DNA of 35,313 nt. It comes from Deltaproteobacteria bacterium (lineage in GTDB: Bacteria; Desulfobacterota; Syntrophia; Syntrophales; UBA2210). Position numbers and translations under genes: made by a program. The stretch spans positions 1 through 35,313 of the forward strand of contig JAFGGB010000203.1 in the NCBI GenBank assembly GCA_016930775.1, in the 5' to 3' direction. A model generated the notes under the pieces. The model did no database searches. It worked only from the letters and a program-made list of their open reading frames with translations, and was not told the DNA's origin. Below are positions 1-35,313 of this stretch, piece by piece; the stretch's first letter is position 1; every line of letters starts with the position of its first letter.

Positions 1-141
1 AAATTCACTCATCAGGTAGGTCACAATTTGCAATCGTCTACAAGAGTCAACGGTAGACTTGAGCCCTTTACTTCTATTTACTTCTGAGAGATTGAAGTTA
101 TTATGAGACAAAAGGATAAGGTTTGTATTTGGCCGAAAAAG

Positions 142-181
142 TGCGGGACTATGCGGGATTAGATGAGACTATGTGGGATCG
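142..181. repeat. Four imperfect 10-bp tandem repeats
   Basis: The units TGCGGGACTA, TGCGGGATTA, GATGAGACTA and TGTGGGATCG follow one another without a gap, so equivalent bases fall on the same face of the helix. The shared core is GGGA(C/T)TA. Such phasing suggests a protein-binding array, for example recombinase or transposase sites, but no function can be read from the sequence alone. Confidence 0.5.
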
Positions 182-277
182 TGTCGCTTTTTATATTGCA
201 ATGGAATGGCGATTTACTGAAATATAAACGGTGACAAAATATTACGGTTTTACCGGCGGCCGCGAGATCATTATTAT

Positions 278-340
278 CCCCAGGAAAAGTCTGGGGGGGG
301 AGAGTGTCCTGAAGGGACATCAGATAGACCTTCCCTGGGG
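278..340 (-). terminator. Overlapping inverted repeats after the ABC-3C operon
   Basis: CCCCAG (278-283) can pair with CTGGGG (291-296). Alternatively CCCCAGG (278-284) can pair with CCTGGGG (334-340), enclosing a small TGTCC/GGACA hairpin (305-319). The element lies 60-120 bases past the stop of the minus-strand ATPase gene, so it may be its 3' structure or terminator. No clear U-tract follows on the minus strand, so a factor-independent terminator is uncertain. Confidence 0.3.
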
Positions 341-399
341 GTGTTAAAGTTAAAGGGTGTTTATAGTAATATAATTATAAAACTTTATTGATGCGTTCA

Positions 400-2130
400 T
401 TATGCATCAGCAAATTTTTCTATCCCGAACAATTTGTCATCTTGTGATAATTTTACTACCACATATTCATCTTTATTCAAATCACTTGGCAATTTGTCTT
501 TCAAAATCGATGCAACGAACTGTATCCCCTTTGTATTGACAAAGTGAGCAATTCTCAGTAGTTGATTGTCATGCATTAGCTCTTTTTTGTCATTGAGGAG
601 AAAATGCATGCAAGGAATATTCTCTTCATCGGCAAAAAGGGTGTATGCAATGTCAAAACAGGATATTTCGCCTTGCTTTTTCCCCGAGCTAAAATTTATA
701 TTAAATGCGCTAAATTCGTATATTCGGCGTCCTTTTACTGTTTTAGTATCGAACTTCAATGCATACTTTTCTCCATACAATTCATATGACACAGCAGAAA
801 AGTGAAGATTGAACTTGTCAACCTGTTCTTTGATTTTTAGCGCAAATTCATTAGAGAATAAGGCATTGTCAATCGTCGCAAGGTTATTGTTAAGCTCCGT
901 CAGTCTCGATTCAACAGAGTCCAATTGACGCAAGATGTTTTCATATTCACCCTTCATTTGGTATTTGACGTTAAGTTCTGCAATTAATTTCTCAAGCGCA
1001 TCAAAGGAATCACTCTGCGTGATGACAGATGTCAATTCAACTTCTTTGGTTAATAAGCGTTTTAAATGCTCACGTTTCGCCGTTAGTTCTACATCGATCT
1101 TAGGCAAGTCTTTTGATATAAATTTTATTTTTGACTCTACCATCCTGTTGTGAAAATCATACAGCTCTTCAAAGGTCTTTTGGATCTCACTTACCAGGGA
1201 TGTTGCCTGTTCATATATTTGCTGCAATTGTTTTACATTGATAGATGATTGACTTGATTGTATCTCTCTTTGAGCTTCTAAAATCAGATTCTTCCGGAGT
1301 TCAAGTCTGCCAATTTCGGATGAAGTTAGATTTACCTGATATTTAATTCTATTCAGCTCGTCTAAGTCAGATTCAAAATTAGGATTAAGGTTGAATGATG
1401 ACTTTTTACGCTCAAGTTCTTCTATTTCTGACTGAAGAAGAGCTAATGCTGTTTCATATGCTGATTTTGTTTGATCGGATTCAAGACGCCTCTTGAATTT
1501 TTCTTCGACATCAATCTGAGAGCGCAGCTCCTGTTTAACATTTCCTTGCTCGAAATCACATCCCAAGAGAAAAAGATAGAGCGTTTCATACTCATCATCA
1601 CGGGTATATCTGTCAAGATTTTTAAGGGTATTGTTGATGCTGATGTCTTTATAACGGATGTTGTGAGCAATTATCTGCCGAAATGTTGGTTTTCCCCCGT
1701 AATGCCCGGGGAAAAGAAGAGATGTTAACGCTTCTTCAAACTCGTCATCAGTTTTATTATTACCATCTATGCGTTGAATCTTATCTTTGCGAGTCAGGAA
1801 GTTTCTCTCTATGAGTACTTCCCGGGACTCTTCTTTCAAAAGATCATCCTTGAGAACCAGTGAAACCAATACATTATTAGTAATAAGAAAATCTTTGACA
1901 AGTTTGTACTCGTTTTTTTTGTTTTCATAGTCGGAGTATATTCCCTTAGCGCTTGCTCCAAGACAGAAATCAATCAGCTTCAAAACTGTCGTCTTCCCGA
2001 CATTGTTTCCGGTCTCCCTACCCGTTACAATTGGTGTTTCATCCAGAATAAGATTAAGGCCTAAATGGAACCTAATATCTCGGATAACATATCCGTCCCC
2101 GCCAGTGATAATTAGTGATTTTAAGAACAT
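400..2130 (-). CDS. ABC-3C system ATPase, DUF2326 type
   Basis: This 576-aa SMC/RecN-like ATPase is the motor subunit of an ABC-three-component system. Residues 1-60 carry the N-terminal nucleotide-binding half, with a Walker A motif GNNVGKTT at 41-48. A long coiled-coil-rich middle spans about 200-440. The C-terminal half of the ATPase follows, with SSGKKQGE (about residue 480) at the place of the ABC signature and FLLNDKKE (about 510) at the place of Walker B; both are less canonical than in classical ABC ATPases. The ATG overlaps the stop of the upstream middle-component gene by 10 bases, which suggests translational coupling. Its base composition is AT-rich compared with the phage core. 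ABC-3C systems were proposed by comparative genomics as conflict systems in which the ATPase senses DNA or invasion and releases an effector. Family assignment is from recognition of the domain pattern and the gene trio. Confidence 0.85.
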   Translation of the reverse strand: MFLKSLIITGGDGYVIRDIRFHLGLNLILDETPIVTGRETGNNVGKTTVLKLIDFCLGASAKGIYSDYENKKNEYKLVKDFLITNNVLVSLVLKDDLLKEESREVLIERNFLTRKDKIQRIDGNNKTDDEFEEALTSLLFPGHYGGKPTFRQIIAHNIRYKDISINNTLKNLDRYTRDDEYETLYLFLLGCDFEQGNVKQELRSQIDVEEKFKRRLESDQTKSAYETALALLQSEIEELERKKSSFNLNPNFESDLDELNRIKYQVNLTSSEIGRLELRKNLILEAQREIQSSQSSINVKQLQQIYEQATSLVSEIQKTFEELYDFHNRMVESKIKFISKDLPKIDVELTAKREHLKRLLTKEVELTSVITQSDSFDALEKLIAELNVKYQMKGEYENILRQLDSVESRLTELNNNLATIDNALFSNEFALKIKEQVDKFNLHFSAVSYELYGEKYALKFDTKTVKGRRIYEFSAFNINFSSGKKQGEISCFDIAYTLFADEENIPCMHFLLNDKKELMHDNQLLRIAHFVNTKGIQFVASILKDKLPSDLNKDEYVVVKLSQDDKLFGIEKFADA

Positions 2131-2351
2131 AACTCAACCCTACCAGCGTCATTCAATATGACAACATTAAGAAGGAAAAGCCAGTCGAGACAAAGCATGA
2201 AAACCGGCATGCTCATTTCTCGTTCAACCCTTGTAAGAATATATAAATCTATTATGTCTATTATCATAGCATTTTTCTGAATCGTCTTCAGAACAAATGC
2301 ACCATTGAAGTAAATGGTTTGTTCGGGATGAATGTTGTCAGGAATGAGCAT
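2121..2351 (-). CDS. ABC-3C middle component, small (MC6-like)
   Basis: This 76-aa protein sits between the effector and the ATPase genes. It begins MLIPDNIHPEQTIYFNG and has the predicted helix-strand pattern of small ABC-3C middle components: an N-terminal ILP-like segment, a central helix and a C-terminal segment, LDWLFLLNVVILNDAGRVE. The ATG at 2351 was chosen because it overlaps the effector stop by 14 bases; a longer in-frame reading from 2399 would overlap the effector by 62 bases. It ends 10 bases inside the ATPase gene. In the ABC-3C model this component bridges ATPase and effector. The exact middle-component class is tentative. Confidence 0.7.
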   Translation of the reverse strand: MLIPDNIHPEQTIYFNGAFVLKTIQKNAMIIDIIDLYILTRVEREMSMPVFMLCLDWLFLLNVVILNDAGRVELCS

Positions 2352-3303
2352 TGTTGTTTTCCATAGGATTTTTAAAAATTTTACAACGAATGAATGCATC
2401 TACAACAAGAATTCGAACACACAGATCAAGCTCCTCTTTTGGCATAGGCAAGTGATCGGTACTTTTCAAAACCTTATTTGTAACTTTATTAATGATAGAA
2501 AAAAAGCACTGGTCGGGGGAATTCATTGGCTCAAGGGCGATATATTCCGAGCGGATGCCATCAAGAATTGAAATACTTTTATTTACACCCTGTTTGTCAA
2601 ATTCCGAATAAATTTTCTCAATACGATGATGGTGATATTTATAATCATCGATAAGAATCTTGGCTCTGTTCAATTGATTGTATGAAATTTTAGCCTCAAT
2701 ATCAAAATCATTTATTTCAAAGTCTGATTTCCTTTGACTCCAATCCTCTTTGGCCAGAATGATAATGATCTTCGTTAAGTTAGACTCCACTTTTCGTGGA
2801 TCAATTTCATCCTTGATCTCTTTTTTAATAAATTCATAAACTTCTTGCAGTCGGCCTATGTCAAGTCCCCTAATAAATCCTAAAAGATATTCAATATCCC
2901 AAATATCCTGTTGGGGTGAGAAAATCAGGTTGTGAGGATTCGTATATGTCTTGGTCCGTAAGTGTTTTGCATTTTTAGAGATTGATATAAATTTGAAGGA
3001 ATAGCCTTGATAATCCGAAAGTTCTTTATTGAGAGATGATTCAATCTTATGAAAAGTCGCTAGAGAAGAAACCTGTACAACAACATTATTTGTTGTATCT
3101 ACTAAATCAATACCCGCTATATTTTCTTTCACTGTATTGAGGTTTACGAGCTCCCAACCAAAAAGTAGATTAAAGAAATGGAGATAAAAATTCTCTGAAT
3201 GCAAATTTAGGTCTAAAAGGTTCAAGCTTCCCCGTATCTCTATGCGATAAGCAAGAAAGCTGAGTTTTTCTTCAATAAAGTTGAAATACTTTGAGCGATT
3301 CAT
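2338..3303 (-). CDS. ABC-3C effector with N-terminal SMEK domain
   Basis: This 321-aa protein is the first gene of the ABC-3C trio. The N-terminal ~120 residues match the SMEK domain pattern: GIDLVDTTNN around 64-73 followed by VVVQVSS at 74-80 and a lysine at 86, spaced like the D...(Q/E)xS/T...K core of restriction-endonuclease-fold domains. The rest is mostly helical and probably contacts the middle component. In ABC-3C systems SMEK proteins occupy the effector position and are predicted nucleases; that activity is inferred here. The gene is AT-rich. Its start at 3303 lacks a strong ribosome binding site, and an out-of-frame ATG lies just upstream. It overlaps the middle component by 14 bases, so the three genes form a tight operon. 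Confidence 0.75.
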   Translation of the reverse strand: MNRSKYFNFIEEKLSFLAYRIEIRGSLNLLDLNLHSENFYLHFFNLLFGWELVNLNTVKENIAGIDLVDTTNNVVVQVSSLATFHKIESSLNKELSDYQGYSFKFISISKNAKHLRTKTYTNPHNLIFSPQQDIWDIEYLLGFIRGLDIGRLQEVYEFIKKEIKDEIDPRKVESNLTKIIIILAKEDWSQRKSDFEINDFDIEAKISYNQLNRAKILIDDYKYHHHRIEKIYSEFDKQGVNKSISILDGIRSEYIALEPMNSPDQCFFSIINKVTNKVLKSTDHLPMPKEELDLCVRILVVDAFIRCKIFKNPMENNNAHS

Positions 3304-3364
3304 AGCTGCATTTCACTTTTAAGACAATACGAAGGAGGGGGCAAGGATTTTCATGATTATCAGT

Positions 3365-3772
3365 TTATTTTTTGCAATTGCCGTCTCGTTCTTTGGCCTT
3401 ACATTCGTTGTCCAATTCTCCGGTTGTAGGCTTTGTATAACGAACTTCGTAATCAGATGTTGGCCAATTAGAACAATTCTTACACCAATGCCATGTATCA
3501 CTTCCCTTTTTACGTCTATATTCCGCCATTTTCTCTCCCCCTCTGTCTTTTAAAATACTTTCACGGTGTCCCCCCCCTTCAAACATTATCATTCCTGATT
3601 TTGAAAAGTATTTTCGAATTAATCCCGCTGTTATAAAAATGAACGAAAATAAAGCAAATATTGGTTCCCAATTACCTTCTGGGTTAAGATACCATAATAA
3701 ACCAAAAATCACGCACAGAATAAATGCTATAATTACTATATATCTAGTCACTCTGTCTTTATCGAAAAACAT
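3365..3772 (-). CDS. Two-TM protein fused in frame to a small Cys-motif protein
   Basis: This 135-aa reading frame has two parts. Residues 10-29 and 37-53 are hydrophobic and look like two membrane helices separated by a short NPEGNWEP turn. From residue 82 it runs MAEYRRKKGSDTWHWCKNC and on to a CKAKERDGNC tail. That part resembles a small conserved hypothetical protein of about 54 aa, with CxxC and a second Cys pair that could bind zinc. A strong ribosome binding site (GGGGGAGAG, about five bases before) precedes the internal ATG at 3529, so the short protein may be made on its own from 3365-3529, or both forms may be made. Function is unknown. It sits between the methyltransferase and the ABC-3C operon, with 61 bases to the effector gene. 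The two-TM module resembles the membrane anchors of some defence effectors, which is only a resemblance. Confidence 0.6.
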   Translation of the reverse strand: MFFDKDRVTRYIVIIAFILCVIFGLLWYLNPEGNWEPIFALFSFIFITAGLIRKYFSKSGMIMFEGGGHRESILKDRGGEKMAEYRRKKGSDTWHWCKNCSNWPTSDYEVRYTKPTTGELDNECKAKERDGNCKK

Positions 3773-3818
3773 TATCTAACTAATAGCGTTACAGCAATCC
3801 CGGTTAGGTAAAATCCAT

Positions 3819-5546
<1,728 letters not shown>

Positions 5547-5602
5547 CTATCCCTCGTTCTAATTTTATCTCCATGAGTGAAGCTAAATCGACATCCAATG
5601 AA

Positions 5603-6214
5603 TTATACTGAAGCCCACAACGCTGCTATATAAGCAAGCTCGCCGTCAACAGATGCGTCCAGCATGGGATCATGATGGGTCGCTGTTATAAGTTTTGAGT
5701 TTCGTATATCCAAAATAGACATTGTTATGTCTTCTTCATACATGTCATTCAGAGAAATGTTCATCAAATGAAGTGTAATATTGACTTTATTTTTTGAGAG
5801 ACTTTCTGATTTAAAATATAGTTTGATCAAGTGTGGCTCATCGTTAATCAAGAGACCTAATTCAGGATTAATATTTACTTCGATTCCATGTTTTTCATAA
5901 AGGCACGTTGCCGGCTCAAACCATTTGAGCTCTTTCCTTCCCCACCACTTTGAGTATCCTTCTCTTATGATATCATAGTTCCTTAATTTCTCGAGTGGTA
6001 CGTCGAAGATTAATCGTCTAAAATGTGCCCTCGATCTGTTTTCTTGATGCGTTTCAATAATTTGGTTTCGAAGTTTTCTATAATAGTCGACTGCAGGAGT
6101 ATAATCACCTCTGTTTTTGATTTGGCTTATTTTCGTTGCTTTTTGAGGACCTACTTTCAATGCAATATCGACAAAATCTGTTAGTGATAACCTCGGTCTT
6201 ACCCTCCTTGCCAT
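5603..6214 (-). CDS. Conserved hypothetical protein next to the repressor
   Basis: This 203-aa protein is not assigned to a family with known function. The start at 6214 (MARRVRPRLSLTDFVDIA) was chosen because GGGGGAGGGAT lies directly before it; a longer reading frame upstream is an Arg/Pro/Gln-rich shadow of the repressor gene. The N-terminal half is basic and helical with many Arg/Lys residues. The C-terminal half is beta-rich, with HLIKLYFKSE and NITLHLMNI segments and an acidic tail. It begins 23 bases after the repressor stop on the same strand, so it is probably co-transcribed with the repressor and expressed in the lysogen. It could be an immunity, exclusion or cargo protein, but nothing in the sequence decides this. 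Confidence 0.65.
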   Translation of the reverse strand: MARRVRPRLSLTDFVDIALKVGPQKATKISQIKNRGDYTPAVDYYRKLRNQIIETHQENRSRAHFRRLIFDVPLEKLRNYDIIREGYSKWWGRKELKWFEPATCLYEKHGIEVNINPELGLLINDEPHLIKLYFKSESLSKNKVNITLHLMNISLNDMYEEDITMSILDIRNSKLITATHHDPMLDASVDGELAYIAALWASV

Positions 6215-6237
6215 ATCCCTCCCCCTTTTTGTTTTTT

Positions 6238-6960
6238 TCACCTCACCTCGTGGCCGATCCAGACGACCTTGCCAATGAGGTTGAAGGTGTCTGTTTCGAG
6301 TTCGATGCGGCTGTCGGGGGCTTCTATCTTGTTGTCGGAGATTGCCCATAGCTCGGTGCCCCTCCAGACAAGCCGTTTTATCTTTACCGTGCGATCATCT
6401 GTGAAGGCGTATATCTTACCTTCGATAATATCATTGAGATTGGTTACGCTTCTGTCGATAAGGACCATGTCGTGTTGCTGTATCAGGGGAGCCATCGAGT
6501 CCCCAGTAACCTCAAAAAGTGCAAGATGTTTAACATCCCACCGCCTCTTCAGCCATCTTGTCCGGAACGCACAGTAATTTTCGACGCTCGTTGATGTTTC
6601 GAAGGATCCGGGGCCGCCGGATAGTTTCGCCTTGTATTTGGGGATGAAGCTATAGTTTTCTGAATCTGGTTCGATTTGTTCTGCGTCTGGGCCACATACG
6701 TTATCATATTTATGATGCGCACCCGGGAAAGGTTCACCGACGCCTTTAAAAAGCCAATCGGGTGAGAAATTATAATGCTCTATGAGCTTTTCTATAACAA
6801 CGCCTTTAAGGTCACCCCCGCCTTTTCTGTATGTTGCAAGCGTGTTTTCTGAGATTCCAAGCTTCTTTGCCAGATCAACGTCTTTTATTCCCTTATCAAG
6901 CTCTGCGTCTTCCTTAATTATTGTGAGCGACCACGCTAATCTATCTCGTAAATTATGCAT
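6238..6960 (-). CDS. Phage CI-like repressor, LexA/S24 peptidase type
   Basis: This 240-aa protein is the probable lysogeny repressor. Residues 1-75 contain a helix-turn-helix (KDVDLAKKLGISENTLATYR, about 27-46) and a CI-family FSPDWLFKGVGEP linker. Residues 105-240 form a LexA/UmuD-like S24 peptidase domain, with the nucleophile in GDSMAPL (Ser155) and the probable catalytic lysine in TVKIKRL (Lys193). This predicts self-cleavage and induction by DNA damage through RecA. The start at 6960 follows a GGGGGTG ribosome binding site; an upstream in-frame extension to 7026 would run through operator-like repeats and was rejected. The gene faces the early operon across a 229-bp control region, the classical Mu-like arrangement. 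Mu's own repressor lacks an S24 domain, so this switch is closer to lambdoid or D3112-like control. Confidence 0.9.
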   Translation of the reverse strand: MHNLRDRLAWSLTIIKEDAELDKGIKDVDLAKKLGISENTLATYRKGGGDLKGVVIEKLIEHYNFSPDWLFKGVGEPFPGAHHKYDNVCGPDAEQIEPDSENYSFIPKYKAKLSGGPGSFETSTSVENYCAFRTRWLKRRWDVKHLALFEVTGDSMAPLIQQHDMVLIDRSVTNLNDIIEGKIYAFTDDRTVKIKRLVWRGTELWAISDNKIEAPDSRIELETDTFNLIGKVVWIGHEVR

Positions 6961-6978
6961 GTCACCCCCATAATATGC

Positions 6979-7103
6979 GGTTGTCGGTTGGAAGTCTAAG
7001 CGACAACCTAACTGACAACCAGTCAATAAAACGGTATATAGTTAATATATACATAAATATAGCTCCGACCTGCAACCGAATAGGCAAATTTTAAGCGACA
7101 ACC
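6979..7103. promoter_or_regulatory. Operator-like repeats in the immunity region
   Basis: The motif GCGACAACC occurs exactly at 7000-7008 and 7095-7103. Near copies are CTGACAACC at 7012-7020 and, inverted, GGTTGTCGG at 6979-6987. The two exact copies extend to a 13-bp perfect direct repeat, TAAGCGACAACCT, at 6997-7009 and 7092-7104. Their position between the repressor and early genes makes them the best candidate repressor operators. Confidence 0.6.
7046..7075 (-). promoter_or_regulatory. Possible repressor promoter
   Basis: On the minus strand TTGCAG (plus positions 7070-7075) is followed after 18 bases by TATATA (7046-7051). This would fire leftwards into the repressor gene, and the operator-like repeats at 6979-7020 would lie downstream of it. 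The surrounding sequence is rich in TA steps, so other -10 choices exist. Confidence 0.35.
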
Positions 7104-7114
7104 TCAATTATTGC

Positions 7115-7143
7115 TTGACTAACTCAAATTTTGAGTTTATCAT
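7115..7143 (+). promoter_or_regulatory. Early promoter with palindromic spacer
   Basis: TTGACT (7115-7120) and TATCAT (7138-7143) are separated by exactly 17 bases, each one mismatch from the sigma-70 consensus. The 17-base spacer (7121-7137) is a perfect palindrome of 8-base arms around one base, AACTCAAA-T-TTTGAGTT. A dimeric repressor bound there would block the promoter directly. The promoter points to the Ner-like gene, transposase and MuB. A repressor-type repeat ends 11 bases upstream of the -35. Confidence 0.7.
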
Positions 7144-7189
7144 GTCAATCAATTCAATCAATTTAGACATCTAAAAAAAGAGGCCGATC

Positions 7190-7465
7190 ATGAAGCAACA
7201 AACCACAGCACGAGACATGACGCCCCTTGAAATTCGCGAGGCCCTTTTTCGTGCCTTTGGCGGTCACGGCGCGCAGGCAACGATTGCCCGCGAGCTTGAC
7301 GTCTGTCCGTCGGCGGTGTCACGCGTCATCGACGGTGCCACCTCGGACCGGATCCGCCGGACCATCGCCAAGTACATGAAGAAAGACGTCCGGATCGTCT
7401 GGCCCTCCGTATATCTCTACGGACATGGTGCAAAGAAACCGGGCCGTCCCCGGGCTGATGAATGA
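7190..7465 (+). CDS. ner: Ner-like early regulator
   Basis: This 91-aa DNA-binding protein is the first early gene. A helix-turn-helix is visible as QATIARELDVCPSAVSRVID at about residues 29-48, followed by the IVWPSVY motif near 69-75 that is typical of Mu Ner and Nlp proteins. In Mu, Ner shuts down the early and repressor promoters after induction, and the same role is inferred here. It may be the protein that binds the palindrome inside the early promoter. The start lies behind a modest AGAGG ribosome binding site. The C-terminus is basic (KKPGRPRADE). Confidence 0.75.
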   Translation: MKQQTTARDMTPLEIREALFRAFGGHGAQATIARELDVCPSAVSRVIDGATSDRIRRTIAKYMKKDVRIVWPSVYLYGHGAKKPGRPRADE

Positions 7466-7519
7466 GCAGTAATAGTGTCAAATTTGTTTATCTTATAAAC
7501 CGTTTTCGGGGTGATTTCA

Positions 7520-7993
7520 ATGCCTAAGTCAAAAAAAAGATTAGACAATCAGAATCCCGATCAGCTCACCATTTTCGATATCCTGTCACAGCAAAGGAGC
7601 CTCGAACCATCTCCGGGAAGCCTCGACATCGACCGCCAGTTCAGGGAATCCGTCAGCGCGGCGCTCAAGGAATGCCCGCTCTCGCGATACCAGGTGGCGG
7701 CGCGGATGAGCGAGCTTACCGGTTTCGACATCACAAAAAGCATGCTGGACAGCTGGACCGCCGAATCGAAAGAGCAGCATCGTTTCCCGGCGATCTTCCT
7801 TCCCGCCTTTTGCGAGGCGACCGGGCGGACGACGCCCCTGGAGATGCTGGGCCAGTCGGCGAAGCTCTTTGTTATGGAAGGACCTGATGCGCTGCGGGCC
7901 GATATCCGCCGCGACGAGGAACAGATTAAGAAAATCCGGAAGAGAATCAACCGGAAGACCGCTGTCATTACCATGCTGGAGGGCATCCGATGA
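7520..7993 (+). CDS. Early hypothetical protein upstream of transposase
   Basis: This 157-aa protein precedes and overlaps the transposase gene by four bases (ATGA). The ATG at 7520 sits about five bases behind CGGGGTGA; a GTG at 7511 is in frame but lies inside that ribosome binding site. Residues about 40-115 contain a helical region (RYQVAARMSELTGFDITKSM) that reads like a helix-turn-helix or regulator fold. The C-terminus is a basic coiled-coil-like helix (EEQIKKIRKRINRKTA). Its place between ner and A is typical of small conserved genes in Mu-like phages. Function is unknown. Confidence 0.7.
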   Translation: MPKSKKRLDNQNPDQLTIFDILSQQRSLEPSPGSLDIDRQFRESVSAALKECPLSRYQVAARMSELTGFDITKSMLDSWTAESKEQHRFPAIFLPAFCEATGRTTPLEMLGQSAKLFVMEGPDALRADIRRDEEQIKKIRKRINRKTAVITMLEGIR

Positions 7994-10302
7994 ATGATAT
8001 TCTTTTTACAGTCAACGACATCTCGAATCTGCTCAATGTTTCGAAGCAGGCAATCGTCAAGCGGGCCGGGAAGGAATCCTGGACATACCGGAATGGAAAC
8101 GGCAAAGGCGGTACCCACCGATTATATTCCTTGCACGTTCTCCCCGCCGATATCCAACAGGCATATGTGGCACGAAACGAGGTGCCCCGGGACATGCTCC
8201 CGGTCATGGCGCCGGCCATACAGACCGCCTATATCGAGCAGGTTGTTTCATCAGGAAATGAAAAGAAACTGGGGGCGCTCATGGACATCGTGCCGGCCCT
8301 GTCGCCCCGGGCCATACTTGCATTTCAATCACACCAACTACCCGTCGCATCATTTAATAATAACAAAACATCCACCATCGCCGCGTGGAACGACGAGACG
8401 GCGATCAGTGAAAAGGACCTCCGGGATTCCCGGACCCGACGGATTCTCGAAATTCTCCGCGAGGCCGAGGCAGTTCCATCCGGCTGGAAAAAGCGGGCAT
8501 GGATCGAGTCGGTTGCCCTCCGTTACGACGTGACCTTCCAGTCCATTTATCGATGGATAAAGAAATATGAGAAGAAGGGGATCGCCGGTATCCGCCATAC
8601 AAAATCATCGAAGGGCAAACCGAGGGCGTGGGATCCCGAGGCCGTCGATCACTGGATCGGGCTGTGCCTCAAACGCGAACACCGCAAGATCGACCACCGG
8701 ACCCTCTATCATGATTGCCTGGTAGTCGAAGCGGCGAGGCGGGGATGGCAGATCGGCAGCTATGAATCGGCCCTCTGGTGGTACGAGAAGCGGGTGACGC
8801 CTCAGCTGCTTGCCATGCAGAAGGGCGGGATCCGCGCCCTGGACAACCTCTTGCCCCCGGTTCTTCGCAGCTATGCCGACCTGGCACCTTTTGAAATGCT
8901 CGTCGGTGATCAGCATCGTTTCGACTTCTGGGTGGTCGATGAAGACACCGGTGAGATCTTCCGGCCCGAGGGATACTTCTGGCAGGATCTCCGGACGCGG
9001 ATCATTTACGGCGGCGCCGTGGATAAAAAATATGATGCCTGGCTCATCGGCCTTGCCCTGAAGATCGGCGTTTCCATCTTCGGGGCCTTCGGTTCGATCT
9101 ATACCGACAACGGCAAGCCGGAACTCTCGCGGTATCTCATGGGGATCATGGCCGACATGGCAACCCTGGGCCTCTCCTGGTCGAGGACCACAGAAGCACC
9201 CGTCAATACCGATGACGCCGATGATGATGAGATCAATCCGCTCATGATCGTCCCAGGGACGCACAAGAAAGCCATCGTCAAGAACGCGAAGGCGAAGATG
9301 ATCGAGGGTACCTTCGACGTCGTCGAAAATATCCTCCGCAGCAAATTCAAACTTCCTGGAAATGTGAAGCGGCTTACCGATGATATTCACCACCAGGACG
9401 TGGACCAAAACGAGATCAAGGCCCTTGCCGAACAGGGGAAGCTCCCTACCTTTTCCGAGTTCACCGTCGCCCTGTACCAGGCCCTGGATTACTACAACCG
9501 GGAGAAAGCGCACCGTGGCGTACTCAAGGAATGGGCATGGAAGCCGAAGCCGAAAACCGCCACGCCCTATGACTGCCTCATGCAGTGTTACCGGTCCGGA
9601 TGGCGGCCGCGATATGTATCTCCCCATGCCGTCAGCCTGATCTTCCTGAAAAAAACAAGCCGCACCGTCCAGATGGGCCGTGTCCAGTTCGAGGGCGACT
9701 GGTACGAGCACGACGCCCTGATCGGCCTGCACAAGCAGGCGGTGGACATACGGCACGATCCGACCGAGCCGTCGGGACTGCTTATATTCAAAGATGGCAG
9801 CTACCTCTGCACCGCCATGCCCGTCACGTATTCATCAATGAAGGATATGGACCTGGCGCGCCGCAAGATCATGGAAAAGCGGGAGCGCCGGAAGCTTTTT
9901 GCTGAACAGTTCAAACGGATCACATCGAATATCCCCGACATCAGGCAATACTCCGAAGTCCCGCAAATAGAGAAGGACGCCGCCCGGTATGCCATCGAGA
10001 AACAGCAGCGCACCGAGGCGGAACGGGAGCTGTTCCGGGAACGGACGCCGGAGGAGCTGGCACAGGAAGTCCGGACGCTGGAAATGAAGGGGAGCCTGCC
10101 GGCCAGGACAAAACGACCTCTTCCCGAGCGGCCGACCTATTTCCTGGATGAAATCAGCCGGTATGAATGGTGTGTGCAATTCGAGATCGCCGGCGGGACA
10201 CTGTCAGATGAAGACGAGGAATGGAAACAAAAATATGAAGCGTCCATGTCCGATGCCAAGCGGGAATACTGGCAAATGGTGAGGGAGTACGGAGGGGTGT
10301 AA
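7990..10302 (+). CDS. A: Mu-like transposase A (DDE recombinase)
   Basis: This 770-aa protein is the strand-transfer enzyme that integrates and replicates the phage by transposition. The N-terminal ~70 residues (FTVNDISNLLNVSKQAIVKR) match the Mu DNA-binding winged helix. A helix-turn-helix near 165-200 follows (FQSIYRWIKKYEKKG). The RNase-H-like core has candidate catalytic residues Asp307 in LVGDQHRFD, Asp373 in IYTDNGKPE and Glu439 in KAKMIEGTFD. The Asp-Asp spacing of 66 is close to the 67 in MuA (D269, D336). A basic C-terminal region (LARRKIMEKRERRKLF) resembles MuA domain III, which cuts host DNA and contacts MuB. The length is somewhat greater than MuA (663 aa). It is followed by the MuB-like gene after 31 bases. 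Confidence 0.95.
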   Translation: MNDILFTVNDISNLLNVSKQAIVKRAGKESWTYRNGNGKGGTHRLYSLHVLPADIQQAYVARNEVPRDMLPVMAPAIQTAYIEQVVSSGNEKKLGALMDIVPALSPRAILAFQSHQLPVASFNNNKTSTIAAWNDETAISEKDLRDSRTRRILEILREAEAVPSGWKKRAWIESVALRYDVTFQSIYRWIKKYEKKGIAGIRHTKSSKGKPRAWDPEAVDHWIGLCLKREHRKIDHRTLYHDCLVVEAARRGWQIGSYESALWWYEKRVTPQLLAMQKGGIRALDNLLPPVLRSYADLAPFEMLVGDQHRFDFWVVDEDTGEIFRPEGYFWQDLRTRIIYGGAVDKKYDAWLIGLALKIGVSIFGAFGSIYTDNGKPELSRYLMGIMADMATLGLSWSRTTEAPVNTDDADDDEINPLMIVPGTHKKAIVKNAKAKMIEGTFDVVENILRSKFKLPGNVKRLTDDIHHQDVDQNEIKALAEQGKLPTFSEFTVALYQALDYYNREKAHRGVLKEWAWKPKPKTATPYDCLMQCYRSGWRPRYVSPHAVSLIFLKKTSRTVQMGRVQFEGDWYEHDALIGLHKQAVDIRHDPTEPSGLLIFKDGSYLCTAMPVTYSSMKDMDLARRKIMEKRERRKLFAEQFKRITSNIPDIRQYSEVPQIEKDAARYAIEKQQRTEAERELFRERTPEELAQEVRTLEMKGSLPARTKRPLPERPTYFLDEISRYEWCVQFEIAGGTLSDEDEEWKQKYEASMSDAKREYWQMVREYGGV

Positions 10303-10333
10303 CCCTTCCTTATATATAAAGGAGAGATACCCC

Positions 10334-11026
10334 ATGAAAAACGAATTCATCGAAACGGCAAACGTGGACAAGTTCAATGCGATCTGTGACGAGCTGACCG
10401 ACCAGGCAAGCCTGATAGGTCCTTCACTGGCAATGGTCACCGGTCCGGCGGGACGAGGCAAATCGGAAGCGGCGCGGTGGTACGCCACCCAGACCGACGC
10501 GATTTATATACCGCCGCTGAATGTCCGCTCCCCGGCAATGGTGCTCCGGGAGATCACCTTCGAGCTTTCAGCGATGAAGCCTGTCCGCAGTGAAACCTGC
10601 CTGGGAATCATCGGCGGAGAGATGGCGAAGGAGCGGCGACTGATCATCATTGACGAGGCAGATCTTCTGACCATGCAGGTCCTTGAGATGCTGCGCAACC
10701 TGAATGAGCGCTATGCCTGCCCGGTGCTTCTCATCGGTGAGGACGAGCTGAAGGGGCGCGTTGCATCGAGACGCAGGATCGCCAGCCGTATCCGTCGGCG
10801 CATGGAATTCGGCCCGGTCACACAGGCGGATGTGGGTCTGTTTTTCAAGCGTTCGCTGGACACGACACTGACGCCCGACGCGGCGGCTTTGATCCACCGG
10901 CATTCAAACGGGGACTGGCGCCCGATTCTGACCACGGCAATCGCTGTCGAGCGGGCCATGAAATCTTCGGGAGTCTCGGAGATCACGAGCGACCTGGTGA
11001 AGAATGTCATCAAAAGCAATTCCTAA
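10334..11026 (+). CDS. B: MuB-like AAA ATPase, target DNA activator
   Basis: This 230-aa AAA ATPase is expected to bind target DNA, stimulate the transposase and provide target immunity. Walker A is GPAGRGKS at 37-44 and Walker B is LIIIDEAD at 103-110. An arginine-rich segment at about 141-158 (ASRRRIASRIRRRMEF) may contact DNA. It lacks the N-terminal helix-turn-helix domain of Mu B (312 aa), as in many shorter MuB relatives. The start follows AAAGGAGAG. The stop overlaps the next gene by 23 bases. Confidence 0.9.
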   Translation: MKNEFIETANVDKFNAICDELTDQASLIGPSLAMVTGPAGRGKSEAARWYATQTDAIYIPPLNVRSPAMVLREITFELSAMKPVRSETCLGIIGGEMAKERRLIIIDEADLLTMQVLEMLRNLNERYACPVLLIGEDELKGRVASRRRIASRIRRRMEFGPVTQADVGLFFKRSLDTTLTPDAAALIHRHSNGDWRPILTTAIAVERAMKSSGVSEITSDLVKNVIKSNS

Positions 11027-11486
11027 AACGGGACTGGCAGGCCGCATGCGGGCCTGGATGATGGATCGGCGGATGCCCTTCACAACGGCGGCACTCTGTG
11101 AAGGGCTCAATGCGGACACGGTAAAAGAAAAGGATAAAATCCGCAACACGCTGATCGACTTTATTCACCGCGGTGAGATCACCCTTATGCCGTTGAAACA
11201 GAATCGGCGACAAAAATACCGATACAACCGGACATGGAAGCCAAAGAAAAAAGGCGTGAGCAATAAGACGATATTCAAGGCGATGTATGTTTCAAGCACC
11301 TTCACGGCCGCCGATATCGAGCGTCTGTCAGGCTCCGGGCGCAGTCATATAAACAAGAACATCCGGAATCTGGCGCGCCGGGGATTGCTGGTAAAGGTCG
11401 GCCGTCGTCTTTGCGGACATGGCGCCGGCGCCGAAGCGATATACCGGATTGCCGACCGGGAAACCTTCAGGATCGAGGTGATGTAA
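11004..11486 (+). CDS. Tandem winged-helix DNA-binding protein
   Basis: This 160-aa basic protein appears to contain two winged helices. The first (about 20-65) has PFTTAALCEGLN followed by a basic wing (KQNRRQKYRYNR). The second (about 88-150) has FTAADIERLSGSGRSHINKN and a wing ending in AIYRIA. It overlaps the MuB stop by 23 bases, so it belongs to the early operon. No Mor or C activator homologue is recognised in this phage, and this protein is one candidate for the middle or late switch. That role is inference only. Confidence 0.65.
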   Translation: MSSKAIPKTGLAGRMRAWMMDRRMPFTTAALCEGLNADTVKEKDKIRNTLIDFIHRGEITLMPLKQNRRQKYRYNRTWKPKKKGVSNKTIFKAMYVSSTFTAADIERLSGSGRSHINKNIRNLARRGLLVKVGRRLCGHGAGAEAIYRIADRETFRIEVM

Positions 11487-11488
11487 TC

Positions 11489-11944
11489 ATGCCGACGGCC
11501 CGGATGAAAATGGGTGAAGACGCTGAGGGAAAGCAACGGCGCGGACTCCTGGCGAAGATCCACATCGCAAAAAAGGAACTGGGTATGTCCGATGACCAGT
11601 ATGAGGCGATCCTGTCGGGTTTTGGCGTTGAGAGTTCAAAGGATCTGCCGCTGGTGAAGCTGGAGCAGCTTGCCAGGTACCTGGAGTACCTGGGCTGGAA
11701 ACCGTTTCGTCCGCGCCGGAGGACGAATGTCGAGAAGCAGATTACGGCGCTCCAGGATCGTGCGGTTGAACTGGCCGGTCAGATCGAAAACGGAACTGCT
11801 CGGCTTGCCGGACTGGTCAAATCCATCGGCAAGGTTGATGCGCTTCCCTGGTTGCGGGACACGCGGAAGCTGAAACAACTTCTGTCGGTACTGCAACGGA
11901 TTAGGGACCAGGAATCAATTCATGGAAATCAGATTGAATCATAA
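11489..11944 (+). CDS. Mu gp16-like regulatory protein (DUF1018)
   Basis: This 151-aa protein matches the gp16/DUF1018 family of Mu-like phages: a basic N-terminus with RRGLLAKIHIAKKELGMSDD, then QYEAILSGFGVESSKDL, then LEQLARYLEYLGWKP. The C-terminal half is longer than the family core and contains a helical segment (QITALQDRAVELAGQIENG) and a second WLRDTRKLKQLL helix. The start at 11489, three bases after the preceding stop, was chosen over an upstream in-frame ATG that would lie inside that gene. In Mu the gene lies in the semi-essential early region, and its biochemical role is not known. Confidence 0.8.
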   Translation: MPTARMKMGEDAEGKQRRGLLAKIHIAKKELGMSDDQYEAILSGFGVESSKDLPLVKLEQLARYLEYLGWKPFRPRRRTNVEKQITALQDRAVELAGQIENGTARLAGLVKSIGKVDALPWLRDTRKLKQLLSVLQRIRDQESIHGNQIES

Positions 11945-12101
11945 AGGTACTGTCGCGCGGATCCGCCGGTTGCTCTGGGAGGAAGCAAGAGGAATCCCGA
12001 CTGGCAAGCTGGCAATACGGCAACTGGACCGGATCCACGCCATAACGGGCGTGCCCTGGTTGAAGGTTCGCCGCGAGGCGAGAAAAGAGGGACTTTATTA
12101 A
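11922..12101 (+). CDS. Small basic protein overlapping gp16-like gene
   Basis: This 59-aa protein starts with MEIRLNHKGTVARIRRLLW and ends with VRREARKEGLY. An AGGA ribosome binding site lies eight bases before the ATG. It overlaps the end of the gp16-like gene by 23 bases and ends 13 bases before the next gene, so it fills what would otherwise be a gap. It is strongly basic and predicted helical (RQLDRIHAITGVPWLKV), which fits a small DNA- or RNA-binding protein. No family recognised. Confidence 0.6.
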   Translation: MEIRLNHKGTVARIRRLLWEEARGIPTGKLAIRQLDRIHAITGVPWLKVRREARKEGLY

Positions 12102-12114
12102 AAGGAGAAACGTT

Positions 12115-12510
12115 ATGACTACCATGCATCAGCATCAACAGGAACTTGCCCGGCTGGAGCAGCGTAACCGGTTGCTGGGCGAGATGTACCGGCACATCGG
12201 GGAGCACCGTGCCATCGGTATGGCGGAACTCTACCAGATCGTATTCGAGGAGGCATGGGAAAACCGCATTAACGATACCAGGAAGCTGCGAAGCCTCATT
12301 ACCGAACTCCGGCATGAAGGAACGCCGATCTGTTCCGTTTCGACGGCAAACGGCGGCGGGTATTATCTTGGGCAAACGGTCGAGGAACTTAATAATTATC
12401 TGCGCCGTCGCGAGCACAGGGCATTGAATATACTGTCGCTCAACGCGAAGCTGAAAAGAATCACCCTGCCGGACTATATGGGCCAGCTGTCACTCAACAT
12501 GAGGGGATGA
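12115..12510 (+). CDS. Winged-helix protein
   Basis: This 131-aa protein begins behind a strong AAAAGGAGAAA ribosome binding site. Residues 1-25 form a short coiled coil. Residues about 25-85 have the helix-turn-helix pattern GMAELYQIVFEEAWENRI, then RKLRSLITELRHEGTPI, then a wing in TANGGGYYLG, which is typical of MarR/RepA-like winged helices. The C-terminus (LRRREHRALNILSLNAKLKR) is basic and helical. It lies between the gp16-like and Gam genes. It may regulate replication or transcription; the target is unknown. Confidence 0.65.
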   Translation: MTTMHQHQQELARLEQRNRLLGEMYRHIGEHRAIGMAELYQIVFEEAWENRINDTRKLRSLITELRHEGTPICSVSTANGGGYYLGQTVEELNNYLRRREHRALNILSLNAKLKRITLPDYMGQLSLNMRG

Positions 12511-12513
12511 AGC

Positions 12514-12966
12514 ATGACAGAGGATCAATACAAGATCGCCGATGAGTTGCTGCAGAACATTGATATAGCTCAGTTTAATATCGATTCCATTGAAGCGGAG
12601 TGGAACGCTGTCCTCAAGCAACTGGAAAAGGACTACGGGATACGACTGAAGGTCTGGCAGGACAAGCATGCGGCCGACGAGAAGGCATTGTTGGCCCTCA
12701 TGAAAAAGGGGAAGGGTGCCATATTCGATGGCCGGGAACGGGTTGAACTGAAGCATGGCATTCTCATCCACGGCAGCGAAGACCGAGTTAAGATACCGAG
12801 AAACGCCTTGGAACTGGCCGAGAAACAGGGCCTCACCGAAGCAATCAAGGTGGCAAAATCCATTGACCGGGAGGCGGTAGAGAAGTGGCCTGATGAGCGC
12901 CTCATTCTTATCGGTGCGGAACGCAAGCCGAGGGATGTCTACAGCTATGAAACCAGGGGAAAATGA
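12514..12966 (+). CDS. gam: Gam-like host-nuclease inhibitor
   Basis: This 150-aa protein matches the Mu Gam family. Its N-terminal ~70 residues are a long helix (DIAQFNIDSIEAEWNAVLKQ). Then come GKGAIFDGRERVELKHGILI, a glycine-containing strand pair, and DRVKIPRNALELAEKQGL with a C-terminal basic part. Gam is related to Ku, binds double-strand DNA ends as a dimer and shields injected or linear phage DNA from exonucleases such as RecBCD. It is separated by three bases from the preceding gene and by nine from the next. Confidence 0.85.
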   Translation: MTEDQYKIADELLQNIDIAQFNIDSIEAEWNAVLKQLEKDYGIRLKVWQDKHAADEKALLALMKKGKGAIFDGRERVELKHGILIHGSEDRVKIPRNALELAEKQGLTEAIKVAKSIDREAVEKWPDERLILIGAERKPRDVYSYETRGK

Positions 12967-12975
12967 AGGTCTGAC

Positions 12976-13503
12976 ATGAAAGTCGTCTGCCCTTATTGCG
13001 GAAAGAAACTGGACATGGACCTGGTTATCGATGATGCCGATTGGAAGGCCATCATCGCGTTGTCGGGATCATTAAAGGAGTATTCAAGCCTTGTGTTCGC
13101 CTACCTGGAGTTATTTGGGCTGGCTCCTCTTTCTCGAAATAAAAAGCGGGTTCGCGTGATTCTGGAGGAAGTAAAACGGCTTTTTGACGCCGAATCCTTT
13201 CGATATCGGAAAGTGGACTACCGGATCAGCCGCCAGGGAATTGCCGAGGCCCTGAATATCATGATCCATCGGCATTTCCCTGACAGGATAGACAATCACA
13301 ACTACCTGAAGAAAATCATGATCGGGATCAGTGAACGAGAAATGGCAGCGCAGTCCAAACGTGATGAAGCGTCTCTGCGGGATCGTGAGGAAAGACTCCG
13401 CAGAGGCGAACACCTTTCGGAGGAGGACATGCAGCGCAACCGTGACCGGGCAAGAGCGCTTGCCCGGGGAATCTTTACAGGGGGAGAGCATGAAGAGGAT
13501 TGA
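12976..13503 (+). CDS. Zinc-ribbon hypothetical protein
   Basis: This 175-aa protein begins MKVVCPYCGKKLDMDLV, with a CPYC knuckle but no obvious second Cys pair. The middle (SRNKKRVRVILEEVKRLFDA, then DYRISRQGIAEALNIMIHR) is helical and resembles replication-type helix-turn-helix domains. The C-terminal third is a highly charged helix rich in Arg and Glu. It belongs to the early/middle operon and may bind DNA. No known family was recognised. Confidence 0.6.
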   Translation: MKVVCPYCGKKLDMDLVIDDADWKAIIALSGSLKEYSSLVFAYLELFGLAPLSRNKKRVRVILEEVKRLFDAESFRYRKVDYRISRQGIAEALNIMIHRHFPDRIDNHNYLKKIMIGISEREMAAQSKRDEASLRDREERLRRGEHLSEEDMQRNRDRARALARGIFTGGEHEED

Positions 13504-13639
13504 GGACAGGGTGGCTGACTGGGTTGATCAGCTTATCTCAGACCTGGACCGTGCAACGGTCGTCATAGCAAAGATATTTTTTCCAATTCTGCTCGGCATT
13601 TTGCTGGGCTATGGCTGGAGAATTATGCAGGGGTTTTGA
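13490..13639 (+). CDS. Small single-TM protein
   Basis: This 49-aa protein starts at 13490 behind GGGGAGAGC. It overlaps the preceding gene's end by 14 bases and meets the next start in a TGATG overlap. Residues 1-22 are an amphipathic, charged helix (RIEDRVADWVDQLISDLDR). Residues 24-42 are a membrane helix (IAKIFFPILLGILLGYGW). A longer in-frame ORF upstream is a shadow of the zinc-ribbon gene. It may be a holin-like or membrane regulator protein, but its location before Com rather than with the lysis genes is atypical. Confidence 0.55.
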   Translation: MKRIEDRVADWVDQLISDLDRATVVIAKIFFPILLGILLGYGWRIMQGF

Positions 13640-13851
13640 TGCGAACCAGAACAGTCGTCCATATAAATGAGAGAATATCTGAGAAAAATTCTGTGATGAC
13701 GGAATTTCGTTGTAAGAAATGCGGCCGTCTATTTTTCAGGGCAGACGTGAGTGATGCACACATTGAAATCAAGTGTCCGAAGTGCGGATACACACAGCAC
13801 ATTATTAAATCTGCGAAAAAAGACTTGATTTTTTCGGAAGGAAAGATTTAA
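13639..13851 (+). CDS. com: Com-like zinc-finger translational regulator
   Basis: This protein of 70 aa (or 51 aa from the ATG at 13696) carries FRCKKCGRLFFRA and EIKCPKCGYTQHI, two CxxC knuckles spaced as in Mu Com. Com binds a hairpin in the mom mRNA and activates translation of the DNA-modification gene mom. The start at 13639 overlaps the upstream stop and follows CAGGGG; the shorter start matches the usual Com N-terminus better (MTEFRCKKC). No mom gene lies beside it in this window, so its RNA target is unknown. A 7-bp hairpin occurs just downstream at 13894-13912. Confidence 0.75.
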   Translation: MRTRTVVHINERISEKNSVMTEFRCKKCGRLFFRADVSDAHIEIKCPKCGYTQHIIKSAKKDLIFSEGKI

Positions 13852-13985
13852 ATATACCGCAAATTTAGAGCGATTCGATCGCCGATATTCTGACTTTTCC
13901 TGATTGGAAAAGGTGAAGAGGCTTACGAAGCCCGGTTTCCGGAGGTTATCTCCGGTGCCGGGCTTTTTTTGTTCCAAGGGGGAAA
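13852..13985 (+). other. Intergenic region between early and late blocks
   Basis: This 134-bp gap contains a perfect 7-bp hairpin (CTTTTCC-TGATT-GGAAAAG, 13894-13912) and the terminator listed separately. A weak promoter-like pair, TTGATT at 13825 and TTAAAT 17 bases later, overlaps the end of the Com-like gene. No activator site could be identified. Confidence 0.4.
13929..13970 (+). terminator. Intrinsic terminator with nested stems
   Basis: AGCCCGG (13929-13935) pairs with CCGGGCT (13958-13964), and CCGGAG/CTCCGG pairs inside it. A run of seven T follows from 13964. This closes the early/middle transcript just before the M15 peptidase gene, or attenuates it. Confidence 0.85.
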
Positions 13986-14423
13986 ATGGATATCTGGAAC
14001 ACTCTCAGACATTTCAAGCGGACGGAGCGGTGGGGTGATCCCGACATGATGAACGGATTGCTCCTTTTATTACTGGATGAAATCCGAAATCGGATTGATG
14101 CGTCCATTATCATCCACTGCGGCTTCTCCACGACAGGACATGTTAAAAAATCGCAGCACTATGCAGGGAATGCCGCGGATTTCCATATCATAAACAGCAG
14201 GCCCTTTTATCAGCAGGTCCGCCACATAGAGGAAATCCTGGCCGAACTCCAGGTAGACGACTGTGTTGGACTCGGTATTTATCCTGATGGGAATACCCCT
14301 TATTTTCATCTTGACGTTCGCGGATCTCAGGCACGCTGGGGCTATCTGTACGGGGCATACTGTTCATATGAACTGGCCCGTCAGTGGGCAGAAAGGCAGG
14401 CATACAAGGAGGAACAAGCATGA
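13986..14423 (+). CDS. M15-family peptidase, probable endolysin
   Basis: This 145-aa protein matches the zinc D-Ala-D-Ala carboxypeptidase-like family Peptidase_M15_3. SQHYAGNAADFHI (around 57-69) supplies the His and Asp ligands and YFHLDVRG (around 106-113) the second His and Asp. Such enzymes cut peptidoglycan cross-links and serve as endolysins. There is no signal peptide, so export would need a holin. Its ATG overlaps no other gene; its stop overlaps the next start (ATGA). Confidence 0.85.
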   Translation: MDIWNTLRHFKRTERWGDPDMMNGLLLLLLDEIRNRIDASIIIHCGFSTTGHVKKSQHYAGNAADFHIINSRPFYQQVRHIEEILAELQVDDCVGLGIYPDGNTPYFHLDVRGSQARWGYLYGAYCSYELARQWAERQAYKEEQA

Positions 14424-14842
14424 AAAAATACACTGCGTTCATGACAGCGGCCGCGGCGATACTCTGCGTCGCGATCATTGCAATCGGCGGATGTGCAGGA
14501 ACGAATGTCGATAATGCCGATGAAATCGTCAATACAGGACTGAATGTCGGCCTGTACCTGGCGCTGAAAAACAATCCCGAATACGTGCAGCCGACAGTGG
14601 AGATCCTCGAGGGTATAAAAATATTTGCCCAGGGCGAGGTGTCCTACAACGATCTGATCGCGTTTGCACAGGATAAATTCGATTCCGATGATGATGATCT
14701 CGCGGCCATTGCATTGATCGTCGGCCAGGACCTTTTTACCGAGGAGCCGATCATCAACTCAATACCGATATTCGACGGGTATCGGGAGGACCTCATCGCG
14801 CGTATCGACGGCCTGCTGATGGCGGCGTCGCTCGTGAAATAG
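14420..14842 (+). CDS. Lipoprotein in the lysis region
   Basis: This 140-aa protein starts with a basic MKK, a hydrophobic stretch (about 9-25) and a lipobox IAIGGC, so Cys26 is the likely lipidation site. The mature part has NTGLNVGLYLALKNNPEYV and an acidic DSDDDD stretch, and looks helical. Its four-base overlap with the endolysin gene suggests a lysis role such as an outer-membrane spanin, though it is longer than most. The start at 14420 was chosen because it gives a proper signal sequence and the coupling overlap. Confidence 0.7.
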   Translation: MKKYTAFMTAAAAILCVAIIAIGGCAGTNVDNADEIVNTGLNVGLYLALKNNPEYVQPTVEILEGIKIFAQGEVSYNDLIAFAQDKFDSDDDDLAAIALIVGQDLFTEEPIINSIPIFDGYREDLIARIDGLLMAASLVK

Positions 14843-14855
14843 ATATCCGCGGCGG

Positions 14856-14901
14856 GGGCGGCGGGATAAAACTGAGCATGAACGACGGCCACCCGCCGCC
14901 C
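14856..14901 (+). other. Strong GC hairpin between lipoprotein and peptidase genes
   Basis: GGGCGGCGGG (14856-14865) pairs perfectly with CCCGCCGCCC (14892-14901) around a 26-base loop. No U-tract follows. It fills most of the 73-base gap, and may attenuate transcription or protect mRNA ends. Confidence 0.5.
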
Positions 14902-14915
14902 GCCCATAAAAGAAA

Positions 14916-15530
14916 ATGAAGAACGACCTCACAAAATATAATGCTGTTCGTGACGATTTGCATACCGGGGATGTAATCACCTTTGCCGGCAGCGGACTTG
15001 TTTCGTTGGTTATCCGCCTTGCGACACAGCGTTCGCATGTCGCCCTGGTTGTCAGGCTTCGTGATTATGAGGGCGACGAAAAACGCCGATTTATCCTTGA
15101 AGCAAACGGCATTCACGGTATTTCACTCCATCTCTTATCAAGCCGTTTGAGGGAGTATTCCGGAAAAGCCTGGTGGCTGCAGCTACGAGAGGAATTCTCT
15201 CCCGTACGTCCATACATCGGTACCTGGGCATTTGCCCAGATCGGGACAAGCTATGATTACCCCGGTTTGTTTCTCAATGCCCTGGGGCGCGTATCGGACA
15301 ATGCCCGAGCTTACTTCTGCAGCGAGTATGCATGGCTGGCAATCAGGCAGGGCATGTCAAAGGCGGCAGCTGTTTCTTTCCTGAACGCATCTCATGAGAG
15401 CGATTATGAAATGGCGGATCTGCGGCAACGGATATTCAGAGATTTCAAGCGGATCGGCATGAAGGCAGCGAGGCCGGGCGATTTCCTGAAATTTACAAGT
15501 ACGTTCAAACCGGAGGTGCCGATACTCTGA
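14916..15530 (+). CDS. Permuted NlpC/P60-like (YiiX/C92) hydrolase
   Basis: This 204-aa protein has the order His then Cys typical of circularly permuted papain-like enzymes: an N-terminal GDVITFAGSG, then SHVALVVRL (His around 45), then a later YFCSEYAWLA (Cys around 133). Family members include YiiX/YebB-type amidases and lipid hydrolases. It may act on the cell wall or on lipids as a second lysis or entry enzyme. No signal peptide is visible. Its stop meets the next ATG in a TGATG overlap. Confidence 0.75.
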   Translation: MKNDLTKYNAVRDDLHTGDVITFAGSGLVSLVIRLATQRSHVALVVRLRDYEGDEKRRFILEANGIHGISLHLLSSRLREYSGKAWWLQLREEFSPVRPYIGTWAFAQIGTSYDYPGLFLNALGRVSDNARAYFCSEYAWLAIRQGMSKAAAVSFLNASHESDYEMADLRQRIFRDFKRIGMKAARPGDFLKFTSTFKPEVPIL

Positions 15531-15760
15531 TGGACCGGTTTGACTGGGCGTCTGAAATAGAAACACAGGAAAGGGAGGCAGCGATCGCCCGGGCGCGTGA
15601 AAACGGATCGGCCGAAATACCACTCGTCATTGCTGGTGTCAGATGCTGCCGCGACTGTGAAGAGCCAATACCAGCGGGGAGGCTTCGGGTAAGGCCGGAC
15701 GCCGTCCGGTGCGTGTCATGCCAGGAGCGACATGAGAGGAGGTTGCAGGATGCCGGTTGA
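15530..15760 (+). CDS. DksA/TraR-like zinc-finger protein
   Basis: This 76-aa protein has CCRDCEEPIPAGRL followed by RCVSCQERHE, the four-Cys zinc finger of the DksA/TraR family, after a short helix (ASEIETQEREAAIARAR). Phage and plasmid TraR-like proteins enter the RNA polymerase secondary channel and change promoter choice without ppGpp. A regulatory role on host or phage transcription is inferred. It overlaps the next gene by 11 bases. Confidence 0.85.
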   Translation: MDRFDWASEIETQEREAAIARARENGSAEIPLVIAGVRCCRDCEEPIPAGRLRVRPDAVRCVSCQERHERRLQDAG

Positions 15761-16037
15761 GGCTAATATCACGCAGTATTTCATCTTTCTGCTTACGCTT
15801 GTCGGTGTTTGGGGTGTTTTGATCATCGGGGTCGTGCAATGGATCATGAACCGCTGCCTTAATTCCTTTGATGATAGATTCAAAAAAATGGAGGGGGAAA
15901 TCCTGGAAATGAAAATATCACTTCCGCTGGAATATGTGCGGCGTGAGGACTTCATACCTTTTTCGGTGAGGATCAGCGCGAAGATGGATGCGCTGGCGGC
16001 ACTGATACATGAAATCAAAGGGGGCATTCATGGCTGA
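15750..16037 (+). CDS. Small membrane protein with coiled coil
   Basis: This 95-aa protein begins at 15750 behind AGAGGAGG. Residues 10-31 are a membrane helix (FIFLLTLVGVWGVLIIGVV). A helical, charged segment follows (SFDDRFKKMEGEILEMK), then LPLEYVRREDF, a short motif seen in many small phage membrane proteins of lysis and structural modules. It may be a holin or inner-membrane spanin-like protein. Family not certain. Confidence 0.6.
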   Translation: MPVEANITQYFIFLLTLVGVWGVLIIGVVQWIMNRCLNSFDDRFKKMEGEILEMKISLPLEYVRREDFIPFSVRISAKMDALAALIHEIKGGIHG

Positions 16038-16344
16038 GATAGATATCGAAAAAGCAAAACGATCACAGATGCGCTGGCTGATTTTAGAAACATTGAACGC
16101 AGCCAGGCCCATCGGTGCCAGTGACCGGACGATCCTAACAGCCATTCAGGGAATCATTGCCGATGCGACGCTCCTCGAAATCAGACGAGAGATGGATTAC
16201 CTGGAAGACCGCGGCCTCATTAAAATTGAAGGACGAGAAATACAGCCCAACTGGCACGCGGAACTTACACATCACGGCGTTGACGTGGCGGAGTATACCG
16301 TCGAGTGCCGGCCGGGTATCGCCCGTCCAAAAAAATGGTGGTGA
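16030..16344 (+). CDS. Winged-helix protein before the terminase genes
   Basis: This 104-aa protein has a typical winged-helix layout: SQMRWLILETLNAARP, DRTILTAIQGIIADATLLEI, MDYLEDRGLIKIE and then HAELTHHGVDVAEYT. Proteins of this kind occur just before the small terminase in Mu-like phages. It overlaps the preceding gene by eight bases. It may regulate late genes or bind packaging DNA; this is not known. Confidence 0.7.
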   Translation: MAEIDIEKAKRSQMRWLILETLNAARPIGASDRTILTAIQGIIADATLLEIRREMDYLEDRGLIKIEGREIQPNWHAELTHHGVDVAEYTVECRPGIARPKKWW

Positions 16345-16346
16345 AG

Positions 16347-16874
16347 ATGCCGCAACGATCAGCCGTAACACGACTGCCGGATGATATCCGGGCTGAACTG
16401 AATCGGCGCCTGGTTCAAAACGGATTTGCCGATTACCAGGGCCTCGCCGACTGGCTTGCCGACCTGGGGTATGAAATCTCCAAGTCATCGATCCACCGGT
16501 ACGGACAGAACTTTGACAACCGCCTTGCCGCCCTCACAACTGCCACGGCACAGGCAAAGGCGGTTACCGAGGTCGTCGGTGATGAAGAGGGGGCAATGAA
16601 TGAGGCCCTGATTCGACTGGTCCAGGAAAAACTCTTCGATGTCCTGGTCAACTTGCAGATTGACGATCCGGATTCTTTCGCAAAAGTTTTCCCGAAATTG
16701 GGCCTCATGGTCGCCCGGCTGGGCAATGCCTCGGTGAAACAGAAGCAGTGGCAGGCCGAGGCCAGGAAAAAGGCGAAGAGCGCGGCAAGAGCAGTCGACA
16801 GAATCGTGCGGCAGACAGATCTGCCCCCGGAAAAGGTCGATGAAATACAAAAAAAGATACTGGGTATTGTCTAA
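16347..16874 (+). CDS. Mu gp27-like protein (DUF3486), probable small terminase
   Basis: This 175-aa protein matches DUF3486. The N-terminus RSAVTRLPDDIRAELNRRL, then FADYQGLADWLADLGYEIS and SKSSIHRYGQ, forms a helix-turn-helix typical of Mu gp27, assigned as the terminase small subunit. The C-terminal part is helical with a basic KQKQWQAEARKKAKSAAR segment. The start at 16347 was chosen behind GGTGGTG; upstream in-frame codons lie in the preceding gene. It overlaps TerL by one base. Confidence 0.8.
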   Translation: MPQRSAVTRLPDDIRAELNRRLVQNGFADYQGLADWLADLGYEISKSSIHRYGQNFDNRLAALTTATAQAKAVTEVVGDEEGAMNEALIRLVQEKLFDVLVNLQIDDPDSFAKVFPKLGLMVARLGNASVKQKQWQAEARKKAKSAARAVDRIVRQTDLPPEKVDEIQKKILGIV

Positions 16875-18421
16875 TGGGCCAGCGATATACACCGGACAGA
16901 GATTTTAACGGGGCTCGCACGGCGACCGGCCTCCTCCTGCCGTATCAGGCGCGGTGGGTTTCTGACATGAACCATGTAAAGGTCTGCGAAAAATCACGCC
17001 GTATCGGCCTGTCATGGTCCGAAGCGGCCGATGATGTCCTCTGGGCATCTCAGCGGGGCACCGGTGAAAAACGCAATGTCTGGTACATCGGCTATAACAA
17101 GGATATGGCCCTGGAATACATCAACGATTGCGCGAACTGGGCTCGGGCATACAATCTGGCCGTATCGGCAATGGAGGAAACGGAAGACATCTCCGTCGAT
17201 GAGGTCGTTGAAGATGGGCAGAAAGTCGTCAAGGAAGAAAAAATTCTGGCCTTTCGCATCACCCTGGAATCGGGCTGGCGAATCACCGCTCTGTCAAGCC
17301 GGCCGGCAAACCTTCGAGGGAAACAGGGACGCATCATAATAGATGAAGCTGCGTTTCATGAAGACCTCCGCGGGCTTATCAAAGCGGCAATGGCCATGCT
17401 TATATGGGGTGGTGATGTCCGAATCATTTCCACTCATAACGGCGATGATAATGAGTTTAACTCCCTGGTACAGGATATCCGAGCCAAACGAAAGCCATAC
17501 AGCTTGCATCGGATAGATTTCGATGACGCCCTGAAAGATGGTCTCTGCAAGCGTATATTTCAGGTGCTCGGCCGTGAATGGACGCCGGAAGTCGAGGTCC
17601 AGTGGCGGCAGGACGTTATCGATTCCTATGGTGACGATGCAGATGAAGAGCTTTTCTGTGTGCCGTCCCAGGGATCCGGAACGTTTCTCTCACGGGCGCT
17701 TATAGAGACCTGTTTGTCGTCCGACATTCCCGTGATTCGGTATGAGCGCCCCGCATCATTTGCGGAGTTGGCCGATCATGTCCGCTACGCAGAAGTTGAA
17801 GCCTGGTGTGAAGACATACTGAAACAATACCTGGATGCTCTTGATACAAAGCGGCGCCATTACTTCGGAGAGGACTTCGGACGCTCCGGCGACCTAACGG
17901 ATATTATCCCTCTGGCGGAACAGCAGGATACCACGTTCCGAGCGCCGTTCGTTCTAGAGTTGAGGAATATCCCCTTTCAGCAGCAGGAACAGATCCTTTT
18001 CTATATCGTCGATCGACTGCCGCGGTTTTCATACGGTTCCCTCGATGCTCGAGGCAACGGCCAGTATCTGGCCGAACGGGCAATGCAGCGGTACGGATCA
18101 TACCGGATTGCCCAGGTCATGCTTTCCGAGTCATGGTATCGGGAAAATATGCCACCCTACAAAGCGGCCTTCGAGGACCGTTCCATCCTGCTTGCGAAAG
18201 ACGCCGACATCATCGACGACCACCGGGCATTTAAGTTCATCAAGGGTGTGGCAAAGCTTCCGGAAACGAAAACACGAGGCCAGGACAGGAAACAGCGCCA
18301 CGGTGACAGCGGCATTGCCGGCGCCCTTGCGTGGTTTTCAACCCGGCAGGATGTGGCTGGACCCATCGAATATGAAACCGTCGCCGGGCGCCTTGAATTT
18401 GCCGGCAGAGGAGCCTATTGA
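16874..18421 (+). CDS. terL: Terminase large subunit (Mu gp28-like)
   Basis: This 515-aa protein packages phage DNA into heads. The ATPase domain has Walker A-like KSRRIGLSW at 40-48 and Walker B RIIIDEAAFHE near 153-163, with a coupling motif region (ISTHNGDDNEF). The nuclease domain has YFGEDFGRSGDLTDI near 330-345 and later acidic residues (SLDARGNGQYLAE). Length and motifs match Mu gp28-like terminases, which use headful packaging that includes flanking host DNA. The stop meets the portal start (TGATG). Confidence 0.95.
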   Translation: MGQRYTPDRDFNGARTATGLLLPYQARWVSDMNHVKVCEKSRRIGLSWSEAADDVLWASQRGTGEKRNVWYIGYNKDMALEYINDCANWARAYNLAVSAMEETEDISVDEVVEDGQKVVKEEKILAFRITLESGWRITALSSRPANLRGKQGRIIIDEAAFHEDLRGLIKAAMAMLIWGGDVRIISTHNGDDNEFNSLVQDIRAKRKPYSLHRIDFDDALKDGLCKRIFQVLGREWTPEVEVQWRQDVIDSYGDDADEELFCVPSQGSGTFLSRALIETCLSSDIPVIRYERPASFAELADHVRYAEVEAWCEDILKQYLDALDTKRRHYFGEDFGRSGDLTDIIPLAEQQDTTFRAPFVLELRNIPFQQQEQILFYIVDRLPRFSYGSLDARGNGQYLAERAMQRYGSYRIAQVMLSESWYRENMPPYKAAFEDRSILLAKDADIIDDHRAFKFIKGVAKLPETKTRGQDRKQRHGDSGIAGALAWFSTRQDVAGPIEYETVAGRLEFAGRGAY

Positions 18422-19995
18422 TGATAGTCGACCAGTTCGGAAGACCGATACAAAAGATGGAAAAGAAACCCGAGATTCGCGAGATCGCCGCCGTTGCCGT
18501 CCGGGACCGCTGGTCGACATATCCCAGCGCAGGTCTTACTCCAGCCAAACTCGCCACTATCTTCAAGGAAGCTGACGGGGGGAGCGTCTATCGCCAGGCA
18601 GAGCTTTTCGAGGAGATGGAAGAGAAGGACACCCATCTTTTCTCTGAATTCCAGACCCGCAAAAACGCCGTTCTTGGTCTTGACTATGACATCGAGGCTT
18701 ACTCGAAAGATGGTCGAGACATCAAGATAAAAGACTTTTGTTCCGACGTCTTATTCAACACTCCAAAATTTGAAGATGCCCTCCTGGATCTCCTTGATGC
18801 CATCCCCAAAGGGTATGCTCTCCAGGAGATCATCTGGGACGTCAGTGAGAAAAAGGCCGTTATCATTGGCCTCAACTGGATCCATGCAAAAAAAGCAGTC
18901 TTCACCGACTTCGGTACCGGGATGTGGGACCGGATGACCACGGTTCCTCGCATCATTACTGAGACAGAGCCGGTCAACGGCGAAGAACTGCCGCCCTTCA
19001 AACTTATATATCACCGCTATAAGGCGCGGTCTGGCTATGACACCCGCGCGGGAGTTCTTAGAACATGCGCGTGGATGTACCTGTTCAAGAACTACTCGAT
19101 CAAGGATTGGGTTCGGTTTGCCGAGGTCTTCGGTATGCCGCTGCGCCTCGGAAAGTATGATCCCGGCGCATCACCGGATGATCGGGATGCCCTGAAACTT
19201 GCGGTGCAATCACTGGGGTCCGACGCTGCCGGCATCATCTCGAAATCCACAGAGATTGAATTTGTCGAGGCGGTAAAGTCTGCCCCTAAAGATAACGTCT
19301 ATGAAACCTTGGCGAACTTCTGCAACCGGGAAATGTCCAAAGCGATTTTGGGGCAAACAGCCACCACCGAGGGAACCCCGGGCAAGCTCGGTAATGAAAC
19401 GGCCCAGGACAAGGTTCGTCAGGATCTCATTGAGGCCGACGCCTCGGCACTGGCGACCACTATCAGGGAACAGATCCTCCGCCCCCTGGTCGGATACAAC
19501 TACGGCTGGGATGCACCGATCCCCTGGTTTCAGATCAAATACGAACCCCCGGAGGATCTCAAAACCCTTTCCGAAGTGTATGGCAATCTTCATAAGATTA
19601 ATTATCCCCTCTCGGCGAAGCATGTCTCGGAGCGTTTTGGCGTTCCTCTTCCGGATCCGAAAGATAAGGATGATTTCATTCTTCCGTCATCTCCCATGAC
19701 ACCTGTTTCCCTGAAACGGATTACTGCAAAAAAAGGCCGTTTCACGCCTGAACAGGAATTGCTGGAGGACTTAATCGCATCGTCAGGAAAAGAGGCACAA
19801 AAGGCCTTTTCCGGCCTTCTGGCGCCGGTTCGTGCTCTTATTCTCAAAGCAAACTCTCTCACGGAAATCCGTGACGGCATATACGAACTATACAGCGATA
19901 TGGATCCCCGCGCCCTCGAGGAACTGGTGGCGCGGGCAATATACACGGCCGACCTCTTTGGCCGGTCGACCATTACAGAGAAGGACAATGCCTGA
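18421..19995 (+). CDS. Portal protein, DUF935 family (Mu gp29-like)
   Basis: This 524-aa protein is the dodecameric portal at the head vertex. Family features include LFEEMEEKDTHLFSEFQTRK near residues 65-85, the YALQEIIWDV segment, WMYLFKNYSIKDWVRFAE and the FGMPLRLGKYD motif near 235-250. The C-terminal region (EDLKTLSEVYGNLHKINYPL, then a helical tail) also fits the family. The ATG at 18421 overlaps the TerL stop. The gene overlaps the morphogenesis gene by eight bases. Confidence 0.9.
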   Translation: MIVDQFGRPIQKMEKKPEIREIAAVAVRDRWSTYPSAGLTPAKLATIFKEADGGSVYRQAELFEEMEEKDTHLFSEFQTRKNAVLGLDYDIEAYSKDGRDIKIKDFCSDVLFNTPKFEDALLDLLDAIPKGYALQEIIWDVSEKKAVIIGLNWIHAKKAVFTDFGTGMWDRMTTVPRIITETEPVNGEELPPFKLIYHRYKARSGYDTRAGVLRTCAWMYLFKNYSIKDWVRFAEVFGMPLRLGKYDPGASPDDRDALKLAVQSLGSDAAGIISKSTEIEFVEAVKSAPKDNVYETLANFCNREMSKAILGQTATTEGTPGKLGNETAQDKVRQDLIEADASALATTIREQILRPLVGYNYGWDAPIPWFQIKYEPPEDLKTLSEVYGNLHKINYPLSAKHVSERFGVPLPDPKDKDDFILPSSPMTPVSLKRITAKKGRFTPEQELLEDLIASSGKEAQKAFSGLLAPVRALILKANSLTEIRDGIYELYSDMDPRALEELVARAIYTADLFGRSTITEKDNA

Positions 19996-20731
19996 AATTG
20001 CACTCGAACCATTGCCGTTCCAGGAAGCAGCCGATTACTTCGGTGACCGGGTACCCATGACGCCGGAGCAGTTCGCCGCCCTTGCAGCTGATGCGCGAAC
20101 TACCGCGTTCATGGTGTCCGGCGTTGCCCGAATGGACCTGTGCGTTGGCATTCACGATGCAATTCTAAAGGCCATCGAAGAGGGTGAAACACTCGCCGAG
20201 TTTCAGGACCGGGTCGACGATATTTTTGCCGCTCAGGGTTTCATTGCATCGGAAGAAGGGCTTGGTGCCTGGCGTCTGGAGACCATCTTCCGAACGAATA
20301 TCCAGACCGCCTATAACGTGGGTAGGTACCGGCAATTGGTCGACTTGAAGGATCGTTTTCCGTACTGGGAATACGATGCCGTCAACGATTCAAACACTCG
20401 GCCGGAGCATGCCGCCCTGGACGGTAAGGTATTCCCGGCGGACAGTCCTTTCTGGGACACCTGGTATCCGCCGAATGGTTTTAACTGCCGGTGTGGCGTC
20501 CTGCCCATCCACAAATACGCAGCCGAAGAGGAGAATCTTACAATTGAAACGGAGGATCCCACGGGCAAATTGATAGAACCGATCGATGCTGCGGGAAACA
20601 GGCTCCCGGCGCGGCTGCTTATTCCAGATCCCGGATTCAGTCGAAATCCTGCCAAGGATCCCTGGCAGCCGGACCTCTCAAAATATCCGGAACCGCTGCG
20701 GGGGCGGTTCGAGAAGGAGATGAACACATGA
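19988..20731 (+). CDS. Head morphogenesis protein (Mu gpF/SPP1 gp7-like)
   Basis: This 247-aa protein contains the minor-head domain: ETIFRTNIQTAYNVGRYRQL near 100-120, then YWEYDAVNDSNTRPEHAALD and WYPPNGFNCRCGV near 165-175, the conserved Cys-x-Cys end of this domain. It probably acts at the portal in early head assembly. It is shorter than Mu gpF (about 420 aa). The start at 19988 was chosen because it overlaps the portal stop by eight bases and matches the family N-terminus (EPLPFQEAADYF). Its stop overlaps the protease ATG. Confidence 0.9.
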   Translation: MPEIALEPLPFQEAADYFGDRVPMTPEQFAALAADARTTAFMVSGVARMDLCVGIHDAILKAIEEGETLAEFQDRVDDIFAAQGFIASEEGLGAWRLETIFRTNIQTAYNVGRYRQLVDLKDRFPYWEYDAVNDSNTRPEHAALDGKVFPADSPFWDTWYPPNGFNCRCGVLPIHKYAAEEENLTIETEDPTGKLIEPIDAAGNRLPARLLIPDPGFSRNPAKDPWQPDLSKYPEPLRGRFEKEMNT

Positions 20732-21774
20732 AACTGTACGTCATGATGAAGGAGCTTGACGGTGTCCTGTCCGAATTCAAGGTGCTGCCGTACGGCGATG
20801 TCATCCTGGAAGGAAGAGAAACGCCGGCCGTTGTTAACGAGGAGGCAAAGGCAAGCATAATCTCTCATTTCGAGCGACGCGGGAATGACATGGTCATCGA
20901 CTATGAGCATCAAACACTGAGCGGTGTCCAGGCGCCGGCGGCGGGCTGGATAAAAAAGCTTGTGGATAAAGGCAGAGATGGTCTCTGGGCTGTCGTCGAG
21001 TGGACGGATCGGGCCAAGGAATATCTGAAAAACAGGGAATACCGTTACTTCTCTCCGGTTATGTGGATCAGAGAGGGGGATAACGTAGTGGTGCAAATTG
21101 AGAATGTGGCACTTACCAATTACCCACGAATCAACAATTTAGAGCCGATCATGGCGAAACTTGAACTCGAGTCAAGCTGCCAGGGTCAAAAGGAGGAGGT
21201 AGTTATGTTGAAGAAAATCAGAGAAATGCTGGGCCTGTCAGTCGATGCCGCTGATGACAAGGTCCACGAAGCGGTGGCGCTCGTCATGCTGAAGAACGCC
21301 GACCTGGAAACCAAGCTTGCCGAGGCGAAGGCTGTGAAGGTGGTTGCCTGCAAGGAAGTCATGGAAGCTCTTGGCGCCGACGAAAAGGCGACAGCTGACG
21401 ACCTTGTGAAGGCCATCAACGGCATGAAGGCCCTCGAAACGCCGGCGCAGAAACTGGCCGCGAAGGTCCAGGAACTGGAGGGGAAACTGGCGGCCAGAGA
21501 GTGCGAAGACCTCGTGCAGGAGGCACTGAAGACCGGGCGTACCTCTCCGGCGGAACTTGATGAATGGGGCCGCGACCTGGCAAAGACCGCGCCTGACCAG
21601 TTTCGGAAGATTGTCCTGACGCGGACGGCCGGCAGCGTCGTGCCCCTGGAAAAAATCAATCACACCCCCGAAAAGAAGGGTGGTGCGACGGATGAGGTGC
21701 AGCGCACTATCAATACCATGCTGGGCATTACCCAGGAACAGTACGAGAAATACGGGCCGAAAGCGGCCGAATAA
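20728..21774 (+). CDS. I: Prohead protease and scaffold (Mu I-like)
   Basis: This 348-aa protein combines an N-terminal protease domain (about 1-150) with a C-terminal scaffold. The protease part has the conserved MVIDYEHQTL (His near 56) and YRYFSPVMWI (Ser near 112) segments. In Mu, gene I encodes the protease and Z, its C-terminal part started internally, encodes the scaffold. The C-terminal region here (160-348) is helical, rich in Ala, Lys and Glu, and ends with ITQEQYEKYG, typical of Mu scaffolds. Its stop is 14 bases before the next ATG. Confidence 0.9.
   Translation: MKLYVMMKELDGVLSEFKVLPYGDVILEGRETPAVVNEEAKASIISHFERRGNDMVIDYEHQTLSGVQAPAAGWIKKLVDKGRDGLWAVVEWTDRAKEYLKNREYRYFSPVMWIREGDNVVVQIENVALTNYPRINNLEPIMAKLELESSCQGQKEEVVMLKKIREMLGLSVDAADDKVHEAVALVMLKNADLETKLAEAKAVKVVACKEVMEALGADEKATADDLVKAINGMKALETPAQKLAAKVQELEGKLAARECEDLVQEALKTGRTSPAELDEWGRDLAKTAPDQFRKIVLTRTAGSVVPLEKINHTPEKKGGATDEVQRTINTMLGITQEQYEKYGPKAAE
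21205..21774 (+). CDS. Z: Internally started scaffold protein (Mu Z-like)
   Basis: An ATG at 21205, in frame with the protease gene at residue 160, is preceded by AAAAGGAGGAGGT with five bases of spacing, a near-perfect ribosome binding site inside a coding region. The product would be the 189-aa scaffold alone (MLKKIREMLGLSVDAAD onward). This reproduces the nested I/Z arrangement of Mu, in which the scaffold is made in excess over the protease. Expression is inferred, not seen. Confidence 0.75.
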   Translation: MLKKIREMLGLSVDAADDKVHEAVALVMLKNADLETKLAEAKAVKVVACKEVMEALGADEKATADDLVKAINGMKALETPAQKLAAKVQELEGKLAARECEDLVQEALKTGRTSPAELDEWGRDLAKTAPDQFRKIVLTRTAGSVVPLEKINHTPEKKGGATDEVQRTINTMLGITQEQYEKYGPKAAE

Positions 21775-21788
21775 GGAGGTGTCACACC

Positions 21789-22964
21789 ATGAGAATTTCA
21801 CGAAGCCATAAAAGTTTTGTCACCGGATTCATTACAATCCTGGTGGCAATGCTGCTCATTCTCTGGGCGGCGCCGGTATGTGCGACGGTACTTTCGGCGG
21901 ACAAAAAGACGGAATACACGGACGGAAAATTACTCGTCCTGCCCGTCGACGACGGCGACACGATCTATGCCGGTGCACTGGTTTCAGTCAATGCCGACGG
22001 CTATGTAATAGCCGGTGCCGATACGGCGAGCACGATATTCGTGGGTATTGCCCGGGAGTATGTCGATAATTCGTCCGGATCCGATGGCGATGAAACCGTC
22101 ACCGTCCAGCGGGCCGGGGTTTTCAAGATGCTCTTCGGGACTGCCATCTCAGAGGCGAATGTCGGTGACAACGTGTTCATCGCCGATGATGCAACCGTCG
22201 ATCTCACGGCAAACGTGACGCATAACATCTACGTCGGGATCATCGCCAAGTATATTGACTCGACACATGCTTGGGTCGACATCACGCCCGCAATCCAGCA
22301 GGCCGACGTGGCGACACATATCGCCGACGCCTCGGGAGCCCACGCGGCAAGTGCTGTCTCGATAGAAGATGTTGGCACCCACACGGCGCAGACCGAAGTT
22401 GAATCTGCCCTGCAGGAAATTTACCAGCACCTGCTCTCCACCCAGGCGTTCATCAACCTGCCGATCGGTGCATGGACCGAGGCGGACGGTACCGCGCTGG
22501 CGGATTTTGCAGACGGTGATTCGACGACTCCGGGATGGAGTGCCGGTGATGAGGGCTTCGGTATCAGGTGGAACAACCACGCACAGCCTGATCCCATTTC
22601 GACCAGCGTACCGATCCCGCCTGATCTGGACGAGACCGCTGATGTCATTGTGCATGTCCTTGCCGCGAAGACCGGGGCGACCGAGGCGGACGCGGTGAAA
22701 TGGACCATCGAGGCGTTTAATAACGTCGATGCGGCGCTCTACGATGCAGACGCCGATTTCGGCGGAGATTCCTCGGCAATGACGGGCACGGCGACAGCCA
22801 AGACGTGTCAGGAAGAAACGCTGACCCTTGCCGCCGCGAATGTGGCGGGATCCCCCTGCGTGCTCACGCTCACTCTGCAGCCGAAGGACGGCACGCTGGG
22901 CACTGACGACGTGATAGTGTTCGGCGTATGGCTCGAATACACGCGGAAACTTTTGGGGTCGTAA
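21789..22964 (+). CDS. Head decoration-like protein with N-terminal signal sequence
   Basis: This 391-aa protein lies between scaffold and major capsid genes. Residues about 33-170 match the capsid decoration pattern: LLVLPVDDGDTIYAGALVSV, IFVGIAREYVDN and VQRAGVFKMLFG. A linker with AHAASAVSIEDVGTHTA and SALQEIYQHLL follows, of the type found in fibres. The C-terminal ~160 residues look like a beta-sandwich (INLPIGAWTEADGTALADF, with a final VIVFGVWLEYTRKL). The first 32 residues look like an exported signal peptide (basic start, hydrophobic core, PVCA cleavage-like site), unusual for a virion head protein. The start follows TAAGGAGGTG. Confidence 0.75.
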   Translation: MRISRSHKSFVTGFITILVAMLLILWAAPVCATVLSADKKTEYTDGKLLVLPVDDGDTIYAGALVSVNADGYVIAGADTASTIFVGIAREYVDNSSGSDGDETVTVQRAGVFKMLFGTAISEANVGDNVFIADDATVDLTANVTHNIYVGIIAKYIDSTHAWVDITPAIQQADVATHIADASGAHAASAVSIEDVGTHTAQTEVESALQEIYQHLLSTQAFINLPIGAWTEADGTALADFADGDSTTPGWSAGDEGFGIRWNNHAQPDPISTSVPIPPDLDETADVIVHVLAAKTGATEADAVKWTIEAFNNVDAALYDADADFGGDSSAMTGTATAKTCQEETLTLAAANVAGSPCVLTLTLQPKDGTLGTDDVIVFGVWLEYTRKLLGS

Positions 22965-22989
22965 AAACCTATCAAAGAAGGAGGATAAC

Positions 22990-23871
22990 ATGATTGTAAA
23001 CCAGGCAAACTTAGAGGGGATCTACAAAAGCTTCAGCACCATCTTCAATGAGGCGTTTCAGCAGACCCCGACCGACTATGAAAAGGTCGCCATGACGGTT
23101 CCGTCAACTGGAAGGTCCATCGATTACAAGTGGCTTGCCGATTTCCCCACCATGCGGGAGTGGCTCGGTGACAGGGTTATCAAGGATATTTCGGCGTTTC
23201 ATTATGAGATCACCAACAAGGATTTCGAAGTGACGATCGGCGTGAACCGGAACGATATCGATGATGATCAGATCGGTATCTACAATCCCATCATCAGGAT
23301 GCTGGCCCACCAGGCAAAGATCCATCCCGATGACCTGGTGTTTAAGCTGCTGGCAGCGGCCTTCGAAACCGAATGCTATGACGGCCAGTATTTCATCGAC
23401 TCGGATCATGAGGTGAACGACGCTTCTGTTTCCAATGACGGCGGGGGATCAGGCAATCCCTGGTTCTTGATGGATCTCTCGAAGCCGATCAAGCCCCTGA
23501 TCCTGCAGCGTCGGAAGAATCCTGAATTTGTGGCGATGGACAGCCCGACGGACGAGAACGTCTTCATGCGGAAAGAATTCCGCTACGGCGTGGACGACCG
23601 GAAAAACGTCGGGTTCGGACTCTGGCAACTTGCTTACGGGTCCAAGGATACCCTGGACGCCACAACTTACGCTGCAGCCCGTGCGGCCATGATGGCATTC
23701 AAGAAAGATGATGGAAGCACGCCTCTCGGTATACGCCCCACTCACCTCGTATGCGGACCGACGAACGAGAGCACGGCGCGCACGCTTATCGATATCATGA
23801 ACAATGCCGCGGGTGCCGGGAATCCCTGGTATCACACAGTGGAGCTTATAATCACACCCTGGCTGACCTAA
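22990..23871 (+). CDS. T: Major capsid protein (Mu gpT-like)
   Basis: This 293-aa protein matches Mu-like major head subunit gpT: MIVNQANLEGIYKSFSTIF at the N-terminus, YKWLADFPTMREWLGDRVI, FEVTIGVNRNDIDDDQIGIY and a C-terminal VELIITPWLT. The HK97-like fold is expected. It starts behind AAGGAGGATAAC, 25 bases after the decoration-like gene. A GC hairpin follows the stop. Confidence 0.95.
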   Translation: MIVNQANLEGIYKSFSTIFNEAFQQTPTDYEKVAMTVPSTGRSIDYKWLADFPTMREWLGDRVIKDISAFHYEITNKDFEVTIGVNRNDIDDDQIGIYNPIIRMLAHQAKIHPDDLVFKLLAAAFETECYDGQYFIDSDHEVNDASVSNDGGGSGNPWFLMDLSKPIKPLILQRRKNPEFVAMDSPTDENVFMRKEFRYGVDDRKNVGFGLWQLAYGSKDTLDATTYAAARAAMMAFKKDDGSTPLGIRPTHLVCGPTNESTARTLIDIMNNAAGAGNPWYHTVELIITPWLT

Positions 23872-23897
23872 CGCACAAGCGGCGTCGGAAGAAAACG

Positions 23898-23918
23898 GGG
23901 GCGGGATACTCCCGCCCC
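23898..23918 (+). terminator. Hairpin after the capsid gene
   Basis: GGGGCGGGA and TCCCGCCCC pair perfectly around a three-base loop. No T-run follows, so it is more likely an RNA-stabilising or partial terminator element that keeps capsid mRNA levels high relative to downstream genes. The next gene starts 25 bases later. Confidence 0.5.
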
Positions 23919-23942
23919 TCACTATAGAAAGCGGGGGAAGAC

Positions 23943-24242
23943 ATGATCAGAATAAAGTGCAAGAAAGGGACGTTCCGCCGGGGCGGTGTGCGGCATACCG
24001 AGGAATGGGCCGATTATCCCGACGACAGGTTTACCGCTGATGAAATAGCGGTACTCCAGGGGGAATCCAAGCTCATTGTTGAAGTTTTACAGGACAAGCC
24101 TGATGAGGCAAAAACCAGGGCGCAGCTCCTGGAGGATCTCTCAAAATATCAACCCGTCGAAATGCTTGAAAAGGAGACTAAGGCAAACCTGCTGGAGATG
24201 TTGAAAGCTCACAGAGAGGCTGAGAAATCTCAGGGGGCGTAA
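23943..24242 (+). CDS. HI1506/Mu gp35-like head protein
   Basis: This 99-aa protein has the small, conserved pattern FRRGGVRHTEEWADYPDDRF, then FTADEIAVLQGESKLIVEV, seen in the gene between capsid and gp36 of Mu-like phages. The C-terminal ~45 residues are charged and helical. The role is not established; a structural role at the head or connector is inferred from position. The start follows AAAGCGGGGGAAG. Confidence 0.75.
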   Translation: MIRIKCKKGTFRRGGVRHTEEWADYPDDRFTADEIAVLQGESKLIVEVLQDKPDEAKTRAQLLEDLSKYQPVEMLEKETKANLLEMLKAHREAEKSQGA

Positions 24243-24245
24243 CCG

Positions 24246-24671
24246 ATGGCTTATTGTAGTCAGGCGAACATATTGAACAGGCTGGATGAGGATACCCTCA
24301 TCCAGCTGACCGATGACGACGACCTCGGAGTCGTTGATGAAAACATCGTTACCCAGGCGATCGCCGATGCCGACGCCGAGATCGACGGCTACTGCGGTAA
24401 ACGGTATGACGTTCCTTTCTTGACGGTTCCGGCGATCATCGAGAAGATCTCCGTCGATATCGCCATTTACAATCTCTATGCACGGCGGAAAGGGGCACCG
24501 GAAGATCGGGAGAAACGCTATCAGAATGCCGTCAAGTTCCTGACCAATGTCTCAAAAGGGCTCATTTCCCTGGGTGAAAATGATCCGAACGGAGGCCCGT
24601 CGAGCGGCCACGAAGTCAGCATCGACTGTAACGATCCTGTCTTTAGCCGGGACGACATGGAGAGCTTTTAG
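24246..24671 (+). CDS. Mu gp36-like protein (DUF1320), head-tail connector
   Basis: This 141-aa protein matches DUF1320: MAYCSQANILNRLDEDTLI, then ADADAEIDGYCGKRYDVPF, then KISVDIAIYNLYARRK and REKRYQNAVKFLTNV. Members have the helical fold of head-completion adaptor proteins such as gp6 of HK97. It stops directly before the next ATG. Confidence 0.85.
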   Translation: MAYCSQANILNRLDEDTLIQLTDDDDLGVVDENIVTQAIADADAEIDGYCGKRYDVPFLTVPAIIEKISVDIAIYNLYARRKGAPEDREKRYQNAVKFLTNVSKGLISLGENDPNGGPSSGHEVSIDCNDPVFSRDDMESF

Positions 24672-25148
24672 ATGATTTCGATCAAGACCACCATAAACGA
24701 CATCGGTCTCAGGGTTGGCCTGGGACGGATCGAACAGCGCATGCGGAATCCGTCACTGGCTCTTCAGGAATGTGGCCTCATTCTCCTGCGCTCGATTGCG
24801 AAGACCTTTGAAGCCGGCGGGAGGCCCAAGAAGTGGCCGGTATCGCTGCGGGCGAAAGCAACCGGCGGACGGACGCTGATCAAGACGGCCCGCCTTATGC
24901 GGTCGATCACTATGGACGTCCAGGGCGACACTCTCAGTGTGGGAACGAACGTAAAGCAAGCGCGGATCCACCAACTTGGTGGAACGATAAAACCCCGGAC
25001 CGCAAAAGAGTTGATATTTTTCGCTGCCGGTATCGGTTGGCGGATCGTGAAAAAGGTCACGATTCCCGCCCGCCCGTTTCTGGTCGTCCAGGATGAAGAC
25101 TGGCGGATGTTCAAGCGGATCGTCGCCGATTACGTGACGGAGGGATAG
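24672..25148 (+). CDS. G: Virion morphogenesis protein (Mu gpG-like, Phage_tail_S)
   Basis: This 158-aa protein shows the family pattern ALQECGLILLRSIAKTFEAGG, the short PKKWPVSLRAKATGG, RTLIKTARLMRSITM, and NVKQARIHQLGGTIKP, with a C-terminal IPARPFLVVQDEDW. Mu gpG and P2 gpS-like proteins take part in tail completion and head-tail joining. It abuts both neighbours without a gap. Confidence 0.85.
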   Translation: MISIKTTINDIGLRVGLGRIEQRMRNPSLALQECGLILLRSIAKTFEAGGRPKKWPVSLRAKATGGRTLIKTARLMRSITMDVQGDTLSVGTNVKQARIHQLGGTIKPRTAKELIFFAAGIGWRIVKKVTIPARPFLVVQDEDWRMFKRIVADYVTEG

Positions 25149-25607
25149 GTGAAAGACGAGATTGACGGTGTGAAAAACGCTCTCAGGAATGCCTCAGTGC
25201 TCTCTTACGTCCGGGATGCGGATATATTCATCACGGAGAACGAGTATCTCATTCCCAACTCCGTAAAATCCCACGCCATCGGCGTCAAGGACGGCCGCGA
25301 GATCCGCCGGGAACTGCCGGGCGGAATGATGGAGCGCACCATCAATGTAAAGGTGATTGCATATGTGCAACTCGTGAAGCCGGGTGCTGCCCTCATGGGA
25401 GACGCGGCGGGGAAAAAAGGAATCCTGGAGATGTCCCACGATATCGACACGGTTCTGGACGAGAACCTCCTCGATATCGATGGCATGCAGTCGGCGTTCT
25501 GCCGCGACATTGAGGAGAGCGACACCATCGGCGACGACGATACCGGCGACGTATTCGTCAAAAAAACCATGCTCTATGAGTATGTCAAGGAGGAGGAGAG
25601 GCCATGA
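25149..25607 (+). CDS. Mu gp37-like protein, probable tail terminator
   Basis: This 152-aa protein starts with GTG behind GGAGGG. It has the fold pattern of tail-terminator-like proteins: an N-terminal helix (IDGVKNALRNASVLSYV), YLIPNSVKSHAIGVKDG, a hydrophobic strand (INVKVIAYVQLV), HDIDTVLDENLLDIDG and a C-terminal acidic strand pair. Place and length match Mu gp37 and other tail completion proteins, but sequence similarity to them could not be verified here. The ATGA overlap couples it to the next gene. Confidence 0.6.
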   Translation: MKDEIDGVKNALRNASVLSYVRDADIFITENEYLIPNSVKSHAIGVKDGREIRRELPGGMMERTINVKVIAYVQLVKPGAALMGDAAGKKGILEMSHDIDTVLDENLLDIDGMQSAFCRDIEESDTIGDDDTGDVFVKKTMLYEYVKEEERP

Positions 25608-25831
25608 AGTACCGGCTGAAGAAAAATCAGGAGAGTATCCAGATCGTGGACGGTCCCTATGCCGGTCGAAAATACCGAAAGGGTGAGCTCTACGATGACG
25701 TACCGCCCGGAGAGGCGTATCGCTTCGAGAAGGTCAAAGAGGCGAAGAATACCGGAGCGGGCGAGATCCCGGTGGCGGTAAAGAAGAAAAGCGAATCGGC
25801 CGCACAGGGTACGAAGGAGGATGAACAATGA
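25604..25831 (+). CDS. Small tail-region hypothetical protein
   Basis: This 75-aa protein starts behind AGGAGGAGGAG. It has a small beta-rich head (KYRLKKNQESIQIVDGPYAG, then RKYRKGELYDDVPPGEAYR) and a flexible Lys/Glu tail. It occupies the same relative place as Mu gp38 (before the tail structural proteins), but that family was not recognised with certainty. It overlaps the tube gene by four bases (ATGA). Confidence 0.65.
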   Translation: MKYRLKKNQESIQIVDGPYAGRKYRKGELYDDVPPGEAYRFEKVKEAKNTGAGEIPVAVKKKSESAAQGTKEDEQ

Positions 25832-27114
25832 CACGATCATACCAGGCGACACACAACCTCATCGCCGTCTCGGCGAACAACCGTGAGTCCGCCATCAATA
25901 CGGAGCAGACTCTCGATACCTGCATGCTTGCCGAGATGGGCGATGTGATCGACCTCGATCCGCGGCGCGAGGCGAATGACGACGAGGCGTCAGGTTACGA
26001 GGAGGCCGATGTTATTTACAACCTGGGCAACCTCTCAAATGCGAAATTTAATTTTTCAAAGGCGCAGCCCCAGCACTTCGCTTTCCTCACGGGATACGGC
26101 CTCGGATCGGTCTCTTCGGCGGTTGCCGGCGCGGGCTATGAGCACACCATCGCGCCCATCGATGGAGACCTTGACGCCGATCGGTCGGTACCCTCGTTTA
26201 CGGCGGCGCAGCGTTACGGGAAGACGGTCATGAAACGGCGCTTCGCCTCGATGTTCGTCGACGCCTTCCAGGCGACCTTCGCCCGGGATGAGTTCTGCAA
26301 GATCACCGGGGATATCAAGGGAACGGGAAAGGTCAGCGATAATATCGAGCACGAGTCCATTACAGCGGCACCGAATGCCACCTCGCTTACCCTGGCGGCC
26401 AACGCTGTCGAGGGCTCTTCGGCTGCCGAGCGCCTCCAGAACGTTCAGCGTATCATCGTTGAGCTGGCATCGGGAGTCTGGACGGAGGTGTCCTATACGG
26501 CCGTTTCCGACGCGACGCCGGCGGTGATCAGCATCGCGGCAACGGGCGAGGCGGGCGATAACGTTACATACAAAGTGCTCTATATCCCGGCCGAGTCGGG
26601 CTGGATGACCTTCCCGGCGCGCGTGACGGAGTCACCGCTTCGTGTTTCTCAGATGACCCTGAAGGTCGGCGGGAAATGGAACGGGAGCGCCTTTCAGGGA
26701 GGCCGTGAACTCCAGGCCGAGCTCAAGTCCCTCGAATGGAGTTTCAACAACAACCTGAAGATACAGTTTGTGCCCGGCGGCGGCGACGCTTATGCGTCGC
26801 GCGCGATACGTGAAGGACGACTGCAGACGATCGCCCTGAACCGTGAGATGCGCGAGTACATCATGCAGCAGCACCTCGACGACAACGATGAATTCGGGGT
26901 TTATATCCTGGCCGAAGGGGCTGTCATTGATGAATCCCATAACTACCAGGTCGAGATTATCTTCCCCTCCTGCGGTCTTCTGAAGGCACCCATTTCGGTC
27001 GATGAGAAACGTCTCGCCGAGGCGGGCGATCTCCGTGTCCTGGAGGATCCCACTTACGGTAGCGTGATTGCGAAGGTGAAGAATCTTCAGTCGACCTACG
27101 CCTATGAGGCATAA
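25828..27114 (+). CDS. Tail tube protein, siphovirus type
   Basis: This 428-aa protein is expressed behind AAGGAGGATG. The N- and C-terminal parts (AEMGDVIDLDPRREAND, YNLGNLSNAKFNFSKAQPQ, and later ALNREMREYIMQQHLDDND and YQVEIIFPSCGLL) fit a tail tube fold with an inserted beta-sandwich domain in the middle (about 185-265, with NATSLTLAANAVEGSS). No tail-sheath gene is seen before it, so the tail is probably long and non-contractile, as in D3112- and B3-like transposable phages. The family is inferred from position and pattern. Confidence 0.7.
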   Translation: MTRSYQATHNLIAVSANNRESAINTEQTLDTCMLAEMGDVIDLDPRREANDDEASGYEEADVIYNLGNLSNAKFNFSKAQPQHFAFLTGYGLGSVSSAVAGAGYEHTIAPIDGDLDADRSVPSFTAAQRYGKTVMKRRFASMFVDAFQATFARDEFCKITGDIKGTGKVSDNIEHESITAAPNATSLTLAANAVEGSSAAERLQNVQRIIVELASGVWTEVSYTAVSDATPAVISIAATGEAGDNVTYKVLYIPAESGWMTFPARVTESPLRVSQMTLKVGGKWNGSAFQGGRELQAELKSLEWSFNNNLKIQFVPGGGDAYASRAIREGRLQTIALNREMREYIMQQHLDDNDEFGVYILAEGAVIDESHNYQVEIIFPSCGLLKAPISVDEKRLAEAGDLRVLEDPTYGSVIAKVKNLQSTYAYEA

Positions 27115-27125
27115 GGAGGTAACCC

Positions 27126-27533
27126 ATGCCCAGACATCTGTCAAATGTGCCGTGCAGGATGACGTTCAGCGATAAAATATCGGGCGATACGATCACCCTT
27201 TTCTTCCGGATGCCGACACCCGAGGAGCAGATTACCTACGACAACTCCCTGGTGGAGCGGAAGAAAGACAAAATCATCTCCAGGACCGGTGAGATACGCC
27301 AGAAATACGGGTGCGAGATACTCACCGGCATCGGCGGTGGCTCGTTCACCGTGGATGGTGACGACGGAAAACCGGTATCACTTTCTTCCGACCCTAACGC
27401 ACCCGGCTACCGGGATGACTGGAAAACTCTCGTCAGGACGCTTGCCCCTGATGTCATCTCCATGCTGAGCTTCTGTGTCTTCGAGCAGTCGCTGGTACGA
27501 GTTGACGCGGAGGAGACCGAGGACCCTTCGTAG
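27126..27533 (+). CDS. Tail assembly chaperone, short form (lambda G-like)
   Basis: This 135-aa protein lies between the tube and tape-measure genes, where tail assembly chaperones always sit. It contains ITLFFRMPTPEEQITYDN and KTLVRTLAPDVISMLSF, with a predicted mixed alpha-beta fold. Its C-terminus ends with an acidic stretch before TAG. A second reading frame without a start codon continues past this stop in the -1 frame (see next entry), so this is most likely the short form of a G/GT-type pair. Confidence 0.75.
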   Translation: MPRHLSNVPCRMTFSDKISGDTITLFFRMPTPEEQITYDNSLVERKKDKIISRTGEIRQKYGCEILTGIGGGSFTVDGDDGKPVSLSSDPNAPGYRDDWKTLVRTLAPDVISMLSFCVFEQSLVRVDAEETEDPS

Positions 27534-27850
27534 CGGACCTGGAGGCCATCTTTGTCCAGGGGCTCTGCACGCCGGCGGAGCGGGCAAAATGCGAGGCTGA
27601 ATGTGGTGATAACATTGCCTGGGCCTGTGCGAACTGTCCGAAATCCCGACCGGAGGACATCGGGGAATACACCTGGAAAATTCTCCGGATTCGGAAGTTA
27701 AAGCTGGCGGGCTATCCTCTCGGGAGGAACGACCTCACGCCGGACGAATGGAACGACCTCGGAACTGCCGAGGAAATGATTTCACTTATCGAGCGGCGGG
27801 AAAACATGGCGGACGCCATACGGGTGATGCATGAACGCCAACACCGTTGA
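27506..27850 (+). CDS. Tail chaperone extension reached by -1 frameshift (GT-like)
   Basis: After the TGA at 27503-27505 the -1 frame is open to the TGA at 27848-27850. It encodes about 106 residues past the zero-frame stop: LEAIFVQGLCTPAERAKCEA, a cluster of five Cys (CTPAERAKCEAECG, CANC), then YTWKILRIRKLKLAGY and TPDEWNDLGTAEEMI. The latter part looks like a typical chaperone tail domain. No ATG, GTG or TTG begins the frame in a usable place, so a ribosomal frameshift within 27506-27533 is needed. The nearest slippery-like heptamer, C CCT TCG at 27524-27530, is not canonical. The extension overlaps the tape-measure start by 20 bases. Confidence 0.7.
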   Translation, partial: RGGDRGPFVADLEAIFVQGLCTPAERAKCEAECGDNIAWACANCPKSRPEDIGEYTWKILRIRKLKLAGYPLGRNDLTPDEWNDLGTAEEMISLIERRENMADAIRVMHERQHR

Positions 27851-30590
27851 GATCAAGGTTCAGGTCGACACACGTACCGGGACCGTCTCCATCAAACAGC
27901 TTGAAAGTCAGACGGGAAAGTCCTTCAAGCAGATGGAGAGCTCCGCGAAGTCCGCCTCGACGGGAATGAAATCATCCCTGACGTCTATCAAGGGTTCCTA
28001 TCTTGCCGTTGCCGGCGCGGCCGCAACGGCCGCCCTGGCCCTGGGGAAGGTCACCGGGCAGTATGCGCCGTTTGAAAAAGAAATGGCCAATGTATCGACC
28101 CTGGTGGACACCTCCACGGTATCGATGGAGAAGCTGGAAAAGGGGATCCTGGCGCTTCCCTCTGCCCTCGGGCCGGCCACGGAGAACACCCGCGGTTTGT
28201 ATCAGGCGCTGTCCGCTGGCGTGGAACCGGCAAAGTCCGTGGAATTCATCGGCAAGGCAGCAAAGGCTGCCAAGGCTGGTCTGAGTGACACGTTCACGGC
28301 CGTCGATACCGGTACCACCCTTCTCAATGCCTTCGGCCTGGAAACGGAAAAAGCCACCGAAGTCTATGATCTGATGTTTACCACGGTGAAAGAGGGCAAG
28401 ACGACGTTCAACGAACTGGCGGCGGCGGAGGCAAAGATATCGCCCATCGCGGCGGCGGCAAACGTCTCGATCTATGAGCAGCACGCGGCCCTGGCCACGC
28501 TCACGAAGGGCGGATTCAAGACGACCGAGGCGTCGGCAAGGCTGGCCACCGCCCTGGGGGCGATTATCAAGCCGAGCTCCGAGGCGGAAGAGACGGCGGA
28601 GCGTCTCGGCCTGAAGTTCGACGCCCAGGCGCTGGCCGCCCAGGGATTGCATGGCTTCCTGCAGGACGTCAAGGCGGCGACCGGCGGGAACATCGAAGAG
28701 ATGGCGAAGCTTTTCGGCGGCATGGAATCGCTGTCCGTCATTCTTGCCCTTACCGGTGAGCAGAGCCAGGAATTTACCGATATCTTAGGCCGGATGAAAA
28801 ACACCACTGGTGCTGTCGATGAAGCATTTGAAAAACAGAAACATACCCTGGATGCCCTCTGGAATACCTTCACGACTTCCATCGGCAAGCAGGTTATTCT
28901 GCTCGGAGATAAGTTATCGCCGAAGCTCAAGGAAGTTCTGGAGAAAACGACGGCCTGGTTAGAGGCGAACCGTGACCTGATCGCCCAGAAGACCGGCGAG
29001 CATATCGACACCATTGTATCGGCCCTGAGCCGTTTTTCAGAGAACTACGAAAATATCAAGAACATCGTCATCGAACTGGGGAAATTTTATGTGATCGCCA
29101 AGACCGTGAGCGGCCTGACGGCGGTGATCACCTTCGTCGAGGGAATGACGATCGCCACGGCGGCGCTTCAGGCGAAACAAGCGCTCCTCAACGAGACGAT
29201 GAAACAGAACCTGATAATCTTGATAGCCTATGGGGCATACAAGACCGGCGAGTACCTCACGAACTGGCAGATGGGAAACACCGATGCGGTAAAGGAAGAC
29301 ATCAAGGAATGGGAGGGAATCAAGGCGCGTCTGGAAGCGAAGCTGCGCGAGGCACAGTCGAAGGTCGAGAGCGGGCTTGAAAGGCGGACGACGTCCTCGA
29401 CGACCACTACGGACACCGCCGAAGCGGCTAAGACGAAGGCCGCCGCCGATGCTGCGGCGAAGTCGAAGATCGACGCCGCGCAGACCGCCGCAAAGAAGGA
29501 AATCGAGGCCATTATCGCCGTCGCGGGACAGGACCGCACGGCACTGCAGACCAGACTTGCCGAATATGAGCAATTTTACTCCTCGCTCCAGGCCAAGATC
29601 GCCGAGGCTGCAGAGTCGGAAAAGCGGCATATTACAGAACTCAACGCCCTCTATAAACAGAAAGCCGACCTCCAGCAATCCACGGAAGACATGGTGCGCG
29701 CCATCAAGGAACGCAGCATGTCTGAATCTGAGAGATATGCGTCCCAGGAACAGGCGCTGAACAGTGCATACACGGATGCAATGCGACTCTCGGGACAGGA
29801 GAAGATCGACGCCCTTGAAAAATACAAGCAGTCCGTCGCGTCCCTTGCAAGTACATATTCAACCGGTGTTACCGAGACCTATACGCGGTTTGGGGAAGAG
29901 AGCAAGCGGGTTATCCTTTCGGCCGAGGAGGTGGCGCAGAAGGCCGTCTCCGCCATCGAAACGGCAGCCATCGCGCAGAAAAAGGCCCTTGATGAACTGA
30001 CGACGGAGAAGCAAAAGCAGATCCGGGCGGATCGGACGTGGGGCGATATGCTGCAGTCGACTGCCCGCGATGCTGCCGCTGAAATCGAAACTCTCAAGGC
30101 GACCATCGAAAACCTCTCGGCAAGCATCGATGCCATGCAGAAACTCATCGAAATCGAAGGCGTCGACCTCGTATCGCCTGTGGTGGATTCCATCAGAAAC
30201 GAACTGGACAGCCTCCACGACAAGACAATTACGATCACCACGGTATACCGGACCGTCGGAGTCGGATCCGGCGGAGGCGAAGCAGAGGCCCTGGGGTCCT
30301 ACCAGAAGGGGACGGACTATGTGCCGAAGACCGGCCTCTATATGCTGCATGAGGGGGAAAAAGTCGTCACCAGGGACCGCACGATACGGGAAATTGCTAT
30401 GTATAACAAAATCCAGGAACGGTCCTCGGTGCGTACCGTCTCCGCCGGTCAGTCGAATACGCTCCACGTCGGATCCATCCAGATCATCGTTCCCGAGACG
30501 GCCGCGCCCCAGACGCCGGCGGACTGGCGGGCGATCGTGCGGAATCAGATCATTCCGGAACTGAGGAAGGTGGGATATGGGACTCATTAA
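27831..30590 (+). CDS. Tail tape measure protein
   Basis: This 919-aa protein sets tail length. The N-terminus is helical. The TP901-type domain spans about 60-300 (FEKEMANVSTLVDTSTVSM, then AKAAKAGLSDTFTAVDTGTT, then AAEAKISPIAAAANVSIYEQ), with KLFGGMESLSVILALTGEQ after it. A hydrophobic stretch near 415-445 may be a membrane helix used in DNA entry. A long coiled coil (about 485-780) follows, and a C-terminal part with YVPKTGLYMLHEGEKVV. At roughly 0.15 nm per residue, a rule for such proteins, the tail would be near 140 nm. It overlaps the next gene by 14 bases. Confidence 0.9.
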   Translation: MNANTVEIKVQVDTRTGTVSIKQLESQTGKSFKQMESSAKSASTGMKSSLTSIKGSYLAVAGAAATAALALGKVTGQYAPFEKEMANVSTLVDTSTVSMEKLEKGILALPSALGPATENTRGLYQALSAGVEPAKSVEFIGKAAKAAKAGLSDTFTAVDTGTTLLNAFGLETEKATEVYDLMFTTVKEGKTTFNELAAAEAKISPIAAAANVSIYEQHAALATLTKGGFKTTEASARLATALGAIIKPSSEAEETAERLGLKFDAQALAAQGLHGFLQDVKAATGGNIEEMAKLFGGMESLSVILALTGEQSQEFTDILGRMKNTTGAVDEAFEKQKHTLDALWNTFTTSIGKQVILLGDKLSPKLKEVLEKTTAWLEANRDLIAQKTGEHIDTIVSALSRFSENYENIKNIVIELGKFYVIAKTVSGLTAVITFVEGMTIATAALQAKQALLNETMKQNLIILIAYGAYKTGEYLTNWQMGNTDAVKEDIKEWEGIKARLEAKLREAQSKVESGLERRTTSSTTTTDTAEAAKTKAAADAAAKSKIDAAQTAAKKEIEAIIAVAGQDRTALQTRLAEYEQFYSSLQAKIAEAAESEKRHITELNALYKQKADLQQSTEDMVRAIKERSMSESERYASQEQALNSAYTDAMRLSGQEKIDALEKYKQSVASLASTYSTGVTETYTRFGEESKRVILSAEEVAQKAVSAIETAAIAQKKALDELTTEKQKQIRADRTWGDMLQSTARDAAAEIETLKATIENLSASIDAMQKLIEIEGVDLVSPVVDSIRNELDSLHDKTITITTVYRTVGVGSGGGEAEALGSYQKGTDYVPKTGLYMLHEGEKVVTRDRTIREIAMYNKIQERSSVRTVSAGQSNTLHVGSIQIIVPETAAPQTPADWRAIVRNQIIPELRKVGYGTH

Positions 30591-30945
30591 ATTTACGAAG
30601 GGTGCAAGCTCATTCTCTTTTTCACGACCCAGGGTTTATCCCCTGGATGATCCCGTTCAAGTAAACGTGCCCACCTCCATGTCAGATGGCGGCCAACTGT
30701 ACGCGTATGACAAGGGAATCGAGGAGCAGTTCTTCAATCTGACTTTCGAGGACCTGACAGGGACGGACTTCACGAACTTTGAAACCTGGCTTAAGACGAC
30801 CGCCTGCGGTCCGAAGAACACCTTTACCTATACCGACGAGGCCGGGACGGACCACACGGTGCGCCTTCTCGATACGAAAAACCCCCTGAAGAAGACCGGG
30901 AACGGCAAGTACGGGGGAACGATACAGCTGAGGAAGGAGATATAA
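30577..30945 (+). CDS. Small distal tail protein
   Basis: This 122-aa protein has beta-strand pattern features (GASSFSFSRPRVYPLDDPVQ, EEQFFNLTFEDLTG, FETWLKTTACGPKNTF, HTVRLLDTKNP). Such a small protein between tape measure and hub is common in siphoviral tails, where it may form the distal ring that joins tube to hub. No exact family was recognised. Its start is inside the end of the tape measure gene. Confidence 0.6.
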   Translation: MGLIKFTKGASSFSFSRPRVYPLDDPVQVNVPTSMSDGGQLYAYDKGIEEQFFNLTFEDLTGTDFTNFETWLKTTACGPKNTFTYTDEAGTDHTVRLLDTKNPLKKTGNGKYGGTIQLRKEI

Positions 30946-30947
30946 GC

Positions 30948-31121
30948 ATGAACCCGATGAAACTATATCGAGTGCTGCAGCAGCATGCGGGAAGGATCAA
31001 CGACCTGGTCGTCAAGCTTTATAACGACGGGATCGAACCAGAGCAGGCGCTGTCCATAGCGCAGGATGAAGCCGCAAATCTGACGGATACATTGAAGGAG
31101 CTGGCAGCCGAGGACAAGTAG
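30948..31121 (+). CDS. Small helical tail-region protein
   Basis: This 57-aa protein starts behind AAGGAGATATAAGC and ends eight bases before the hub gene. It reads MNPMKLYRVLQQHAGRINDL, then a second helix (PEQALSIAQDEAANLTDTLK). It fills the gap between the distal tail protein and hub genes on the coding strand, and has a good ribosome binding site. It may be a small tail chaperone or adaptor; no family recognised. Confidence 0.65.
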   Translation: MNPMKLYRVLQQHAGRINDLVVKLYNDGIEPEQALSIAQDEAANLTDTLKELAAEDK

Positions 31122-31128
31122 AACCGAC

Positions 31129-33765
31129 ATGAGATCCTTCAACGCAAACTTCATAACGGAGAAGAACAAGCGGGCTGACGGACCGGTCCCCGTGAATCTC
31201 CTGAAATTCAATTTCGCCACGCCCGTCTACATCTCCGACCGTGACGTGACGCCGCCGGGAGGGAACGCCCACAGCGGTCTCGTGCGCAGCTGGGGTTTTA
31301 TCGATACGTCCGTCTCCCAGACGGAGGGCGCCGGTGTCCTGGGAGTCCTGGAGATTCAGGACCTACAGCTTCGGATCATAAACTCCGAATCGCCCCGGTT
31401 CAGCGATAGCTTCACTGACGAGGATCCGCCGGAGAACGTCATCGTGGAGATGTATCAGTGGTTCGAAGGACTCCAGAACTCGGAAAAGGAAATCATCTTC
31501 AAAGGCATAATATACGGCCAGCCGGTCTATGACGAATACTACTGCGACATCACCGTCCGTGGAATCTTTCAGAAGTACAACTGGAAGATCGGCGAGGACA
31601 AAATAATCAGATCCGCCGACTATCCCGACGTGGATCCGGACGATATCGGGAAAATGCAGAACATCATCTACGGCAGCCATGAGTGCGTGCCGTGCCGCTC
31701 CGTGAAATCCGGCGCCGTCGACAGCTTGGAATCATCCATTGATGAGGATGATACATCGATCGTACTCTCTTACGCGGGTGAGTATGCCTCTTCGGGTACG
31801 GTCAAGTGCGATGAGGAGGAAATTACCTATACAGGGAAGAGCGGCAATACGCTTACCGGTTGCACCCGGGGTGCGAACGGCACGACGGCGACCTCGCACC
31901 TGGTCGGCGCGTCGATATGGCAGGAACTGGAATCGTTCGTCTACCAGGTGGCCAGTCACCCCGTGAAATCCATCGACGACGTCTATGTCGACGGCCAGCG
32001 GGTGACCTCCGTGGCCACCAGATACACCGGTCAGAGCGGAGATGAGCTTACCGGATATGAGGGGCAGGCGGTCTTTACCGTGCCCTCCCGGCTTACCCGC
32101 GCGCAGGCAATCGATCTGCTCGTCAATGATGGTATCGTCATCAATGATGGGATCGGCGTCAGCGATACCATCGGCGTTAATGATGGGATCTCTGTCAATG
32201 ACGCCATTTCGGTCGTCGATACCATCGGCGTCAGCGACGGCATCAGTATTTCGGATCTGATCAGTGTCCTGGATACAATCGGTGTGTCTGACGGAATATC
32301 TGTATCCGACAACATCGGTGTTTCCACGACCGCCACGACAAAGAGCATTTACCCGAGCGGTTCACTGGGTCAGACGGGACATGCGAATATTATTGACGGA
32401 TCGAGCAATACCTACTGCGAACTCGATGCCGGCCAGAGCTGCAGGGCCAACTTTCCGTCAACGAACTACGGCACGATAGTAAAACAGCACATACACTTCA
32501 TTGCCGGCGGTGTCGGCCTTGACACTATCGGGATTACCTATGGGATGGGCTGGTCTCCCACGTCCATCGAGGCCGGGGATATCTCTGAGTATCGCGTGTC
32601 GAAGGATGGCGGCAACTGGGATGATTACATCATATTTAATGCGCCGACCGGCGTCAACGACCGCCGCATCTTCGAGGTGCTCCGAAAAGAGGTGGAATAC
32701 ATCCCCACTGTTACGAAGACCGGATCCGCCTCGAAGTCCGGCACCGTCTCAAAGACCGGGGCCGCTTCCAAGTCGGGGAGCGTGAGCAAGTCCGGTACCG
32801 TCTCAAAGACCGGGGCCGCCTCAAAGTCGGGGAGCGTGACCAGGTCCGGCAACGTCACCAAAACGGGTGCCGCCGCCAAGTCCGGAACGGTGACGCGATC
32901 GGGTGCGGTGACACTGACCGGCAATTCCGTCGCCGACGTTCGCGTCGGGAAACTGGTCACCGTTGACGTTGACGGCTATCGGGACGACGACGCCGGGACC
33001 TATACCGGCACGCCCTATGCGCTGATCGAGCGTCCCGATCATGTCTTCAAACATATATGGTGCGTGCTCCTGGAGGCCCCTTCGGGGTACATCGATGCGG
33101 CGACGTTCGCGGCAGCCGGAACATTCTATAATACTCATTCCTATGCCTTCTCCATTCTCATTGATGAGCCGGTTCAGGCCGAGGGTCTGCTCATGCGCCT
33201 GGCGCTGCAGTGCCGGTCCCGGTTTGTCGTGACGGCATACGGCACCGTGAAACTGGTTGTCCGGCAACTTTCGCAGTCCAGCGGCCATTCCATCTCGAAA
33301 AACGAGATCATGTGTGACTCGATATCCGTGCGGCGGAGTGCGACGACCGATCTGATCAACTATTTCAACGTCTATTACGACCCGGACCGCACACAGTCGC
33401 GCTATGACCCCGGATCGTATCTGGGATGCTTGGAATGTACCGATGCCACCTCGATTACGCGATATGGACGCCGTGACTGGTCCGGATCTGAGGACGTCTT
33501 CTGTTTCGACGCGGTGCGATCGGAGGCAATGGCGGAGCATGTGGCTGCCTTTCTGCTTGAGTATCATGCGGCCGTGAGGCGGATGCCCTGCTTTTCGGTG
33601 TTCCTGGACAATATGGAAATAGAACCGGCCGACGTCATTGACGTAACGCATCCGCTCGATTCCATGTCGGGATTCACGGCGGATGTGATCAAAACGATCC
33701 ATCATCCCGGCTCGGCCAGGCAGGACACGATAGACCATGTAGAAGTTGTAACGGTGGAAAACTGA
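31129..33765 (+). CDS. Tail tip/hub protein with two hexapeptide arrays
   Basis: This 878-aa protein follows the distal tail protein. The N-terminal ~170 residues are beta-rich and hub-like (VPVNLLKFNFATPVYISDRD, GVLGVLEIQDLQLRIIN). Residues 195-265 contain a small domain with GNTLTGCTRGANGTTATSH, a motif common in tail tip and fibre proteins. Two tandem hexapeptide arrays follow (residues about 332-399 and 530-595), separated by a ~130-residue lectin-like segment (CELDAGQSCRANFPS). The C-terminal 270 residues contain a hub-like region (VRRSATTDLINYFNVYYDPD, YHAAVRRMPCFSVFLDN). It probably forms the central tip that contacts the host surface or feeds DNA through. Its stop overlaps the next ATG. 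Confidence 0.8.
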   Translation: MRSFNANFITEKNKRADGPVPVNLLKFNFATPVYISDRDVTPPGGNAHSGLVRSWGFIDTSVSQTEGAGVLGVLEIQDLQLRIINSESPRFSDSFTDEDPPENVIVEMYQWFEGLQNSEKEIIFKGIIYGQPVYDEYYCDITVRGIFQKYNWKIGEDKIIRSADYPDVDPDDIGKMQNIIYGSHECVPCRSVKSGAVDSLESSIDEDDTSIVLSYAGEYASSGTVKCDEEEITYTGKSGNTLTGCTRGANGTTATSHLVGASIWQELESFVYQVASHPVKSIDDVYVDGQRVTSVATRYTGQSGDELTGYEGQAVFTVPSRLTRAQAIDLLVNDGIVINDGIGVSDTIGVNDGISVNDAISVVDTIGVSDGISISDLISVLDTIGVSDGISVSDNIGVSTTATTKSIYPSGSLGQTGHANIIDGSSNTYCELDAGQSCRANFPSTNYGTIVKQHIHFIAGGVGLDTIGITYGMGWSPTSIEAGDISEYRVSKDGGNWDDYIIFNAPTGVNDRRIFEVLRKEVEYIPTVTKTGSASKSGTVSKTGAASKSGSVSKSGTVSKTGAASKSGSVTRSGNVTKTGAAAKSGTVTRSGAVTLTGNSVADVRVGKLVTVDVDGYRDDDAGTYTGTPYALIERPDHVFKHIWCVLLEAPSGYIDAATFAAAGTFYNTHSYAFSILIDEPVQAEGLLMRLALQCRSRFVVTAYGTVKLVVRQLSQSSGHSISKNEIMCDSISVRRSATTDLINYFNVYYDPDRTQSRYDPGSYLGCLECTDATSITRYGRRDWSGSEDVFCFDAVRSEAMAEHVAAFLLEYHAAVRRMPCFSVFLDNMEIEPADVIDVTHPLDSMSGFTADVIKTIHHPGSARQDTIDHVEVVTVEN
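32122..32325 (+). repeat. Eleven V-(N/S)-D-(G/T)-I-(G/S) hexapeptide repeats
   Basis: The hub protein carries eleven consecutive six-residue units such as VSDTIG, VNDGIS, VSDGIS and VLDTIG. Valine or isoleucine at positions one and five alternates with small or acidic residues. This periodic pattern favours a beta-solenoid or fibrous stalk. DNA-level identity between units is partial, so the array is selected at protein level. Confidence 0.9.
32716..32913 (+). repeat. Eleven (K/R)-(S/T)-G-X-(A/V)-(S/T) hexapeptide repeats
   Basis: Units include KTGSAS, KSGTVS, KTGAAS, KSGSVS and RSGNVT, eleven in all, followed by LTGNS. They are rich in Gly, Ser, Thr and Lys and lack large side chains, unlike the first array. 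A 54-base block (KSGTVS KTGAAS KSGSVS) is repeated nearly exactly at 32734-32787 and 32788-32841, a sign of recent duplication. Confidence 0.9.
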
Positions 33766-34100
33766 TGACTGAGAAGACCATACCGACTGAATGCAAGACC
33801 GATCTGGAAAAGACCGAATACTGGACCAGGGCGCAGGAGCTGCTCCGGCTGGAACACAATGAGATGGGAGTGCAGTTCCGAGATGGCAAGATTACAAAGA
33901 AAGAGTGGGAGAAATACCGGAAAGAGTCGTTTCTTCCGCGAAGCAAGAAGATTCACAAGGAATTAAATGAATCGAGGGCGTCCCTGCGGAACGAGGCCGC
34001 GAAAGAAGATGAATCACCGTGGACTTACGATAAGGAAGCCCTCAAAGAATCCACAAAATGGTCCCCTGATATAAGCGAAGAGGCATTACTCAATGGCTGA
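33765..34100 (+). CDS. Charged hypothetical protein in the tail region
   Basis: This 111-aa protein is rich in Lys and Glu and predicted helical (YWTRAQELLRLEHNEMGVQF, then GKITKKEWEKYRKESFLPRS). It overlaps the hub stop by one base and the fibre start by eight. Such small charged proteins near fibre genes can be fibre chaperones or adaptors, but nothing proves this here. Confidence 0.65.
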   Translation: MTEKTIPTECKTDLEKTEYWTRAQELLRLEHNEMGVQFRDGKITKKEWEKYRKESFLPRSKKIHKELNESRASLRNEAAKEDESPWTYDKEALKESTKWSPDISEEALLNG

Positions 34101-35313
34101 GGACTTTACTACATACACAGAAGTTGATCCTGATAGTCATATCAGTGTTGATTCGGCATCAAAAATCACCCTCGCTGGTCTTGCAAGAGATGAAGAAGCC
34201 TATGTTTATAAGGATCATGGCACTGCTCATTTTGATGGTGATTTTGAACACCTCATTGACTATGCCTTTACTTCAGGCACTTCCGATAACGCCATGCTCT
34301 ATATAGCCGTCTTATCTAATATTGTAGCAACCGTGCCGGACATACATTCTGCTGCAGGCGATTTTGTGGGAATACGATGTTTTTATGACGTAGATATGCC
34401 AAGACCTCTTTGGTCGATATACGAAGGTCATTCTGGTGGTTTGTATTATGACTATTACGGACAAAGTGGATACTCACTGGGAAGCACAATATATTTCACG
34501 CTTGAACGCGATGAAAGCGTTGGAACGTATGGCACAATGTATTGTTATATTTACAGTGATGCTGATAGGACATCTTTACTCGACACTCTCTCACTGAGCC
34601 TTCATGTAAAAGCAGATTTTAAATATGCATTCCCGTTAAACAATTCGGATAATGGTAATTCCGGTCAATATATCTATGGTACAATAGAAAGTTATGACCT
34701 CCAGGAGGGGGCGTTAATTGAATTATCAAGTGCCCTCTCCGGTGCAAGCCAGGTGGCGGACATCGGCTTGGCTGTATGCCGTGAGTTTTCCTCGCAGATC
34801 AACGCCGAAAGTTCTCTGGGCGACATCGATCTACTCAAGATGCTGCGCTTCCTTTCCTCCCTACCCGGAATCAGCAGTACATCGGATACGGTCTTGGCCA
34901 TCGGCCGCGCTTTGGCATCCGTTATCGCGGCTGCTTCCCTGACCGCCGATATTTCATTAGCCATTGCCCGTCTCCTCGCATCCACCGTTTCAGCTGACTC
35001 ACAAACACGCGATGCCTCCCTGGCAATTCTCCGGAGCGTATCCTCGCAGATCGACGCCGGCAGTTCCCTGGGCGACATTGATCTTCTGAAGACGTTGAAT
35101 TACGCCTCGGCACTGGCCGGGACAAGCCTTATCTCGGATATCCCCCTCAGCATTGATCGAAGCCTGGCCTCCGCCATTACAGCAGATTCACAGTCTGCTG
35201 ATGTTGGCCTCGCTATCCTCCGGGAGATTGCCTCAAAGATCGATGCAGGAACGTCTCTCACTGATGTCGAACTCGTGCGGCTCATGAGTCTCTGGTCGAC
35301 GCTGGTTGCCGGA
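34093..35313 (+). CDS. Tail fibre-like protein, partial at window end
   Basis: The frame opens at ATG 34093, overlapping the previous stop by eight bases, and runs to the last base without a stop: 407 residues seen. Residues 1-220 look like a beta-sandwich lectin-like domain: FTTYTEVDPDSHISVDSASK, YVYKDHGTAHFDGDFEHLID, many Tyr and Ser residues, and FVGIRCFYDVD. From residue 222 a tandem array of 21-residue units begins. The first ~640 bases are visibly AT-rich compared with the array and the upstream tail genes, which suggests exchange of the receptor-binding or decoration domain. The role is inferred from position and composition. Confidence 0.65.
   Translation, partial: MAEDFTTYTEVDPDSHISVDSASKITLAGLARDEEAYVYKDHGTAHFDGDFEHLIDYAFTSGTSDNAMLYIAVLSNIVATVPDIHSAAGDFVGIRCFYDVDMPRPLWSIYEGHSGGLYYDYYGQSGYSLGSTIYFTLERDESVGTYGTMYCYIYSDADRTSLLDTLSLSLHVKADFKYAFPLNNSDNGNSGQYIYGTIESYDLQEGALIELSSALSGASQVADIGLAVCREFSSQINAESSLGDIDLLKMLRFLSSLPGISSTSDTVLAIGRALASVIAAASLTADISLAIARLLASTVSADSQTRDASLAILRSVSSQIDAGSSLGDIDLLKTLNYASALAGTSLISDIPLSIDRSLASAITADSQSADVGLAILREIASKIDAGTSLTDVELVRLMSLWSTLVAG
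34756..35313 (+). repeat. 21-residue (63-bp) tandem repeats in the fibre gene
   Basis: Eight full units and a truncated ninth are in register every 63 bases. The consensus is roughly x-D-x-x-L-A-I-x-R-x-L-A-S-x-I-x-A-x-S-x-x. Examples are ADIGLAVCREFSSQIN, ADISLAIARLLASTVS and ADVGLAILREIASKID at unit starts. Units 1, 5 and 8 resemble each other, as do 2, 6 and 9, so there is a higher-order pattern. The array continues beyond the window. Confidence 0.9.

Follow-up and report, generated by a model that had tools for sequence, protein, structure and literature searches.

The gene that runs into the right-hand end of the window (the whole stretch of DNA analysed, a complete contig of 35,313 bases and one of 231 in its draft genome) probably encodes a tail-tip adhesin of a Mu-like prophage, in which a lectin-fold domain, putatively sugar-binding, is joined to a beta-rich, interchangeable repeat stalk. 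The positions of the gene, of its two parts and of the prophage genes upstream are collected in Table 1.

Table 1. Positions of the repeat gene, its parts and the prophage genes upstream, counted from the first base of the window
Feature	Position	Strand	Basis or remark
Mu-type transposase A	7990..10302	+	Pfam Mu-transpos_C E 1e-11, DDE_2
AAA ATPase, MuB/TniB type	10334-11026		Pfam/PHROGs
Tail tape measure protein	27831..30590	+	Pfam PhageMin_Tail E 2e-27; PHROG tape measure E 3e-45
Hub-like tail-tip protein, 878 aa	31129..33765	+	Weak Pfam/PHROG families; homologue in L040
Small ORF, 111 aa	33765..34100	+	Overlaps start of the repeat gene by 8 bases
Gene with lectin fold and 21-residue repeat	34093..35313	+	Frame open from ATG 34093; 407 codons present; 3′ end cut by contig end
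N-terminal ConA-like jelly-roll (lectin/glucanase fold) domain	34099..34731	+	~205 residues; IMG/VR relatives, alignment, AlphaFold, PDB matches
Possible degenerate unit 0 (SYDLQEGALIELSSALSGASQ)	34690..34752	+	In register; overlaps end of the lectin-fold domain
Array of 21-residue units, nine units of 63 bases	34753..35313	+	Unit 9 cut at contig end

A 21-residue repeat in 63-base register

From position 34753 the gene product consists of 21-residue units with zero indels, which hold the 63-base register to the end of the contig. The units are, in order, VADIGLAVCREFSSQINAESS, LGDIDLLKMLRFLSSLPGISS, TSDTVLAIGRALASVIAAASL, TADISLAIARLLASTVSADSQ, TRDASLAILRSVSSQIDAGSS, LGDIDLLKTLNYASALAGTSL, ISDIPLSIDRSLASAITADSQ, SADVGLAILREIASKIDAGTS and LTDVELVRLMSLWSTLVAG, the last with 19 of its 21 residues present before the contig ends. 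Compared with 2000 shuffles of the same residues, the similarity of the array to itself has z scores of 10.4, 8.7, 11.6 and 12.9 at lags of 21, 42, 63 and 84, and the top shuffle falls far under the observed value at all four lags. The nine units in strict register reported in the preliminary description are thereby confirmed. These may be preceded by a degenerate unit 0, which shares 5-6 of 21 residues, in register, with each unit of the array. The 3′ end of the gene, which the preliminary description sought, was not recovered, as the array matches none of the other contigs of the assembly in DNA or protein; the repeat count that it also called for is therefore at least nine.

Asp3, Leu6 and Ser14 are invariant in 9 of 9 units, and the units fall into two types: type A (units 1, 3, 4, 5, 7 and 8) has Arg at position 10 and type B (units 2, 6 and 9) does not. 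A block duplication had been proposed from the similarity of units 1, 5 and 8 and of units 2, 6 and 9. The proposal stands for units 1/5/8 (52-57% identical) and for units 2/6 (61%), and is weaker for unit 9, which is only 26% identical to units 2 and 6. We also observe a third similar group, units 3/4/7 (52-57% identical), that had gone unmentioned.

At the DNA level the identity at lag 63 is only ~39%, too low for Tandem Repeats Finder to report the array with the default threshold. Between similar units, the fraction of identical bases is 0.53-0.67 at codon position 1, 0.64-0.75 at position 2 and 0.38-0.44 at position 3, and residues that are identical mostly use different codons. Third positions are thus nearly saturated, a pattern which indicates that the protein is what is kept; the array reads as old and conserved at the protein level, not as the product of recent slippage. 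Units as diverged as these also make an assembly artefact unlikely.

The repeat had not been recognised in the preliminary description, and our searches agree: it has no match in Pfam, PHROGs, NCBIfam or PDB sequences, and nothing on it was found in the literature on 21-residue phage repeats, on lectin-domain tail proteins with repeats or on helical fibre repeats. Against PHROGs the whole protein has no significant match (best E 0.024, to a family of unknown function), and tblastn with it finds no match in phage and plasmid records. Searching IMG/VR with the array itself returned no close relatives. A scan of IMG/VR with a two-unit DNA pattern found exactly one other array, and a second, different pattern agrees. 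This locus, L063 (IMGVR_UViG_3300028837_001857, 1092-2789), encodes a protein of 566 aa with ~17 units, types A and B interspersed; it has no match in phage records. A profile built from the window units only matches L063 at E 2e-54, whereas among 2000 shuffled versions of L063 the lowest E is 0.08; the aligned arrays are 36% identical. A colinear order of units between the two arrays was considered and is unproven (permutation p 0.49); with no colinearity beyond chance, the window and L063 share a unit type and not a demonstrable block. Neither protein has a Pfam family at E <= 1, fibre-repeat models included, which speaks against membership in the fibre-repeat families listed there. Across 155 genomes of the same class and 395 of the same phylum, the repeat profile matches only the window and L068, a TauE-like membrane protein that we regard as a chance match.

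The lectin-fold domain and its tail-tip neighbourhood

The array is preceded by a domain with the conserved motifs HFDGDFEH and DLQE. This domain likewise has no match in Pfam, PHROG, NCBIfam or PDB sequences; its fold is predicted by AlphaFold with high confidence (residues 1-208, pLDDT mostly 92-98) as a two-sheet beta jelly roll of ~200 residues. A PDB structure search, in which the matches are filled by the N-terminal domain and not by the array, places the domain among ConA-like lectins and glucanases, with a best Z of 15.2 over 176 aligned residues at rmsd 3.1. Sequence identity to the matched chains is 5-12%, and at identities of ~10% the predicted fold can be taken as established, whereas function cannot be transferred. 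One of the matches (5ly8, Z 14.0, 179 residues, rmsd 3.4) is the module of the evolved Dit protein of phage J-1, and evolved Dits carrying such carbohydrate-binding modules bind the host cell (PMC7291167). The two are alike in fold and in presumed place at the tail tip. However, the J-1 module is inserted in Dit, belongs to phages of Gram-positive bacteria and is 5% identical to the domain described here, which instead stands at the N-terminus of a protein of its own, ahead of a repeat tail.

On its gene content the element is a Mu-like prophage, as it carries a transposase A gene, an ATPase gene of MuB/TniB type and a tape measure gene. Between the tape measure gene and the repeat gene lie a 122-aa ORF, the 878-aa hub-like protein and the 111-aa ORF. 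In L040 (2046-5543), a homologue of the hub-like protein, detected over two stretches (E 2e-21 and 3e-16), is fused to the lectin-fold domain. In many relatives, including L056, L062, L017, L049, L003, L039, L009, L034 and L054, the lectin-fold gene is immediately preceded by a homologue of the 111-aa ORF. We infer that the hub, the small protein and the lectin-fold protein form one adhesion module. In L063, the gene that follows the repeat gene belongs to the Pfam Gp80 fibre family (E 9e-72); PHROGs labels it a head protein. The position behind the tape measure and hub-like genes, the L040 fusion and the Gp80 neighbour of L063 all support the earlier assignment to a tail-fibre type of gene. 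Given the gene order, we consider "tail-tip gene" the better term, with "tail fibre" plausible.

Other repeats and genes were observed in and around this neighbourhood. The hub-like gene holds an array of 18-base units in a 54-base period at 32716-32882 (TKSGTVSKTGAASKSGSV, 85% matches at 54), where a collagen-like adhesin of NCBIfam matches weakly, and another of ~10-residue units at about 32120-32350 (NDGIGVSDTIGVNDGISVNDAISV) that alternates strictly by eye. Two adjoining tail-tip genes therefore hold three different repeat arrays. The L040 fusion, of 1166 residues, has further short repeats (CITAGVDPGVILGSIITTPAPASCITNRVNPTIVIG) between its hub homologue and its lectin-fold domain. On the - strand to the left of the transposase, two ORFs stand out by eye: one at 400-2130 resembles a coiled-coil ATPase, and one at 3819-5546 has a DPPF motif and resembles a DNA methyltransferase. 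They are possibly cargo or a flanking defence island.

Separate distribution of domain and array

The N-terminal domain has relatives at 53 IMG/VR loci. Among the same-phylum genomes it occurs in 2 of 395 besides the window's own, and in GTDB genomes it was found only on one contig of a Chlamydiae MAG. That contig (L062, JAAKFN010000050.1), binned as a Candidatus Anoxychlamydiales MAG, encodes the domain with a Ser/Cys-rich tail and may be a phage contig.

What follows the domain was surveyed in 49 distinct loci, the window included, with a tandem array counted as significant at z > 5. At least 80 residues follow the domain in 28 of the 49, and 15 of these 28 contain a significant tandem array, with periods of 14, 15, 18, 20 (seven loci), 21, 22 and 23; a single period of 29 is probably twice 14-15. 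Little or nothing follows the domain in the other 21 loci, a few of which are explained by a contig end. Low-complexity tails were also seen behind the domain: Pro-Ser in L034, Thr-rich in L046 and L050, and poly-Ser in L054 and L062.

The arrays of the other domain-bearing loci are not detected by the profile of the window repeat. Six loci (L006, L009, L027, L031, L048 and L049) have a homologous N-terminal domain and the same gene position, yet carry 20-residue arrays whose sequences are not detectably related to that of the window. In turn, the N-terminus of L063 differs from that of the window and is without a lectin-fold match, and its array stops near a short C-terminal tail. As the same domain occurs with other arrays and the same array with another N-terminus, the two are separable modules, and repeat arrays appear to be exchangeable between phage proteins.

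Fold and role of the array

The preliminary description suggested helical repeats or a coiled fibre, a reading that is weakened by the spacing of the conserved residues. With the register of the units fixed by the 63-base period, and so independent of any structure, conservation within positions 4-20 is highest at the eight positions 4, 6, 8, 10, 14, 16, 18 and 20, all of them even (p 0.0014). Mean conservation differs between even and odd positions of the window units with p 0.00025, or 0.034 if the segment is freely chosen, and the L063 units alternate in the same phase with p 0.0001; all these p-values are optimistic, the units being related by duplication. Alternation over 17 residues is the pattern of a beta-strand with one packed face and favours beta over helix. 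Hydrophobicity itself has no 180-degree peak, since Arg10 and Ser14 sit on the conserved face. Alternation is not significant in the arrays that follow the domain in L006, L027, L048 and L049, and is thus not a general property of these proteins.

If the array were helical, it would be built of short alpha-helices, one per unit and capped at the N-terminus by Asp3, in an alpha-solenoid or a coiled stalk. AlphaFold indeed draws a helix of ~13-20 residues in nearly every unit of the window and one per unit in L063, the Asp, Ser or Thr that precedes each putative helix could serve as its N-cap, and Ala, Leu, Arg and Glu are common in the array. However, the confidence of these models is low (pLDDT 47-80 over the window array, where the alignment has hardly any depth; ~35 for L063, a model too poor for use). 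The conserved positions lack the 3-4 residue spacing of a helical face: plotted at 100 degrees per residue they are spread all round the helix (resultant 0.13, p 0.79), but fall on one face of a strand. In L063, Pro at 11 and Gly at 13 would fall mid-helix. Chou-Fasman propensities for helix and strand are equal in the array. Altogether we regard the helical fold as unlikely, and put a beta fold at roughly twice its odds.

Beta-structured viral shafts such as the adenovirus triple beta-spiral and the beta-helices of T4 gp5 and gp12 are built from short repeats, each with a turn and with conserved residues in alternation. The window repeat resembles them in its short units and their alternation, and would do so in the turn as well; it differs in its length of 21 residues, compared with about 15, and in that the protein has no Adeno_shaft, Phage_fiber or other fibre-repeat Pfam match.

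In the adhesin that we favour, the lectin-fold domain would be attached at the tail tip along with the products of the two genes before it, the hub-like and the small protein, and would probably bind a cell-surface sugar. The array would extend from the domain as a stalk or skirt. In each unit ~17 residues would form beta-strand, packed by a single conserved face, and the chain would turn around Asp3; the copy number would set the length or the avidity of the array. The roles of the two parts could also be reversed, with the lectin-fold domain as the anchor and the array as the part that binds the receptor, through a low-affinity surface on each unit. The L063, L006-type and L017-type arrays do reach or nearly reach the C-terminus with no obvious distal head, and arrays vary while the N-terminal domain stays, as receptor-binding parts do. 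We nevertheless think this reversal improbable, as the variable face, made up of the odd positions, is small and polar and lacks a conserved surface pocket, and the binder that suggests itself first is the lectin fold. Slightly less probable again is a flexible, largely disordered spacer that arose by unequal crossing-over under little structural selection: the richness of the array in Ser, Ala and Thr, the middling AlphaFold confidence and the plainly low-complexity tails of L054, L062, L046, L050 and L034 would fit it, but Leu6, Ser14 and Asp3 are fixed in nine units though synonymous sites are near saturation, and conserved hydrophobic columns (4, 6, 12 and 16) are unusual for a disordered protein.

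Adhesion parts built of repeats and joined to lectin modules are a familiar kind of protein. The repeat itself is unlisted in the libraries searched (Pfam, PHROGs, NCBIfam and PDB), while the protein as a whole most likely belongs to this familiar kind. More tentatively, the repeat could represent an undescribed beta fibre fold, with the domain and the small ORF serving as a conserved socket for interchangeable stalks of nearly constant, ~20-residue period in unrelated phages; we hold this broader reading to be possible and clearly less likely than the adhesin itself.

Tail-tip adhesins determine which cells a phage enters, and most of those known come from phages in culture. The lectin-fold domain described here is conserved in dozens of uncultured phages but absent from the family libraries searched, and it is coupled to exchangeable arrays, one of them built from the 21-residue repeat. 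If the arrays are stalks, they would be natural examples of a changed reach with an unchanged binding head, and the 21-residue repeat would add a small new unit to those from which fibrous proteins are built.
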